Source: Pseudomonas sp. S09G 359
GTDB taxonomy: Bacteria; Pseudomonadota; Gammaproteobacteria; Pseudomonadales; Pseudomonadaceae
Assembly (NCBI RefSeq): GCF_002843605.1
Contig: NZ_CP025263.1
Location: forward strand, 1,122,501 to 1,186,500
Length of the DNA stretch: 64,000 bases
Direction of reading: 5' to 3'
Numbering within the stretch: the first letter of the stretch is position 1; each line of letters begins with the position of its first letter. Positions 1-64,000 of this stretch are shown here, one piece after another. A program made the position numbers and the translations under genes. The notes below the pieces were generated by a model. The model saw only the letters and a list, made by a program, of their open reading frames with translations. It did no database searches and was not told the origin of the DNA.

Positions 1-214
1 GCACCTCCAGCGGCGTGGCCACGGATGAGGCCATGGTGTCCGGGCTGGCGCCGGGCAGGGTAGCGGTCACCTGGATGGTCGGAAATTCGGCTTCCGGCAG
101 TGGGGCGATGGCCAGGCGCGGGAAGGCAATCATCCCGAGCAGTACCAGGGCAAACGTCAGCAGCAGGGTTGCGACCGGGTGGTCGACGCACCAGGCCGAT
201 GGCGAACGGCTCAT
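1..214 (-). CDS. RND efflux pump inner-membrane permease, N-terminal fragment
   Basis: Only the first 71 codons lie in the window and the gene runs off the left edge. The product would be the proton-driven inner-membrane pump of a tripartite RND system. Visible are a short cytoplasmic start, a first membrane helix ([17 protein letters not shown]) and the periplasmic start [20 protein letters not shown], the usual opening of AcrB/MdtB-type pumps (proline-aspartate/glutamate before the first porter beta strand). Its ATG overlaps the TGA of the upstream adaptor gene (ATGA), so the two are translationally coupled. It looks closest to the MdtB/MdtC subgroup, but too little is present to name a substrate or a gene symbol. 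Confidence 0.85.
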
Positions 215-1377
215 GGCTGCACCTTGGCATCGACGGTCTGGATCACTTGCGGCGGCTCCTTGAGCACCTCTACCTGGGAGCCGGCCTTGAGCCGCGACTG
301 GCCGTCACTGACCAGCACGTCGCCGGCCTGCACGCCTTTGATAATGTTCAGGTCGCTGTCCTGGTAAGTCACTTGCACCGGTACCACGTCGACCTTGTCA
401 CCGTTGACCCGGTACACGAAGTGCGAGTCCAGGCCGCGTTGCACCACGGTCGGCGGCACCACCAGGGCATTTTTATCGAGGGCGGTCTGGATCTTGATGG
501 TCACCAGTTGCCCCGGCCACAGGCGCTGCGAGGCGTTATTGAACTCGGCCTTGGCGCGCAGGGTACCGGTGGTGGAGCTGATCTGGTTGTCGATCAGGCT
601 CAGGTGGCCTTCGCCGAGCAAGTCGCCGGTCTGGCCGTCGGTGTCGGCGCCCATATAGGCGTCGACGCTGGCCTGGGTCGGTGCTGCGATCAGGCCTTGC
701 AGGGTGGGCAGCATCTGTTGCGGCAGGGAAAACTCGACGGCAATCGGGTCGATCTGGGTCACGGAGAACAGGCCCTGGGTGTCGGCGGTGCGCAGGAAGT
801 TGCCTTCATCTACGGTGCGAATACCGACGCGGCCGCTCACCGGGGAGCGAATTTGGGTGTAGGAAAGCTGCACTTGTGCCGAATCGATGGCCGCTTGGTT
901 ACCTTGGGCGGTGGCCTTGAGCTGGTTGACCAGGGCTTGTTGCTGGTCATAGGTTTGCTTGGACACACCATCGTCGATGCTCAGCTCCTTGTAGCGCTTG
1001 AGGTTGACCAACGCTACCTGCAGCTGCGCCTGGCTCTCGCCCAGTTGGGCCTTGGCCTGGTCGAGGCTGGCGCGGATCGAGCGGTCATCGATGGTGGCCA
1101 GCAGGTCGCCGGCCTTGACCAGTTGACCTTCCTTGACCAGCAACTTGGTGAGAATGCCGTCGACTTGCGGGCGAATCACCACACTGTGCAACGACAACAC
1201 CGAGCCGATCCCGCTGACAAACCGTGGAATGTCCTGCTGTGCCACGCTCACCACCCGTACCGGAATCGCGCTGGGCGCCGCCAGTTTGGTCTTGGCCGGG
1301 CGCGTCAAGGCCCAGGCTGCAACGGCCAGCACCACGAGGACGCCCACGATCAGGGCGGTTTTGCGTTGAATGTGCAT
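211..1377 (-). CDS. RND efflux periplasmic adaptor (membrane fusion protein, MdtA-like)
   Basis: 388 residues. It links an inner-membrane RND pump to an outer-membrane channel. An N-terminal anchor/signal ([18 protein letters not shown]) is followed by a first half-lipoyl motif around residue 70 ([20 protein letters not shown]), a coiled-coil hairpin rich in Gln and Ala (about 100-165), the second half-lipoyl segment ([13 protein letters not shown]) and beta-barrel and membrane-proximal domains with the usual [12 protein letters not shown]. No lipobox Cys is seen, so it is probably anchored by the N-terminal helix. It is first in the operon, overlaps the pump gene by four bases, and has a possible -10 (TATAAA, 1418-1423) about 40 bp upstream of its ATG. 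Confidence 0.92.
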
Positions 1378-1456
1378 GGGTGAGGCGCCAGGGCAAAGGT
1401 TGGAGGAGTGTGGGGTCTTTATAGCCTGCCAACCCGGTCAGCAAGGTGACTGCTAA

Positions 1457-1472
1457 CTGACAGCGCTGTCAG
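1457..1472. promoter_or_regulatory. perfect 16-bp palindrome upstream of RND operon, candidate operator
   Basis: The sequence CTGACAGCGCTGTCAG is a perfect palindrome between the divergent RND operon and the small gene at 1590. It lies about 80 bp upstream of the adaptor ATG, just behind a possible -10 at 1418-1423. A direct repeat (GTCAGCAA followed by GGT) flanks or overlaps it. Length and symmetry suit a TetR- or MarR-type dimer, but no such regulator gene is in view, so the role is inferred. Confidence 0.4.
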
Positions 1473-1589
1473 CAAAGGTCGACCATTCGTACAAGCGGTG
1501 GTTAAAGATCCGAGGCGGGCAGGTATACTGCGCACCAGCGTGGCCCGCAAGCCGGCCCCGCGTCATTTTCTGCACGTTCCGGAGCTTCC

Positions 1590-1823
1590 ATGACTTCCCC
1601 GACACAACCCCCTGTTGACGCGGCCGACCTCGTCGATCCGGCCGGCGCCGAAGGCGTTGAAAAAGCCGAGATCCCGGCGTTCAAGTTTCCCTTCAAACCG
1701 GGTGAGCTGGCCGGGGCCAAGAACGCCGCGCAGCCTTGGTACAAGAACGGCGCCAAGAACGGTCACACCAAGTCCCCGGGCATGGCCCCACCGGGCACCC
1801 GTCGCTCCATGGGTAAACGCTAA
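1590..1823 (+). CDS. small conserved protein of unknown function (77 aa)
   Basis: A 77-residue soluble, Pro/Ala/Lys-rich protein with no signal peptide or membrane segment. The N-terminal half is acidic (DAADLVDPAG...VEKAEI) and the C-terminal half is basic and glycine-rich (NGAKNGHTKSPG), ending RRSMGKR. I know no function. The start has a good ribosome binding site (CGGAG, 4 nt before ATG), and codon use fits the neighbours, which argues that it is real. It stands alone, divergent from the RND operon and followed by terminator-like hairpins. It is probably intrinsically disordered. Confidence 0.65.
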   Translation: MTSPTQPPVDAADLVDPAGAEGVEKAEIPAFKFPFKPGELAGAKNAAQPWYKNGAKNGHTKSPGMAPPGTRRSMGKR

Positions 1824-1924
1824 GAGTAAAGAGTTGCGAGTCGTGTTGGCTTTTTCCTACACGACCTGTTTATCTTTCTGATTGAAGGCCTACGGCCCTT
1901 TCTTGAAAGCTTGCACTCCCTCTG

Positions 1925-1960
1925 CCCAACCTCGATGGTTTTTACCGAGGCTGGGTTTAG
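1925..1960 (+). terminator. putative hairpin terminator
   Basis: CCCAACCTCG (1925-1934) pairs with CGAGGCTGGG (1946-1955) with one mismatch and is followed by TTTAG. A second weaker hairpin (GTCGTGT...ACACGAC) sits nearer the 1590 gene. Together they separate it from the solute-binding protein gene. The T-run is short, so termination efficiency is uncertain. Confidence 0.4.
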
Positions 1961-1993
1961 TGAGGCTGGTCTTTCCGGAAAAGGACGCTTCCC

Positions 1994-2764
1994 GTGGCCC
2001 TGATACACCTCTGTGTAGCGCTTGCCCTGCTGCTTTCAGCGGATGCCGTGGCAGCCGCCGATCTACCGCGACGCGAAATCCGCTTCGCCGTTGCCGCGCA
2101 ATTCCCCCCCTTCCAGAGCCGCAACCCGCAAGGGCAGTTGGTCGGCTTGCATATCGAGCTGGGAAACGCCCTGTGCCAACAGCTGAATGTACGGTGTACC
2201 TGGGTCGATCAGGTGCTGGTGGAAAACTTCCCCGCCCTTGAAGCCTGGCAATTCGACGCTATCATGGGCATGGCCCCGACCTCCGAGCGGCGACGACGGG
2301 TGAACTTCACCGATCACCTTTACCCGTTCACCACACGCTTGGTCGCGCGTAGATCCTCCGGCCTGATGCCGATCATGGGCTCGCTGAAAGGCAAGCGGGT
2401 GGGGGTGTTGCTGGGCAGCAATCGCGAAGCGTTTGCCCGCTCCATGTGGGCGCCCAAAGGCGTGATCATCAAGAGTTTCTGGCTCAACGACGAGCTGGTG
2501 CGCAGCCTGGTGGCCGGCGATATCGATGCGACCCTGCAGGGCACCCTGGAAATTCGCCGGGCGCTGCTCGACACCGAGCATGGCCAGGATTTCGACTTCC
2601 TGGGCCCCGCCGTTTCGGCCGAGTTGCTGGGCGATGGTACGGCGATTGCGTTGCGAAAATCCGACACGGCGCTACGCAAAGACCTCAACCGTGCCCTTGA
2701 AGAACTGATGCAAAACGGTGAATACCAACGGATCCTGGCGCCCTACCACCTGGACACACCGTGA
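1994..2764 (+). CDS. periplasmic solute-binding protein, amino-acid ABC transporter type
   Basis: 256 residues beginning at GTG with AAAGGA upstream. A signal peptide (ALIHLCVALALLLSADAVAAA) precedes a type-2 periplasmic binding fold of the SBP_bac_3 family. The opening EIRFAVAAQFPPFQ, the LVGLHIELGNALC helix, FDAIMGMAPTSERRRRVNFT and LKGKRVGVLLGSN are the usual landmarks of polar amino-acid binders (LAO/HisJ type). No permease or ATPase gene is adjacent, so it must work with a transporter encoded elsewhere or serve a sensory role. It is a clear paralogue of the next gene, sharing for example IELGNALC and the block around RRRVNFT/RRETVDFT, so the pair is a tandem duplication. Confidence 0.88.
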   Translation: MALIHLCVALALLLSADAVAAADLPRREIRFAVAAQFPPFQSRNPQGQLVGLHIELGNALCQQLNVRCTWVDQVLVENFPALEAWQFDAIMGMAPTSERRRRVNFTDHLYPFTTRLVARRSSGLMPIMGSLKGKRVGVLLGSNREAFARSMWAPKGVIIKSFWLNDELVRSLVAGDIDATLQGTLEIRRALLDTEHGQDFDFLGPAVSAELLGDGTAIALRKSDTALRKDLNRALEELMQNGEYQRILAPYHLDTP

Positions 2765-3070
2765 TGGCTAATTAATTGCGCGAAACATGAGCTGGATCGG
2801 TATTGGCTCTATCGGTGCGCATCTCCATTAGCCAGCGCAGCTCTGGGAGTGTGGCGGCATTGGCCGAGGATCTACGTCAGTTGGCGCAGGCATTCTGGGG
2901 GCGGCGGTAGGGGCAGAAAACCGTCCACGCTAATTTTGGGACTAATCCTACGATACAAACAGGCGAGTCGTAGTTGAGGACCGGTGAGTGCTTGTTAGAA
3001 CGTTTGGCGCGTTCGGGCCGTAAATGATGCAGCCCGCATGTTCCACACTACTTTGGCACAGGACGGGTTT
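2765..3070. other. intergenic region between the two binding-protein genes
   Basis: No convincing gene is present. One frame at about 2845-2910 reads like the tail of a helical protein (VAALAEDLRQLAQAF, then stop) and could be a decayed remnant, but this is weak. No clear promoter or terminator was recognised. The last bases (GGACGGG at 3061-3067) form the ribosome binding site of the following gene. Confidence 0.4.
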
Positions 3071-4237
3071 ATGGCTACCACAAGACGACTGTTGGCGCTG
3101 GCAACGTTTTCTTCGATTTTATTCACAGGAACGGGCTGTGCTATTGCGCCCGCGCCCGAGGAATCGTGGGGTGAGATTCGCTTCGGGGTGGAGGCGGATG
3201 TCCCGCCCTTTGAATACCGCAATGCGCAAGGCGAACTTGTAGGCCTGGATATCGAGTTGGGTAACGCCCTGTGTGCCGAGCTGCACGCGCGTTGCGTGTG
3301 GGTCGAACAACCCTATGCGACCAATATTGCTGCGCTCCAGGCCGGAAGTTTCGACGCAATCATGCCAATGACCGCCACACCGGCGCGGCGCGAAACCGTT
3401 GATTTCACCCAAGACCTCTATGCCCTGCAAAGCCAACTGGTCGTGCCCAGGGGCGTGAATTTACTGCCCAACCCACAATCGCTTAAAGGCGAGCGCGTGG
3501 GCGTGCTTGCAGGCACCAGCCGGGAAGCCTTTGCCAAGGCACGCTGGGCTCCCGAGGGGGTGACGGTGCGTAGCTTCGGCCTGAATACCGAGTTGATCCG
3601 CAGTTTTCAGGCTGGGGAAATTGATGCGACCTTGCAAAACACCCTCGAGATCAGTGAAGCCTTATTGAGCACGCCTGAGGGCGTGGCATTTACGTTTGCC
3701 GGGCCCGCGATTGTCGATGAGATGTTGGGCGGTGGCGTCGCCATTGCGACGCGCAAGACCAACCCTGACTTGACCGCCGCGCTGAACGAGGCCTTGCAAC
3801 GCTTGAAAGACAACGGCAAGTACGCGGCCATTACCGAGCCTTATCTGGGCGCCGCTCCGTCTGAGCCGGTGAAGATGGTCCATACGCCAGCAGCCGCGGC
3901 GGGTTTGCCATTTTCGGAAACCGTGCAAGTCGGCCAAACCCTCTACATCTCCGGTTTGTTGGGCCTGGATGCAAACGGTGAGCTGGTGCCCGGAGGCATT
4001 CGCGCCGAAACCGCGCAGATCGTCGAGACCCTGCGCGGCATTCTCAAGGCAAACGCTATCGGGATGGACCGGGTCGCCAAATGCACGGTGATTCTTGCCG
4101 ACCTCAAGGACTTTGCGGCAATGAACCAAGTCTATGCCAGTGCGTTCCCGGCGGACCGCCTGCCCACCCGTACCACCATTGGCGCCAAGCTGTTAGCCGA
4201 TGCACGGATCGAAGTCGAGTGCATGGCCAGCCTCTGA
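3071..4237 (+). CDS. solute-binding protein fused to a C-terminal RidA (YjgF/UK114) domain
   Basis: 388 residues with the start placed at ATG 3071, which has GGACGGG in front; an ATG 33 bp upstream has no such site. A signal peptide ends near a Cys (ILFTGTGC), a weak lipobox, so it may be a lipoprotein. Residues about 30-265 are an SBP_bac_3 amino-acid-binding domain paralogous to the previous gene. Residues 269-388 are a whole RidA domain (MVHTPAAAAGLPFSETV... to IEVECMASL) with the family's catalytic Arg in PTRTTIG (Arg367). RidA proteins normally deaminate reactive enamines/imines in the cytoplasm; here the domain would be exported. The RidA part begins with its own Met (codon at 3875), so an internal start giving a free cytosolic form is possible. 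Confidence 0.85.
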   Translation: MATTRRLLALATFSSILFTGTGCAIAPAPEESWGEIRFGVEADVPPFEYRNAQGELVGLDIELGNALCAELHARCVWVEQPYATNIAALQAGSFDAIMPMTATPARRETVDFTQDLYALQSQLVVPRGVNLLPNPQSLKGERVGVLAGTSREAFAKARWAPEGVTVRSFGLNTELIRSFQAGEIDATLQNTLEISEALLSTPEGVAFTFAGPAIVDEMLGGGVAIATRKTNPDLTAALNEALQRLKDNGKYAAITEPYLGAAPSEPVKMVHTPAAAAGLPFSETVQVGQTLYISGLLGLDANGELVPGGIRAETAQIVETLRGILKANAIGMDRVAKCTVILADLKDFAAMNQVYASAFPADRLPTRTTIGAKLLADARIEVECMASL

Positions 4238-4268
4238 GCCAACGTGGCAGCCGTCAGCGCCTGCGCGC

Positions 4269-5012
4269 CTAAGCGGCGCGCAAGGAGATGAACGCATAGT
4301 TGGCCGGCACCTCGGTGGCAATCTGCGCCCCGGCGTCCAGCAGCTGTGCGGCGATGTCCAGGCCGGACACGTGGAACACCCATTCATTGGCCACGGCGGG
4401 TCGGTCCACCGCCCGCTCGATGGCCTGGGCAAACGCCGCCATGTCCGGCAAGTACGCGGTAAACCCATCGCCCTTGAGTGCTGTGGTGCGAATGCCAAGC
4501 AAGGCGCACACCGCCTCTTTGGTCTGCACGTCGTCACGGTCGGCCTGGCGCGAACGCTGGATCAACGCCGCCAGCTCCGGGTCTGCCAACTCGCCACCGA
4601 CGATCAGCGCCGGCCCCTGTTCCCAGGATTCCGGCGGGCAATCCTTGGCCGCAGGGTTCAGGGGGATATGCGGGTTGATCTCCATCGGATAAATCCGGCA
4701 CACCAACGGGCGGCGTTCATAGATGCGGCACAGGTTGTCTTCGTCAAGATTCCGGCAGCGCCCGACGTTGTAGGCGGCAAAGGTGATGGCCACGAATGCC
4801 TCGGTGTTGCCGCTGGGCACCACCACCGAACGCCGTTCGGCATGTTCACGTTGCTGTTGGGGCAGGCCCAGGCCATTGCCAAGGAAACCTTCGATCAGCA
4901 CGATGACGTTACCGCCGTCCGCCGCCCACATACGGGCTTCGGCGAGGGTCAGGGGCACGTGATGATCGGTGCAGCATTTGCCGCAGCCGACGCAGGAAAA
5001 ATGGGTGTTCAT
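4269..5012 (-). CDS. YkgJ-family cysteine-cluster protein
   Basis: 247 residues from ATG 5012; a TTG seven codons upstream is also open but less likely. The N-terminus carries CVGCGKCC and, about 80-100 residues later, GRCRNLDEDNLCRIYERRPLVCRIYP. This Cys pattern is that of the YkgJ / Fe-S or zinc cluster family (CxxCxxCC and CxxY..RPxxCR). It is predicted to bind a metal or iron-sulfur cluster; the function of the family is not established. No signal peptide or membrane segment. It is convergent with the SBP-RidA gene. Confidence 0.8.
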   Translation of the reverse strand: MNTHFSCVGCGKCCTDHHVPLTLAEARMWAADGGNVIVLIEGFLGNGLGLPQQQREHAERRSVVVPSGNTEAFVAITFAAYNVGRCRNLDEDNLCRIYERRPLVCRIYPMEINPHIPLNPAAKDCPPESWEQGPALIVGGELADPELAALIQRSRQADRDDVQTKEAVCALLGIRTTALKGDGFTAYLPDMAAFAQAIERAVDRPAVANEWVFHVSGLDIAAQLLDAGAQIATEVPANYAFISLRAA

Positions 5013-5050
5013 GGCGGATCTGTCACCAGGCAAGGTCAGAGGGCACGCAA

Positions 5051-5085
5051 GAACGGTGACGGGTTTTTACCTCTTTCCACCGTTC
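5051..5085. terminator. inverted repeat downstream of acetyltransferase gene
   Basis: GAACGGTG (5051-5058) and CACCGTTC (5078-5085) form a perfect 8-bp stem with a 19-nt loop in the gap between the YkgJ and GNAT genes. No strong T-run follows on either strand, so this may be a weak terminator or an mRNA 3'-end structure. Confidence 0.25.
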
Positions 5086-5120
5086 AGGCTCTCTGGAAGC
5101 AAGTTATGCGCCAGCGCCTG

Positions 5121-5603
5121 TCAGCCCTGCGGGACTACATCGCGCAGCACAAAGGCCATGCCGGCACTTTCATACAGTTGCCGGGCGCGCAGGTTGCTTT
5201 CGCGCACCTTCAGGTCGACATAGGGCTCGCCGCGCTGCTTGAACACATGAAAGGTATGCAGTAACAGCGCTCGGCCCAGCCCCTGGCCCTGGGCGCAGGG
5301 GTGGATGGAGAGGTTCTTGATAAAAGCGCTGGTCCAGCATTGGGCCACGCCGAGAATACCCTCGGCGTTGCTGGCCACCAGGCACAGCGTGGGGTCGAAT
5401 TCGGCATCGGTGATGAACTGCTGCTGCCAGGTGTCCAGGGCGGGGACGCGGCCCCCGCCCTGGTCCTGGGTCATGCGCAATATCGCGTGAACCGCCGGGG
5501 CGAGGTCGTCACGGTAATGATCCAACACCGTTCCCGCCGGCCATTGCGGGGCGGGCAGGCTGCCCGTGAGGTTGCGACGCAGCAGTTGGTAATACTCTGT
5601 CAC
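5121..5603 (-). CDS. GNAT-family N-acetyltransferase
   Basis: 160 residues. The central beta strand and acetyl-CoA loop are clear: IKNLSIHPCAQGQGLGRALL (about 98-117) matches the V-x-P-x-x-Q/R-G-x-G/A signature. LKVRESNLRARQLYESAGM further on is the usual GNAT C-terminal N-x-x-A-x-x-L-Y-x-x-x-G-F/M motif. The acceptor cannot be inferred. The start is uncertain: GTG at 5603 (MTEYYQLL) or TTG one codon earlier, immediately behind the cheV stop, so it is probably co-transcribed and coupled with cheV. Confidence 0.85.
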   Translation of the reverse strand: MTEYYQLLRRNLTGSLPAPQWPAGTVLDHYRDDLAPAVHAILRMTQDQGGGRVPALDTWQQQFITDAEFDPTLCLVASNAEGILGVAQCWTSAFIKNLSIHPCAQGQGLGRALLLHTFHVFKQRGEPYVDLKVRESNLRARQLYESAGMAFVLRDVVPQG

Positions 5604-5606
5604 CAA

Positions 5607-6509
5607 TTACAGACCCTTTTGCGCGACGGTCTGGGCGGCCACCACCAGGCACTTGGTCAGCTCTGGGGATGAGAACTTGGTCAGCACCGCGTCGGCGCCC
5701 GCCAGGCGGGCTTTTTCGCTGTTCATCGCACTGTCCAGCGAGGTGTGCAACAACACGTAAAGCTGCTGGAAATCTGGGGTTTCACGCAGGGTGCGGGTGA
5801 GGGCATAGCCGTCCATTTCCGACATTTCGATGTCGGACACCACCACGTTGATCTGCTCCACCGTGCCTTGCAGCTCCAGCAGCACATCAATGGCTTCCTT
5901 GGCACTGCGCGCGGTGTGGCAGGTCAGGCCGAGGTTACGCAGGGTGTGCACCGACTGCTGCAGGGCCACCTGGCTGTCGTCTACCACCAGAATCCGCGCA
6001 TTGCCCAGCACCTCGGCCTCTTCCATGGTCAGGTCGGTGGGCGCGGCTTCAATCGGCGCCGGCGCGATGCCGTGGATGACTTTTTCGATATCCAGCACCT
6101 GCACCAGGCCACCTTCCACCTGGGTAACCCCGGTGATGAAGGCGCGGTTGCCGCCGGAGCCGTAAGGCGGTGGGCGAATATCGGTGGTCAGGCAATGCAC
6201 GATCTTGCTCACCGCCTGCACGTGCAGGCCTTGCTTGGAGCGGCTCACGTCGGTGACGATCAGGCAGCCGCCGTCCGGGTCGGCCAAGGGCATTTCGCCC
6301 AGGGCACGGCTCAGGTCGATCACCGCCAGCGAATTACCGCGCAGGGTGGCGATGCCTTTGACGTGGGGGTGGGACTCCGGCAGCTTGGTCAGCGGCGGGC
6401 AGGGGATGATTTCGCTGACTTTCAGCAGGTTGATCGCCATCAGCTTGCCGCTACGCAAGGTAAAGAGCAGAAGCGAGAGTGAGTCTGCGCGGGCTTTGGT
6501 GGTGGACAT
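5607..6509 (-). CDS. cheV: chemotaxis coupling protein CheV (CheW-receiver fusion)
   Basis: 300 residues. Residues about 10-155 are a CheW-like coupling domain (LSLLLFTLRSGKLMAINLLKVSEII; LRGNSLAVIDLSRAL), which links chemoreceptors to CheA. Residues about 170-300 are a receiver domain with ARILVVDDSQ, the phospho-acceptor Asp226 in VVVSDIEMSEMDG, Thr in LLHTSLD and Lys in VLTKFSSPE. CheV proteins tune receptor-kinase coupling, with phosphorylation of the receiver acting as an adaptation or phosphate-sink step. It is upstream of and adjacent to the acetyltransferase gene; no other che genes are in the window, so it is one of the dispersed CheV copies typical of Pseudomonas. Confidence 0.93.
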   Translation of the reverse strand: MSTTKARADSLSLLLFTLRSGKLMAINLLKVSEIIPCPPLTKLPESHPHVKGIATLRGNSLAVIDLSRALGEMPLADPDGGCLIVTDVSRSKQGLHVQAVSKIVHCLTTDIRPPPYGSGGNRAFITGVTQVEGGLVQVLDIEKVIHGIAPAPIEAAPTDLTMEEAEVLGNARILVVDDSQVALQQSVHTLRNLGLTCHTARSAKEAIDVLLELQGTVEQINVVVSDIEMSEMDGYALTRTLRETPDFQQLYVLLHTSLDSAMNSEKARLAGADAVLTKFSSPELTKCLVVAAQTVAQKGL

Positions 6510-6602
6510 AAAAACCTTCTGTGAATCAGGGATGACGATCTATGGAAGGTTATCGACTTGGCGGGTCCAGGCTTTAACTGATTTTGTATCGAGCTGAGTC
6601 AA

Positions 6603-6630
6603 TGTGGGAGAGCGCAAGCCCTCTCCCACA
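6603..6630. repeat. solitary REP-like hairpin
   Basis: TGTGGGAGAG (6603-6612) pairs with CTCTCCCACA (6621-6630) around CGCAAGCC. It is a shortened relative of the REP palindromes seen throughout the window. It lies just beyond the stop of the dehydrogenase gene and could act as its 3' terminator or mRNA stabiliser. Confidence 0.6.
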
Positions 6631-6641
6631 GGGGATGATGA

Positions 6642-7616
6642 TCAGCCTTTCCACACCTGCGGGTTTACCAGGTCCTGTGGACGCTGGCCGAGCAAGGCAC
6701 TGCGCAGGTTCTCCAGGGCACGGTTGGCCATGGCTTCACGGGTTTCATGCGTCGCCGAGCCGATATGCGGCAGGGTCACGGCATTGCTCAGTTGGAACAG
6801 CGGCGACTCGGCCAGCGGCTCCTGCTCATACACATCCAGCCCGGCACCACGGATTTTCTGGGTTTGCAGGGCTTCGATCAGGGCTGGCTCATCGACCACC
6901 GGGCCCCGGGAAATATTGATCAGGATTGCGCTGGACTTCATCAGCCCCAGTTCGCGCGTGCTGATCAGGTGGCGGGTCTTGTCGCTGAGCGGTACTACCA
7001 GACACACGAAATCCGCCTCGGCCAGCAGTTGGTCCAAGCTGCGGAACTGTGCCCCCAGCTCTTGCTCAAGTTCAACCTTGCGGCTGTTGCCGCTGTAGAG
7101 AATTGGCATGTTGAACCCCAGGCGCCCACGCCGGGCCACGGCCGCGCCGATATTGCCCATGCCGACGATACCCAGGGTTTTGCGATGCACATCGCAACCG
7201 AACAACGGCGCGCCGACGCTGGCTTTCCACTGGCCGGCCTTGGTCCAGGCGTCCAGCTCCGCCACGCGGCGCGCGCTGCTCATCAGCAGGGCGAAGGCCA
7301 GGTCGGCGGTGCTTTCGGTGAGGACGTCGGGGGTATTGGTGAGCATGATGCCGCGCTCGTTGAAGTACGCTACGTCGTAGTTGTCGTAGCCCACTGAGAC
7401 GCTGGAGACCACCTCCAGCTTGCTCGCACCTTGCAACTGTTCGCGGCCAAGCTTGCGGCCTACGCCGATGAGGCCGTGGGCGTGGGGCAGGGCTTCATTG
7501 AACTGCGCGTTGATGTCGCCCAGCTTGGGGTTGGGCGCGATCACGTCGAAATCCTGTTGCAGGCGTTCGATCATTGCCGGGGTGACGCGGCTGAAGGCGA
7601 GGACGGTCTTTTTCAT
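6642..7616 (-). CDS. D-2-hydroxyacid dehydrogenase (glyoxylate/hydroxypyruvate/2-ketogluconate reductase family)
   Basis: 324 residues from ATG 7616 (MKKTVLAFSRVTP). Upstream in-frame codons run into a REPIN and are not coding. The NAD(P)-binding Rossmann motif is TLGIVGMGNIGAAVARRG (about 149-166). The catalytic triad is visible: Arg in NISRGPVVDE, Glu in GLDVYEQEPL and His in LPHIGSATHETR. It reduces a 2-keto acid to the D-2-hydroxy acid; the sequence resembles the GhrB/TkrA group acting on glyoxylate, hydroxypyruvate and 2-keto-D-gluconate, but the substrate is inferred. Monocistronic. Confidence 0.9.
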   Translation of the reverse strand: MKKTVLAFSRVTPAMIERLQQDFDVIAPNPKLGDINAQFNEALPHAHGLIGVGRKLGREQLQGASKLEVVSSVSVGYDNYDVAYFNERGIMLTNTPDVLTESTADLAFALLMSSARRVAELDAWTKAGQWKASVGAPLFGCDVHRKTLGIVGMGNIGAAVARRGRLGFNMPILYSGNSRKVELEQELGAQFRSLDQLLAEADFVCLVVPLSDKTRHLISTRELGLMKSSAILINISRGPVVDEPALIEALQTQKIRGAGLDVYEQEPLAESPLFQLSNAVTLPHIGSATHETREAMANRALENLRSALLGQRPQDLVNPQVWKG

Positions 7617-7696
7617 GGCAGGCGGGCTCGGCGACGACGGGAGAATGGTAAGCACGCTAACATTCCTGCCGGCAATTGTCAGGGCACCGCTGAACC

Positions 7697-7791
7697 AATG
7701 TGGGAGGGGGCTTGCCCCCGATGGCAGTGGATCAGCCAGTACCTCTGGCGACTGACACACCGCTATCGGGGGCAAGCCCCCTCCCACATTT
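7697..7791. repeat. REPIN (two inverted REP arms)
   Basis: A REP arm (TGTGGGAGGGGGCTTGCC..., from 7699) and its inverted copy (...GGCAAGCCCCCTCCCACA, to about 7788) flank a central segment of about 45 bp. It fills the gap between the dehydrogenase 5' end and the LysR gene 3' end. This is the classic mobile REP doublet of fluorescent pseudomonads; it may stop transcription running out of the LysR gene. Confidence 0.9.
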
Positions 7792-7813
7792 GATCCATAT
7801 TGCCTGTTGGAAA

Positions 7814-8782
7814 TCAGTTCGCCAGGCGAGCCCCACTGAGGCTGCCACTCAACTCATACGCCACCAGTTCCGCCTGATGCGCCGCCAGAATCTCCGGCAA
7901 CGAGCCGCGCAAATATTCCACCCAGGTCTTGATCTTCGCATCCAGATACTGGCGCGATGGGTAGATGGCGTACAGGTTCAGCTCCTGGGAACGGTAGTTG
8001 GGCATCACCCGCACCAGGGTGCCGTTGCGCAGGCCTTCGATGGCAGCGTACACCGGCAGCAAGCCGACGCCCATGCCACTGGTGATCGCGGTCTTCATCG
8101 CATCCGCCGAATTCACCAGGAACGGCGACGTATTAATCGCCACACTTTCCTGGCCTTCCGGCCCATTGAACGTCCACTTGTCCAACTGGATCACCGGGCT
8201 CACCAGGCGCAAACACGCATGGTTGAGCAAGTCATGCGGCCGTTGCGCACACCCCTTGGCTTTCACGTAATCCGGCGATGCACACGCAATGCTGTAAGTG
8301 ATGCCCAGCCGCTGCGACACAAACCCCGAGTCCGGCAGTTCACTGGCCAGCACGATGGACACGTCGTAGCCCTCGTCGAGCAGGTCCGGCACGCGGTTGG
8401 CCAGGGTCAGGTCGAAGGTGACGTCTGGATGGGTGCGGCGGTAGCGGGCGATGGCGTCGATGACGAAATGCTGGCCGATGCCGGTCATGGTGTGCACTTT
8501 CAACTGCCCGGCGGGGCGCGCGTGGGCGTCACTGGCTTCGGCCTCGGCCTCTTCGACGTAAGCCAGGATCTGCTCACAGCGCAGCAGGTAGCGTTTACCC
8601 GCCTCGGTGAGGGCAATGCGTCGGGTGGTGCGGTTGAGCAAACGGGTTTGCAGATGGGCCTCCAGGTTGGAGACCGCGCGCGAGACGTTGGCAGTGGTGG
8701 TGTCCAGTTGCACGGCGGCGGCGGTGAAGCTGCCAGCTTCGGCCACGCAACTGAAGGCGCGCATGTTTTGCAAAGTGTCCAT
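7814..8782 (-). CDS. LysR-family transcriptional regulator
   Basis: 322 residues. An N-terminal winged helix-turn-helix (MRAFSCVAEAGSFTAAAVQL...ANVSRAVSNLEAHLQTRLLNRTTRRIALTEAG, broken here for brevity) is followed by a LysR substrate-binding domain from about residue 90. It resembles the AaeR/DmlR-like subgroup. It is transcribed divergently from the NodT-FUSC-DUF1656-HlyD operon with a 181-bp gap, the standard arrangement for a LysR activator of an aromatic-acid exporter. Control of that operon is inferred from context; the effector is unknown. Confidence 0.92.
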   Translation of the reverse strand: MDTLQNMRAFSCVAEAGSFTAAAVQLDTTTANVSRAVSNLEAHLQTRLLNRTTRRIALTEAGKRYLLRCEQILAYVEEAEAEASDAHARPAGQLKVHTMTGIGQHFVIDAIARYRRTHPDVTFDLTLANRVPDLLDEGYDVSIVLASELPDSGFVSQRLGITYSIACASPDYVKAKGCAQRPHDLLNHACLRLVSPVIQLDKWTFNGPEGQESVAINTSPFLVNSADAMKTAITSGMGVGLLPVYAAIEGLRNGTLVRVMPNYRSQELNLYAIYPSRQYLDAKIKTWVEYLRGSLPEILAAHQAELVAYELSGSLSGARLAN

Positions 8783-8963
8783 GGAGTGTTCTCAGGGGAG
8801 ATAACAAATTGTGACAGAAAGTTACGCCGTCCAGTGATCCCTACCAACGGATTATCGCTTGAACGGTAACAAAGATTCACAGGAATGCCAGCTTATCGCC
8901 ATTCATGCCGCCGCCTAGAATTGCGCCACCTACCGTGCATCACCATCTCAGGAATTCGCAGCA
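8783..8963. promoter_or_regulatory. divergent promoter region of LysR gene and efflux operon
   Basis: The 181-bp gap between the two divergent ATG/GTG codons must hold both promoters and the LysR sites. A loose inverted pair (GTTAC near 8820 and GTAAC near 8867) and AT-rich ACAAATTGTGACAG at about 8806 are candidates for T-N11-A LysR boxes. No strong -35/-10 pair stands out to the eye. Confidence 0.4.
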
Positions 8964-10499
8964 GTGCCGCGTCGCATCAGCAGAGAGCTGAAAACTCTCA
9001 TCAACCGAGAGCTGAAGGCTCTCAGTGTCTGCGCTTTAACGTTAGCAATCAGCGGCTGCATCGGAACCGGAGGAATCGCCCCCCAAGGCCAGGCCCTCAA
9101 CGCCAATACCCTGGCCACCGACGAAGCGATCCAGAGCGCCACCCAGGACGCCCACTGGCCCACCGCGCAATGGTGGCAGGCCTATGGCGACCCGCAGCTC
9201 AACCGTTGGGTCGACCTCGCCACCCAAAGCAGCCCGAGCATGGCCATCGCCGCCGCGCGAGTGCGTGAAGCCCGCGCGATGGCCGGGATTGCCGAGTCGG
9301 CGGAGTCGTTGCAGATCAACAGCGACACCACCCTCAAACGCCACAACTGGCCCAAGGATCAGTTCTACGGCCCGGGCGAATTGAGCGGTGCCACCACCTG
9401 GGACAACAACTCGTCCCTGGGCCTGAGCTATGCCCTCGACCTGTGGGGCCGCGAAAGTAATGCCAGCGAGCGGGCCGTCGACCTGGCGCACATGAGCGCT
9501 GCCGAAGCGCGACAGGCCCAGCTTGAGCTGCAGAACAACGTGGTGCGCGCCTATATCCAGCTGTCGTTGCAGTACGCCAACCGCGATATCGTCGCGGCGA
9601 CCCTGGCCCAGCAACAGCAGATTCTCGACCTGGCCAACAAGCGCCTGAACGCCGGGATCGGTACGCACTTCGACGTGAGCCAGGCCGAGACCCCGCTGCC
9701 GGAAACCCATCGCCAACTGGATGCCCTGGACGAAGAAATCGCCCTGAGCCGCAACCAGCTTGCTGCTTTAGCGGGCAAAGGCCCTGGGGCGGGCGCGCAA
9801 TTGCAACGCCCGACATTATCCCTGGCCGCGCCGCTGAAACTGCCGTCCAGCCTGCCCGCGCAATTGCTCGGCCAGCGCCCGGACGTGGTTGCCAGCCGCT
9901 GGCAAGTGGCGGCCCAGGCCCGTGGCATCGATGTGGCCCATGCCGGGTTCTATCCCAACGTCGACCTGGTCGGCAGCCTTGGCTATATGGCCACCGGCGG
10001 CGGCATGCTGGAGTTTCTCGCCGGCAAGAAATTCAACTACAACGTCGGCCCGGCGATCACCTTGCCGATCTTCGACGGCGGACGCTTGCGCGCCGAGCTG
10101 GGTGAGGCCAGCGCCGACTATGACATCGCCGTGGCCAAGTACAACCAGACCCTGGTCAACGCGCTCAAGGGCATCAGCGACCAGTTGATCCGCCGCGAGT
10201 CCATGGACAAGCAAGCGGGTTTTGCCGCGCAGTCGGTGGCCTCGGCGCGGAAAACCTATGACATCGCGATGATCGCCTACCAGCGCGGCCTCACCGATTA
10301 CCTCAACGTGCTGAACGCCCAGACCTTGCTGTTCCGCCAGCAACAAGTCGAGCAACAGGTACAGGCCGCACGCCTGAGTGCCCATGCCGAACTGGTCACC
10401 GCCCTGGGCGGCGGCCTCGACGCCGGCAAAGACGCACCGCAACACGCCAAGACCCTCCCGAGCAAGACCCCGGCGGCGCTGGCCGTGTTCGATCACTGA
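8964..10499 (+). CDS. outer-membrane efflux channel lipoprotein, NodT/OprM family
   Basis: 511 residues from GTG 8964, with AGGAA upstream. The signal peptide ends in AISGC, so Cys32 should be lipidated. Two OEP repeats of the TolC type follow: TQWWQAYGDPQL-like (AQWWQAYGDPQLNRW), NSSLGLSYALDLWGRESNA, then LLGQRPDVVASRWQVAAQARGIDVAHAGFYPNVDL and the GPAITLPIFDGGRL turn. It forms the outer-membrane duct for the efflux system encoded downstream. Oddly, the signal-peptide n-region holds a 24-bp tandem duplication giving RELKTLIN-RELKALS, each copy being a small DNA hairpin. First gene of a four-gene operon; the next start is 10 bp beyond the stop. Confidence 0.93.
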   Translation: MPRRISRELKTLINRELKALSVCALTLAISGCIGTGGIAPQGQALNANTLATDEAIQSATQDAHWPTAQWWQAYGDPQLNRWVDLATQSSPSMAIAAARVREARAMAGIAESAESLQINSDTTLKRHNWPKDQFYGPGELSGATTWDNNSSLGLSYALDLWGRESNASERAVDLAHMSAAEARQAQLELQNNVVRAYIQLSLQYANRDIVAATLAQQQQILDLANKRLNAGIGTHFDVSQAETPLPETHRQLDALDEEIALSRNQLAALAGKGPGAGAQLQRPTLSLAAPLKLPSSLPAQLLGQRPDVVASRWQVAAQARGIDVAHAGFYPNVDLVGSLGYMATGGGMLEFLAGKKFNYNVGPAITLPIFDGGRLRAELGEASADYDIAVAKYNQTLVNALKGISDQLIRRESMDKQAGFAAQSVASARKTYDIAMIAYQRGLTDYLNVLNAQTLLFRQQQVEQQVQAARLSAHAELVTALGGGLDAGKDAPQHAKTLPSKTPAALAVFDH

Positions 10500-10509
10500 G
10501 TAGGATTCG

Positions 10510-12687
10510 ATGACTCCCTTGCCTGCACCGCTGCGCTGGCTGCATTCCCTTGAGTGGCGCCGTGGTTTTTTCGACTGGGCACGCAGCGATGGCGTGACCT
10601 GGGTGTATATCTTCAAAGTGCTGATCGCCGCATTCCTTACCCTTTGGCTGGCGATGCGCCTGGAGTTGCCGCAACCGCGCACGGCGATGATCACTGTGTT
10701 TATCGTGATGCAACCGCAGAGCGGCCAAGTGTTCGCCAAGAGCTTCTATCGCTTCCTCGGCACCCTGGCGGGGTCGGCGGTAATGGTGTTGCTGATCGCG
10801 TTGTTTGCGCAGAACACCGAGTTGTTCCTTGGCGCGCTGGCGATTTGGGTCGGCATCTGCACTGCCGGCGCCACGCGCAATCGCAACTTTCGCGCCTATG
10901 GGTTTGTGCTGGCCGGCTACACGGCGGCGATGGTCGGCCTGCCGGCGCTGGCCCACCCGGACGGCGCGTTTATGGCGGCGGTGTGGCGAGTACTGGAAAT
11001 CTCCCTGGGGATTTTGTGTTCCACCCTGGTCAGCGCCGCGATCCTGCCGCAAACCAGCAGCGCCGCGATGCGCAATGCGCTGTACCAGCGGTTTGGCGTG
11101 TTCGCGCTGTTCGTCACCGATGGCCTGCGTGGGCGCAGCCAGCGTGAGGGGTTTGAAGCCAGCAACGTGCGCTTTATCGCCGAAGCCGTGGGCCTGGAAG
11201 GGCTGCGCAGCGTCACCGTGTTCGAAGACCCGCATATGCGCCGGCGCAACGGCCGGCTCAGTCGCCTCAACAGCGAGTTCATGAGCGTCACCACGCGCTT
11301 CAACGCCTTGCACCAGTTGCTCGAACGCTTGCGCACCGATGCGGCTGACCATGTGGTGGTCGCCATCAAGCCCGGCCTGCAAGACCTCGCTGAAGTGCTG
11401 GATGGTTTCTCTGGCCGCGCCCTTACCAGCCCCGACGCCGCGCGCCTGGTCAACCAATTGAGTGCCTACAAGGACGCCCTGCCCGCCAAGGTGCGCAGCC
11501 TGCGCGCGAGCTTCCAGGAGGGCAACCCAAGCGAAGCCGAGCAGCTGGATTTCCACACGGCCTACGAGTTGCTTTACCGCTTTGTCGACGACCTGCACAA
11601 CTACGCGCAGACCCACGCCTCTCTGGCCGACCACAGCCATGCACGCGAACAGTGGGACGAAACCTTTATCCCCAAGACCAACTGGCTGGCCTGCGCCGCC
11701 TCGGGCATTCGCGCGTCGTTCATCCTGATTGCGCTGGGCAGTTACTGGGTGGCCACCGCCTGGCCCAGCGGCGCCACCATGACCCTGATCGCCGCCGCGA
11801 CGGTCGGCCTGTCCGCCGCCACGCCCAACCCCAAGCGTATGGCGTTCCAGATGGCTTGCGGCACTTTGATCGGCGCGTTGGTGGGCTTCGTGGAAATGTT
11901 TTTCATCTTCCCGTGGATCGACGGTTTCCCACTGCTCTGCGTGATGCTCGCGCCGGTGATCGTGCTCGGCGCGTTCCTCGCTTCACGCCCGCAATACGCC
12001 GGAGTGGGCCTGGGCTTGCTGATCTTTTTCAGCACCGGCTCGGTGCCGGACAACCTCACGGTCTACAACCCCTACACATTTATTAACGACTACATCGCCA
12101 TGGTTATCGGCATGCTGGTGTGCGCGGCGGCGGGGGCGATCATCCTGCCGCCCAACAGCCGCTGGTTGTGGCGCCGCCTGGAGCAGGACCTGCGCGAGCA
12201 AGTGGTGTATGCGATCAGCGGCAAGCTCAAGGGCCTGGCGTCGAGTTTCGAAAGCCGCACCCGCGACCTGCTGCACCAGGCCTACGGCCTTGCGGTTGGC
12301 CAGCCGCAGGTGCAACGCGACTTGCTGCGCTGGATGTTTGTGGTGCTGGAAGTCGGCCACGCGATCATCGAGCTGCGTAAGGAACAGGCGATTTTGCCGG
12401 TGCACCCGGCGTATGCCGAGTCCCAGCCGTGGCGCCAGGCGATCCGCGTGATGGGGCGTTCGCTGGTGCGGCTGTTCCTGCAACCCAGCGCGAGCAACCT
12501 GGAGCGTGGCTTGATCGCCGTCGACCACGCGATCAGCCGCGTGCAGGCCACCGACGAACCCTTCGCCCCGCACTTCGACACCTCGGCGCTGCGCCGGGTG
12601 AAGAGCTACCTGCACTTTATCCGCACCTCGTTGCTGGACCCGCAATCGCCACTGGCGGCCCTCAAAGGAGCCCCGCATGCCTCGTGA
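10510..12687 (+). CDS. FUSC-family inner-membrane transporter (fusaric-acid/aromatic-acid efflux)
   Basis: 725 residues. Two hydrophobic blocks, each of about six helices (about 35-190 and 395-520), are separated by a soluble helical domain; a second cytoplasmic domain follows. This is the YccS/AaeB-like FUSC architecture. Landmarks include PQPRTAMITVFIVMQPQSG near the N-terminus and the internal repeat AWPSGATMTLIAAATVGLSAATPNP in the second block. It is predicted to be the inner-membrane component of an exporter for aromatic carboxylic acids or fusaric acid, working with the neighbouring DUF1656, HlyD and NodT proteins. It overlaps the next gene by 11 bp. Confidence 0.92.
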   Translation: MTPLPAPLRWLHSLEWRRGFFDWARSDGVTWVYIFKVLIAAFLTLWLAMRLELPQPRTAMITVFIVMQPQSGQVFAKSFYRFLGTLAGSAVMVLLIALFAQNTELFLGALAIWVGICTAGATRNRNFRAYGFVLAGYTAAMVGLPALAHPDGAFMAAVWRVLEISLGILCSTLVSAAILPQTSSAAMRNALYQRFGVFALFVTDGLRGRSQREGFEASNVRFIAEAVGLEGLRSVTVFEDPHMRRRNGRLSRLNSEFMSVTTRFNALHQLLERLRTDAADHVVVAIKPGLQDLAEVLDGFSGRALTSPDAARLVNQLSAYKDALPAKVRSLRASFQEGNPSEAEQLDFHTAYELLYRFVDDLHNYAQTHASLADHSHAREQWDETFIPKTNWLACAASGIRASFILIALGSYWVATAWPSGATMTLIAAATVGLSAATPNPKRMAFQMACGTLIGALVGFVEMFFIFPWIDGFPLLCVMLAPVIVLGAFLASRPQYAGVGLGLLIFFSTGSVPDNLTVYNPYTFINDYIAMVIGMLVCAAAGAIILPPNSRWLWRRLEQDLREQVVYAISGKLKGLASSFESRTRDLLHQAYGLAVGQPQVQRDLLRWMFVVLEVGHAIIELRKEQAILPVHPAYAESQPWRQAIRVMGRSLVRLFLQPSASNLERGLIAVDHAISRVQATDEPFAPHFDTSALRRVKSYLHFIRTSLLDPQSPLAALKGAPHAS

Positions 12688-12877
12688 AATCGCGTTCCAC
12701 GGCATTTATATGCCAACCATGACCCTGATGTTTTTGATCGCTGCGGGGCTGGCCTGGGCGCTGGATCGCTTTCTGGCCGGGTTCGACCTGTACCGTTTTT
12801 TCTGGCACCCGGCGTTGCTGCGCCTGAGCCTGTTCGTTTGCCTGTTCGGCGCCCTGGCGCTGACCGTCTACCGTTGA
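12677..12877 (+). CDS. DUF1656 small membrane protein (AaeX-like)
   Basis: 66 residues with two predicted membrane helices (TMTLMFLIAAGLAWALDRFL and LLRLSLFVCLFGALALTV). The PREIAFHGIYMP start is typical of DUF1656 proteins, which nearly always lie between a FUSC transporter and a HlyD adaptor, like AaeX in E. coli. Its role is not settled; it is presumed to be an accessory subunit. The ATG lies inside the end of the FUSC gene, behind AAAGGAG, so translation is coupled. Confidence 0.9.
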   Translation: MPREIAFHGIYMPTMTLMFLIAAGLAWALDRFLAGFDLYRFFWHPALLRLSLFVCLFGALALTVYR

Positions 12878-12887
12878 GAATGCCCCG

Positions 12888-13748
12888 ATGAAAAAGTTTT
12901 TCAGCCTGCTCGCGACCTTGCTGGTACTGGCGTTGGCCATCTGGATCGGCCGCACGTTGTGGGTGCACTACATGGAAACCCCATGGACCCGCGACGGTCG
13001 GGTGCGCGCCGATATCATCAACGTGGCCGCCGACGTGACCGGTGAAGTCGTCGACGTGCCGGTGCGCGACAACCAATTGGTGAAGAAGGGCGACCTGCTG
13101 ATGCAGATCGACCCCGAGCACTACCGCATCGCGGTCAAGCAAGCGCAGTCTCTGGTTGCGTCGCGCAAAGCCACTTGGGAGATGCGTAAGGTCAACGCCC
13201 ACCGCCGTGCCGACCTCGATGCCCTGGTGATCTCCAAGGAAAACCGCGACGACGCGAGCAACATCGCCGATTCGGCCCTGGCCGACTACCAGCACGCACA
13301 GGCGCAACTGGAAGCGGCTGAACTCAACCTGAAACGCACCCAAGTGCTGGCGGCGGTGGACGGCTACGTCACCAACCTCAACGTGCACCGTGGCGACTAC
13401 GCGCGCATCGGCGAAGCCAAGATGGCCGTGGTGGATATGCATTCATTCTGGGTCTATGGCTTCTTCGAAGAAACCAAGTTGCCCCACGTGAAAGTCGGCG
13501 ACACAGCCGATATGCAGCTCATGAGCGGCGAGACCCTCAAAGGCCACGTGGAAAGCATCTCGCGCGGCATCTACGACCGCGACAACCCGGAGAGCCGCGA
13601 GTTGATCGCCGATGTGAACCCGACCTTCAACTGGGTACGCCTGGCCCAGCGCGTGCCGGTGCGGATTCACATTGATGAAGTACCGGAGGGCGTGCTGCTG
13701 GCAGCGGGGATCACCTGCACGGTGATCGTCAACCCAACACTGAACTGA
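12888..13748 (+). CDS. HlyD-family efflux adaptor (AaeA/EmrA-like)
   Basis: 286 residues. One N-terminal membrane helix (FSLLATLLVLALAIWIG) anchors a periplasmic adaptor. The barrel-sandwich halves are visible as VRADIINVAADVTGEVVDVPVRDN (two pieces) and LKRTQVLAAVDGYVTNLNV, either side of a helical hairpin at about 95-150. DMHSFWVYGFFEETKL is the typical start of the beta-barrel domain. It bridges the FUSC transporter to the NodT channel. It is the last gene of the operon and is followed by a REPIN. Confidence 0.92.
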   Translation: MKKFFSLLATLLVLALAIWIGRTLWVHYMETPWTRDGRVRADIINVAADVTGEVVDVPVRDNQLVKKGDLLMQIDPEHYRIAVKQAQSLVASRKATWEMRKVNAHRRADLDALVISKENRDDASNIADSALADYQHAQAQLEAAELNLKRTQVLAAVDGYVTNLNVHRGDYARIGEAKMAVVDMHSFWVYGFFEETKLPHVKVGDTADMQLMSGETLKGHVESISRGIYDRDNPESRELIADVNPTFNWVRLAQRVPVRIHIDEVPEGVLLAAGITCTVIVNPTLN

Positions 13749-13749
13749 A

Positions 13750-13841
13750 ATGGGGCAGGGGGCTTGCCCCCGATGAGGGAGTGTCAGCGACTGCATCAGT
13801 CACTGACCCACCGCTATCGGGGGCAAGCCCCCTCCCACATT
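13750..13841. repeat. REPIN between convergent genes
   Basis: A slightly degenerate left REP arm (GGGGCAGGGGGCTTGCCCCC) and an intact inverted right arm ending CCCTCCCACAT flank a core of about 45 bp. It occupies the gap between the HlyD gene and the convergent NTF2-like gene and could terminate transcription from both sides. Confidence 0.88.
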
Positions 13842-13850
13842 TTGACCGTG

Positions 13851-14252
13851 TTAAGCCTTGATGAAGGTTTCATGCAAGTGGCGCCACAACAGCGCGCCGC
13901 TGGCCTGCTTCTCGAACACCACCGTGGCGCGGCGATCGGTCCGCGTGCCGCTGTCATCGATCTGATGCTCACGGTAGGTCACCGTAGCCCCTCGCGCATG
14001 TCGATCGATTCCGGCCATTTCACTCAGGGTGATCTTCAACCCCGGGCGCATGCCGCCCAGGCGGGTAAACAGCGCATTGACCCCGGCCGCATTGACCCGC
14101 GTGCCGGTGGCAGGGGCGACCATGCTGAACTCGGGGGAGAAGCGCGCGAGCAGGTTTTGCAGTGTGCCCTCGGGGGCAACGCCGGCAAACCACTGTTCAA
14201 TCTCGACATGGGTCTGGATGACTTCGTCGAAGAAGTCGCTGTAGTCGATCAT
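13851..14252 (-). CDS. NTF2-like / DUF4440-type small protein
   Basis: 133 residues, soluble. The opening helix (YSDFFDEVIQTHVEIEQWFAG), a central PEFSMVAPATGTRVNAAGVNALF and a C-terminal beta-rich part (RRATVVFEKQASGALLWRHLHETFI) fit the SnoaL/DUF4440 cone fold. The function is unknown; such proteins bind or isomerise small ligands. It starts directly after the stop of the dehydrogenase gene with GGGAG seven bases before the ATG, so the two form an operon. Confidence 0.8.
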   Translation of the reverse strand: MIDYSDFFDEVIQTHVEIEQWFAGVAPEGTLQNLLARFSPEFSMVAPATGTRVNAAGVNALFTRLGGMRPGLKITLSEMAGIDRHARGATVTYREHQIDDSGTRTDRRATVVFEKQASGALLWRHLHETFIKA

Positions 14253-15065
14253 TTATAAACTCCCGTGCAAACCAAAGCGTTTCTTCAACACTTTTTCCAA
14301 TAAGCCTTTGGGCAGCAAGGCCGCCATTAACGGCAGCGCTCGACTGCCATTGCCGGCGCGCAATAACCGCGGCGGTGTCGGTTGCTGTGCGGCGTGCAGC
14401 ACCTGGGCGGCAAATTGCCTGGCCGGTGTCGGCTTGTCCTGGGAGGCTTGGCTGCGCGCGCGGATGGCCTCGCGCAGCGGCCACCACGGCGATTTTTCGT
14501 TGATCAGCAATTCGGCCTGGGCCCCGGCGTTTTTTGCGAAGCTGGTATCGATAGCTCCCGGTTGCACTTCCATCACCCGCACGCCAAACGGCGCCAGCTC
14601 CATGCGCAGGGCATCGCTCAAGGCATGCACGGCAGCTTTGGAGGCGCAGTAGGCGCCGGCAAACGGCGTGACCAATACCCCGGAAACGCTGCCGATGTTC
14701 ACCACCAGCCCTTTACCACGGCGCAGGGCCGGAAACAGCGCCTGGGTGACGCCGACAATCGAGAACACATTGGTTTCGAATTGGCGCTGCATGGCCTCGG
14801 TGCCGCCGTCGAGCAACGGGCCCATGGCGCCGTAGCCGGCATTGTTGATCAGCACATCCAGCTCGCCCCATTGTTCGGCCAGGTGTTGCAAGGCGGCGCC
14901 ATCGTTCACATCAAGCTGTACCGCGTTGAAGCCAGCGGCAGTGAGGGCGGCCACGTCGGCTTCCCCCCGGGCGCTGGCCCATACCTCATAACCGGCCGCT
15001 TTGAAGGCGTCGGCCAAGGCGCGGCCGATGCCGCTGGAGCAACCGGTGATCAGTACGTTGGGCAT
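14253..15065 (-). CDS. short-chain dehydrogenase/reductase
   Basis: 270 residues of the classical SDR family. The cofactor motif TGCSSGIG is at 7-14, the NNAG motif at 74-77, and the catalytic Ser126 (GSVSG), Tyr139 and Lys143 (YCASK) are all present. The lack of an acidic residue in favour of Arg after the second strand (ASARGEAD) suggests NADP(H). The substrate is unknown. The C-terminal tail is rich in Leu and Lys. It is upstream of and coupled to the NTF2-like gene, and 14 bp downstream of the small membrane protein gene, so the three probably form one minus-strand operon. Confidence 0.92.
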   Translation of the reverse strand: MPNVLITGCSSGIGRALADAFKAAGYEVWASARGEADVAALTAAGFNAVQLDVNDGAALQHLAEQWGELDVLINNAGYGAMGPLLDGGTEAMQRQFETNVFSIVGVTQALFPALRRGKGLVVNIGSVSGVLVTPFAGAYCASKAAVHALSDALRMELAPFGVRVMEVQPGAIDTSFAKNAGAQAELLINEKSPWWPLREAIRARSQASQDKPTPARQFAAQVLHAAQQPTPPRLLRAGNGSRALPLMAALLPKGLLEKVLKKRFGLHGSL

Positions 15066-15079
15066 GGATCAGTCCTTTG

Positions 15080-15544
15080 TCAGTCCGAGAAACTGCCTTG
15101 CAGGTGCTCGGCGCGAAATTCCAGGGTCTGCGGGCGGTACCCGGGGCGCAGGGGCGGGGTCGGCAGGCAATCTTCCCAGGTAGCGGCGGCCTGCAGTTCG
15201 CCGGGGCCGCGATAGCGCGGGGCGGCGTAGACGTTGTCGGCCAGGTTGACCGTGTCGCCCGGCGCGTAGGCGGCGACGCGCCAGCGCAGCTCGGTGAGGG
15301 GCACGTCGTTGCCGTTGTTCAGGGTCAGTTTCAGCGGGCGGTCGGCCGGGCACTCCTGCGGTGCGTAGCTGATGCGCAATTCCAGGCGGGCCAGTTGTGA
15401 GGCTTCGCGATTGTCCAGCCAGACTACCCAAACGGCCACAAAACCAAGGCCCACGGCGGCGGCCAGCGAAACCGGCAGGGCTTTGGCGGGGTAGCGCAGC
15501 AGCAGGATCAGCCAGGTGATGATCAGTAGAACGCCGAAGAACAT
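15080..15544 (-). CDS. small membrane protein of unknown function (154 aa)
   Basis: 154 residues. Two adjacent N-terminal helices (MFFGVLLIITWLILLL and LPVSLAAAVGLGFVAVWVVW) are followed by a predicted periplasmic beta-rich domain of about 105 residues with two Cys (APQECPADRP and TWEDCLPTP) that could form a disulfide. Homologues in Pseudomonas are often labelled multidrug transporter, but nothing in the sequence supports transport. The soluble domain looks like an immunoglobulin-like carbohydrate- or protein-binding fold (LKLTLNNGNDVPLTELRWRV). It is first in a three-gene operon. Confidence 0.8.
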   Translation of the reverse strand: MFFGVLLIITWLILLLRYPAKALPVSLAAAVGLGFVAVWVVWLDNREASQLARLELRISYAPQECPADRPLKLTLNNGNDVPLTELRWRVAAYAPGDTVNLADNVYAAPRYRGPGELQAAATWEDCLPTPPLRPGYRPQTLEFRAEHLQGSFSD

Positions 15545-15589
15545 GGAGACCGCCTCGAGTAGGGAACGAGTATCCTAACGTAAGCGTAG

Positions 15590-15960
15590 GTGGGATTGGG
15601 TAGCTTGAGTGCTGTGGTGGCCGGGCGGGCCTCATCGGGGGCAAGCCCCCTCCCACCTTTGACTGTGTTCACAAATCAAAATGTGGGAGGGGGCTTGCCC
15701 CCGATGAGGCCTTCACAGCCACCACAGGCCCCAAGAAAAAGCCCCCTCCCACATTTGAGTGTGTTCACAACTCCTGTGTGGGAGGGGGCTTGCCCCCGAT
15801 GAGGCCTTCACAGTCACCATAGGCCCCAAGAAAAAGCCCCCTCCCACATTTGAGTGTGTTCACAACTCCAGTGTGGGAGGGGGCTTGCTCCCGATGAGGC
15901 CTTCACAGTCACCATAGGCCCCAACAAAAAGCCCCCACCCAACCCACTGCGGATAGGGGA
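15590..15960. repeat. tandem array of REP units, exact 95-bp period
   Basis: This gene-free stretch downstream of algA holds an inverted REP arm (about 15640-15656) and then three forward units whose TGTGGGAG starts are at 15682, 15777 and 15872, an exact 95-bp period. Each unit is itself a forward REP, a spacer (GATGAGGCCTTCACAG...) and a truncated inverted REP (GCCCCCTCCCACATTTGA) followed by GTGTGTTCACAACTCC. The third copy decays after about 15945. The near identity of the copies points to recent tandem amplification. It lies at the end of the alginate operon and is likely to block or process transcripts there. Confidence 0.92.
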
Positions 15961-15997
15961 CACAATGGGCTGGATGAGGGCTTCTTGTACGACTGTT

Positions 15998-17449
15998 TTA
16001 CTGCGCGATAGTTTTCACCGACACGCCACGTTCAACCGGCGTCGAGCGACCGTAGATATCTTCGAACCGCTCGATATCGTCTTCGCCCAGGTAGCTGCCC
16101 GATTGCACTTCGATGATCTCCAACGGGATCTTGCCCGGGTTACGCAGGCGGTGCACCGAGGCGATCGGGATGTAGGTGGACTGGTTCTCGCAGAGCAGGA
16201 ACACGTTTTCGTCACAGGTGACTTCGGCGGTGCCGCTGACCACGATCCAATGCTCCGCGCGGTGGTGGTGCATCTGCAGCGACAGGCACGCGCCCGGCTT
16301 GACCGAGATGTGCTTGACCTGGAAGCGCCCACCCATGTCCACCGAGTCGTACGAGCCCCACGGGCGATAGACTTCGCAGTGGTTCTGGGTTTCGCTGCGG
16401 CCCTGGTCGTTGAGGGTGTTGACCATCTGCTTGACGCCCTGGACCTTGTCCTTGTGGGCAATCATCATCGCGTCCTTGGTTTCCACCACCACGATGTTGT
16501 CCAGGCCGATCACCGAGACCAGCTTGCCGTTGCCGTGGATCATGCAGTTGCGGCTGTCCTGGATCACCACGTCGCCTTTGCTGACGTTACCGTTGACGTC
16601 TTTATCGTTGACCGCCCACAGCGACGCCCAGCAACCCACGTCGCTCCAGCCGGCACTCAGCGGCACCACGCAGGCGCGTTGGGTTTTTTCCATCACCGCG
16701 TAGTCGATGGAGTTGTCCGGGCAGCAGGCAAAGGTGGCTTCGTCGAAGGTCACGGTGTCGGCGTCCTGCTCGCTGCGTTCCAGGGTCAGCAGGCAAGTGT
16801 CGTAGATGTCCGGATCGTGTTTTTTCAGCTCTTCGAGGAAGCGGCTGGCGCGGAACAGGAACATGCCGCTGTTCCAGAAATAACCGCCGCTTTTGACGAA
16901 CTCGACGGCGCGTTTTTCGTTGGGTTTTTCCACGAACTGCTCAACGCGGCTCACGCCTTCCGGCAGCAGCGAATCGTTGGTGGACTTGATGTAGCCGTAG
17001 CCGGTTTCCGGGCGGGTTGCCGGTACGCCGAACAGCACCATCTCGCCACGCTCGGCGGCCACGGTGGCCAGGGCCAGGGCGCGTTGCAGGGCTTTCTGGT
17101 CGTCGATCACGTGGTCGGCGGGCAGCACCAGCATCAACTCATCACGGCCTTCGTTGACCAGCATCATCGCGGTCAGGGCCACGGCCGGCGCGGTGTTGCG
17201 GCCGAACGGTTCCATCAGGACGCGCTGGCATTCGAGCTTACGCGCGCTCAGTTGCTCGTTGACGATGAAGCGGTGTTCCTTGTTGCAGACCACGATCGGG
17301 GTGTCCATGCCTTCGAACACCAGGCGCTCCAGGGTTTGCTGGAACAGCGTGTGCTCGCCGGTCAGGGCCAGGAATTGTTTCGGGAACTGTTTACGGGAAA
17401 GCGGCCAAAGACGTGAGCCGCTACCACCGGAAAGGATTACTGGGATCAT
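15998..17449 (-). CDS. algA: AlgA, mannose-6-phosphate isomerase / mannose-1-phosphate guanylyltransferase
   Basis: 483 residues, bifunctional. It makes mannose-6-P from fructose-6-P and later GDP-mannose from mannose-1-P and GTP, feeding AlgD. The N-terminal nucleotidyltransferase domain opens with SGGSGSRLWPLSRKQFPKQF (GGxGxRLxP...PK). The C-terminal cupin isomerase domain has RPWGSYDSVDMG and QMHHHRAEHWIVVSGTAEV with the zinc-binding His residues. Length matches the Pseudomonas family. It is the last gene of the alginate operon, separated from algF by a REPIN. Confidence 0.97.
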   Translation of the reverse strand: MIPVILSGGSGSRLWPLSRKQFPKQFLALTGEHTLFQQTLERLVFEGMDTPIVVCNKEHRFIVNEQLSARKLECQRVLMEPFGRNTAPAVALTAMMLVNEGRDELMLVLPADHVIDDQKALQRALALATVAAERGEMVLFGVPATRPETGYGYIKSTNDSLLPEGVSRVEQFVEKPNEKRAVEFVKSGGYFWNSGMFLFRASRFLEELKKHDPDIYDTCLLTLERSEQDADTVTFDEATFACCPDNSIDYAVMEKTQRACVVPLSAGWSDVGCWASLWAVNDKDVNGNVSKGDVVIQDSRNCMIHGNGKLVSVIGLDNIVVVETKDAMMIAHKDKVQGVKQMVNTLNDQGRSETQNHCEVYRPWGSYDSVDMGGRFQVKHISVKPGACLSLQMHHHRAEHWIVVSGTAEVTCDENVFLLCENQSTYIPIASVHRLRNPGKIPLEIIEVQSGSYLGEDDIERFEDIYGRSTPVERGVSVKTIAQ

Positions 17450-17481
17450 GTGTTTCTCCTTGAATCAATTTGGGTCAGAGC

Positions 17482-17574
17482 CTGTGGGAGCGGGCTTGCT
17501 CGCGAAGGCATCACCTCGGTGTAGCTGACAGACCGAGTCGTTAGCATCGCGGGCAAGCCCGGCTCCTACAGGGG
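17482..17574. repeat. REPIN inside the alginate operon (algF-algA gap)
   Basis: A REP of the second subtype (TGTGGGAGCGGGCTTGCTCG, from 17483) and a degenerate inverted arm (GCGGGCAAGCCCGGCTCCTACA, two mismatches, to about 17572) fill the space between the algF stop and algA start. As an mRNA hairpin it could attenuate readthrough into algA or protect upstream message. Confidence 0.88.
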
Positions 17575-17596
17575 GAGCGTCAATTTCAAAAGCTAA

Positions 17597-18253
17597 TCAG
17601 CGGGTCGACACCGGGCGTTTCACCCAGACTGGCGACAAGCTCGAACCCGAGCCGGTGACATACAGCACCGCCGCTTCACCACGTTCCAACGCAACCGGCT
17701 TCACATCGCCGACTTTCTTGTCACCGTCATACAACGCCAGGCTCACCTTCACCGGGTTGATTTCACGCTCGCCACGGCCTTTGGCGGCCACCGACTTGAC
17801 CACGTCGGTCTTGCCGTCGGCGGTTTTCAGGGTCAGGGCCTTGTCGCTGAGGTTCTGCACGCGTACCAGGGATTTCTGCTTGTTCTTGAACGGCGGCTCT
17901 TCGATCAACTGCGGTTGGCCGCTGCTGTTGTTGACCAGGGTGTAGTAGTGGTCGGCGGCAAGCTTGACCGGTACGGTCTGGCTGCCAATCTTGGCGCTGT
18001 AATCACCGCCTGGCATGAAGCTGAAGTCACTGCTGGCCAGTGGCGCAACGTCGCTGAGGTTGGTGGCACCGACGGTGGCGCTGACTTCCTGGTTGCTGGC
18101 GTTGTAGACACGCACGAAGCTGGAGCCTTTTGGCGCGGTTGGGCCGTAGAGCGCGGCGTCGCCACCGGCGAAGGCGGACATCGATACGATGCTAAGGCCG
18201 GCAGCGATGGCCAGGGTTTTAGCGAGACGACGAGGAGTTGTAGTGAAAGTCAT
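17597..18253 (-). CDS. algF: AlgF, periplasmic alginate O-acetylation protein
   Basis: 218 residues from ATG 18253, preceded by GAGAGG; in-frame codons upstream overlap the algJ end and are not used. A signal peptide ending SMSAFAGG is followed by a beta-rich secreted protein (GDAALYGPTAPKGSSFVRVYNAS; FVRVYN and SLVRVQN repeats suggest two related domains). AlgF acts with AlgI and AlgJ in periplasmic O-acetylation of polymannuronate, probably handing acetyl groups between AlgI/J and AlgX. It starts 17 bp after algJ. Confidence 0.95.
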   Translation of the reverse strand: MTFTTTPRRLAKTLAIAAGLSIVSMSAFAGGDAALYGPTAPKGSSFVRVYNASNQEVSATVGATNLSDVAPLASSDFSFMPGGDYSAKIGSQTVPVKLAADHYYTLVNNSSGQPQLIEEPPFKNKQKSLVRVQNLSDKALTLKTADGKTDVVKSVAAKGRGEREINPVKVSLALYDGDKKVGDVKPVALERGEAAVLYVTGSGSSLSPVWVKRPVSTR

Positions 18254-18269
18254 GTGAGTTACCTCTCTT

Positions 18270-19454
18270 TCAGTTTTGCGCCCGGTCGGGCGTCTCGGAT
18301 TTTTGATTTTTAACTGGGGTGTTGATTGCCATGTTTTGTTGGCGCGAACCGGCTTGTTTAAGCTGCGCAACCCACTGCGGGTCGGCGTCACCGATTTCGT
18401 TGTTTACGGGCAGATAACGTTCAGGAAACTCCCAGATCAGCACCTGTGGCGGGCTATTCTTGAAGTCATCACTTTTCAGGTAGCTGAGCATCGGCAGGAT
18501 CGGGCCGTGACCATCCTCGGAGTAGTTGATGACGTCGCTGCCCAGGGCTTGTTTGAGGGCGCCGACGAAGTTCCAGTTGGGGTTGGCGCTGTAGCTGGTG
18601 CCGACCAGGGCCACTGGGGTTTCGCTGTCGGTGAACAGCGCGTCGTCACCACCGGCTTCGGCCAGGTGCGTAACGCGTTTTTCCAACGGCTCTTTAGGCG
18701 GCATCAGGTTTTCAAACAGCGGGTCCAGCGGCAGGAACAAACGCAGGTCGCCTTTATGCGGCTCGGTTTTTTCGGCCTCGGTAATAAAGCGCTGTGGCTC
18801 GCCGTGGAGCGGCGTCTTGGCGGCAATGGTGTTGGCCAACTGCTTGGCCGCAACTTCGGCGCCATCCGGGGTCCAGTGGGTGTCGGTGCGCAGGAACACT
18901 TGCTTGCCGCCCAACTTGGCCTGTTGCAGCGGGCCAAGCAGGTCCGGGGCAATGATCTTGTCGGCCGCCACACGAGCGTGGAAGTCCTGGTACAGGTTGG
19001 CGTGGATGCTCGCTGGTTTCACTTCACCCAGGTGTTCCGGGTACAGGCGCACCTTGGCCGGCACGATCGCCATCACCAACTGGATGCCTTGGGCCTTGAG
19101 CTTCTGGCGCACGCCTTCGACCAGCGCGTAGTTGCCTTGCAGGTTCTGGTCTTCGTTGACGGCGGGGTTGAACTCCTCGTCGCTGTACAACCAGTGATCG
19201 CGGCCCAGCACTACGCCAGGGCGGCCTTCATTGAACAGCTTGTAATCCAGCGCCGCCCACAGGTTGGTGCCCAGGCGCTTGATCGGGAACTCGTCGTCGT
19301 AATGGGTCTCGACGGCTTTGGTCCAGCGGCCATTCAGCACGGTGGCATCGGCATTGGTGCTGAAGCCCATGAAGCTGCGCAGCGACCAGGCGCCCAGGGC
19401 CAGCAGCACCACCATGAACAGGCTGATATAGAGCACGCGTAATGAACGGGTCAT
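18270..19454 (-). CDS. algJ: AlgJ, alginate O-acetyltransferase (SGNH-like)
   Basis: 394 residues. One N-terminal membrane helix (VLYISLFMVVLLALGAW) anchors a periplasmic SGNH-hydrolase-like domain. The catalytic Asp191-x-His193 (LRTDTHWTPDG) and nucleophile Ser287 (LVGTSYSA) are intact. It needs AlgI and AlgF for acetylation and is paralogous to AlgX. It lies 11 bp downstream of algI and upstream of algF. Typical family length is about 390. Confidence 0.96.
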   Translation of the reverse strand: MTRSLRVLYISLFMVVLLALGAWSLRSFMGFSTNADATVLNGRWTKAVETHYDDEFPIKRLGTNLWAALDYKLFNEGRPGVVLGRDHWLYSDEEFNPAVNEDQNLQGNYALVEGVRQKLKAQGIQLVMAIVPAKVRLYPEHLGEVKPASIHANLYQDFHARVAADKIIAPDLLGPLQQAKLGGKQVFLRTDTHWTPDGAEVAAKQLANTIAAKTPLHGEPQRFITEAEKTEPHKGDLRLFLPLDPLFENLMPPKEPLEKRVTHLAEAGGDDALFTDSETPVALVGTSYSANPNWNFVGALKQALGSDVINYSEDGHGPILPMLSYLKSDDFKNSPPQVLIWEFPERYLPVNNEIGDADPQWVAQLKQAGSRQQNMAINTPVKNQKSETPDRAQN

Positions 19455-19465
19455 GGTCGGCTCCC

Positions 19466-20998
19466 TCAGAATTGGAAGTAAAGGAACGGCGAGAAACTCT
19501 GCGCCGACAGTTTCAGAATCGACGCCACGAACAGCAGCAGCACCGCAGCGCGCATGGCGTAGCGTGGCCAGTCAGCGGTCCAGTAGGCCGGTTGCACGGC
19601 CGCGTCCTGGCCAACCGTGAAGCCTGGCTGGTGGATGCTGCCGGGGTTGTCGCCCGGTACGGCCTTGATCAGGCTCGGGTCGGTCGCCTTGGTTTTTTCC
19701 GCAGGGCGGTTGGTGTAGAAGTCGCGCAGGCCAAAGAACGCCAGGGTTGCGTACGCCACCACCAGGGTCGCCACTTGCAGGCCGGTGAGGTTGGCGCGGT
19801 TGAGTTCCGACAGCGACCACTCGCCAAAGCTGAACATGGCGCCGTACATACGGCCGGCGACGTGCAGGTTTTCGGCACGGAAGATCACCCAGCCCATCAC
19901 CACCAGCAGGAAGGTGAAGGCCCAACGCACCGGGTTGAAGCTGCGCGGCGAGGTGTTGAGGCCGATGGCTTTCTCGATCGCCAGCCACATGCCGTGCCAG
20001 GCACCCCAGACGATGTAGGTGATGTTCGCGCCGTGCCACAGGCCACCGAGCAGCATGGTCAGGAACAGGTTGCGGTAGGTGGTCAGCGTGCCTTTACGGT
20101 TGCCGCCCAGGGTGATGTACAGGTAGTCACGCAGCCAGGTGGACAGGCTGATGTGCCAGCGCCGCCAGAACTCGGTGATCGACTGGCTGATGTACGGCTG
20201 CTTGAAGTTTTCCATGAAGCGGAAACCCATCATCAAGCCCAGGCCGATGGCCATGTCGCTGTAGCCGGAGAAGTCGAAATACAACTGCGCGGTGTAGGCC
20301 AATGCGCCGAGCCAAGCATCGCCGGTGGTCGGGTTTTGCAGAGCGAAGCAATGGTCGGCCACCACCGCGAGGGTGTCGGCGATAAACACCTTCTTGATGA
20401 AACCCTGCATGAACCGCGTGCAGCCCTCGGAGAATTTATCCAGGGTGTGGGTGCGGTTGTTGAACTGGTCGGCCAGGTCACGAAAACGCAACACCGGGCC
20501 GGCAATCAGGTGCGGGAAGATCGCCACGAACGCCGCAAAGTCGATCAGGTTGCGGGTCGCAGGGGTATCACCGCGATACACGTCGATGATGTAGCTGATG
20601 GACTCGAAGATGTAGAACGAGATCCCGATCGGCAGCAGCACGTGGGTGAGGATGAACGGCTCCAGGCCCGCGGACTTCATCATCACGTTGATGCTGTCGA
20701 CGCCGAAGTTGGCGTACTTGAAGTAGCCGAGGATGCACAGGTCGACCGCCACGCCCAATAGCAGCCAGCGTTGGGCCGGCTTGGTACGCACGCCGGCTGC
20801 ACCGACCTTGAGGCCGATCCAGTAGTTCCACAGCGTGACCGCGGCGAACAGCGCCAGGAAGTCCACTCGCCACCAGGCGTAGAACACGTAGCTGGCAATC
20901 AGCAGCAGCAGATTGCGATAGCGTTGCCCGCTTAAGTAGTACAAGCCGAGAAAGATCGGCAAGAACAGAAACAGGAACACATTGGACGAGAAAACCAT
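19466..20998 (-). CDS. algI: AlgI, MBOAT-family alginate O-acetyl transferase
   Basis: 510 residues with about a dozen hydrophobic segments. The membrane-bound O-acyltransferase signature is intact, with the essential His322 in GGLWHGANITYIVWG and the upstream EFWRRWHISLSTWLRDYLY block. It moves acetyl groups from a cytoplasmic donor across the inner membrane for AlgJ/AlgX. The gap from algL contains a REPIN and a C-rich tract. Confidence 0.97.
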   Translation of the reverse strand: MVFSSNVFLFLFLPIFLGLYYLSGQRYRNLLLLIASYVFYAWWRVDFLALFAAVTLWNYWIGLKVGAAGVRTKPAQRWLLLGVAVDLCILGYFKYANFGVDSINVMMKSAGLEPFILTHVLLPIGISFYIFESISYIIDVYRGDTPATRNLIDFAAFVAIFPHLIAGPVLRFRDLADQFNNRTHTLDKFSEGCTRFMQGFIKKVFIADTLAVVADHCFALQNPTTGDAWLGALAYTAQLYFDFSGYSDMAIGLGLMMGFRFMENFKQPYISQSITEFWRRWHISLSTWLRDYLYITLGGNRKGTLTTYRNLFLTMLLGGLWHGANITYIVWGAWHGMWLAIEKAIGLNTSPRSFNPVRWAFTFLLVVMGWVIFRAENLHVAGRMYGAMFSFGEWSLSELNRANLTGLQVATLVVAYATLAFFGLRDFYTNRPAEKTKATDPSLIKAVPGDNPGSIHQPGFTVGQDAAVQPAYWTADWPRYAMRAAVLLLFVASILKLSAQSFSPFLYFQF

Positions 20999-21108
20999 CC
21001 CGATCTCTCCATGTTTAACAGACAGTCAAGGGCCAGAGCCCCCCCAAACCCCCCCACGATTTCGGAGGAGGGCGGTACAACATTTCTACTGCTGAAACCG
21101 GCTCAAAA

Positions 21109-21197
21109 TGTGGGAGGGGGCTTGCTCCCGAAAGCGGTAGTTCTGTAACGGATGTGTTGACTGACACACCGCCTTCGCGAGCTAGCCCGCTCCCACA
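21109..21197. repeat. REPIN inside the alginate operon (algL-algI gap)
   Basis: A left arm TGTGGGAGGGGGCTTGCTCC and an imperfect inverted right arm (GCGAGCTAGCCCGCTCCCACA) flank a core of about 45 bp, in the 226-bp algL-algI gap, which also has a CCCCCCCAAACCCCCCC tract at about 21040. The two arms are of different subtypes, which suggests mutation or recombination of an older insertion. Confidence 0.88.
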
Positions 21198-21224
21198 TTG
21201 GGACCCTGTTTCGTCAGTCGTTTT

Positions 21225-22334
21225 TCAGGAACCTTTGTTGCCTTTTTCATGCGTCGGGTCGTAGACCTTGGTCAGGTCCCCGCCCAGCCGGAAGGTCTTG
21301 AACGGCTGCATCCCGTGCTTGCGCTCGATCACATCCGGGGCGCAGGTGTAGAGGGTGCAGAAGGGTTCGAGCCAGGCGAATTTCATGTCCTGCTTCAAGT
21401 CCTTCATGTCCTGTTCCTTGCCGTTCTTCTGTTCGAAGATTTCCGGGTCTTTCACGCCGGCCAGCACTTTGTCGCCCAGGCGTTTGAGCGCGCCGTTGTT
21501 TTCCTGGCGCAGGTCGACACCGTTGACCAGGGCAAAACTGGCGATCATCGACAGCGGCGGCAGGGCGTAGTTGTGGTACGACAACGCGCGTTGCTGGCGC
21601 TTCAATTCGTTCGGCAGGAAGCCCTGGTCGTCGACTTGATTCGCGCCGACCTTGTATTCCTTCACGGCCCAATCAAACAGGTCGCGACGGTTGGTGGCGA
21701 CGGAGGTAGCCATCACCGACCAGGCGGCCCAGTACGAGTGGTTGTTGGTTTTTTCCAGCGGCAGGTTGTCCCAGTCGCTTACCACCTGGTCGGCCAGTTT
21801 GTTGAACCAGGCTTCGATCAGTTGCGATTCCTGCTGGTGGTTGGCCAGCGGGTGCGAATCGGAGAACTTCAGGCGCACATAGGCCGACGCCATGCTGCCC
21901 AGCGCCCATTTGCGCATGGACTTGCCGGTGTGGTTGAAGTCCTTGGACATCAACGCATTTGCCCTAGCCCATGTAGCGAGCCAGTTGAGCGTGCATTCCA
22001 ATTGCTCCGGACGACCGTCGCGCATGAACTGCATCACGCGCTTGCTGGTGTCTTTTTCCAGCTTGGTGATATCGGCGGTGCTGTCGCGGAAGGCTTTTTC
22101 GGATTGCACATTCAGCGTCGAACGGGCTTTGTCCGAACCTTCGTACTTGCTGCGAAATTGCAGCGAGCCGGTGTACGGCGCCGGCATGGCGTCGCAGTCA
22201 TTCTTGAAGTCGCCGGTCTTGAACGCTTCGATCGGGGCAAAGTAGCCCTGGGGCGGACGCAGTGGCGCGGCGGCGTTGGCTGCACCGGCGAAGATCGCCA
22301 GGCCCAGCAACGATGGAATCAATAACTTCTGCAT
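21225..22334 (-). CDS. algL: AlgL, periplasmic poly(beta-D-mannuronate) lyase
   Basis: 369 residues from ATG 22334 ([21 protein letters not shown] signal, cut after ANA), chosen because GAGG sits six bases ahead. An ATG four codons upstream overlaps the algX stop and is an alternative. The catalytic core of polysaccharide-lyase family 5 is present: KFSD region helices, NNHSYW with the active-site Asn/His, and [13 protein letters not shown] with the catalytic Tyr. It cleaves mannuronate polymer that leaks into the periplasm and is part of the export complex. Confidence 0.96.
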
Positions 22335-22342
22335 AAGTAACC

Positions 22343-23800
22343 TCATTGCCCCGTTGAAGCAGTCTGTTGACCGCCGGCAGGGAATACGTTGCGTGTGCAA
22401 ATTTTCGCTTCGACTTTCTGCGCGGCAGCGCCCGCTTCGGGGCCCTGCACTTCCACGGCCAGCAAGTTTTGCGAGGCCCAGTCTTCATCGGTGCGCAGTT
22501 CAAAGGCGAAACGCCCGTCTGTATCGGATGTTTCGGGTTTCTCGATCTTGATGTCCTCGTGGCGCCCGTTCATGTACCAGAGGGTGGCTTGCAGGGTTTT
22601 CACCGACGGGTCGGCGAAGCGGATATCAACCTGGTGGTTGGCGTTGCGCAGGTCTTTGTTCGAACTGTTAACCAGCAATTCGTTCTTGCCGGGCTTCAAT
22701 GTAGTGCTCGCGGTCATCTGCGCGGTCTTGCCTTCGCAGCCGTTGTCGAGCAGCGACATCATCTGGCGGTAGATGGTCTCCTGGTCGAGGCGGTACAGCG
22801 GCGAGAATTCCCAGATGAGGATTTTCGGCGGGGTTTTCTGGAATTCGTCGCTGCCCAGGTACTGGATCATCGAGCCTTCCAGGCCACCGCCGGGGAAGGC
22901 GACGTTGAGGATGTCGGCACCGATTTCCTGTTCCAGGAAGCCGGCGAAGTTGTAGTTCTTGCCGCTGTGGCTGGTGCCCACCAGGGTGATCTGCGGGTTG
23001 CCCGAATCGCCGAACAGGTCGCCGTCACCGGCTTCGCCCTTAGGCTCGGTGGTGAACTGGTCCATGTACTGGATCGCGTAGCTGGTGCCGCAGAGTTGCC
23101 CGGCCATGTTGTGCAGGGTGCCGGTCTTGCCCATGCGCCCGGAGCGTTTGGTCTCGAACTCACGCTGGGGGATGCCGGCAAACTCGGGCATCGCCCGCAC
23201 TTTGGCACCGACGATTTTCGCCGTGCGCTGGGCGCCGTACGGGGTCCAGTGCTGGTCGCCGCGGAAGTAGAAGTCGTGGGCCGGCAATTCATCCGGCAGT
23301 TGCTCATTGGTCAGCGGCGACAGGTCCGGCACCACATAGCCCATCTTGGCAAAGCGGCCGAGCATGGTCTTGTAGTTGCCCAGCGCCTTGTCGAAATCGA
23401 ACGAGGCTTTTTCCGCTGGGTTGAGCTTGTTGCGGTTCACCAGGCCACGGGTTGGCTGGTAGACCACGACCAATTCCACGCCTTTGGCCTTGAACGCATC
23501 GTGCAGCTGTTGCATGCGTTTGTAGCCGGCGGGGCTGGTGTCGAATTCGGTGCGCAGGTCTTCCTGGGTACGGAACAGCCAGTCGCCCTGGGCTTGCACC
23601 AGGGTGGTGAAGTTCTGCTGGTAGCGCGTGGTGTAGTTCTTCGCGTCATGGGCGGCGGGGCACAGGCTGCAGCACGGTTCGGCGGTGAAGCTTGGTGCCT
23701 TGATTTCATCGGCACGTACGCCCTGGCTGGCCGCGAGCAGGCCGAGGGTCAGACCCGAGAGGCTCAGCAGTTTGATCATGTGTGGGTGCATAAGGGTCAT
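22343..23800 (-). CDS. algX: AlgX, alginate O-acetyltransferase with carbohydrate-binding domain
   Basis: 485 residues. A signal peptide ([20 protein letters not shown]) precedes an SGNH-type catalytic domain with Asp182-x-His184 ([11 protein letters not shown]) and Ser277 (LVGTSHSG), and a C-terminal carbohydrate-binding module from about 370. It does the final acetylation of mannuronate and forms part of the AlgK/AlgX secretion complex. The N-terminal Cys pair (CCSLC) matches the family. Three Met codons (1, 4, 8) could serve as start; the first has AGGA six bases upstream. It begins two bases after the algG stop. Confidence 0.96.
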
Positions 23801-23802
23801 CC

Positions 23803-25377
23803 TCAGTCCTGCATTTCGGTCTGGCGTTCGACAGGGTCGATCAGCACGGCTTTCTGCTGGCGCACCAGCAGGTCGAGAATCTCTTCCTGGCGATCACCAA
23901 GAACGCCGGAGAAGCTGATGCCACTGGATTTGGTCGGCGCCAGCATCGACACGCGGTACAGCTCGATGCTCAGCGGCGAGTCGATGGACAGCGGCCCGCT
24001 GCCGTTACCCGCCAGCTCACCGCCGACCACGATCAGCGAGACCTTGGCGTCAAACGGATCGAGGGCGATGTCGCGGTCGGTGTCGGTCAGATCCTTGATG
24101 TGGCCGTACACGCCGGTCAGGCCGTTGGCCATCGAGGTGTTTTCGTACAGCTTGATGTTCACGCTGTTGCGCACACGGATGCCGTGGCGACGGTTGCTGA
24201 TCACCTTGTTGCCCCACAGCAGGTTGTCGCCGCTCTCATAGAGGGTGATGCCGTCGGTGTGGTTGCGGTAGATCTCGTTGTCGGCGATCAGGTTGTTCAC
24301 GCTGTTACGGTCGATCACCAGGCCCGAGAGCTTGTTGTCGTAGCTGCGGTTGTTGAAGATGAAGCTGTCGTTCACTTCGCGGGAAATGATGATGCCGTGC
24401 TTCTTCTTGGTGCCGTATACGGTGTTGTCCGCGATGATCAGGCCGTGGGAACGGTCATGGGGGTCAATGCCGTAGACGATGTTGTCTTTGTAGGTATTGC
24501 CCTTGATCACGAAGCCCGTGGTTTCGTAGCAGTAGAAGCCGTACCACATGTCCGAGAACTCGGAATCGATGATCCAGCCGGTCGGCTCAGGGCGTTTGAG
24601 GACCTTGGCCATGTTCGGCGTGTACTGGGAAATACTCACCCCGTACGACTTACTGTTGGCGTAGCCGAAGCTGGCCATCTTGCTGTTGGAAATGTAGGTT
24701 TCGGTGCCGCCCCAGGCCAGCAGGAACGGGCGGAACTCCTTGGGCGACTTGAACAGCGCCGGGCCGTTGGCCTTCTCATCCCAGCCGGTAATTTTGGTGT
24801 CGTGCACAAACAGCTGGCCGTCGTTGATCAGGAACGAACCGGCTTGCTGGGACAGGCGCAGCTCCTGGGTCTTCTTGTCGATTTCGAGGATGCCCTTGCG
24901 CCCGACCACGATCGGCAACTTGGCCAGGAACACGCCCGGCGAGGTTTCGCTGAGGTACTGCTTGGGCACTTTGCCGAGCAGGTCCTTGAGGTTCATGTAG
25001 CCGTCGTCGACGAAGATCGCCTGGGGAATGCCATGTTGGCGCACCACCCATTCGGCCATCTTGTTGTCGCCGCCGATAAAGTCCTTGAGGGCGTCTTCCT
25101 GCATCATGCGGCGAATGCTGATTTTGCCCGGCTTGGTTCTGACGATTTTCTTTTCCATGGCTGCGGCGGTGTAGCCCGACAGGTCCGGCAGGGCAGGCTT
25201 GGCCATTTCCAGCGGCGCGGTAGGCGGGCTGGAAATGGTGTAGGTCTTGGCCTGTTGCAGTTCTTTGGCGATGGTCGGCGCTTTAGCCTGCGGCGCGACA
25301 TCGGCCATGGCAGCGCCGCTGGCCAGCAGTATCGCTGCCGCCAGCATGGCCGAGCCTTTGAGGGCTTGAGGATTCAT
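23803..25377 (-). CDS. algG: AlgG, periplasmic mannuronan C5-epimerase
   Basis: 524 residues from ATG 25377 with GGGAG eight bases upstream; an ATG five codons earlier overlaps the algE stop and is an alternative. The signal peptide ends ASGAAMA. A right-handed parallel beta-helix (CASH/PbH1 repeats, about 220-480) has runs such as NTVYGTKKKHGIIIS and NNLIADNEIYRNHTDGITL. The catalytic DPHDRSHG motif is intact (Asp305, His307). It converts mannuronate to guluronate residues in the polymer and protects it from AlgL. Confidence 0.97.
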   Translation of the reverse strand: MNPQALKGSAMLAAAILLASGAAMADVAPQAKAPTIAKELQQAKTYTISSPPTAPLEMAKPALPDLSGYTAAAMEKKIVRTKPGKISIRRMMQEDALKDFIGGDNKMAEWVVRQHGIPQAIFVDDGYMNLKDLLGKVPKQYLSETSPGVFLAKLPIVVGRKGILEIDKKTQELRLSQQAGSFLINDGQLFVHDTKITGWDEKANGPALFKSPKEFRPFLLAWGGTETYISNSKMASFGYANSKSYGVSISQYTPNMAKVLKRPEPTGWIIDSEFSDMWYGFYCYETTGFVIKGNTYKDNIVYGIDPHDRSHGLIIADNTVYGTKKKHGIIISREVNDSFIFNNRSYDNKLSGLVIDRNSVNNLIADNEIYRNHTDGITLYESGDNLLWGNKVISNRRHGIRVRNSVNIKLYENTSMANGLTGVYGHIKDLTDTDRDIALDPFDAKVSLIVVGGELAGNGSGPLSIDSPLSIELYRVSMLAPTKSSGISFSGVLGDRQEEILDLLVRQQKAVLIDPVERQTEMQD

Positions 25378-25391
25378 TGCGCAGGCTCCCA

Positions 25392-26879
25392 TCAGAACTT
25401 CCAGATCACGTCGACAAAGGCGCGATGCATGTATGAGTCGACCTGGCTGCCATAGGCATCACCCGGCTTGAATACGCCGGCACGGAAGCGCACCAGGGCC
25501 GACGGTTCGTCGATCGACTGGCTCAGCGCGGCCGGCAGCAGGCCTTTCTTGAAGTACTTGGTGACCACCAGGTCCATCTCCTGACCGAGGTCCTTCTTAC
25601 CGTCTTCAAGGGGCAGGGAGGTGCTCGACAGGATTGCGCCGGTCACGTCGTCGGTGTTGTTCTGCACGGCATCGATACCGTTGCTGCCCACCGGCTTGTT
25701 GCCGTCGACGCGCCAGAACTTGTGGTACACGAGGCTAGCGTCGTAGTCCTCGCGCAGCTGCCAGGAACCGAACAGGCTCATGGACTGCATATTGTTCATC
25801 TCGCCACGAAAGGCTTCGCCGAAGCGGTGCACGCGGGATTGGGTGCCGGTCCAGTTCGAACGGTTGCTTTGCAGGCCGTTCTGTTCGTACTCGGCGCTGG
25901 CGCGGGAGTAGGCCGCGCCCACTTGCCACTGCGGGTCAAGGCGCAGGCGGATACCCAGGTCGGTGGCCCAGCCATTCACGTCATCGCTGCGTTTGGCCTG
26001 GGCAGGGCGGCTGCCGTCGGCGGTCAGGGCGTTGACCGTGTCACGGTCGCCCTGCATGCCGGTGATGCTTGCCCAATAGTTGACGGTGTTGGTGTTGCGC
26101 CAGTTGTAGGCGTCGCTGTTGGCTTCGATGCCGAGCCAGGTCAGGTCGCCGTTCTCACGCTTGTCCAGCGAATCGGTGGCGACGCCCGGTTCAGGGTAGT
26201 CGAGCTTGCCGTCGTCATGGGTGTGGTGCGCACGCAGGCCGATCCACTGGCCGGGCGTCCACTGGTAGGCGGCGTCGGCGTAGAGGTGCTGGCGGTCCTT
26301 ATCCTTGGGCGACAGTTCCTTGAGGTCGGTGCGGTATTCGCTGAAACGCTCGGCAACGCCGACATTGGCCTTGAGCAGGGTGGTGTCGAAGGTCCAGTTC
26401 AGCGCTTCGATATTGGTGTCGCGCCATTGGCCGTCGTAATTGCGCAGGCGTTGGCGGCCGAGCTTGAGGATCTCGCCAGGGTAGGGCGTAAAGCCGCTGT
26501 AGCCGACCCAGAACTCACGCATGGCCAGGTAGTTTTTCTTGGCCTTGCGATCATTGTTGGTGGTCTGCTGGTTTTCGTCATCGGCCGACTGTTGCAGGGT
26601 GTCGGTCTCGATAATGTCGCTGGACACCACCGCCTGGCCCATGGCGTAGGCGCTCCACGCGCCGCTTTCGCCGTAGATCCACGGGCGCAGGTCGAGGCCG
26701 ATACCGTTGACGTCGCCGCCTTTTTGCGTGCCGAGGTCGCGGTCATCTTCGGACTGGGCGGTGGCTTTGACTTCCAGGCCGAAGTTCTTGGCTTCGGTCA
26801 GCGCGGCCAGGGTCGGGCACGACCACAGCAGGGCGAAGGTCAGGCCGATACCGGCCTTGACGAATGGGTTGAGCTTCAT
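25392..26879 (-). CDS. algE: AlgE, outer-membrane alginate export porin
   Basis: 495 residues. The signal peptide ([21 protein letters not shown]) is followed by an all-beta protein with alternating hydrophobic residues, matching the 18-stranded alginate porin family ([40 protein letters not shown]). It ends in Trp-Lys-Phe, the aromatic C-terminus recognised by the BAM complex. The TGA overlaps algG's first possible ATG, and its ATG overlaps the algK stop, so translation is coupled on both sides. Confidence 0.97.
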
Positions 26880-28378
26880 AGGGATTCCTCACCTTCGTCT
26901 TCTTCATCCAGGGCGTGCAGTTGCAACGTGCTCTGGGCCAGGGTGCCGCGTGCGGCCAGTTCCTGTTGCACCAGGCGTTGGCCTTGGGCGCGTTGCTCTG
27001 GCGTCAAGGGCGCTTCGAGCTGGGTGGCCAGGTCAGTGGCCTCCGGCGTGTCCTGGGCTTTGGCCAACTGGCTGAAGACGTAAGCGTTCAATGGGTCGGG
27101 CTTGGTGCCCTTGCCTTGGGAAAACAATTGGGCGATGGCGAAGTCGGCGCTGTTCTGGCCGTTGCGCGCAGCGGTCAGCAGGTGGTCAAGGGCCTTTTGC
27201 GGGTAGACCTTGCCCAGGTAGCCACGGCGGTAGATCTGGCCGAGGTAGTAATCGGCGGCGACTTCCTTGCCCACGGCTTTTTCGAAGTGCGCTTCGGCCG
27301 CCTTGGCATCCGCCGGCACCCACTTGCCTTCGTAGTAGAGCTTGCCCAGCAGCAATTCAGCGCGCGGCTGGTCGGCAGCGCGGCCGTTGTCCAGGTACTT
27401 CATCATCTGGTCGACGTCGCCCAGTTCCGGGAAGTCGTAGAGCAGTTGCGCCAGGCTGACCCAGGAAGCAGGGTAGGCCGGGGCGATTTTTTCCAGCAGG
27501 GCCTGGGCGGTTTTTTCGTCCGGCGTACCGAGGCTGGCATCGCCGAGCACACGCGCCACACTGTCGACGCGCTGGGCGGTGACGGTGCCACGGCTGTAGC
27601 CGGCTTCCATCTGCTTGAGCAGCTCGGCCTGTTTTTCCGGCGCGGCTTGTTTCTGGTAGACCGTGGCCAATTCGACGTAGCAGATGTCGGTGGTATTCAG
27701 CGCGGCCTTGCAGATGCGCTCCACGTCATCCAGATGTTGGTCGTAGGTGTCCTGGGTGCGATACAGCAGCACCTGGGCCAGGCCGGCTTCCGGGTAACCG
27801 GCGGCCTGCCATTTGCTGATCTGCTGCTGGGCGTTCACGTTCGGGAAGCTGTGCGGGTATTGCAGGTACAGCATTGCCAGCGGGATCAGGGTGTTGCCTT
27901 CGCCATTGGCAAAGGCTTTTTTCAGCAGGCCTTCGGCTTCATGGTGCTCGGCTTCGGTGCTGCCTGGCTTGGCCACCAGCAGGCGACCCAGGCGCGCCTG
28001 GGCGCGCGGCGAGGTGTCGGCGGCCGCGCGGTAAGTGGCTTCGGCCTGCTTGATTTGCTCGGGGTCACGGGTACCCACCTGGATATCGGCCAGGCCCACT
28101 TGGGCCTCGCTGTAGCCCAGGTCTGCCAGCTGCTGGTAATTCTGCTGGGCGGTCACGGTGTCGCCGCGCTTGAGGGCTTCGTTGGCCAGGCGCTGGTCGG
28201 GCAGGCCAGCGCAACCGGCGAGGCTGACAGCAACAGCCAGCAGCGCTACAGGACCCATGTGGGAGCGGGCTTGCTCGCGAAGAGGGCGTACCAGTTGCTG
28301 CATGTGTTGGCTGACACACTGCTTTCGCGAGCAAGCCCGCTCCCACAGGGATAGCGGTGTATTTGGAGTAGGAGTCAT
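26876..28378 (-). CDS. algK: AlgK, outer-membrane lipoprotein with TPR/Sel1 repeats
   Basis: About 500 residues from ATG 28378 (GAGGA upstream; ATG 28387 also possible). The lipobox [10 protein letters not shown] is clear and the mature part is a TPR/Sel1-like superhelix ([29 protein letters not shown]), the AlgE-docking scaffold. The 5' end is unusual: a REPIN (28258-28346) lies in frame between the start and the signal-peptide core, so about 30 residues ([10 protein letters not shown]... to ...EQARSHM) come from repeat DNA. Translation might instead start at ATG 28303 ([11 protein letters not shown]), giving an Arg-rich n-region directly before the hydrophobic core, or at 28258 with no charged n-region. 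The body of the protein is complete. Confidence 0.93.
28258..28346. repeat. REPIN inserted within the 5' coding part of algK
   Basis: TGTGGGAGCGGGCTTGCTCG (from 28258) and its inverted copy CGAGCAAGCCCGCTCCCACA (to 28346) are intact arms, with a core carrying TGCATGTGTTGG. Read on the minus strand it is open in the algK frame without a stop. It sits between the translation start and the lipoprotein signal core. Confidence 0.92.
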
Positions 28379-28395
28379 CACAGGCATGTCCTCGC

Positions 28396-29562
28396 TTACA
28401 GACCGTGAGCCATGGCTTTATCGATCAGCCAGTTCAGGGACGGGCCACGGTCGCTGGTGACTTCCACCGGGCGGCCGGCGAAGGCGCTGTCCAGCGGTGC
28501 ATCCGGCTTGATCTGGACGCGGATGTCGGAAGACAGGTCGGCGCTGTTCAGGCTGGTGCTGCTGACGATGGTGCCGGTGCGCAGTTGTTCTTCGTCGGCC
28601 ACCTGGAAGCTCACCGGGGTACCTGGGCGCACGTCGGCGAACTGGCGATAGGTGAAGCGTGCTTCCACATTGGCCTGGCTGCCACGTGGCACCAGTTGGA
28701 AAATCACATCGCCTTTGCTGGCGTATTGGCCGTCGGCAACCATCTGTTGCGCCACCACGCAATCGCATGGGGAAGTCAGGGTGCCGGTCATTTGCTTGCC
28801 GAACAGTTCTTCAACCTTGGCCGGTTGCAACTGGTCTTCGTCCAGGTGGCCCTTGAGTACATCCAGCATGCTGGTGCTGAAGGTGGCCAATGGCGCGCCT
28901 TTGGCGGCCACCGCATCACCTTTGAGCAGGCTTTGCACGGTGCCGTCGCGCGGCATGGTCACGTTCATGCCGGGTACGCTGACCAGGCCCGCCTGGGCGT
29001 GGCTGACGAAGTACATGCCATACACCGACTTGAAGACAAAACCGAACGCGGCGAGGCCGACGATGAAGATCCCTGCGCTGAACACCACGGCGCGCATGCG
29101 ACCGAACGCGGTCATGCCGCTGCCGCCGTCCTTGACCTTGCGCGCCTTGGTGAAGTTGTCGCGTTGCAGGGTGGCGAGTACGTCGCCCATGGTCACGATG
29201 TCACCGGACAAGTGCGAGGTGATCAGGTGGCGCAGGGTGGAAATATCCTGTTGTTCCAGGTTCTGGAACTGGCAACCGGTGCGGCCGCTCTGGCGGTCGT
29301 AGGAGCGGATCTGCAGCTCAACGTCCATCGCCAGGCCGAGGTTATCGATGACGAATTGCAGGCGGCCCTTGTGCACTTCACCCACGGTCAGCGGCTGGGT
29401 GGCGGTGAACGCCAGGCCGCCGGCGGACAGGTCGATCACCCGTGCTTCGGTCTGGGTGCGGTCGGTGTTGAAGAAGCGCAGCTTGGCCGGGATTTTGACC
29501 CGGGCATGTTGGCGCTGGGCTTCGGATTCGTGGACAACATTGGCGTTTACTTGGCTGTTCAT
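28396..29562 (-). CDS. alg44: Alg44, c-di-GMP-binding (PilZ) alginate co-polymerase
   Basis: 388 residues. The N-terminal PilZ domain has both c-di-GMP motifs: Arg-x-x-x-Arg in RQHARVKIPA (about 17-21) and DLSAGGLAF (about 44-52). One membrane helix follows (AVVFSAGIFIVGLAAFGFVF, about 160-180), then a periplasmic HlyD-like adaptor domain (PGMNVTMPRDGTVQSLLKGD; GTLTSPCDCVVAQQMVADGQ). It switches on Alg8 when c-di-GMP is bound. Good ribosome binding site AAGGAA. Confidence 0.97.
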   Translation of the reverse strand: MNSQVNANVVHESEAQRQHARVKIPAKLRFFNTDRTQTEARVIDLSAGGLAFTATQPLTVGEVHKGRLQFVIDNLGLAMDVELQIRSYDRQSGRTGCQFQNLEQQDISTLRHLITSHLSGDIVTMGDVLATLQRDNFTKARKVKDGGSGMTAFGRMRAVVFSAGIFIVGLAAFGFVFKSVYGMYFVSHAQAGLVSVPGMNVTMPRDGTVQSLLKGDAVAAKGAPLATFSTSMLDVLKGHLDEDQLQPAKVEELFGKQMTGTLTSPCDCVVAQQMVADGQYASKGDVIFQLVPRGSQANVEARFTYRQFADVRPGTPVSFQVADEEQLRTGTIVSSTSLNSADLSSDIRVQIKPDAPLDSAFAGRPVEVTSDRGPSLNWLIDKAMAHGL

Positions 29563-29599
29563 CAGGGCAATTCCTTAAGTTAATTCAGGCTTGGCAGGG

Positions 29600-31081
29600 T
29601 CAGACCATCATCAGCAACACGGCAACGAAGATGCTGCCGGCGGAGAAGGTCATGGTCCGAGACGACCAGGTGTTGAACCAACGTTGAAAGCTGGCCAAAT
29701 CGCGGGTCAGTTTGGTGTCCTGGCGGGTCCAGGACTGTTGATCAAGGCGGAAGAACACGTAGATCTTCACCAGTGCGCCCATGATCTGGTTGTAATAGAG
29801 AATCACCGGGTACGCCGGGCCGATCTTGTGGCCGGAGCACGACAGCAGCAGGGTGAGAATCAGGCGGGTGATGCCGATCCACAGCAGGTACGCGAGGATG
29901 AATGCGCCGCCGTACTTGAAGGTGGCGATGATCGCCACGGTCAGGCCGAGCAGGGAGGTCCACATCGACACACGCTGGTCGAACAGCACCACGCTGGTGA
30001 ACAGGCCCAGGCGGCGTACGCCCAGCCCGAGGGCGCGGGAGTTCTGGCGCAGGTTGTTGCCGTACCAGCGGAACATCAGCTTGCGGCTGGCCTTGATAAA
30101 GCTCTTTTCCGGCGGGTGTTCCACGGTGTTGATCGCGGCGTCCGGCACGTAGAAGGTGTCGTAGCCCAGGCGCATCAGGCTGAACCAGCTGGACTTGTCA
30201 TCGCCGGTCAGGAACTTGAAGCGGCCCAGGCGCCAGTGTTGCAGCGAGTCGCTTTCCACGTCGGCGATAAAGCCCGGGTCGGTGACGACGCTGGCACGGA
30301 ACACCGACATGCGACCGGTCATGGTCAGCACGCGCTTGGACAGGGCCATGGAGCACATGTTGATGTGGCGTTGGGCGAAGCGCAGCTTGTGCCATTCGCT
30401 CATGATGTAGCCGCCGCGCACTTCGCAGAACTCGTTGGTGGTCAGGCCGCCGACATTGCCGAACAGTTGGAACCACGGCACGGTCTTGCGCACGACGCCT
30501 TCGGCGAGCACGGTGTCGCCGTCGATCACCGCCACTACCGCACGGTCATCCGGCAGGTGGCGGGAGATGGCGCGAAAGCCAAAGGCCAGGCCGTCACGTT
30601 TGCCGGTACCGGCGATGCGCACGAAGTCGAGCTTCACGTGCTCCGGCGGGTTCATGCGTTCCCACAGGCTCTTCACCAGCAGCTCATCGGACATTTCCAC
30701 CAGCGAGCAGACCACCGTGGTCGGGAAACCACATTCGATCGCTTCACGGATCACCGAGCTGTAGACCTGCGCGGTGGTCAGCGCGTCGATACGAAAACTG
30801 GTGACCATCAGGAACACATGGGACGGGTCGGCGGCCTTGCCCAGCTTGCGCACTTTGCGGCGCAGGTGCGGGTAGACCACGTACAGGAACAGCATGCCGC
30901 GAAAGAAATGCGTAGCACCCATCGAGTAGCGCCAGATACCGACGGCGCCAATCAGGAAAATAAAATTCTTCGACTCGGAGTCGAACGTACTCGCCGGCAA
31001 CAGCAGGGCGAGACCCATCAGCAGGCTGAGGAAGAACAGCCAACCGGCGGATTGCAGTAGTACGTGTTTTAACTTGGACAT
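29600..31081 (-). CDS. alg8: Alg8, alginate polymerase (family-2 glycosyltransferase)
   Basis: 493 residues from the second possible ATG (31081, MSKLKHVLL), which aligns with the known P. aeruginosa start; the ATG at 31090 has no better site. Membrane helices at both ends flank a cytoplasmic GT2 domain with the UDP/GDP-sugar and metal-binding DGD at 187-189, the TGDD catalytic motif at 292-295 and RWYGNN (QxxRW-like) at 338-343. It polymerises GDP-mannuronate into polymannuronate at the inner membrane under control of Alg44. Confidence 0.97.
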
Positions 31082-31164
31082 AAGCGTCATCCGAAGGTGA
31101 AGAAGGCTCCGCGCTGCACGTGCTGGGGATCAGGACACGTGCAGCGCGAAACTTGCCGTTGCTG

Positions 31165-32481
31165 TTACCAGCAAATGCCTTCGGTACGGCCAGTCGCACA
31201 GGTGGCCTTGGACATGAAGCCCACCAGGTCGATGACTTGCTTGCCGTGCGGTGCGTTCTGCGCCAGGGCACGGAATTTCTCATCGCGGTTGCCCAGGATG
31301 ATCACGTCGGAGTTGTTGATCACTGCGTCGAAATCGGAGTTGAGCAGGGACGACACGTGCGGGATTTTCCCCTCGATGTAGTCCTTGTTCGCGCCGTGGA
31401 CACGGGCGTACTCGACGTTGCTGTCGTAGATGCTCAGGTCGAAGCCCTTGCCGATCAGCATTTCCGCCAGCTCCACCAGCGGGCTTTCGCGCAGGTCGTC
31501 GGTACCGGCCTTGAAGCTCAGGCCCAGCAGGGCGACTTTGCGTTTGTCGTGGCTGGAAACGATGTCGAAGGCGTTTTGCACTTGGGATTCGTTGCTGCGC
31601 ATCAGCGAGTTGAGCAGCGGCGCTTCCACGTCCAGGGAACTGGCGCGGTAGGTCAGGGCGCGCACGTCTTTAGGCAGGCACGAGCCGCCGAACGCGAAGC
31701 CTGGGCGCATGTAGTACTGGGACAGGTTGAGGGTCTTGTCCTGGCAGACCACTTCCATCACTTCACGACCATCGACGCCGACGGCCTTGGCGATGTTGCC
31801 GATCTCATTGGCGAAAGTGACCTTGGTGGCGTGCCACACGTTGCAGGTGTACTTGATCATTTCGGCAACGGCGATGTCCTTGCGGATGATCGGTGCGTCG
31901 AGTTCTTCGTACAGGGATTGCAGGACGTCGCCGGAGGCTTTGTCGAACTCGCCGATGACGGTCATCGGTGGCAGGTCGTAGTCAGCGATGGCGGTGGATT
32001 CACGCAGGAATTCCGGGTTGACCGCGACGCCGAAGTCGACGCCGGCTTTCTTGCCGGAGCAGTCTTCGAGGATCGGGATCACCACGTTGGCCACGGTACC
32101 CGGCAACACGGTGCTGCGAACGACGACGGTGTGGCGGGTGGTTTTGTCACGCAGCACAAAACCGATCTCGCGGCACACGGCTTCAATGTAATCGAGTTCC
32201 AGGTCGCCGTTTTTCTTGCTCGGCGTGCCGACGCAGATCATCGACAGGTCGGTATCGCGGATGGCGTCGGCGAAGTTGGTGGTGCCACGCAGCCGGCCGG
32301 TTTCGATACCCTGGCTCAACAGCTCGCCCAGACCCGGTTCAACGATTGGCGATTTGCCTGCATTGATCAGGTCGATCTTATCCTTGGAAATGTCTACGCC
32401 GACCACTTCGTGGCCACGGGCAGACAGGCAACCGGCACAGACTGCGCCAACGTAACCCAAACCAAATATGCTGATGCGCAT
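31165..32481 (-). CDS. algD: AlgD, GDP-mannose 6-dehydrogenase
   Basis: 438 residues. It oxidises GDP-mannose to GDP-mannuronate with two NAD+, the committed step of alginate synthesis. The NAD-binding start RISIFGLGYVGAVCAGCLS is followed by the central and C-terminal UDP-glucose/GDP-mannose dehydrogenase domains, with the nucleophile Cys268 in GFAFGGSCLPKDVRAL at the same number as in P. aeruginosa. It is the first gene of the twelve-gene operon; transcription should start about 480 nt upstream at an AlgU-type promoter. Confidence 0.98.
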   Translation of the reverse strand: MRISIFGLGYVGAVCAGCLSARGHEVVGVDISKDKIDLINAGKSPIVEPGLGELLSQGIETGRLRGTTNFADAIRDTDLSMICVGTPSKKNGDLELDYIEAVCREIGFVLRDKTTRHTVVVRSTVLPGTVANVVIPILEDCSGKKAGVDFGVAVNPEFLRESTAIADYDLPPMTVIGEFDKASGDVLQSLYEELDAPIIRKDIAVAEMIKYTCNVWHATKVTFANEIGNIAKAVGVDGREVMEVVCQDKTLNLSQYYMRPGFAFGGSCLPKDVRALTYRASSLDVEAPLLNSLMRSNESQVQNAFDIVSSHDKRKVALLGLSFKAGTDDLRESPLVELAEMLIGKGFDLSIYDSNVEYARVHGANKDYIEGKIPHVSSLLNSDFDAVINNSDVIILGNRDEKFRALAQNAPHGKQVIDLVGFMSKATCATGRTEGICW

Positions 32482-32968
32482 CGCATTTACCTCTTTGTCA
32501 CTGAAGACGATATTAAAATCACGCCATTAGATGGCTGGAGTTCATGTTTGCAAGCGTCACAAATGCCACGGAAGTTAGGCGAATAGACGCCGACTTACCG
32601 CGTATTGGCATGTTAAATAGTGAGTGACTAACTATTGCACTCAAGTTGTGCGCAACGTGGCCTTGTTATTGGGGCTTGCCCTCAAATGCAGCCAGCCTTC
32701 CTGGGGGAAGGGCCTGACGCCGGCGCCGTAGAGTCTTGATAAAGGCTGTGAGCCCTTATTTATCAATATCTTGAGCGTTAGCACCGACACATTTGGGTAA
32801 GCGCTGCCTTGGCCTATAGGGGATAGCAATTAGTCCTTATCGCCGCCCTCAACTCATATCAGTTGATGATGTGACCCATGAGTCAAAGTTGATGGGGCAA
32901 CTTCGCTACTTCCTTGGGTCGTTATGTAAGTCATCTCTTACAGGAACAGAGAATTTCGTTACCGGTGG

Positions 32969-32996
32969 TATGAGCGGCGCTTTCAGGTGAAGTTCC
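32969..32996 (-). promoter_or_regulatory. AlgU (sigma-22/RpoE-type) promoter of the alginate operon
   Basis: On the minus strand GGAACTT (32996-32990) is followed after 16 bases by TCATA (32973-32969). This fits the envelope-stress sigma consensus GAACTT-N16/17-TCnnA, and compares with GGAACTT-N17-TCCTA at P. aeruginosa algD. Position and orientation fit control of algD. Confidence 0.65.
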
Positions 32997-33119
32997 TGGC
33001 CGCTCATCCTGTTCTTGGAAATTTCTTGAAATATTAGGCAAGATGGCACTAGTACTATATTGATAGCACTTGCTATTTGGGCCAGTAGTTGCAGGGAGTT
33101 GGCGCGCAGGGATAGTTTT

Positions 33120-33175
33120 GTGCCACTACTGATTAAAAAAAGTGGTGCCACTACGAAAAAAAACGACGAATGTCG
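33120..33175. promoter_or_regulatory. repeats and candidate regulator sites far upstream of algD
   Basis: Two direct copies of GTGCCACTAC start at 33120 and 33145, separated by an A-run (GATTAAAAAA). The second overlaps the palindrome AGTGGTGCCACT. A further short palindrome (CGAC-GAAT-GTCG, 33164-33175) resembles half of an AlgR box. The A-tracts would favour bending. Confidence 0.3.
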
Positions 33176-33255
33176 AGTGAAAGAAATGTTAGATAGGTGT
33201 AAGGATGTTTTTTGACGCCAAAATAATGACGATTGTTGGTGTGAAATGCAGATGA

Positions 33256-33289
33256 AAATGTGGGAGGGGCTTGCCCCCTCCCGCATTTG
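33256..33289 (-). terminator. REP-derived hairpin after yaaA, terminator-like
   Basis: ATGTGGGAGGGG and CCCCTCCCGCAT form a long GC stem with a small loop. On the minus strand, downstream of yaaA, it is followed by TTTTC, so it could end the yaaA transcript before the algD control region. Only a single REP palindrome is present, not a full REPIN. Confidence 0.6.
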
Positions 33290-33321
33290 ATCTCTAGTGT
33301 CTGTGAGAGCGGAGCAGGGCC

Positions 33322-34101
33322 TTATTCCGGTGCGTGATCGCGCAGAAACACCAGGTTGTCGGGTTTGGACTGCTCTGCATTGAAGCGATAACCCTGCACA
33401 TCGAACTGCTTGAGCTTGGCCGGGTCGTTGATGCGTTCTTCGATCACGAAGCGGCTCATCATGCCTCGGGCCTTTTTCGCGTAGAAGCTGATGATTTTGT
33501 ACTGGCCGTTCTTCAGGTCCTTGAACTCGGTGTTGATGATCCGTGCGTTCAGGGCTGGGCGTTTGACCGCCGAGAAATATTCGTTGGAGGCGAGGTTGAG
33601 CAGCACGTCGTCGCCTTGCTCGGCCAGGGCCTCGTTGAGCCACTCGCTGATGCGGGTGCCCCAGAACGCGTACAGGTCCTTGCCACGGGCGTTGGCCAGT
33701 TTGGTGCCCATCTCCAGGCGATACGGCATCATCAGGTCCAGGGGGCGCAGCAGGCCGTACAGGCCTGAGAGCATGCGCAGGTGGTCCTGGGCGTAGCTGA
33801 AGTCGGCGTCGCTGAAGGTTTCGGCGTTGAGGCCGGTGTAGACGTCACCCTTGAACGCCAGCAGTGCCGGCTTGGCGTTGGCGGGGGTGAAGTCGGGGGT
33901 CCAGCTGCCGAAGCGCGCGGCGTTAAGGCCGCCGATTTTATCGGAGACGTGCATCAACTCGCTGATTTGCGCTGGGGTCAGTTCGCGTAATTGTTCGATC
34001 AGCTCCTGGGAGTGGTCGAGGTATTGCGGCTGGGTGAAGCGCGGGGTTGCCGGTTTTGACTCGAAATCGAGGGTTTTGGCGGGGGAAATCACCATCAGCA
34101 T
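33322..34101 (-). CDS. yaaA: YaaA, peroxide-stress DUF328 protein
   Basis: 259 residues from ATG 34101 ([20 protein letters not shown] eight bases upstream); codons further up are not used. The family is well marked by [34 protein letters not shown] and the C-terminal [14 protein letters not shown]. coli YaaA lowers intracellular free iron under peroxide stress and binds DNA; the same role is likely. Transcribed away from the inverted-repeat island. Confidence 0.95.
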
Positions 34102-34175
34102 GAGGTTGGCTCCTGGAATCGTGGGGGGGATTCTAGGGGGTTGGGGCGTTTGACTCCACCTATGGTGGTGATAGG

Positions 34176-34898
34176 GGGTGGAGTACATATCCGTTTCTGC
34201 GGTAACGGCTGCTTATGGTTCCGCTCTTACAGCGGGTCACTTTTGGAAGGACCCAAAAGTAACCAAAAGGTCCTCGCCCCACCACTCGGCACCTCGCTTA
34301 GGCTCGGTGTGCCCGTAATCCGACAGTGATTTGGGGGGCCGCCGCCACGCGCCATCCATGGCGCGGGGCGGCTAAACCGGCATCCCTGCCGGTTTACCCC
34401 CCAAATCACTGTCGAATTCCGGCCAGCGTGGTTGACGGGGCGATTTCAGATCAAAATCAAAAGCCAAAGCAGATCAAAAGCAGGGCACGGCGGCCTAGTA
34501 GCCGACCTGAGTGGTTAGATCAAAAGCGTTTTTGCTTTGCTTTGTTTTTGCTGTGGCCCTTACATCCTTTGCGCTGACGAAGTCAGCGGTCTTTTGATCT
34601 GCGCTTTTGATCGTGATCTTGATCTTGATCTTAGGCGCCCCGTTAAACACGCTGGCCGAACGCAGGCTTGAATCCGTGGGTAACCCGGCAGGACGCCGGG
34701 TTAGCCGCGATGGGCCAAGGATGGCCCATGGCGGCGGCCCACGGATTCAAGCCGGAGTGAGGGCACACCGAGCCTAAGCGAGGTGCCGAGTGTTGGGGCA
34801 AGAGCCCTTTTGGTTACTTTTGGGGCTCTTTTCCAAAAGTGACCCGCCGTAAGGGCGGAACCATAAGCCGCCGTTACCGCAGCAACGGATATACACCC
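34176..34898. repeat. gene-free island bounded by large inverted repeats
   Basis: Two imperfect inverted arms of about 138 bp (34176-34314 and 34761-34898) bound this island. Each contains ATATCCGTT, CGGTAACGGC, ATGGTTCCGC, CACTTTTGGAA/AAG and GCACCTCGCTTAGGCTCGGT. Inside are nested palindromes: CGACAGTGATTTGGGGGG...CCCCCCAAATCACTGTCG (34320-34337/34398-34415), GGCTTGAATCCGTGGG...CCCACGGATTCAAGCC (about 34667-34753), and direct GATCAAAAGC and GATCTTGATCTT repeats. No ORF looks coding. Comparable large dispersed repeats are known from P. fluorescens genomes. It separates yaaA from the deacetylase gene. Confidence 0.8.
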
Positions 34899-34944
34899 GA
34901 TCATCGGCTATAGTGCCCGCCAACTCTGCAAAGGAAGCCCCTGC

Positions 34945-36069
34945 GTGCGTATAGCGCTTTTATTATCAGCCTGCCTGCTATGCCTGACCACCCAGGCCGC
35001 CCCGGTGGACGTCGCCAGCCTGGACCGCACCACCTGGCCCGAAAAGCTCGGCAGCCCGGCGCTGTTCGACGTGGCCTCCCGCGCCGAAATCCTGATGTTC
35101 GCCCACAGCCTCCTGGCCACTGAGAGTCAGGACGAGGCCGCGCTCAAGCAGCGCCTGGGCTTGAAAATCATCAACCTGGCCGCCATCGACGACTTGCGCC
35201 GCCAGCTCTGGCAGCGCCTGCTGGAAAACTACACCTTCGCCCAGCAGAGCTGTGAGGTCGATGCCTCATTCTGCTACCTGGTGGAAAACATGGACGATTT
35301 GCGCGAGCAGGCCGGCAAGTTCCAGGTCAGCGAAGACTCCTTCTATATAGGCTGGGCCGCCCCCAGCCATCAATTCCATGAACGCTACCTGGATGAGTTG
35401 CTGCGCAAGGCCGCGTTGTTCCCGCAGATCAGCAGCGAAGTCGCACGCTTTGGCGACCACGAGCGCAATGGCGATGAATTCAACGACCGGCTGTTCCTGT
35501 TGACCTTCGACGGCGGCCCGGCGCCGGTCAGCGGCAACACCGACTGGCTCACCGACTACCTGCGCAAGCAGAAGATGAACGCGACGTTCTTTGCCCTCGG
35601 CAGCAGCCTGCAAACCCGCGTGGAGCGCAGCTCGGTCGCCGATGTGCAGGCGCTGTACCAGGATCAGTGCGTGGGCACCCAGGGCTGGCAGTACCGCTCC
35701 CACAGCCATTGGGTGGATTGGCAAAGCTCCATCACCCGCAGCGCATCGCTGGCGCAGAACCTGATGCCGGAAAACTATGTGCCGCTGTTTCGTCCCCCTT
35801 ACGGCCAACGTCGTGCCGACAGCCAAGGCTTTTTCCAAGCGCAAGGCTTGCAGGTGGCGTTGTGGGACATCGACTCCCAGGACGAACCGGGCAAGCTCAA
35901 GGCCGATGAGTCGGCGCAACGGGTGCTGACGCTGATGCTGTTGTGGCGCAAAGGGGTGATTGTGTTTCACGACACCCAGGACAAAGCGCGGGTAGCACTG
36001 CCGATGTTATTGCAGGCAACGGCGCAGAGTGGCTTGGGTTGGCAGGACTGCCGCGAGGCGTTTCGCTGA
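34945..36069 (+). CDS. polysaccharide-deacetylase-like (CE4/NodB) secreted protein with altered active site
   Basis: 374 residues from GTG 34945 (AAAGGAA upstream) with a signal peptide MRIALLLSACLLCLTTQAA. Residues about 180-370 form a NodB-type barrel: LLTFDGG (187-191), MNATFFALG, the HSHWVDW region (253-258), FRPPYGQRR (283-287) and VIVFHD (342-343). The canonical TFDD has become TFDG, losing a metal-ligand Asp, and the HxxxH metal motif reads HSHWV, so the usual zinc site looks incomplete. The N-terminal 170 residues are a helical domain of unknown role. It may be a non-catalytic or altered-specificity carbohydrate esterase. Three Cys could form periplasmic disulfides. Confidence 0.82.
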   Translation: MRIALLLSACLLCLTTQAAPVDVASLDRTTWPEKLGSPALFDVASRAEILMFAHSLLATESQDEAALKQRLGLKIINLAAIDDLRRQLWQRLLENYTFAQQSCEVDASFCYLVENMDDLREQAGKFQVSEDSFYIGWAAPSHQFHERYLDELLRKAALFPQISSEVARFGDHERNGDEFNDRLFLLTFDGGPAPVSGNTDWLTDYLRKQKMNATFFALGSSLQTRVERSSVADVQALYQDQCVGTQGWQYRSHSHWVDWQSSITRSASLAQNLMPENYVPLFRPPYGQRRADSQGFFQAQGLQVALWDIDSQDEPGKLKADESAQRVLTLMLLWRKGVIVFHDTQDKARVALPMLLQATAQSGLGWQDCREAFR

Positions 36070-36408
36070 AGTGCCCGGCCCTGTTGGGTTCAAGGCAAAA
36101 TCGGGGTGATTTTTTGCGACATTTCGATGCAGGCGGACTTCCGACTTTAACGGGGTACCTGGCACTCGGCTAGTGCTATTCGTCATCCTGAAAAATAAAC
36201 TTCAAAAAAGCGTCAAAGTGCTTTTTCCTGTCATGGGTTTTGCGGTATTACGAAGTCAGATCGCCGAAACCTGCAACACAGGTGGCGTCTTCCAAGACTC
36301 CTCATGTGGGCACTGCGCTTGACGTCACTCAGGTGCAGTCGGTGGTCGAATCGAGGCGCAGCACCGCCCAGGTATTGCGTCGACTGGCTCCCACAAAGGT
36401 GACCGAGT
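36070..36408. other. intergenic region upstream of the phoH-like gene
   Basis: Nothing coding is supported here. The stretch is more AT-rich than its surroundings around 36180-36250 (CTGAAAAATAAACTTCAAAAAAGCG), consistent with a promoter for the following gene, but I could not place a confident -35/-10. A weak ribosome binding site (AAAGGTGA, about 36395) precedes the ATG at 36409. Confidence 0.4.
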
Positions 36409-37803
36409 ATGGATGATCATGGACGTAACCCTTCTTCCGACCAGCCAATCCTTTATGTGCTTGATACCAACGTACTGATCCACGATCCAAACGCGCTGCT
36501 TAACTTCGAAGAACACCACGTCGCCATCCCGATGATCGTGCTTGAGGAGCTCGACAAACTCAAAAGCGGCCACCACAGCGTTGCCGCCGAATGCCGCCAG
36601 GCCATCCGCCTGATCGACAAGACCCTGGGTGAAGCCTCGCCCGAGGATGTCGAAGTCGGCGTACCGATCCAGCGTGGCAAAAGCGGGCCCAAGGGCTTGC
36701 TGTCGATTCTGATGAGCAAGCGCAGGGAGCCCAACAGCCTGCTGCCGGAAAACCTCAACGACAACAAAATCATCAACCAACTGATCGACCTGCACGCCCG
36801 CGACAAGGACCTGCGTGTGGTGCTGGTGACCAAAGACATCAATATGCGCCTCAAGGCCCGAGCGTGTGGGATCGCTGCCGAGGACTACAGTACCGACCAA
36901 CTGGTCGACGACGTGTCGATGCTGTCCCGTGGTTATCACATGATGACCGGCTCGTTCTGGGACCGCGTCAGCAAGGTCGAAACCCGTCAGGACCACGGCC
37001 GCACCTGGCACCAGGTACAGCTGATCGACAACCTGCCGGCCGTGCATATCAATGAATTCATCGTCGACGAACAGGGTTTTGTGGGCTGGATCAAAGAGAT
37101 CCAGGTCGACAAGCTGCTGATCCTCGACCTGCATCAGGAACCCCTGTTGCACCAGGAAGCCTGGGGCCTGAAACCGCGTGATATCTACCAGAGCCTGGCG
37201 CTGTATGCGCTGCTCGACCCGGACATCCACCTGGTCAACCTGACCGGCGCCGCAGGTTCGGGTAAAACCATTCTCGCCCTGGCTGCCGCCATCGAGCAGA
37301 CCATGGTGACCAAACGCTATCGCCGCATCATCGCCACCCGCAGCGTGCAGGGCCTGGACCAGGAAATCGGTTTCCTGCCCGGCACCGAGGCGGAAAAAAT
37401 GGAGCCGTGGCTGGGGGCGATCACCGACAACCTCGAAGCCTTGCACATGGATGACGAAAACACCCATGGCAGCGTCGACTACATCCTCAGCAAAGTGCCG
37501 TTGCAGTTCAAATCCCTCAACTACATCCGAGGTCGCAGCTTCCAGCAGAGCCTGATTTTGATCGATGAGTGCCAGAACCTTACGCCGCACCAGATGAAAA
37601 CCATCATCACGCGTGCCGGCGCCGGCTCCAAAGTGGTGTGCCTGGGCAACCTGGCACAGATCGACACCCCTTACCTGTCCGCGACCAGCTCCGGGCTGAC
37701 GTACCTGACGGAACGCTTCAAAGACTTCCCGAACGGCGTGCACATTGCGCTGCAAGGGGTACCTCGTTCGATTCTGGCCGAATACGCCGAATCCCACCTG
37801 TAA
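36409..37803 (+). CDS. PIN-domain PhoH-family ATPase (PhoH2-like)
   Basis: 464 residues. Residues about 14-150 are a PIN nuclease domain with the conserved acidic residues ([24 protein letters not shown]). Residues about 230-460 are a PhoH P-loop domain with Walker A GAAGSGKT, Walker [10 protein letters not shown] and [18 protein letters not shown]-PhoH (PhoH2/YlaK-type) proteins act as RNA helicase/RNases; the cellular role in Pseudomonas is not fixed. All PIN acidic residues I can identify are present, so nuclease activity is likely. Followed by a REP hairpin that probably terminates the transcript. Confidence 0.93.
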
Positions 37804-37812
37804 ACGCGGTTG

Positions 37813-37841
37813 ATGTGGGAGGGGCTCGCCCCCTCCCACAT
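37813..37841 (+). terminator. REP-like hairpin between phoH-like gene and moaC
   Basis: ATGTGGGAGGGG and CCCCTCCCACAT form a perfect 12-bp stem 10 bp after the phoH-like stop codon. No long T-run follows, so it may act as an mRNA 3'-end stabiliser rather than a strict terminator. Confidence 0.6.
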
Positions 37842-37877
37842 GGTTTACAATCGGGGCTCCTGATCAGGAGTATCCCT

Positions 37878-38351
37878 GTGCTGACTCATCTCGATTCCCA
37901 AGGTCGCGCCCATATGGTCGACGTCACCGACAAGTCCGTGACGTTCCGTGAGGCGGTGGCCGAAGCGCGCGTGCGCATGCTGCCCGAGACCCTGCAAATG
38001 ATTGTCGACGGCGCCCACCCCAAGGGCGACGTGTTTGCCGTGGCCCGCATTGCCGGGATCCAGGCGGCCAAGAAAACCAGTGATTTGATTCCGCTGTGCC
38101 ACCCGCTGATGCTCACTGGCGTCAAGGTTGAACTGAGCGCCGACGGCGTGGACGCCGTGCACATCGTGGCGCGCTGCAAACTCAGCGGCCAGACCGGCGT
38201 GGAGATGGAAGCGCTGACCGCGGCCAGTGTCGCTGCGCTGACCCTTTACGATATGTGCAAGGCCGTGGATCGCGGCATGACCATCGAACGTATTCGCCTG
38301 CTGGAAAAGCTCGGCGGCAAAAGCGGGCATTTCAAGGCGGATGAACAATGA
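37878..38351 (+). CDS. moaC: MoaC, cyclic pyranopterin monophosphate synthase
   Basis: 157 residues from GTG 37878 with CAGGAG seven bases upstream. It converts the MoaA product into cyclic pyranopterin monophosphate, the first molybdenum-cofactor intermediate. Conserved blocks are [31 protein letters not shown] (substrate-binding), [24 protein letters not shown] and the C-terminal [10 protein letters not shown]. First of three coupled mo-cofactor genes; its TGA overlaps the moaD ATG. Confidence 0.97.
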
Positions 38352-38590
38352 GCATCAACGTACTGTTTTTTGCACGCTACGCCGAAGCGGTGGGTTTCGA
38401 TTCGCTGGAGATGGAAGGCGATTTCGCTACCGTCGATGCGGTGCGCCTGGCGCTGGCCGGTGACCCGGAGTTTGCAGTGCTCAACGAAGCCAGCCTGATG
38501 TGTGCGCGCAACGAAGAGCTGTGCTCGCTGGACGAGCCTGTGCAGGCCGGTGATGAAGTGGCGTTTTTCCCGCCTGTGACCGGAGGCTGA
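38348..38590 (+). CDS. moaD: MoaD, molybdopterin synthase small subunit (sulfur carrier)
   Basis: 80 residues with a ubiquitin-like beta-grasp fold. The C-terminus [10 protein letters not shown] carries the Gly-Gly tail that becomes the thiocarboxylate sulfur donor for molybdopterin synthase. The start ATG overlaps the moaC stop (ATGA) and the gene ends two bases before moaE. Confidence 0.96.
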
Positions 38591-38592
38591 GC

Positions 38593-39042
38593 ATGGCCAT
38601 TCGGGTGCAGGCCGAGGCGTTTGATCCGGGCGCGGAGCTGAACGCCATGCACGCGGCCAATGTGGGCGTGGGCGCGGTGGTGAGTTTTGTCGGCTACGTG
38701 CGCGACTTCAATGACGGCCGCGACGTGTCGGGGATGTTCCTGGAACACTACCCCGGCATGACTGAAAAGGCCCTCGGCAAGATCGCCGTCGAGGCCGAGC
38801 AACGCTGGCCATTGCTCAAGCTGGAAGTGCTGCACCGTGTCGGCGCGCTGGAGCCGGGCGAGCCGATCGTCTTCGTTGCGGTAGCCAGCGCCCATCGCCA
38901 GGCCGCGTTCGATGCCTGTGCGTTTGTGATGGACTACCTGAAAACCCGCGCGCCGTTCTGGAAGAAGGAAAACACATCGCAAGGCGCGCGCTGGGTGGAG
39001 GGGCGGGATAGCGACCACGCCGCTGCGGATCGCTGGAAGTAG
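38593..39042 (+). CDS. moaE: MoaE, molybdopterin synthase large subunit
   Basis: 149 residues. With MoaD it inserts two sulfurs into cyclic pyranopterin monophosphate. Family blocks are GAVVSFVGYVRDFNDG, MFLEHYPGMTEKAL, HRVGALEPGEPIVFVAVASAHR and the catalytic Lys region KTRAPFWKKE. moaA, moaB and moeA are not in the window. Followed by a REPIN before the convergent rhlB. Confidence 0.97.
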   Translation: MAIRVQAEAFDPGAELNAMHAANVGVGAVVSFVGYVRDFNDGRDVSGMFLEHYPGMTEKALGKIAVEAEQRWPLLKLEVLHRVGALEPGEPIVFVAVASAHRQAAFDACAFVMDYLKTRAPFWKKENTSQGARWVEGRDSDHAAADRWK

Positions 39043-39063
39043 CACGCTAAACACAGAAGCAAA

Positions 39064-39153
39064 TGTGGGAGGGGGCTTGCCCCTGATAGCTGTGGATCAG
39101 TCAACAGAGATGTTGAATGTGCCACCGCCATCGGGGGCAAGCCCCCTCCCACA
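39064..39153. repeat. REPIN between convergent moaE and rhlB
   Basis: Left arm TGTGGGAGGGGGCTTGCCCC (from 39064) and right arm GGGGCAAGCCCCCTCCCACA (to 39153) flank a core of about 45 bp. On the plus strand it is followed by TTTTT, so it can serve as a moaE terminator; it also lies 15 bp beyond the rhlB stop. Confidence 0.92.
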
Positions 39154-39167
39154 TTTTTAACCGCGTT

Positions 39168-40634
39168 TCAGGCTTGAGGGCGTTTGCGTTCTACAGCCCG
39201 CAATAGATGCGTCGGCGGGGTTTCGCAACTGATCTTGCGCCCCAGCAGCGTCTCGATCGACGGCAACTGATACGAGTCATCCTCGCCCGCAAAACTGATC
39301 GACACACCGGCGGCCCCTGCACGGCCAGTACGGCCAATGCGGTGCACGTAGTCGTCCGGCACTTCCGGCAAGGTGAAGTTGATCACGTGGCTGATACCGT
39401 CGATGTGAATCCCACGCCCGGCCACGTCGGTGGCCACCAGCACGCGGATCTTGCCTTCGCGGAAGCCTTCCAGGGTCTTGATGCGTTTGTGCTGTGGCAC
39501 ATCGCCCGACAGTTGCGCGGCATTCACGCCATCGCGCACCAGGCGCTCCTCGATCCGGCGCACTTCGTCCTTGCGGTTGGCGAACACCATCACGCGCTCC
39601 CAACCGTTGTCGTTGACCAGGTTGTAGAGCAGCTTGTACTTGTCGGCACCGGCCACGGCGTAGATGTGTTGCTCGACGTTTTCGCTGGCGACGTTGAGCG
39701 CTTCGATCTCGACGATGGACGGGTCAGTGGTCCACTGCTTGGCGAGGTTCATCACGTCTTCGGTGAAGGTCGCGGAGAACAGCAGGGTCTGGCGCTCGGC
39801 TTTCGGCGGGGTCTGGCGAATGATCTGACGCACTTGTGGGATGAAACCCATGTCGAGCATGCGGTCGGCTTCGTCCAGCACCATCACTTCGACCATGTCC
39901 AGGTGCACGTCGCCGCGCTGGTTGAAGTCCAGCAGGCGGCCAGGGGTGGCCACCAGGATGTCGCAATGACGGGCTTCGAGGTGCTTGAGCTGCTTGTCGA
40001 AGTCCATGCCGCCCACGAACGTCATGACGTTGAGGCCGGTGTACTTGGTCAGGTCGGCGGCGTCCTTGGCGATCTGTACCACCAGCTCCCGGGTCGGGGC
40101 GATGATCAGTGCGCGTGGTTCACCCATGTAGCGCTCTTTGGGCGGCGGCGTCTGCAGCAGCTGGGTAATGATCGAGATCAGGAACGCGGCGGTCTTGCCG
40201 GTGCCGGTCTGGGCGCGGCCGATGGCGTCTTTGCCGGCAAGGGTGAAACCCAGCACCTGCGCCTGGATCGGCGTGCAATACGGGAAACCCAGGTCCTGGA
40301 TGGCGTGCATCAGTTCCGGGGCCAGTTTGAAATCGTGGAAGCGGGTTTTGCCTTCCTGGGGCTCGACGACGAAGTCTTCGAGTTTCCATGGGATCACCGG
40401 CGGCTTTGGTGCGCGTTCGCGGCGAGGCTTGGGGGCCGGTGCGGGTGCAGCCTCTTCGGCGTTCACCGGCTCGGGGCGGGTCACCGTTGGCGTCTGCGCC
40501 GGGGTGACAGGTGCGGTCCGGCCGGGCTGTTTACCGTCGTTGCGGCTGCCGGGCGTGGGGACAGGAGCACTGGGAACAGGCGCGAGCGGCTCAGCCTCGC
40601 TTTTGCCGAACATCTTCTTAAGTGCTTTGAGCAC
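39168..40634 (-). CDS. rhlB: RhlB-type DEAD-box ATP-dependent RNA helicase
   Basis: 488 residues. A Pro/Ala-rich, probably disordered N-terminus of about 80 residues ends in basic [11 protein letters not shown], followed by the helicase core with Q motif [10 protein letters not shown], Walker [22 protein letters not shown] ([13 protein letters not shown]), SAT (LFSATF), [12 protein letters not shown] and [10 protein letters not shown]. RhlB unwinds RNA in the RNase E degradosome; the extended N-terminus is a usual feature of the Pseudomonas proteins. Convergent with moaE. Confidence 0.93.
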
Positions 40635-40736
40635 GGTGATCTCATTAATTGGTTAAGGAATATACGCCGGCCAGTGTAATGCAAGAATCGGGCGCGGCGT
40701 AGTGCGTCTGTCATACGGCTACATAAACGCTGGTTT

Positions 40737-41740
<1,004 letters not shown>

Positions 41741-42772
41741 ATGAAGGTATTGAAATCCACCCTGGCCATCGTTTGCGCGGCGGCTGTACTGGGTGTCAGC
41801 GGTTTCGCCCAAGCCGGCGCCACCCTGGACGCTGTACAGAAGAAAGGCTTTGTGCAATGCGGCGTGAGTGACGGTCTGCCGGGTTTCTCGGTACCGGATG
41901 CCAGCGGCAAGATCCTGGGGATCGACGCTGACGTTTGCCGCGCTGTAGCTGCTGCTGTGTTCGGTGATGCAACCAAGGTCAAATTCAGCCAGTTGAACGC
42001 CAAGGAGCGTTTCACCGCGCTGCAATCGGGCGAAGTCGACATCCTGTCCCGTAACACCACCATGACCAGCTCCCGCGACGCCGGCATGGGCCTGAAATTC
42101 CCGGGCTTCATCACTTACTACGACGGCATCGGCTTCCTGGTAAACAACAAGCTGGGCGTTAAAAGTGCCAAGGAACTGGACGGTGCAACCATCTGCATCC
42201 AGGCCGGTACCACCACCGAGCTGAACGTTTCCGACTACTTCCGCGGCAACGGCCTGAAATACACCCCGATCACCTTCGACACCTCCGATGAAAGCGCCAA
42301 GTCGCTGGAATCCGGTCGTTGCGACGTGCTGACTTCCGACAAGTCCCAACTGTTCGCCCAGCGCAGCAAGTTGGCCGCGCCGAAAGACTACGTGGTTCTG
42401 CCGGAAACCATTTCCAAGGAGCCGCTGGGCCCGGTCGTGCGTAACGGCGACGACGAGTGGCTGGCCATCGTGCGCTGGGTTGGCTACGCCATGCTCAACG
42501 CTGAAGAAGCCGGCATCACCTCCAAAAACGTGGAAGCTGAAGCCAAGTCCACCAAGAACCCTGACGTAGCCCGTCTGTTGGGTGCTGATGGCGAATACGG
42601 CAAAGACCTGAAAGTTAAGAAAGACTGGGTTGTACAGATCGTCAAGCAAGTCGGTAACTACGGTGAAGTGTTCGAGCGCAACCTGGGCAAGAGCACCCCA
42701 CTGGAAATCGACCGTGGCCTGAACGCGCTGTGGAACGCCGGCGGCATTCAATACGCACCACCTGTGCGCTGA
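41741..42772 (+). CDS. aapJ: AapJ, general L-amino-acid-binding protein
   Basis: 343 residues. Signal peptide MKVLKSTLAIVCAAAVLGVS...FAQA, then a type-2 periplasmic binding protein longer than the HisJ class. It has GFVQCGVSDGLPGFSVPDASG, DADVCRAVAAAVFGD, EVDILSRNTTMTSSRDA and AKELDGATICIQAGTTTELN. It captures a broad range of L-amino acids for the AapQMP importer. First and probably most strongly expressed gene of the operon, with a 72-bp gap before aapQ. Confidence 0.95.
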   Translation: MKVLKSTLAIVCAAAVLGVSGFAQAGATLDAVQKKGFVQCGVSDGLPGFSVPDASGKILGIDADVCRAVAAAVFGDATKVKFSQLNAKERFTALQSGEVDILSRNTTMTSSRDAGMGLKFPGFITYYDGIGFLVNNKLGVKSAKELDGATICIQAGTTTELNVSDYFRGNGLKYTPITFDTSDESAKSLESGRCDVLTSDKSQLFAQRSKLAAPKDYVVLPETISKEPLGPVVRNGDDEWLAIVRWVGYAMLNAEEAGITSKNVEAEAKSTKNPDVARLLGADGEYGKDLKVKKDWVVQIVKQVGNYGEVFERNLGKSTPLEIDRGLNALWNAGGIQYAPPVR

Positions 42773-42844
42773 TCGCTGATGGTTCAATCACCCGGTGGGC
42801 CAACCGCCGGGTGATGTTCTGTTCCATTACTACCGGGGCACTTC

Positions 42845-44026
42845 ATGCAAAATCAAATCGGCGCACCAAAGCAGAAGCTCAGCTTCAGCGATCCCAAAGT
42901 GCGTGCGTGGCTCTTCCAGATCATCACGATTGTGGCGGTGGTCTCGCTGGGCTGGTACCTCTTCAACAATACCCAGACCAACCTTCAACACCGGGGCATT
43001 ACCTCGGGTTTCGACTTTCTTGAACGCAGTGCCGGCTTCGGCATCGCGCAGCATTTGATCGACTACACCGAATCGGACAGCTATGCCCGGGTCTTTGTCA
43101 TCGGTTTGCTCAACACCTTGCTGGTGACCTTTATCGGCGTGATCCTCGCGACGCTGCTCGGGTTTGTCATCGGCGTGGCGCGGCTGTCGCCGAACTGGAT
43201 GATCAACAAGCTGGCGACCGTGTATGTGGAAGTGTTCCGCAACATTCCGCCGCTGTTGCAGATCCTGTTCTGGTATTTCGCGGTGTTCCTGACCATGCCG
43301 GGGCCGCGTAACAGCCATAACTTCGGCGATACCTTCTTTGTCAGCAGCCGGGGCCTGAACATGCCGGCCGCGCTGGCGGCTGATGGGTTCTGGCCGTTTG
43401 TGGTCAGCATCGTCGTCGCCATCGTGGCCATCGTGCTGATGGCACGTTGGGCCAACAAGCGCTTTGAAGCCACCGGCGTACCGTTCCATAAGTTCTGGGC
43501 GGGCCTGGCGCTGTTCATCGTGATCCCGACGCTGTGTGCCCTGGTTTTCGGCGCGCCGCTGCACTGGGAAATGCCCAAGCTGCAAGGCTTCAACTTTGTC
43601 GGCGGCTGGGTATTGATCCCTGAACTGCTGGCGTTGACGCTGGCGCTTACCGTGTACACGGCAGCGTTTATCGCCGAGATCGTGCGTTCGGGCATCAAGT
43701 CCGTCAGCCACGGCCAGACCGAAGCTGCACGCTCCCTGGGCCTGCGCCCTGGGCCGACGCTGCGCAAGGTCATCATCCCGCAGGCCCTGCGAGTGATCAT
43801 TCCGCCGCTGACCAGCCAATACCTGAACCTGGCGAAGAACTCGTCGTTGGCCGCCGGTATCGGTTACCCGGAAATGGTTTCGCTGTTTGCCGGCACGGTG
43901 CTCAACCAGACCGGCCAGGCCATCGAAGTCATTGCCATCACCATGAGCGTGTACCTGGCGATCAGCATCAGCATTTCCCTGCTGATGAACTGGTACAACA
44001 AGCGCATTGCGCTGATCGAGCGGTGA
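42845..44026 (+). CDS. aapQ: AapQ, amino-acid ABC transporter permease
   Basis: 393 residues with about eight membrane helices. The ABC-permease EAA loop is EAARSLGLRPGPTLRKVIIPQALRVII (two pieces), contacting AapP. It is longer than the usual 220-residue polar amino-acid permeases because of extra N-terminal helices and an inserted segment (about 175-215), as in rhizobial AapQ. It forms a heterodimer with AapM. Confidence 0.95.
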   Translation: MQNQIGAPKQKLSFSDPKVRAWLFQIITIVAVVSLGWYLFNNTQTNLQHRGITSGFDFLERSAGFGIAQHLIDYTESDSYARVFVIGLLNTLLVTFIGVILATLLGFVIGVARLSPNWMINKLATVYVEVFRNIPPLLQILFWYFAVFLTMPGPRNSHNFGDTFFVSSRGLNMPAALAADGFWPFVVSIVVAIVAIVLMARWANKRFEATGVPFHKFWAGLALFIVIPTLCALVFGAPLHWEMPKLQGFNFVGGWVLIPELLALTLALTVYTAAFIAEIVRSGIKSVSHGQTEAARSLGLRPGPTLRKVIIPQALRVIIPPLTSQYLNLAKNSSLAAGIGYPEMVSLFAGTVLNQTGQAIEVIAITMSVYLAISISISLLMNWYNKRIALIER

Positions 44027-44036
44027 GGAAACGCAC

Positions 44037-45134
44037 ATGAGTTCGCATACTTTCAAACCTGATATGCCGCCGCCGAGCAAAGTCTTCGGCCCGGTGGCAT
44101 GGATGCGCGCCAACCTGTTTTCCAGTTGGCTCAATACCCTGTTGACGTTGCTGGCGTTCTACCTGGTTTATCTGGTGGTGCCGCCGATCCTGCACTGGGC
44201 CATCCTCGACGCCAACTGGGTCGGGACCACCCGCGCCGATTGCACCAAAGAGGGCGCCTGCTGGGTGTTTATCCAACAGCGCTTCGGGCAGTTCATGTAC
44301 GGCTACTACCCCGCCGACTTGCGCTGGCGCGTGGACCTGACCGTATGGCTGGCCATCGTTGGCGTGGCGCCGTTGTTCATCTCGCGCTTCAAGCGCAAGG
44401 CGATCTACGGCCTGAGCTTCCTGGTGCTGTACCCGATCATCGCCTTCTGCCTGCTGCATGGCGGGGTGTTCGGCCTGGCCAACGTGGCCACCAGCCAATG
44501 GGGCGGCCTGATGCTGACCCTGGTGATCGCCACCGTCGGCATCGCCGGCGCCTTGCCGCTGGGCATCCTGCTGGCGCTGGGGCGGCGTTCGAACATGCCG
44601 GCGATTCGTGTGGTCTGCGTGACCTTCATCGAATTCTGGCGCGGCGTGCCGTTGATCACCGTGCTGTTCATGTCTTCGGTGATGCTGCCGTTGTTCCTGC
44701 CGGAAGGCATGGGCATCGACAAGTTGCTGCGGGCGTTGATCGGCGTGATCCTGTTCCAGTCGGCCTATGTGGCGGAAGTGGTGCGCGGTGGCTTGCAGGC
44801 AATTCCCAAGGGCCAGTACGAAGCGGCCGCAGCGATGGGCCTGGGTTACTGGCGCAGCATGGGCCTGGTGATTCTGCCGCAAGCCCTGAAGCTGGTGATC
44901 CCGGGCATCGTCAATACGTTTATTGCGCTGTTCAAGGACACCAGCCTGGTGATCATCATCGGCCTGTTCGACCTGCTCAACAGCGTCAAGCAAGCTGCCG
45001 CCGACCCCAAATGGCTGGGCATGGCCACTGAAGGCTATGTATTCGCGGCCCTGGTGTTCTGGATTTTCTGTTTTGGTATGTCGCGCTATTCCATTCATTT
45101 GGAACACAAGCTCGACACAGGCCACAAGCGTTAG
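44037..45134 (+). CDS. aapM: AapM, amino-acid ABC transporter permease
   Basis: 365 residues, several membrane helices. The coupling loop is [27 protein letters not shown] (two pieces). A periplasmic insert with two Cys ([20 protein letters not shown]) lies between the first helices. It pairs with AapQ. GAGGAAACG eight bases before the ATG is a good ribosome binding site; the gene starts 10 bp after aapQ. Confidence 0.95.
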
Positions 45135-45145
45135 GAGTTGATGTT

Positions 45146-45910
45146 ATGAGCGAAGCGATCAAACAGCCTGTGAGCCCTGAAGGCATTATCCAGATGCAGG
45201 GCGTCAACAAGTGGTACGGCCAGTTCCACGTGTTGAAAGACATCAACCTCAACGTCAAGCAGGGCGAGCGTATCGTGCTGTGCGGCCCGTCGGGTTCAGG
45301 CAAGTCCACCACCATCCGCTGCCTCAACCGTCTGGAAGAGCACCAGCAAGGCCGCATCGTGGTCGATGGCGTGGAACTGACCAACGACCTCAAGCAGATC
45401 GAAGCGATCCGCCGTGAAGTCGGCATGGTGTTCCAGCACTTCAACCTGTTCCCGCACCTGACCATCCTGCAGAACTGCACGTTGGCGCCGATGTGGGTAC
45501 GCAAGATGCCCAAGCGCAAGGCCGAAGAAATCGCCATGCACTACCTGGAGCGCGTGCGTATTCCGGAACAGGCCCACAAGTTTCCGGGGCAACTGTCCGG
45601 CGGCCAGCAACAGCGTGTGGCGATTGCCCGCGCGCTGTGCATGAAGCCGAAAATCATGCTGTTCGACGAACCGACCTCGGCGCTGGACCCGGAAATGGTC
45701 AAGGAAGTACTCGACACCATGATCGGCCTGGCCGAAGACGGCATGACCATGTTGTGCGTGACCCACGAAATGGGCTTTGCGCGCACCGTGGCCAACCGTG
45801 TGATCTTCATGGACAAGGGCGAGATCGTTGAGCAGGCGGCGCCGAATGACTTCTTCGACAACCCGCAAAATGATCGGACCAAGTTGTTCTTGAGCCAGAT
45901 TCTGCACTGA
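45146..45910 (+). CDS. aapP: AapP, amino-acid ABC transporter ATPase
   Basis: 254 residues. It has Walker [11 protein letters not shown]-loop [14 protein letters not shown] signature LSGGQQQR, Walker [15 protein letters not shown] and the switch His in CVTHEMGFA. It energises amino-acid uptake through AapQM. Last gene of the operon, followed directly by a strong terminator. Confidence 0.97.
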
Positions 45911-45924
45911 TCGATGTTTGAAAC

Positions 45925-45957
45925 AATAAACCCGGCCTGGTGCCGGGTTTATTTTTG
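45925..45957. terminator. bidirectional Rho-independent terminator
   Basis: AATAAACCCGGC pairs with GCCGGGTTTATT across a five-base loop and is followed by TTTT on the plus strand; on the minus strand the stem is followed by a T-rich run too. It separates aapP from the convergent mqsA. Confidence 0.9.
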
Positions 45958-45962
45958 CCTGT

Positions 45963-46451
45963 CTAGGAGGCTTTCAGGGCTTTTTGCGTTTCGTTGTTGG
46001 TGGTGTAGCTGAAGGCGTTCCGCAGGTCTGCACCTTCGGCCAGTTCTTTGACGTCGGTGAGCAAGTGGGGGTAACGATCCAGCAGACGCAGCAACACCAT
46101 CACCGGTTTGGGCGGTGTTATTTCGCCGCGTTCGTAGCGTGAGAATGCGTTGTGCCCGCCACCGGAGAGCAATTGCACGGTTTCTTTTTGCGTGAGGTGC
46201 AGCATGCGGCGGATACGCTTGAGTTCGGCGCCCATCATCCCTCGGGCGGCGTGGAGCAGATCATCACTTGCCTTGGCATGGCGGTCGCAGCTGTCGGGGT
46301 CATACATGCCGTCTTCACAGACCTGGCATTCCCAGCCCGATAGATCATCAATGCGCCGCTCCATGCCTTTTATGCACATGGTTTCGCTGCGGCCTTCAAA
46401 GCGTGTCATGGCGTCGGGGGCGCCACAGATACAGCACTGTTGCGTTTTCAT
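45963..46451 (-). CDS. mqsA: MqsA-type antitoxin (zinc-binding, HTH)
   Basis: 162 residues. An N-terminal zinc domain with CCICG and, about 35 residues on, WECQVCEDGMYDP provides the two CxxC pairs. The C-terminal HTH_XRE domain (LKRIRRMLHLTQKETVQLLSGG...NAFSRYERGEITPP) binds DNA; SRYE is the recognition-helix part. It neutralises MqsR and represses the operon. It is about 30 residues longer than E. coli MqsA (131 aa), with an extra C-terminal tail after YPHLL. Its start overlaps the mqsR stop by four bases. Confidence 0.93.
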   Translation of the reverse strand: MKTQQCCICGAPDAMTRFEGRSETMCIKGMERRIDDLSGWECQVCEDGMYDPDSCDRHAKASDDLLHAARGMMGAELKRIRRMLHLTQKETVQLLSGGGHNAFSRYERGEITPPKPVMVLLRLLDRYPHLLTDVKELAEGADLRNAFSYTTNNETQKALKAS

Positions 46452-46759
46452 GGGTTCATCCCTTTGAAGGAGATCACCGGTGGGTTACTACCTGAGCAGT
46501 AAGTGACCTTGATGTAAATCTCCAGACCGTGTGAATGGGTGTGGTAGACGTCATGCCAGACCCGGTGATCGGCATAGGTGGTCATCGACTTGTACAACAT
46601 CCTGTTTTGCAATTCGAAAACGACCGCTTGCATCTCAGCGAGATCAAGGTCGAGAGCCTCTGCGGTTTTCTTTGCCGCACGTGTGAAAGCCTTGGCACCA
46701 AGCCGTCTCACATCCGCCTTTATCACCGCCAAATCGTAATGAGGTGTGTACTTTTCCAT
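46448..46759 (-). CDS. mqsR: MqsR-type mRNA interferase toxin
   Basis: 103 residues. It resembles E. coli MqsR, a GCU-specific, ribosome-independent mRNA endonuclease of the RelE-like fold, across its length (MEKYTPHYDL; the YKSMTTYADH block). Of the catalytic residues described in E. coli, Lys56 (here Lys57) and Tyr81 (Tyr82) are kept, but Gln68 is replaced by His69 (WHDVY for WQDVY). Toxin first, antitoxin second, as in the E. coli operon. Low G+C upstream. Confidence 0.93.
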   Translation of the reverse strand: MEKYTPHYDLAVIKADVRRLGAKAFTRAAKKTAEALDLDLAEMQAVVFELQNRMLYKSMTTYADHRVWHDVYHTHSHGLEIYIKVTYCSGSNPPVISFKGMNP

Positions 46760-46776
46760 AAGACACCTGAGTCCAA

Positions 46777-46797
46777 TAATTACCCTCTAAGGGTAAT
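46777..46797. promoter_or_regulatory. MqsA operator palindrome upstream of mqsR
   Basis: Nine-base arms AATTACCCT (46777-46785) and AGGGTAATT (46789-46797) with a CTA spacer make a perfect palindrome 18 bp before the mqsR start. The shape matches the E. coli mqsRA operators (AACCT-N3-AGGTT), so autoregulation by MqsA is expected. Confidence 0.8.
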
Positions 46798-46918
46798 TTT
46801 ACCAATCGAAAATACTGCTCCTTTCCCTGCCTAAGAACCCTAGTGCCTTGCCCTTGTAGGCAACTCCGAATAGGCTGTGGGAAAATTCATCCTATGATTG
46901 GACGAAAGTGAAAAATCC

Positions 46919-47578
46919 ATGACAGACATCGCCCCCCTGATCAAACGCTCGCTGGTCGACCAGGCCCTGGAGCAGTTGCGCTGGCGTATTACCGAAGGCA
47001 AATGGGCGGTTGGCGAACGCCTGCCCACCGAGCCCGAGTTGTGCGCCGAGCTGGGCATCAGCCGCAATACCGTGCGCGAGGCCATGCGGGTGTTGGCATT
47101 CTCGGGGTTGATCGAAATCCGCCAGGGTGACGGCAGTTACCTGCGCTCAATGACCGACCCGCTGGGCGCGATGCGGGCGTTGTCGCATTGCTCACTGGAG
47201 CAGGCGCAGGAAACCCGGCAGATTCTGGAAGTGGAGGCCATCGGCCTGGCCGCGCTGCGTCGTACCGAGGAAGACCTCAACGGGCTGCGCCAAGCCCTCA
47301 AGGCCAGCGCCGAGCTCTACCACGGTGACCTGGAGGCCTATATCAGCGCCGACCTGGTGTTCCACAAACGGCTGGTGGATGCCGCACGCAATCCGGCGTT
47401 GAGCGAGCTGTACCACTATTTCTCCGCCATCGTCGCCGCCCAGTTGCGCCAGACCCTGAGCATCTCACCGCGTCGCCAGGCCGTATTCGACCTGCATGTC
47501 GCCCTGCTCGAAGCCGTGGAACACCAGGACCCGGAACGCGCCAAATCCCTCTGCCGGCAGTTGATCAATGAACCTTGA
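46919..47578 (+). CDS. FadR/GntR-family (FCD) transcriptional regulator
   Basis: 219 residues from ATG 46919; a TTG seven codons upstream is open but less likely. The N-terminal winged HTH (RWRITEGKWAVGERLPTEPELCAELGISRNTVREAMRVL, several motifs) is of the GntR type, and the C-terminal FCD ligand domain has the conserved Asp/His metal residues (ADLVFHKRLVDAA, FDLHVALLEAV). It overlaps the following MFS gene by 11 bp, so it probably controls that transporter in response to its substrate. Confidence 0.93.
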   Translation: MTDIAPLIKRSLVDQALEQLRWRITEGKWAVGERLPTEPELCAELGISRNTVREAMRVLAFSGLIEIRQGDGSYLRSMTDPLGAMRALSHCSLEQAQETRQILEVEAIGLAALRRTEEDLNGLRQALKASAELYHGDLEAYISADLVFHKRLVDAARNPALSELYHYFSAIVAAQLRQTLSISPRRQAVFDLHVALLEAVEHQDPERAKSLCRQLINEP

Positions 47579-48833
47579 AGCCAAGCGCACACCCGAACTC
47601 GAAGAACTGCTGATCGACGCCGAAGCCGACGACGACGTGGTGCAACATAGCCACCCGGCGGTGAAGCGCCCGTGGCTGTTGCTGCTGGGCCTGATCCTGG
47701 TGGCGTTGAACCTGCGCCCGGCGCTGTCGAGCATGGCGCCGTTGCTGGCAGACGTCTCCAGCAGCCTCGGGTTGTCGGCGGCCAAGGCCGGCCTGCTGAC
47801 CACCTTACCGGTGCTGTGCCTGGGCCTGTTTGCGCCCATGGCGCCCATCCTGGCCCGGCGTTTTGGCGCCGAGCGGGTGGTGTTGGGGATTTTGCTGACG
47901 CTGGCCGCCGGCATCATTCTGCGCAGCTCTTTTGGTGAAGTGGGATTGTTCGCCGGCAGCCTGATCGCCGGTGCGAGTATCGGCATCATCGGCGTGTTGC
48001 TGCCGGGTATCGTCAAGCGTGATTTCGCCAAACAGGCCGGCACCATGACCGGCGTGTACACCATGGCCCTGTGCCTGGGCGCGGCGTTGGCGGCGGGGGC
48101 CTCGGTGCCGTTGAGTCATTACTTTGCTGACAGTTGGCCCGTCGGCCTGGGCTTCTGGGTGCTGCCGGCACTGGTCGCGGCGTTGTTCTGGCTGCCGCAG
48201 GTCGGCCAGAAACACGGGGCCCACCAGGTCGCTTACCGGGTTAAGGGCCTGCTGCGTGACCCGCTGGCCTGGCAAGTGACCTTGTACATGGGCCTGCAAT
48301 CGTCCTTGGCGTACATCGTGTTTGGCTGGCTGCCGTCGATCCTGATCGGCCGTGGCCTGAGCGCCACCGAAGCCGGGTTGGCGCTGTCTGGCTCGATCAT
48401 CGTGCAGTTGGCCAGTTCCCTGGCCGCGCCCTGGCTGGCCACTCGGGGCAAGGACCAGCGCCTGGCGATTGTGGTGGTGATGCTGCTGACCCTCGGCGGC
48501 CTGTTCGGTTGCCTTTACGCACCGTTGGACGGGCTGTGGGGGTGGGCGATCCTGCTCGGCCTGGGCCAGGGCGGTACGTTCAGCCTGGCACTGACCTTGA
48601 TCGTGCTGCGCTCGCGCGATTCCCATGTGGCGGCCAACCTGTCGAGCATGGCCCAAGGCATCGGCTACACCCTGGCGTCCATGGGCCCGTTCGCGGTGGG
48701 CCTGGTGCATGACTGGACCGGCGGCTGGGGCGCGGTGGGCTGGATCTTCGCGGTGATCGGCCTGGGCGCGATCATCGCGGGGTTGGGCGCAGGGCGCGCG
48801 CTGTATGTGGACGTCAGCAGTGAAAAGGTCTAG
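47568..48833 (+). CDS. MFS transporter of the CynX/NimT type
   Basis: 421 residues with about twelve membrane helices. The opening after a short acidic N-terminus, LLLLGLILVALNLRPALSSMAPLLADV, is diagnostic of the cyanate/2-nitroimidazole (CynX/NimT/YeaN) group. PILARRFGAERVVL is the helix 2-3 loop. Substrate not predictable; cyanate, nitroimidazoles or other small organics are known for relatives. Its stop lies only two bases from the convergent DUF1120 gene stop, leaving no room for a terminator. Confidence 0.9.
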   Translation: MNLEAKRTPELEELLIDAEADDDVVQHSHPAVKRPWLLLLGLILVALNLRPALSSMAPLLADVSSSLGLSAAKAGLLTTLPVLCLGLFAPMAPILARRFGAERVVLGILLTLAAGIILRSSFGEVGLFAGSLIAGASIGIIGVLLPGIVKRDFAKQAGTMTGVYTMALCLGAALAAGASVPLSHYFADSWPVGLGFWVLPALVAALFWLPQVGQKHGAHQVAYRVKGLLRDPLAWQVTLYMGLQSSLAYIVFGWLPSILIGRGLSATEAGLALSGSIIVQLASSLAAPWLATRGKDQRLAIVVVMLLTLGGLFGCLYAPLDGLWGWAILLGLGQGGTFSLALTLIVLRSRDSHVAANLSSMAQGIGYTLASMGPFAVGLVHDWTGGWGAVGWIFAVIGLGAIIAGLGAGRALYVDVSSEKV

Positions 48834-48835
48834 CG

Positions 48836-49459
48836 CTACAAGTACCTCATTGTCAGGGTCATGGAGCCATCGATAGGCACCTCTTGGGTCAATGGCAACG
48901 TATTGGCCGGGGCGATGTTGGGGGTGATGCTCAGGTCTGCGATCACCTGTTGGATCGGTGTCGGGGTCAGTATTTTTGGGGTGGCGGCGAACGACGTGAG
49001 GAACATATGCGACAGCAAATCCGTCGGGGCCCAGGTCGCTGAGGTGTCTGAACCGATGGGATACACGCGTGTGCCATTGTCCAGAATCGACTCAAGTCTC
49101 AGGCTCATATAACCGAGCTGTGTGCCACCGTCGATAAGCCCCAGACCGAAGCGAACTGAATTCCCGGTGTAGGCGGAACCTGCACGGTTATCACTGGGCG
49201 CAAGGGCCAGCAAGGTCGGGGCAGCACAGGTGATCGTCAGTTGCAGGCGATGTGTCGGCAACCGGGTTGGCTGGTCGACGTTCAGGTCCTTGGCGGCAAT
49301 CTTGCCCAGGTCGTACACGCCGCCATTGGACAGGTTGGGCTCGCAGGCACTGGGAGTAATCACGCCGGTGATGTTCAGGTCGACGCTGGACGCCGCGATA
49401 GCCTGGCTCGCGCCGACCAGTATCAGGGCGGCGAACAGGGGGGTTGTAAACTTACTCAT
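48836..49459 (-). CDS. DUF1120 secreted protein, putative fimbrial subunit (last gene)
   Basis: 207 residues from ATG 49459 (MSKFTTPLFAALILVGASQAIA signal). The mature N-terminus ASSVDLNITGVITPSACEP and LSNGGVYDLGKIAAKDLN match the DUF1120 pattern shared by all subunits of this cluster, with a Cys pair (SAC and ITC) likely forming a disulfide. It ends LTMRYL; the penultimate Tyr is the classic chaperone-recognition feature of pilins. E. coli DUF1120 proteins such as YhcF lie in chaperone-usher operons, which supports a structural role. It is the most distal gene of the cluster. Confidence 0.82.
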   Translation of the reverse strand: MSKFTTPLFAALILVGASQAIAASSVDLNITGVITPSACEPNLSNGGVYDLGKIAAKDLNVDQPTRLPTHRLQLTITCAAPTLLALAPSDNRAGSAYTGNSVRFGLGLIDGGTQLGYMSLRLESILDNGTRVYPIGSDTSATWAPTDLLSHMFLTSFAATPKILTPTPIQQVIADLSITPNIAPANTLPLTQEVPIDGSMTLTMRYL

Positions 49460-49481
49460 GGCTGGCTCATTTGTTGAAGGG

Positions 49482-50132
49482 TTATAGGTAAAGCACTTCA
49501 AGCGTGGCCGAGCCGTCGATGGGGGTGTCCACCGTCAGGTCCAGGTTCTGCTTGGCGTTGATCACGGTTTGCAGCGTGAGGGTGCTGGTCAAGTTCTGGA
49601 TGGCCGAAGGCCCGGCAGTGCTGCCCGCTACGTCGGTGAAGCCCAGAAAACTCCTGGAACCGATGTCGATGGCGTTGGTGTTGGAGATGCGCCAGGCGAC
49701 GCCGCCGGTGGTTGACTCGGTGCCATAGGTCACCGGCAAGGCATCGGCCACGGTCTGTTTGGGGTCAAAGCTCAGCGAATACACACCGAGCTTGTTGCCT
49801 GCGCGGTCCAGCCCTAGCCCGTAATAGATCTCGCTGTTGACGTGCGCGGTGCCGTCGCGGTTATCGGCCATGCGCAGCGCGTAACGGCTCGGGGCCTCGC
49901 AGTTGATGGTTATGCTGAGGTTGCGCACCGGCAGGCGTGTGCCGCGATCGGCGTTCAAGTCCTGTTGGGAAATCTTGCCGTAGTCGACCAACCCGCTGCT
50001 CGACAGCGCAGGCGTGCAGGCTGTGGGGGTGAGCAGTCCGGTGATAGCGAGGTCGGTGCTGGACGCCGCCATGGCGCCGGCGCTGAGGCCCAATAGGGCA
50101 AGCGTTGCGAGGGAAAGCTGGCGCAGGTTCAT
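49482..50132 (-). CDS. DUF1120 secreted protein, putative fimbrial subunit
   Basis: 216 residues from ATG 50132, which has AAGGAG seven bases ahead; an ATG two codons earlier is too close to that site. Signal peptide LSLATLALLGLSAGAMA, then SSTDLAITGLLTPTACTPALSSSG (in parts) and DYGKISQQDLNADRGTRLP, the family N-terminal block. Ends LEVLYL. It is most like the C-terminal domain of the two-domain protein upstream (shared STTGGVAW and SFLGFTD/SLLGFTE), so these two probably arose by duplication. Confidence 0.83.
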   Translation of the reverse strand: MNLRQLSLATLALLGLSAGAMAASSTDLAITGLLTPTACTPALSSSGLVDYGKISQQDLNADRGTRLPVRNLSITINCEAPSRYALRMADNRDGTAHVNSEIYYGLGLDRAGNKLGVYSLSFDPKQTVADALPVTYGTESTTGGVAWRISNTNAIDIGSRSFLGFTDVAGSTAGPSAIQNLTSTLTLQTVINAKQNLDLTVDTPIDGSATLEVLYL

Positions 50133-50147
50133 GACCATACTCCTTGT

Positions 50148-51275
50148 TCAGAGGTAGATAATTTCAATCGTGCCCGACCCATCGAGCACGACGTCTGTGC
50201 GCAGATCCAGGCTGTTCATGGGCGACAGAATGGCGCGCACGCTGATCTGCCCGCTGAGGTTCTGGATTGCGATGGGGCCGGCATGGCTGCCGGGTGTTTC
50301 GGTGAAGCCCAACAAGCTGTTACTGCCGATGGGAATCGGGTAGCCGCTGGAACTGCTCCAGGCCACGCCGCCGGTGGTGGAGTCGGTGCGATACACATGG
50401 GGCAGGGCATCGGCGCGCAGGTCGAAGGGGTCGAAATAAAGGTAATAGCGACCGATTTTATTGCGGCCGTCGTCCACCCCCAGGCCGTAGGCGGTTTCGT
50501 CGGTGCCGCCGGTGGCCGAGCCTTTGCGGTTGTCTTGCATGCGCAAGGCAAAACGGGTGGGGCCGTCGCAGCCGATGCTCAGCATCAGGTTGCGCGAGGC
50601 CAGCCCGGTTTCCTTGTCGGCGCTCAGGCTCTTGGCCCACATCCGACCAAAATCGACGATGCCGCCGTTGGACAGGCTGGCCTCGCAGGCCGCCGGAGCG
50701 AAGCCGGCTTGCAGTGACAACTCCCGGGCGCGGCCCGTGTTCACGGCGTCGATCAACCCGGTGGCTTCCCAGGTCACGGCGTCGCGCACTTGCGTGGCGT
50801 CGGCCTGGGCCCAGGCGCTCACCTGCAACTGTGCGGAAAAGCTGCTGCCAGTGGTGGGCAGGCCATCGCGCAACGGCACGATGGCATGCTCGGGCCGCCA
50901 GTCGAGTGCCTGGCCGCGGGCAGTGGGCGCCTGGCCTTGCCCGGTGACCAGGCCCAATTCCACGGCCTGGCCGTCGAGCACCGCATCGCTGATCTGCACC
51001 CGGTAGCTGCCGCGCTCGTTAAAGCGGTAACGTTCGGCGGTGGCCGCCAAGGCCCGGTAAAACACGTGCAGGTCGGTGGGCGTCGGGCAGTTGAGGTTGA
51101 GGCTCAGGCGGCGCTCGCCCAGCAGGATTTCAGCGCTGGGGTTGCGCTGCACTGCGCGGTTCATCACGCCGAAATCCAGGCGCGCCTGGCTCAGGTTGAG
51201 CTGGCAGTCATCGGCGTGCGCCTGGCCCTGGACGACGGCGGCCAGGGCCACGCCCAGCAGTAAAAATCGCTTCAT
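50148..51275 (-). CDS. two-domain DUF1120 protein, candidate tip adhesin
   Basis: 375 residues from ATG 51275 with AGGAA upstream (an ATG five codons earlier overlaps the usher stop). After the signal peptide (LLLGVALAAVVQGQAHA) an extra N-terminal domain of about 165 residues starts with DDCQLNLSQARLDFGVMNR. The C-terminal part (about 190-375) is a DUF1120 domain (PAACEASLSNGGIVDFGRMWAKSL) ending IEIIYL. An adhesin domain joined to a pilin domain is how fimbrial tip proteins are built, and it lies directly after the usher gene. No binding specificity can be read from the sequence. Confidence 0.8.
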   Translation of the reverse strand: MKRFLLLGVALAAVVQGQAHADDCQLNLSQARLDFGVMNRAVQRNPSAEILLGERRLSLNLNCPTPTDLHVFYRALAATAERYRFNERGSYRVQISDAVLDGQAVELGLVTGQGQAPTARGQALDWRPEHAIVPLRDGLPTTGSSFSAQLQVSAWAQADATQVRDAVTWEATGLIDAVNTGRARELSLQAGFAPAACEASLSNGGIVDFGRMWAKSLSADKETGLASRNLMLSIGCDGPTRFALRMQDNRKGSATGGTDETAYGLGVDDGRNKIGRYYLYFDPFDLRADALPHVYRTDSTTGGVAWSSSSGYPIPIGSNSLLGFTETPGSHAGPIAIQNLSGQISVRAILSPMNSLDLRTDVVLDGSGTIEIIYL

Positions 51276-51286
51276 CAGAGTGTTCC

Positions 51287-53731
51287 TCATGGCGTCACAC
51301 AGCGCGCCGGGGCGGTTTCGAAATACACTTGCGGGTCGGCGTCCTGCGCAAGGTCGACCTGCAGTTCACAACGGCGCATGCCCTCGGCCTTGACCCACAA
51401 GCGGCGCGGGTCCATCACGTTCGGCAGGAACACCTGGCTGCCTTCCTGCACCAGGGTCACGAACTCGCCGTCGGCGGTGCTAACAGTGGCGCCGCGGGGC
51501 AGCGGCGCGCCATGGTCGGTGGTGACGGTGAGCAAGGCGCGACGGGTCAGGGCCACGCCGAATTCCACGCGGTCCACCGCGCCGCGCCCGGCGGTGATCA
51601 CGGCGAGGCCGTTGCTGATATCGGCATTGCGTGGCAGCGACTGGGTTTGCACTTCCACGGCACTGCGCCCGTAGGCAGACACCTGCGGCACCACCGCCTG
51701 GCCGAGGGCGTCGGTCCACACCGGGCCGCTTGGCGTGGTGAGCTTGACCCCGGCCATATCGCCCACCGACACCAGCGCGAAGGTGTCGCGCACCGGGTAC
51801 GGCGAGAACGTCACCCCACCGCTGTGGGCCACCACCGCGCCGCGCGCGCCGCCCTGGTAGCTGGAGCGTTCGGCGTCGGAGCGGCTGTAGTTGAGGTCCA
51901 GTTGCGCGTAACGCGGCAAGTAGGACACGCCCAGGGTGGACTCCACTTGCTGGTCGCGGCTGTCATGCTCGGCGCTGACCCGGTAACTGAGTTGATCGTT
52001 GATCTGCTCGTTCACCCCCAGGCCGATACGGTGCTCGCCACCGGAATTACGCACCCAGGCGCGGCCACGGCGGTTTTCGCCGAGGGGCACGCTGAGGTTC
52101 AGGTACACCGCGTTCTCGTCATTCTGGCGGCCGCTGACCTGCCACTCGGCGCTGGCCGAGAGCGAGACGCCACGCACGCTGGTGCCCCATGACGCGAGGG
52201 CGCGGCTGCTGTTTTCGCCGTTGAAAGTAGTGGTGCGCGACACCCCGGCGTTGACCGCGCCCAGCCATGGATGGGCCCAGCCCAGTGACAGGCTCTGCTG
52301 GTCGCGATAGCGGGTACGCCGGCCTTCGTCGTCGCGCGAATCGTAGTAGGTGGTGTCCTCCAGTTCCCGGTAGCCCATGGTGCGGTGGGACGCGCCGGCG
52401 GTGATCGACCACTGCTGGCCCAGGCGTTGCGACAGCGTGAGGTCGGTTTGCACCCCGCGCTCGTGTTGGCGTTGGGCATCGGCAATTTGGGTCGACAGCT
52501 GCACCTGCCCGTCGGGCCATGGCAACAGGCCCAGGCTGGCGCCGGTCGCGCGGTAATCCTCAGCGACCAGCCCGCCGGCGCCCACGCTCAGTCGCGGGTT
52601 CAGCGCACCACTCCAACCGGCACTTACAACCCACGGATCGTCGCCCTGGGTATTGCCGATATTGCGCACCCGCCCGGCCCCCACCGAGTAACCCGCGGCC
52701 GGCAGGCCAATGCCGAGCATGGCCGCCGGCACGGTGAAACGCCGTTCTTCGCCGCTGCTTTCCTTGACGGTGACTTCAACGTCGGCACGCGTGTTCAGGC
52801 GCCGTACATCGGTCAGCGAGAACGGCCCGGCCGGCACCACCGTGGAGTGAATCAGCGCGCCGTTCTGGCGCACTTCAACCTGGGCCGGGCTGTTGGCGAT
52901 GCCGTTGATGGTCGAGCCTTGTTCCTGGTCCTGCAGCGCCTGTTCGGTGAACACCTGCATACCGGTGATCTGTGCCGAGGACAGCACCGGGTTGTAGAGG
53001 CTGATCTGCCCGGCCTGCAACACCGCTTGCTGCTCGGCGAACGTACGCTGGGCATAGGCTTCCAGGTGTGTGGTGCGCGAGCGGGAATCCTGCCAGGTCT
53101 GCACCTGGCGGCTGCGCACGATCCAGTCGCCGGCGTTGAAGCCCACCTCGGTATTGGCCGAGCCGAAGCGGCTGGCGTCGTCGCCATAGCGGTTGTACAA
53201 ACCGGTGAGGTCGTAGTTGAGCAGGCCGGCGAAGCCACCGGTTTCATAACCGGACAGCTCGCGTTGACGTGGGCGCAGGGCTTCGGTGGGCACGATCAGG
53301 CTCACGCTCAGGCTGGCGGGGTCTTGCTCCACCACGGTTTGCGGGTACTCGCCGAGGAAGTCATGGCAGCCGCTGTCGCCCAGTGGCGCGGGTACCACCA
53401 GGTCGGCGGCGTCCAGTAGCGGCCGGTCAAAGCACAGCGCGCCCTGGCCGTCGAAGCGTGCATCGAGGCGGCCACGGCGCTGGCCGTTCACCGTCAGGCT
53501 CACGGCGTGGTGCCCGCTGGTATAGCGCGGTGCGTCCAGCAGCAGGTAGGCCAGCTCCGGGTCGATGCCGCGCTGGTGCAGGGTTTTCGAGTCAAAGGTG
53601 TCGGCCAATGCCTCGGCCGACAGCAGGGCCATGGTCAGTGGCAGCGCGGCCCTGAACAGGGCGGGGCGCAAAGGACAGTCGGGCACGGCTTCGCCGGCCG
53701 GGTCAGTGGTTACTGTGTTCACGTAAGGCAC
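51287..53731 (-). CDS. fimbrial outer-membrane usher (FimD/PapC family)
   Basis: 814 residues from GTG 53731; GTG 53722 is an equally good or better start. A long signal region (FRAALPLTMALLSAEALADTF) precedes an N-terminal chaperone-binding domain, a 24-strand barrel with the plug (around SPAQVEVRQNGALIHSTVVPAGPFSLTD), and C-terminal domains (APLPRGATV, GQVFLPN-like SQVFLPNVM). It is the assembly platform that secretes chaperone-subunit complexes and grows the fibre at the cell surface. The last residues include two Cys (RRCELQV, ARCVTP). Confidence 0.95.
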   Translation of the reverse strand: MPYVNTVTTDPAGEAVPDCPLRPALFRAALPLTMALLSAEALADTFDSKTLHQRGIDPELAYLLLDAPRYTSGHHAVSLTVNGQRRGRLDARFDGQGALCFDRPLLDAADLVVPAPLGDSGCHDFLGEYPQTVVEQDPASLSVSLIVPTEALRPRQRELSGYETGGFAGLLNYDLTGLYNRYGDDASRFGSANTEVGFNAGDWIVRSRQVQTWQDSRSRTTHLEAYAQRTFAEQQAVLQAGQISLYNPVLSSAQITGMQVFTEQALQDQEQGSTINGIANSPAQVEVRQNGALIHSTVVPAGPFSLTDVRRLNTRADVEVTVKESSGEERRFTVPAAMLGIGLPAAGYSVGAGRVRNIGNTQGDDPWVVSAGWSGALNPRLSVGAGGLVAEDYRATGASLGLLPWPDGQVQLSTQIADAQRQHERGVQTDLTLSQRLGQQWSITAGASHRTMGYRELEDTTYYDSRDDEGRRTRYRDQQSLSLGWAHPWLGAVNAGVSRTTTFNGENSSRALASWGTSVRGVSLSASAEWQVSGRQNDENAVYLNLSVPLGENRRGRAWVRNSGGEHRIGLGVNEQINDQLSYRVSAEHDSRDQQVESTLGVSYLPRYAQLDLNYSRSDAERSSYQGGARGAVVAHSGGVTFSPYPVRDTFALVSVGDMAGVKLTTPSGPVWTDALGQAVVPQVSAYGRSAVEVQTQSLPRNADISNGLAVITAGRGAVDRVEFGVALTRRALLTVTTDHGAPLPRGATVSTADGEFVTLVQEGSQVFLPNVMDPRRLWVKAEGMRRCELQVDLAQDADPQVYFETAPARCVTP

Positions 53732-53796
53732 TCAAGTTATGGAAGACCGCAACGGTTGGCGGGCTTCCCGGTGACAGTCACAGGGCTGTCACTTCG

Positions 53797-54495
53797 TTAT
53801 TCAGCGTTAGCTGCGGTTATCGGTGCTTCATAGGCGGCGACGGCAAAGCCGTACACGGTGGCCGGTTGCAGGCGTACGGCCGTGGCGGCGTGGGGCGCGC
53901 TGAGCCGCAAGGTTTCACCGGGTAGTACGTAGGTTCGTGGTAGCACCAGGCCTTGTTTGCCGGGCAGCAGTTGCAGCTCTTGCGCCAGACGCACCACGTA
54001 AGGCGTGGGGTTGGCGATGTTCAGGTGGCCGTCTTTGAGCGCCCAGGTGAGCCCGGTCCAGGGCGTGCGGTTTGGCGCCAGGCCCTTGGGGTGAATGATC
54101 ACTGGCAGGTTTTGCCGCACGGTCACGCCGACGCGCGCATGCCCGGCCTGCTGGGCGTCGCGGTCCTTGGGCATGCCTTCGAAGATCACGCGTTTCAGGC
54201 GCTGGGTTTGCAGCGGCGTGCGGTTCTGCAGAATGAAGCGCACCAGCTGGCTTTTGTCCGCTTCCACCCGGGACAGGGGCGGAGTGACAAACAGCAGTGA
54301 CTCGGTGTCTTCCGGGATGTTTTCGAGGGTGACGTGCAGCAGCGCCAGCTTGCCGTCAGTGTTGGTGACCGACACCGAGGCTTCGCCATCGGCCTCGTTG
54401 ACGATCACCACCGAGGTGTCGGGCACCATGCCGTCGGCGAACACGTGGCTGCTCAGTAGCCAGCCCAGGGCCAGCAAGGTTGGAAAGGTCTTCAT
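53797..54495 (-). CDS. periplasmic fimbrial chaperone (PapD family)
   Basis: 232 residues. Signal peptide MKTFPTLLALGWLLSSHVFA, then two Ig-like domains: VVIVNEADGEASVSVTNTDG in domain 1, the FVTPPLSRVEADKSQLVRFI block (P-L-x-R-x-x) before the G1 strand and QTQRLKRVIFEGMP, then domain 2 from about 130 with PWTGLTW and ANPTPYVVRL. It folds DUF1120 subunits by donor-strand complementation and carries them to the usher. It lies between four upstream subunit genes and the usher. Confidence 0.94.
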   Translation of the reverse strand: MKTFPTLLALGWLLSSHVFADGMVPDTSVVIVNEADGEASVSVTNTDGKLALLHVTLENIPEDTESLLFVTPPLSRVEADKSQLVRFILQNRTPLQTQRLKRVIFEGMPKDRDAQQAGHARVGVTVRQNLPVIIHPKGLAPNRTPWTGLTWALKDGHLNIANPTPYVVRLAQELQLLPGKQGLVLPRTYVLPGETLRLSAPHAATAVRLQPATVYGFAVAAYEAPITAANAE

Positions 54496-54522
54496 GATGC
54501 ACTTCCTGAAATGATCACGGGC

Positions 54523-55152
54523 TTAGAGGTAACGCAGGTCCAGCACCAATGAACCGTCGAGGGGAACGTCTTGCCTGAGGGTCAGGCGGTTCGCCGGGTT
54601 GATGGTGGTTTGCGCACGGATACGGGTGTTCAACATGACGATGGGCTCGGGAAACGGCCGGCCGGGGCGGGCGAAGCCCATCAGGGTCCTGGGGTGGATG
54701 GCCGGTTGAGGAGACCAGCCGCCGCTTTGGGGTTTGGACGCAAGGGACTGCATGATTTGGCCGTCCCCTTGCGCGGTTTCGAACGCCAGGCCCACGGAGC
54801 CCAAATGTTCGGTGGGCACGTTGGGGTTTGTGCCCAGGCCGTAGGTGGTCTCCGGTGCGGTGGACGAATCCTCGCGGCTGTCCAGGCCGATCAGGGCAAA
54901 CAGCATGGGGCCGCTGCAGATGATCTCCACCTCCAGCCACTGGCTGGGCAAGGGGGTGGGCGCTTCCTGGTTCAATGTATGAACGGGGATGGTGCCGTGG
55001 TCGATCACCCCGCTGCCGGACAGCGCGATGGTGCAGGAGCTGGGGGTGACCAGGCCAGAAAGGGTCATTTCAGTCGCGCTGCGGGCAAACACGCTAGAGC
55101 CGGTGTTGAGCAATAACAGCGCCGCGCACAGGCGTAGGGTTCTGTTCATCAT
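54523..55152 (-). CDS. DUF1120 secreted protein, divergent putative fimbrial subunit
   Basis: 209 residues. Signal peptide LCAALLLLNTGSSVFA, then SATEMTLSGLVTPSSCTIALSGSG (in parts) and IDHGTIPVHTL. It is the most divergent DUF1120 member of the cluster: the usual KDLN becomes PVHTLN, and the central region is Pro- and Gly-rich (GGWSPQPAIHPRT). Ends LDLRYL. Its position immediately before the chaperone and its divergence suggest a specialised subunit such as an adaptor or a base terminator. Confidence 0.8.
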   Translation of the reverse strand: MMNRTLRLCAALLLLNTGSSVFARSATEMTLSGLVTPSSCTIALSGSGVIDHGTIPVHTLNQEAPTPLPSQWLEVEIICSGPMLFALIGLDSREDSSTAPETTYGLGTNPNVPTEHLGSVGLAFETAQGDGQIMQSLASKPQSGGWSPQPAIHPRTLMGFARPGRPFPEPIVMLNTRIRAQTTINPANRLTLRQDVPLDGSLVLDLRYL

Positions 55153-55213
55153 TCGGTCTTCAATGTGTTCGGTACAAATAAGGCGCCTCGCCGCGCACGG
55201 CGAGGCGACGGGT

Positions 55214-55840
55214 TTACAGGTACTTCACTTCGAACGTGGCCGAGCCGTCGATGGGGTGTTCATCGCTCAGGTCGAGGCTGTCGGCGCGGGCGATACGCCC
55301 GTAGACCAGCATGTCGGTGGTCATTTGCTGGATGGGTACCGGCGACCAGATACCGGCAGATTGATTGCCGAATGCCCCCAGCGAGCTGGGCGTCAGTACC
55401 GCATCGCCCGACTCGAACCAGGTCGTGCCGTTGTCCATCGACTCCAACACGGTGACAGCTACGGAGTCGGCGACTGCGTTCATCAGGACCACGTCATAGC
55501 TGCCGAGTTTTTGCGTGCCGTTGATCAGCCCCAGACCGTAGGAGCCTGAAGTGTTAGACCCCGCGCGGTTATCACTGCCTTTGAGCGCGAACAGCGTGCT
55601 CCCCTCGCAACTGATGCTTAATTGCAGCGTCGCGGTCGGCAGAGGCGTAACAGTGGTGAGGTTCAAATCCTTGGCAGAAATCTTGCCGTAGTCGACCATC
55701 CCGGCGCCGGACAGGCTAGGGGTGCAGGCATTCGGGGTGATGATGCCTTTGACGGTCAGGTCGACGGTTGACGCCGCCAGGGCAGAGGCGCTGGTGCTGA
55801 TCAGTAGCGCGGTGGCCAGGGCATTGAGCGTGAGTTTCAT
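55214..55840 (-). CDS. DUF1120 secreted protein, putative major or minor fimbrial subunit
   Basis: 208 residues from ATG 55840 (MKLTLNALATALLISTSASALA signal, in parts); an upstream GTG three codons earlier is too close to AAAGGAA. The mature part opens STVDLTVKGIITPNACTP and has VDYGKISAKDLN, almost the same as the first gene of the cluster, so the two are recent duplicates. GLGLINGTQKLGSY is also shared with it. Two Cys (NAC and ISC). Ends FEVKYL. Confidence 0.83.
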   Translation of the reverse strand: MKLTLNALATALLISTSASALAASTVDLTVKGIITPNACTPSLSGAGMVDYGKISAKDLNLTTVTPLPTATLQLSISCEGSTLFALKGSDNRAGSNTSGSYGLGLINGTQKLGSYDVVLMNAVADSVAVTVLESMDNGTTWFESGDAVLTPSSLGAFGNQSAGIWSPVPIQQMTTDMLVYGRIARADSLDLSDEHPIDGSATFEVKYL

Positions 55841-55882
55841 GGGGCACACGTTTCCTTTCGAGTGGGGCTGATGAAAAAGGGG

Positions 55883-56497
55883 TTACAGGTACTTGAGTTG
55901 TACGGTGGCGTTGCCGTCCAGTGGCACTTCGTCCAGCACGGTCAGGCGGTCGGTGCCATCAATCATGGTGAACAGGCGCAACTCGGCGGTGAAGCGCGTC
56001 ACGGCAATCGGCGTGAGGCCGGTACCGACGGCGATGGCGGTTTGCAGGTGCGGGCCGAGGGAAACCGACGGCCTCCAAGTGGCGCCGCCATCGCTCGATA
56101 CGATGATCTTCGCGGCGACGCCGTCGGCGACCGGGTTGAACAGCCCGAAACCTGCGCTGCCGAGTTTTTCGTTATTGGCTGTCATGCCCAGGCCATGCCA
56201 GTTCTGGTTGATCGCCGAAGTACCCGCGCGGTTATCGAAGGTGCTCATCGCGAGGAACGTCGGCGCGTCACAGAGGATTTCCAATTGCATGGTTTGCGGC
56301 GTCAGAGAGGTCGGCAGGTCTGCACTGAGCTCCTTGGCCGTCATCTTTCCGTAATCCACTACACCACCGCCGGAGAGCTTGGGATCACAGGCATTGGGCG
56401 TGATGATGCCGATGACGGCGAAGTCGGTGTTGCTGGCGGCCAGCGCGGTGGGGGCCAGCAGTACAGCGGCGAGAAAAACAGCGGGTGAAAAATTCAT
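55883..56497 (-). CDS. DUF1120 secreted protein, putative fimbrial subunit
   Basis: 204 residues from ATG 56497 (MNFSPAVFLAAVLLAPTALA signal). The mature start SNTDFAVIGIITPNACDP is followed by LSGGGVVDYGKMTAKELSADLPTSLTP (in parts), matching the shared block with two Cys (NAC and ILC). Ends VQLKYL. Upstream in-frame codons (Cys-rich) are not coding. Second gene of the cluster. Confidence 0.83.
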   Translation of the reverse strand: MNFSPAVFLAAVLLAPTALAASNTDFAVIGIITPNACDPKLSGGGVVDYGKMTAKELSADLPTSLTPQTMQLEILCDAPTFLAMSTFDNRAGTSAINQNWHGLGMTANNEKLGSAGFGLFNPVADGVAAKIIVSSDGGATWRPSVSLGPHLQTAIAVGTGLTPIAVTRFTAELRLFTMIDGTDRLTVLDEVPLDGNATVQLKYL

Positions 56498-56543
56498 AGG
56501 CAAGCGGCACCTTTGGTTGCAGAGTCGATGGCGTATGAGAGGG

Positions 56544-57173
56544 TTACAGGTACAGCACTTCAAGGGTGGCCGAGCCGTCGATATTGACTTCGTTGCTCAG
56601 GTCGAGGCCGTCGGTGCGGTTGATGTAGCCGTTGTAATTGACCTCGGTGACCAGCTCTTGGGTGGGGCGAGGTGTGCTGACGTCTGCCAGGGTGGCCACG
56701 GAGAGCATGAGGCCGTGCTCGAAGGAGTCGTATTTCTCCCAGGTGGTGCCGTTGTCGAATGAGGCGACGGACTGCACGACTTCGCCGTCGGCCAACGGAG
56801 GGTTGGCAGATGAGCCCATGCTCAAACTGTAGAAACCCAATTTCTGCGTGCCATTGATCAACCCCAGGCCGAAGCGGCTGCCTGACCCCGAGCCCAGACG
56901 GTTATCCGTTGCCTTGATGGCGAACAGCACGGGCGCATCGCAGGTCACGGTCATTTGCAGGCTGACGGCCGGCAATGGCGTAACCCTGTCGGTGTTGAGG
57001 TCCTTGGCCGACATCTTGCCGTGGTCGATGACCCCGCCGCTGGACAGGCCAGGGGTGCAGGCATTCGGGGTGATGATGCCCTTGACGGTCAGGTCCACGG
57101 TGCTGGCGGCGAACGCCGGCGCGGTGCCCGTGATCAGCAGGGCGCTGGCAACGGCGATAAGGTGCTTGTTCAT
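56544..57173 (-). CDS. DUF1120 secreted protein, first gene of fimbrial cluster
   Basis: 209 residues. Signal peptide MNKHLIAVASALLITGTAPA with cleavage after AFA, then STVDLTVKGIITPNACTP, SSGGVIDHGKMSAKDLNTDRV and two Cys (NAC and VTC). GLGLINGTQKLGFYSLSMG is shared with the 55214 gene. Ends LEVLYL. First in the transcription unit and so a candidate for the most abundant, major subunit. The promoter should lie in the 358-bp gap to the divergent regulator gene. Confidence 0.84.
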   Translation of the reverse strand: MNKHLIAVASALLITGTAPAFAASTVDLTVKGIITPNACTPGLSSGGVIDHGKMSAKDLNTDRVTPLPAVSLQMTVTCDAPVLFAIKATDNRLGSGSGSRFGLGLINGTQKLGFYSLSMGSSANPPLADGEVVQSVASFDNGTTWEKYDSFEHGLMLSVATLADVSTPRPTQELVTEVNYNGYINRTDGLDLSNEVNIDGSATLEVLYL

Positions 57174-57531
57174 GATGTGTAGTCTCGGTGTTGGGTCAAC
57201 TGACGGGTGCGCGTCGCCGCAGCGCGTTAACAGGTGCGGTTGGGCATAGGGTCAGTTCGGATAGTTGGCCGCCAGCTGAATTGGCGGGTTGCCCTTTTGG
57301 GCTGGGGCGCAATTTAGCGCCGGGGCAGGGGAGGGGAAATACAACAAATACGACATTCCGCTGGTGTCGGAATTGGTTTTTTACAGTGTAGGAAAACCTG
57401 CGTTTTCGTAGTTGTTGTATCGTAACAACACCACTTATGTGGATATCTAATGTCGATATTGCGTTGTTTTTGAGTGTGTCGAAATGGCCACCAAAAAGAA
57501 CTTCATCGCCTGAATAGATATCGAGGTGGCC
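57174..57531. promoter_or_regulatory. divergent control region between fimbrial cluster and phosphorelay gene
   Basis: The right half is clearly AT-richer than the neighbours. It has short dyads: CGACA...TGTCG (57351-57369), nested with TTCCG...CGGAA (57356-57372), and GTTGTT...AACAAC (57411-57429). A TTTTTTACA tract lies between them. These are candidate sites for the BvgA-type regulator encoded downstream. No RNA gene or ORF is convincing here. Confidence 0.45.
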
Positions 57532-58332
57532 ATGAGGCCAAGGGGTCCTGCTCAACCATCACCCTGGGGCAGCCCTCCTGCGCACTGGTGCAACCTGAGC
57601 GTACTGGTCGCTGACGACCACGCCACCTACGGCGCATTGATGGGCTGGTTCCTGCAAAAGTTCGGGCTTGGCCACGAAGTGGTCGCTGACGGGCATAAAG
57701 CCTTATTGGCCAGTGGGCTCCGACGTTTCGACCTGGTGATCAGCGATTGTCGGATGCCGGTGCTGGATGGCTACGACATGGCTCGGCAGATGCGCCTTCG
57801 CGAGCGCGTCGAAGGCCGCCAGCGAGTCCCGATCATTGCCTTGACCGCCCACCTGACGCCCGACGATCTGCAGCGCGGCCTTGAGGCCGGCATGGACGCC
57901 TGGCTGCTCAAACCGTTGTCGGCCCAGCGCCTGCGTGAAGTCCTGGAGCACTGGCTACCGGGGCCGTCAGGCTACGCCGCCAGCCCGTTTGTGGCCGTGG
58001 TGCCGGCACGCTGGCCAACCCGTGCCGAACTGATCGAAACCTTTGGCGATGAGCAGGTGGTAAACCGCCTGCTGCGCAGCCTCTTGCATGAGGCCAATGT
58101 GGACTATGCCGGCCTGCTGCATGCCTGTAACACCCTGGATCAACAAGCCACCGTTGAGTGTTTGCATCGCTTGCTGGGCAGCCTGGCGTTTCTTGCCGGC
58201 ACCGAGCCGGACCCGAGCGCGGCGCTTTTGATCGAGGACGTGCGTCAGCACGGCATTGTGCGCAACGAGCGGGCACTGCAGAAATTCGAGCAAGGGCTGA
58301 CGGTGTATCTGCGGTATTTGACAGATTTATGA
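57532..58332 (+). CDS. orphan receiver-HPt phosphorelay protein (BvgS/EvgS C-terminal-like)
   Basis: 266 residues from ATG 57532 (GAGG five bases upstream; a GTG two codons earlier has no site). Residues about 20-145 are a receiver with acidic pair ADDH, phospho-acceptor Asp72 (LVISDCRMPVLDG), Thr in LTAH and Lys127 (LLKPLS). Residues about 165-260 are an HPt-like helical bundle with His212 in CLHRLLGSL; the usual HxxKG Lys is Leu. This is the C-terminal half of an unorthodox BvgS/EvgS-type kinase without sensor, HAMP or kinase domains. It probably relays phosphate from an unlinked kinase to the response regulator at 58532. Confidence 0.88.
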   Translation: MRPRGPAQPSPWGSPPAHWCNLSVLVADDHATYGALMGWFLQKFGLGHEVVADGHKALLASGLRRFDLVISDCRMPVLDGYDMARQMRLRERVEGRQRVPIIALTAHLTPDDLQRGLEAGMDAWLLKPLSAQRLREVLEHWLPGPSGYAASPFVAVVPARWPTRAELIETFGDEQVVNRLLRSLLHEANVDYAGLLHACNTLDQQATVECLHRLLGSLAFLAGTEPDPSAALLIEDVRQHGIVRNERALQKFEQGLTVYLRYLTDL

Positions 58333-58531
58333 AGGATTTGGCCGGTTTTGTAGGTCATGTCCACGCTGTGCGTAGCTTTAATATGTAGGTCATGTCCTTT
58401 TATTTTGTAGGCGAAAACTCAAGCGCTAACGGGTGCGGGGCCAAGTGAAAAACGCTCTTGTTTGGGCGGTTGTTGGCGACGGTGGACAGCGCTATTTTTC
58501 TTGATCAATTTGCCATCATTCGTGGTTTTTT
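58333..58531. promoter_or_regulatory. spaced direct repeats upstream of the response-regulator gene
   Basis: TGTAGGTCATGTCC occurs at 58349-58362 and 58384-58397, exactly 35 bp apart, and a third partial copy (TGTAGG) begins at 58406. The region is AT-rich (TTTTATTTTGTAGG; GCTATTTTTCTTGATC). Evenly spaced direct repeats suggest a cooperative activator site. Confidence 0.45.
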
Positions 58532-59167
58532 ATGTTTCGCGTAATTATTGCTGACGATCACCCCATTGTGCGCATTGGCCAGCGGGTGGTGATCGAGGCG
58601 GGCGGTACGTGCAAGGTGGTGGGTGAGGCCGAGGGGCCCGATGAGTTGCTCGTGCTGTTGGGTAACACGCCGTGCGATCTACTGGTGACCGACTTCACCA
58701 TGCCGGGCGGGCAGCAGGCCGACGGTTATGTGCTGTTGGGGTTGCTGCGACGCCAATACCCGGATTTACCGGTGATTCTGGTGACGATGTTCGCCAATAT
58801 CGTCACCTTACGCGCCTCCTTTGCCCAAGGCGCGCGGGCGATCATCGCCAAGAGCGCCTCATCCAAGGAGTTGCCGTTGGCGATCAGGGCTGTCACCCAA
58901 GGCAAGACGTTCGTCAGCGAGGGGCTGCGTGCGCAGATGGTCGAGGCCGGGACCCGTGATCAATCCCAACAACCCCAGTTGTCCAGCCGCGAGCGTGAGG
59001 TGGTGCGCCTGCTCGCCAGCGGTATGACCGTCAGCGAGATCGCCGCCCAGGTCAATCGCAGTGTTTCCACCATCAGCAAGCAGAAAAGCACCGCGATGAA
59101 CCGCCTGTGCATTTCCACGGATGTGGATCTGTTCGCCTATGCGCGAAGTTGTGGGATGGTGCCATAG
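58532..59167 (+). CDS. NarL/BvgA-family response regulator
   Basis: 211 residues. Receiver with IIADDHP at 6-11, phospho-acceptor Asp54 (LLVTDFTMPGG), Thr85 and Lys107, then a LuxR-type HTH (LSSREREVVRLLASGMTVSEIAAQVNRS in parts, about 150-207, with STISKQKSTAMNRL recognition helix). It resembles BvgA/EvgA/RcsB-type regulators that receive phosphate from HPt domains, matching the REC-HPt protein upstream. Weak ribosome binding site (GTGGTTTTTT). Regulation of the DUF1120 fimbrial cluster is inferred from position. Confidence 0.92.
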   Translation: MFRVIIADDHPIVRIGQRVVIEAGGTCKVVGEAEGPDELLVLLGNTPCDLLVTDFTMPGGQQADGYVLLGLLRRQYPDLPVILVTMFANIVTLRASFAQGARAIIAKSASSKELPLAIRAVTQGKTFVSEGLRAQMVEAGTRDQSQQPQLSSREREVVRLLASGMTVSEIAAQVNRSVSTISKQKSTAMNRLCISTDVDLFAYARSCGMVP

Positions 59168-59268
59168 CCGCAGGCTTGCATGGATATTCCTGTCATTAAT
59201 GCCGATAGTCTTCTCGGCACTTGAGGATTATCGTATCCAGCCTCTCCACTCTTTTGCGGAAACTGCCC

Positions 59269-59739
59269 ATGAGCGACGCCCATAACGCCTTGATCACCGA
59301 GTTCTACAGTGCTTTCCAGCGCCTGGATGCCGAAGCCATGGCGGCCTGCTACACCGAGGATGTGCTGTTCAGCGACCCGGCGTTCGGTGAATTGCGTGGG
59401 CGCGATGCCGGGGACATGTGGCGCATGCTGACTACCCGGGCCAAGGACTTCTCGCTGACCTTCGACCATGTGCGCAGTGATGACACCACCGGCAGCGCAC
59501 ATTGGGTGGCCACGTACCTGTTCAGCGCGACCGGCAACACCGTGGTCAACGATATCGGCGCGCGGTTTGTGTTTCGCGACGGCAAGATCTGCGAGCACCA
59601 CGATCATTTCGACCTGTGGCGCTGGTCGCGCCAGGCCCTGGGCCTCAAGGGCCTGCTGCTGGGCTGGTCGCCGGCCTTGAAAAACGCCGTGCGTGCCCAG
59701 GCACTCAAAGGCTTGAAGGCATTCCAGGCCAGTCGTTGA
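59269..59739 (+). CDS. NTF2-like (SnoaL/DUF4440-type) protein
   Basis: 156 residues from ATG 59269. LITEFYSAFQRLDAEAMAACYTEDVLFSDPAFGELRG (in parts) is the typical start of polyketide-cyclase-like NTF2 folds. The C-terminal GKICEHHDHFDLWRWSRQALGLKG is conserved in many Pseudomonas homologues. Function unknown; a small-molecule binding or isomerase activity is usual for the fold. It appears to be monocistronic or joined to the next small gene 36 bp downstream. Confidence 0.85.
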   Translation: MSDAHNALITEFYSAFQRLDAEAMAACYTEDVLFSDPAFGELRGRDAGDMWRMLTTRAKDFSLTFDHVRSDDTTGSAHWVATYLFSATGNTVVNDIGARFVFRDGKICEHHDHFDLWRWSRQALGLKGLLLGWSPALKNAVRAQALKGLKAFQASR

Positions 59740-59775
59740 TAAACTTGGCGTTCTTCTGGTTTGCCGAATTGATCC

Positions 59776-60051
59776 GTGACGACTCCCACTGAACCCAAAC
59801 CCTGGTTCGTCTACCTGGTGCGTGCCGCCAACGGCGCGCTGTATTGCGGCATCAGCAATGACCCGGTGCGCCGTTTTGCCTCGCACCAGAGCGGCAAGGG
59901 CGCGCGGTTTTTCCTGTCCAGCCCGGCCGTGGCGCTGGTGTACACCGAGCAGTGCGCGAGCAAAGGCGAGGCGCTGCGCCAGGAGCGCTTGATCAAAAAG
60001 CTGAAAAAAAGCGCCAAGGAATGTCTGGCGGCGAGTGGCTCATTGATTTGA
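59776..60051 (+). CDS. GIY-YIG domain protein (UPF0213/YhbQ type)
   Basis: 91 residues from GTG 59776. [36 protein letters not shown] (in parts) is a GIY-YIG nuclease core, with Y-V/L of the first motif and Y-C-G-I as the second, Arg in VRRF, and Glu in [13 protein letters not shown]. This YhbQ family has a nuclease fold; some members cut or repair DNA in vitro, but the cellular role is unclear. Confidence 0.9.
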
Positions 60052-60126
60052 CTGATGGGTTCCCATCGACCCCATTTGCGTTATTGCAGGCTAAGCTGGC
60101 GGCTCACTTCTCCAGCGGAGCCTGGC

Positions 60127-61062
60127 ATGTCCGAGTTGATCCTGCACCACTACCCGCAGTCCCCATTCGCTGAAAAAGCCCGCCTGTTACTGGGCTTCAA
60201 GGGCTTGTCCTGGCACTCGGTGCATATCTCGCCAGTGATGCCCAAGCCCGATCTGACGGCCCTGACCGGCGGCTATCGCAAAACCCCAGTGCTGCAAGTG
60301 GGCGCGGATATCTACTGCGACACCGCGTTGATCGCGCGGCGCCTGGAGCAGGAAAAATCCGCACCGGCGCTGTTCCCCCAAGGCCTGGAACTGGTGACCC
60401 AGGGTTTTGCCGCCTGGGCGGATTCGCTGGTGTTTTCCCATGCCGTGGCGCTGGTGTTTCAGCCCGAATCCCTGGCCGTGAAATTTGCCAAGGTGCCGCC
60501 GCAAATGCTTGAGGTGCTGGTGGCCGACCGCAGCAAATTGTTCAGCGGCGGCACGGCGGCCCGGGTGCAGTTGGACCAGGCCAAGCACCAATGGCCGGCG
60601 ATCGTCAGCCGCATCGATCAGCAATTACGCCACCAGGCGGGGGATTTTCTGTTCGGCGAGCCTTCGATTGCCGACTTTGCCCTGGCCCATCCGCTGTGGT
60701 TCCTCAAAGGCTCCAGCGTGACGTCGCCATTGGTGGATGGCTACCCTGCCGTCGCCGCTTGGCTGGACCGGGTATTGAGTTTCGGCCACGGCACCTCCAC
60801 CCAAATGAGCGCCGAGCAGGCCCTGGAGGTGGCGCGTAACGCGGCGCCGGCGGCGTTGCCGGAGGAAGTATTCGAGGACTTGAATGGCTTCAAGGCAGGC
60901 CAGCAGGTGACGATTTCGGCGACGGACTACGGTACTGACCCAGTAGCCGGCGAACTGCTGTTCGCTGGCCGCGAAGAACTGATCCTACGCCGTACCGACG
61001 AACGTGCTGGCACCGTGCACGTGCATTTCCCACGCATGGGTTTTCGCATTCAGGCGCAATAA
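60127..61062 (+). CDS. glutathione S-transferase family protein with C-terminal extension
   Basis: 311 residues from ATG 60127 (GGAG seven bases ahead); upstream in-frame codons belong to no gene. The N-terminal thioredoxin-like domain has YPQSPFAEKARLLLGFKGL, with Ser/Pro at the glutathione-activating site, and KTPVLQVGADIYCDTALIARRL with the cis-Pro. An all-helical domain follows (about 90-205). The last 90 residues (DLNGFKAGQQVTISATDYG...GTVHVHFPRMGF) are a beta-rich extension beyond a typical 210-residue GST. Detoxification is likely; substrate unknown. Confidence 0.88.
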   Translation: MSELILHHYPQSPFAEKARLLLGFKGLSWHSVHISPVMPKPDLTALTGGYRKTPVLQVGADIYCDTALIARRLEQEKSAPALFPQGLELVTQGFAAWADSLVFSHAVALVFQPESLAVKFAKVPPQMLEVLVADRSKLFSGGTAARVQLDQAKHQWPAIVSRIDQQLRHQAGDFLFGEPSIADFALAHPLWFLKGSSVTSPLVDGYPAVAAWLDRVLSFGHGTSTQMSAEQALEVARNAAPAALPEEVFEDLNGFKAGQQVTISATDYGTDPVAGELLFAGREELILRRTDERAGTVHVHFPRMGFRIQAQ

Positions 61063-61171
61063 ATAAAAATATTTGCAAACAAATGTGAGGTAAATCCCCC
61101 GCCCATCCGTGTAGTGCTTGAAACTGCGATCTATTCGCATTAACAGCGTTTTCTACACGGGTTCTCACAGC

Positions 61172-63592
61172 ATGAAGTCGACGGCGGGCGGTTTGGTTAA
61201 ACAGTGGTTGGGAGCCTCGGTATTGGCGGTTTCAGGGCTGGCATTGCTGCCCCTGGCCGTGGCGCAGGCGCAGGAGCAGCAAAGCGCCCAGTTCACCTTT
61301 GCCCTGGCAGCCAAACCGCTGCCCCAGGCCTTGAGCGATTTCAGCCGGGTCACCGGTATCAGCGTGATCTACACCGATGAAGCGCCCTACGGCCTGAGTG
61401 CCCCGGCGGTCAGCGGGCAAATGAGCGCGACCCAGGCCCTGCAACGCCTGCTGAGCAAGTCGGGCTTCACCTTCCGCCAGATCGATGCCCGCACCCTGGC
61501 CCTGGAGCCCGTGCCCACCGACGGCGCGGTCAACCTCGGCGCCACCACCATCAGCGGCGTGGGCCAGACCCAGGACACCACCAGCTACCAGCCACCGCCC
61601 ACCAGTTCGGTGATGCGTTCCCACGGCCTGCTGCTGGAAACCCCGCAAACCGTCAATGTGGTGCCCGCCCAAGTGCTGCGCGACCAGCTCCCGCGCAACC
61701 TGGATGATGCCCTCGGCAATATCAGCGGCATCACCCAGGCCAACACCCTGGCCAGTACCCAGGACGCGGTGATGCTGCGCGGTTTTGGCGACAACCGTAA
61801 CGGTTCGATCATGCGCGACGGCATGCCGGTGGTGCAGGGCCGGGCGTTGAACGCCACGGCCGAGCGGGTCGAAGTGCTCAAGGGCCCGTCGTCGCTGCTC
61901 TACGGCATCCAGGACCCGGGCGGTGTGGTCAATATCGTCAGCAAAAAGCCTGAACTGGTGCAATCCACCGCCCTGACGGTACGCGGCTCCACCTTTGGCG
62001 ACGGCAAGAACGGCAGCGGCGGCAGCCTCGACACCACCGGCCCGATTGGTGACTCGGGCTTGGCCTATCGCCTGATCGTCGACCATGAAGATGAAGACTA
62101 CTGGCGCAACTTCGGTACCCACCGCGAGACGCTGGTGGCGCCGTCCCTGGCCTGGTATGGCGACACCACCAAGTTGCTGTTTGCCTACGAACACCGCGAA
62201 TTTCTCTCGCCGTTCGACCGTGGCACCGCCATCGACCCCAAGACTAACCACCCCTTGGATATCCCGGCGACGCGACGGCTGGATGAGCCGTTCAACAATA
62301 TGGAAGGTCGCTCGGACCTGTATCGCTTTGAAGCCGACCATGATTTGAACGACGACTGGAAAGTCCATTTCGGCTACAGCTGGAACCGCGAAACCTACGA
62401 CGCCAGCCAGGTGCGCGTCAGCGCCGTAAACGCCAATGGCACCCTGACCCGGCGCATGGACGGCACCAAAGGCGCGATCACCACCGACCGTTTCACCACT
62501 GCGAGCCTTGAAGGCAAGGTCAACGTGTTCGGCCTGCAGAACGATCTGGTGTTTGGCGTGGATGACGAATACCGCAAGATCTACCGCGCCGACCTGATTC
62601 GCCAGAATTCACGCAGCACTTTCAACTACAACAACCCGGTCTACGGCAACGAAGTGGCAGGCACTACCGTCAGCGCCGCCGACAGTGCCCAGACCGACCT
62701 GCTGCGCAGCGACTCGCTGTTCTTCCAGGACGCGATCCACCTGACCGACCAGTGGATTTTCGTGGCGGGCGCGCGCTACCAGATGTACGACCAATACGCC
62801 GGCAAGGGCGTGCCGTTCAAGGCCAATACCGACGGCAATGGCCAGGCCTGGGTGCCGCGTGCCGGCCTGGTGTATCGCTACACCGATGAGCTGTCGTTCT
62901 ACGGCAGCTACACCGAGTCGTTCAAACCCAACTCCACCATCGCCGCCCTGGCCGATGGCAGCACCTTGACCGGCGACCTCACGCCCGAGAGGTCCAAGTC
63001 CTGGGAACTGGGTGCCAAACTCGATATTCCTGGGCGCATTACTGCTAGTGCGGCGCTGTTCAATATCGACAAGCGCAATGTATTGGTGTCGTCGGAAGTG
63101 GCTGGAAGCACCATCTATAGTCTGGCCGGCCAAGTCCGCTCCCGTGGCCTGGAATTGGACGCTACTGGCCAGTTGACCGACCAATGGAGCCTGATCGGCA
63201 GCTACGCCTACACCGACGCCGAAGACGTGAAAGACCAAGACCCGACGCTGGAAGGCAACCGCTTGCAGAACGTGGCCAAGCACACCGGCTCGCTGTCGGT
63301 GGCCTACGACTTCGGCAGCATTTTCGGTGGTGACCAACTGCGCGTGGGCACCGGCGCGCGCTATGTCGGCGAACGTGCCGGCGACGCTGCCAACGATTTC
63401 ACCTTGCCGGGCTACACCGTGGCGGACGCGTTCGCTACCTACGACACCAAGATCGACGGGCAGAAGGTCAAGTTCCAGGTCAATGTGAAGAACATGTTCG
63501 ACCGCACCTACTACACCTCAGCGGCCAGCCGGTTGTTCGTATCCATCGGCGATGCACGTCAGGTGTCGGTATCGAGCACCCTGGAGTTCTAA
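61172..63592 (+). CDS. TonB-dependent siderophore receptor with STN signalling domain
   Basis: 806 residues from ATG 61172. After the signal peptide (LLPLAVAQAQ) there is a short N-terminal STN/secretin-like signalling domain (about 40-115; FALAAKPLPQALSDFSRVTG...), so it can signal to an anti-sigma factor. The plug has LETPQTVNVVPAQVLRDQ and MLRGFGDNRNGSIMRDGMPV, and the 22-strand barrel ends in LEF. It is of the ferric-siderophore type (FpvA/FhuE-like). No sigma/anti-sigma pair precedes it within the window. Its last codons and 3' flank are duplicated 318 bp downstream. Confidence 0.94.
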   Translation: MKSTAGGLVKQWLGASVLAVSGLALLPLAVAQAQEQQSAQFTFALAAKPLPQALSDFSRVTGISVIYTDEAPYGLSAPAVSGQMSATQALQRLLSKSGFTFRQIDARTLALEPVPTDGAVNLGATTISGVGQTQDTTSYQPPPTSSVMRSHGLLLETPQTVNVVPAQVLRDQLPRNLDDALGNISGITQANTLASTQDAVMLRGFGDNRNGSIMRDGMPVVQGRALNATAERVEVLKGPSSLLYGIQDPGGVVNIVSKKPELVQSTALTVRGSTFGDGKNGSGGSLDTTGPIGDSGLAYRLIVDHEDEDYWRNFGTHRETLVAPSLAWYGDTTKLLFAYEHREFLSPFDRGTAIDPKTNHPLDIPATRRLDEPFNNMEGRSDLYRFEADHDLNDDWKVHFGYSWNRETYDASQVRVSAVNANGTLTRRMDGTKGAITTDRFTTASLEGKVNVFGLQNDLVFGVDDEYRKIYRADLIRQNSRSTFNYNNPVYGNEVAGTTVSAADSAQTDLLRSDSLFFQDAIHLTDQWIFVAGARYQMYDQYAGKGVPFKANTDGNGQAWVPRAGLVYRYTDELSFYGSYTESFKPNSTIAALADGSTLTGDLTPERSKSWELGAKLDIPGRITASAALFNIDKRNVLVSSEVAGSTIYSLAGQVRSRGLELDATGQLTDQWSLIGSYAYTDAEDVKDQDPTLEGNRLQNVAKHTGSLSVAYDFGSIFGGDQLRVGTGARYVGERAGDAANDFTLPGYTVADAFATYDTKIDGQKVKFQVNVKNMFDRTYYTSAASRLFVSIGDARQVSVSSTLEF

Positions 63593-63830
63593 TATCACTG
63601 CAAGAACCCCTGGTGAACACGGCTCTTGTGGCGAGCGGGCTTGCCCGCGTTGGGCTGCGAAGCGGCCCCAAAACCTGCCAGCCAGATTTTTCAGGTGCAC
63701 CGAGGTGCCTGGATTGGGAGTGCTTCGCACTCCAGCGCGGGCAAGCCCGCTCGCCACAGCAAGCCCGCTCGCCACATGTAGAGTGAGCTATTAGCGTTGC
63801 CGGTATTGATGGCATTGCGGATCACGATGC
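63593..63830. repeat. intergenic region with REP-type palindromes
   Basis: After the receptor stop there is a REP arm TTGTGGCGAGCGGGCTTGCC (from 63626) and its inverted copy GGCAAGCCCGCTCGCCACA (to 63758), immediately followed by a second partial inverted copy (GCAAGCCCGCTCGCCACA, 63759-63776). A hairpin GGAGTGC-TTC-GCACTCC lies at 63717-63733. This is a third REP subtype in the window. No gene. Confidence 0.8.
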
Positions 63831-64000
63831 ACACCTCAGCGGCCAGCCGGTTGTTTGTGTCCATCGGCGATGCACGGCAGGTGTCGGTGTCGGGCACCCT
63901 GGAGTTCTAATATCACTGCAAGAACCCCTGGCGAACACGGCTCTTGTGGCGAGCGGGCTTGCCCGCGTTGGGCTGCGAAGCGGCCCCAAAACCTGCCAGC
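63831..64000 (+). pseudogene. duplicated 3' end of the TonB receptor gene plus downstream flank
   Basis: Bases 63831-64000 repeat 63513-63682 at an offset of exactly 318 bp, with six differences in 170 bp. They encode TSAASRLFVSIGDARQVSV...GTLEF and a stop at 63910, the last 25 residues of a receptor, with no start or upstream body. Five of the differences lie in the coding part and mostly in third positions, so the copy has diverged as a receptor end or came from a paralogue. The repeat continues to the window edge and may extend further. Confidence 0.8.

Follow-up and report, generated by a model that had tools for sequence, protein, structure and literature searches.

A conserved Pseudomonas operon apparently encoding a thin, hair-like surface structure composed of small proteins that vary in number

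The window (the whole stretch of 64,000 nucleotides from Pseudomonas sp. S09G 359 that was analysed) contains, between positions 48836 and 57173, nine genes on the minus strand in the order S1-S2-S3-S4-chaperone-usher-380-aa fusion-S5-S6. Four subunit genes thus precede the chaperone and three follow the usher, as the initial annotation had observed. All seven small proteins match PF06551 (DUF1120) with 35.1 to 64.5 bits (cut-off 21 bits), and seven of the eight DUF1120 matches in this genome fall at the locus, a clustering beyond what chance would give.

56544..57173, minus strand: S1, putative single-domain DUF1120 pilin of 209 aa, first gene of the operon (PF06551 56.5 bits; AF2 pLDDT 94.2, predicted pilin fold)
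55883..56497, minus strand: S2, putative single-domain DUF1120 pilin (PF06551 60.8 bits; clustering)
55214..55840, minus strand: S3, putative single-domain DUF1120 pilin (PF06551 56.8 bits; allele sharply divergent between near relatives)
55184..55207, minus strand: 10-pair GC-rich stem-loop followed by a T-rich stretch in the S3-S4 gap, possible attenuator
54523..55152, minus strand: S4, putative single-domain DUF1120 pilin adjoining the chaperone (PF06551 35.1 bits)
53797..54495, minus strand: periplasmic chaperone of the YhcA (PRK09918) subfamily (NF007392 249.2 bits, cut-off 183; PapD_N 69.9 bits)
51287..53731, minus strand: outer-membrane usher, YhcD-like (PF00577 323 bits; NF011832 668.6 bits, cut-off 723; tree)
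50148..51290, minus strand: 380-aa fusion with a signal-peptide-like start, a YhcE-like domain, a linker and a DUF1120 domain (NF011829 and PF06551)
50688..50738, minus strand: stretch joining the two domains of the fusion (mature residues 160-176), similar in sequence pattern to the N-terminal extension of a pilin
49482..50138, minus strand: S5, putative single-domain DUF1120 pilin (PF06551 64.5 bits)
48836..49459, minus strand: S6, putative single-domain DUF1120 pilin and final gene of the operon (PF06551 61.7 bits)

With the start codons chosen here the intergenic gaps measure 9 to 65 bases and the fusion gene overlaps that of the usher by 4 bases, so the nine genes likely form one operon. 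For some genes the starts in the open reading frame list are over-long; the ATG codons at 56497 (S2), 55840 (S3), 50138 or 50132 (S5) and 49459 (S6) are the likely starts, each with what looks by eye like a signal peptide behind it.

Each of S1-S6 carries an N-terminal extension of about 16 residues, one cysteine pair and a C-terminal YL, a pattern by which they look like single-domain chaperone-usher pilins. S1, the one of the six that was folded, is predicted to adopt a pilin fold with a loose N-terminus; DUF1120 proteins without an incomplete-Ig, pilin-like fold had been named beforehand as a finding that would speak against their being pilins, and the model obtained for S1 is that of a pilin. 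A sequence search of solved structures returned no relative of S1 or of the fusion (three chance rows each), and no significant match emerged when the DUF1120 profile was compared with those of five Fim proteins.

Kinship with the E. coli yhc system, also proposed in the initial annotation, is borne out by the usher, which shares 33% identity with YhcD across 785 aligned positions and 22% with YbgQ across 804, and by the subunits, as GltF and YhcF match DUF1120 with 155.3 and 161.1 bits and a profile search found no DUF1120 match in YbgO. Among the 16 models that the usher matches, NF011832 (PRK15304) is the best, although its score lies below the curated cut-off. In a tree of 19 rows (own_L004 and L035 being one usher), in which alpha, kappa, pi and sigma classes have no labelled references, the DUF1120-linked ushers form a group with YhcD, to the exclusion of FimD and of three further ushers encoded in this genome (support 0.997). 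A further usher locus of this genome, L006 near 4.29 Mb, encodes a very divergent usher on a long branch of this tree.

A genome scan with the usher alignment yielded 297 relatives, of which the best 80, all from Pseudomonas, were kept; their chaperones were aligned with those of the window, YhcA and 18 from other genomes (n = 100). The column of FimC Arg8 holds Val in 99 sequences and Ile in one, and that of Lys112 holds Pro in 100 of 100; in a Caf1M alignment, Pro likewise stands opposite the Lys of the KLLVRP stretch. Gln128 is found in 99 of the 100, Arg102 and Arg169 in all, and these two arginines together with Tyr215 (98 of 100) are candidate equivalents of Arg89, Arg174 and Tyr196 of CsuC, a protein absent from the 28 sequences that the profile search recovered. 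In the accessible part of PMC4654587, beta-class chaperones are described as lacking both classical carboxylate anchors, with a Gln in the G1 strand and non-classical anchors present. The chaperone of the window shares the absence of the classical anchor residues and the Gln in the G1 strand; as the loss of the anchors has already been stated for the class, it is a known feature that serves here as a class mark.

The nine-gene locus is a variant of the known beta class of chaperone-usher pili, to which E. coli Yhc and Salmonella Stj belong. The Yhc operon (gltF-yhcA-yhcD-yhcE-yhcF) resembles the locus of the window in that DUF1120 subunits flank the chaperone-usher pair on both sides, the chaperone is of YhcA type, the usher is of YhcD type and a YhcE-like domain comes directly behind the usher. 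However, YhcE and YhcF are encoded by separate genes with a 4-base overlap, whereas a YhcE-like and a DUF1120 domain are fused in the window, and E. coli has two single-domain pilins where the window has six. Proteins of the window are also matched, below cut-offs, by the NCBIfam models PRK15301-PRK15304, which we take to stem from stj. Stj is placed in the beta class in the available text of PMC9238391; its YhcE-like and DUF1120 models are separate, unlike the fused domains here, and its thin fibres have been seen by microscopy (PMC5583245, consulted in part).

DUF1120 matches were found in 39 of the 119 genomes of a genus sample, this one included. Of the 40 stretches annotated, 39 came from other genomes and one from this one; the profiles were built from the window and E. 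coli yhc, that of YhcE also from the second locus of this genome. Two main plans emerged, a long one with the fusion, as in the window, and a short DUF1120-chaperone-usher-YhcE plan. The genome carries both, the short one being L035 (6494000-6508000). L035 and 12 further stretches (13 copies) share with the window the DUF1120, chaperone, usher and YhcE-like genes, but have one pilin and a stand-alone YhcE homologue, which in L035 is 34% identical to the N-domain of the fusion. A class-wide DUF1120 search matched this genome only (1 of 274), which we do not read as absence elsewhere, since the same search gave 0 of 14 in control genomes, an E. coli of unspecified strain among them, and E. coli K-12 has DUF1120. 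In genome G051, the beta-type locus L034 is broken into many short frames, and an assembly error is possible there given a contamination of 9%.

Chaperone and usher are present in all of the best 80 of the 297 relatives, and so is the fusion, labelled in 79 and found in L120, whose label was misplaced, as a 380-aa protein matching both profiles. Of the four loci nearest to that of the window among these 80 (usher identity 92-96%), three bear the label P. viridiflava and one P. syringae, which would suit a Pseudomonas associated with plants rather than P. aeruginosa. The number of single-domain DUF1120 genes per locus, by contrast with the retention of chaperone, usher and fusion, is one or two in 4 loci each, three in 5, four in 8, five in 26, six in 16, seven in 8, eight in 7 and nine in 2; genes of at least 150 aa were counted, a distant opposite-strand copy was included in 18 loci and short fragments (5 loci) were left out. 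Among the annotated stretches, L031 has 11 single-domain pilins in the operon and one beyond, and L013 has one. The seven DUF1120 proteins of the window are thus a local state rather than a fixed number, and the argument that so many distinct subunits point to an elaborate fibre is weakened: as the number of single-domain pilins ranges from 1 to 11 among operons of homologous loci, a single pilin together with the fusion seems to suffice. Chaperone-usher clusters with two subunits, which may or may not be of the beta class, are reported for strain SS101 (PMC3390384, part of the text).

Beyond the response regulator gene that flanks the operon, a lone DUF1120 gene oriented away from it occurs in L012, L024 and L031 and in 18 of the best 80 of 297 loci; those of the 18 loci form a cluster of their own (18 members).

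Two domains, left unseparated in the initial annotation, make up the 380-aa protein. It matches NF011829 with 73.9 bits against a cut-off of 226, best over residues 11-176, and PF06551 with 62.3 bits over residues 197-266; its N-domain is YhcE-like and free of an N-terminal extension, and the linker between the domains has the pattern of a pilin N-terminal extension. The best structural matches of its predicted fold are the two-domain tip adhesins CupB6, CfaE, LpfD and FimH, CupB6 being the top VIA match, although unrelated rows occur among the matches as well. On the strength of this model, the fusion looks like a two-domain tip adhesin, with the architecture described for CupB6 (PMC5022761), CupE6 (PMC10104325; both sources seen in part) and E. 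coli FimH; phmmer found no sequence relation to these three, and the Cup proteins encountered in the comparison were the CupB2 and CupB6 structures only. What sets the fusion apart is that the strand following its tip domain looks like a pilin extension, by which the tip domain would probably be completed in cis. We thus consider that the protein looks like a natural fusion of a tip subunit with the next pilin, and a natural candidate for in-cis donor-strand complementation. The earlier treatment of the seven DUF1120 proteins as equals, and with it the notion of seven interchangeable pilins, was given up on this account, while the assignment of DUF1120 proteins as pilins and the yhc kinship stood.

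Our main reading, to which we give a probability of about 0.7, is that of a beta-class chaperone-usher operon making a thin adhesive pilus, with the fusion as tip and S1-S6 as shaft or junction pilins. After export, the YhcA-type chaperone would hold S1-S6 through donor-strand complementation, and at the usher they would polymerise as their N-terminal extensions are exchanged. The fusion would form the tip of the fibre because its YhcE-like domain, having no N-terminal extension, could not be added behind another subunit; the extension-like linker would fill the groove of this domain in cis, and the C-terminal DUF1120 domain would accept the extension of the next pilin. This is perhaps S5, as it is the closest of the six to the pilin domain of the fusion, and the remaining pilins would build shaft and junctions in strain-specific mixtures. 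By the fusion rule, YhcE of E. coli and relatives would be a tip subunit, filled by a DUF1120 extension such as that of YhcF, beta-class pili would be tipped, and Pseudomonas strains would swap and expand the pilins of the shaft one gene at a time, so that each strain has a mixed fibre of its own; towards this wider reading we lean only slightly.

Between the window and loci L048-L051, chaperones and ushers are 92-98% identical in protein sequence, but identity drops to 65-76% for S3 with L048, L050 and L051 and for S2 with L049 and L050. In L048 and L049 the neighbours of the divergent pilin remain at 91-96%, and the same holds in DNA, S3 being 74% identical to its L048 counterpart (S2 and S4, 95% each) and S2 81% to that of L049 (S1 and S3, 92% each). 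Against L048, dS amounts to 0.90 for S3 and 0.13-0.44 for the other eight genes, and since dS rises together with dN in the same genes, import of the divergent alleles through recombination is a likelier source than fast selection. A decayed locus was considered and dropped (dN/dS 0.05-0.37).

This turnover also fits an alternative in which the pilins are cassettes: a fibre would use one or two of them at any moment, the array would be a reserve of surface variants that counter phages, predators or recognition by a host, and turnover, not a complex fibre, would be the point. The spread from 1 to 9 single-domain pilins per locus among the best 80 of 297 relatives, with 11 in one operon, speaks for it, as do single pilin genes that diverge between near relatives while their neighbours do not (S3 with L048, S2 with L049). 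Yet clustering of the 81 loci (the same 80 and the window) recovers three recurrent groups, S2 in 69 loci, S4 in 59 and an S5 type of 69 pilins, suggesting distinct roles, and we regard the cassette reading as rather unlikely. That the operon produces a thin or afimbrial surface layer free of a specific adhesin, the 380-aa protein being just an initiator or cap, seems unlikely to us: PMC5216030 cites Nuccio and Baumler (2007), in the text available, for beta-class pili without tip subunits, but the predicted fold of the fusion resembles two-domain tip adhesins, and Stj, of the same class, is described as slightly curved appendages and counted among fimbriae with a thickness of 2.3-3.5 nm (PMC5583245, in part). 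We give very little credence to the idea that DUF1120 proteins do some other work in the periplasm and only happen to be encoded in this operon. E. coli gltF does sit behind gltBD, and in the accessible part of a database paper DUF1120 is assigned to complex III of the electron transport chain (PMC12828279), at odds with a secreted pilin; the fold predicted for S1, the extensions and the cysteine pair, however, argue for pilins, as does the constant linkage to chaperone and usher in the best 80 of 297 loci.

A thin adhesive pilus with a fused tip would offer likely jobs for DUF1120, as pilin, and for YhcE, as tip domain, and hence a role for a gene of the related E. coli operon whose function is called unclear in the available part of PMC5216030; it would also put in question the idea that beta-class pili lack tips. 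Among the open-licence titles and abstract openings listed, which for the broader topics were part of the matches, we found no paper linking DUF1120 with chaperone-usher systems and no description of the locus or the fusion, nor of a fused tip or of pilin turnover, though Pseudomonas beta loci may well have been mentioned before. Such a pilus would also make this a conserved Pseudomonas surface locus with fast turnover of its pilin genes.

One flank of the operon carries genes for a FadR-type regulator and an MFS transporter, beside which lies an MqsR-MqsA type toxin-antitoxin pair (45963-46759, minus strand). The other carries a divergent pair:

57526..58332, plus strand: receiver protein, divergent from the operon (PF00072 77.2 bits; best NCBIfam matches are receiver parts of hybrid kinases)
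58532..59167, plus strand: LuxR/RcsB-like response regulator beside the operon (PF00072 and PF00196; RcsB model 146.8 bits, cut-off 235)

The receiver protein probably has a C-terminal Hpt domain, judged by eye from a motif that has no Pfam match. Homologues of the response regulator occur in 77 of the best 80 of 297 loci, of the receiver in 48, of the MFS transporter in 79 and of the FadR-type regulator in 67, some having been lost at contig ends. Phosphorelay regulators adjoin the cup genes of P. aeruginosa, and the divergent pair recalls them; it may control the operon.

The stem-loop in the S3-S4 gap could conceivably leave S4 and the assembly genes less strongly expressed than S1-S3. A scan of 48700-58600 gave one promoter site (1.4 expected) and 10 terminator-like sites (8.2 expected), so near to chance that the case for the hairpin rests on its own strength and on other loci. 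In these, the gap preceding the pilin nearest the chaperone was scored 65 times and reached a folding z of -2 or below in 38%, against 0 of 48 and 0 of 42 for the next two gaps upstream. Other gaps fold as well: 39% of 77 between chaperone and usher, 45% of 20 behind the fusion and 65% of 34 separating downstream pilins. The hairpin is thus not special to the S3-S4 position. Elsewhere in the window, two Rfam TwoAYGGAY RNA matches above the gathering score (34307-34428, minus strand; 34658-34760, plus strand) lie about 230 bases apart on opposite strands.
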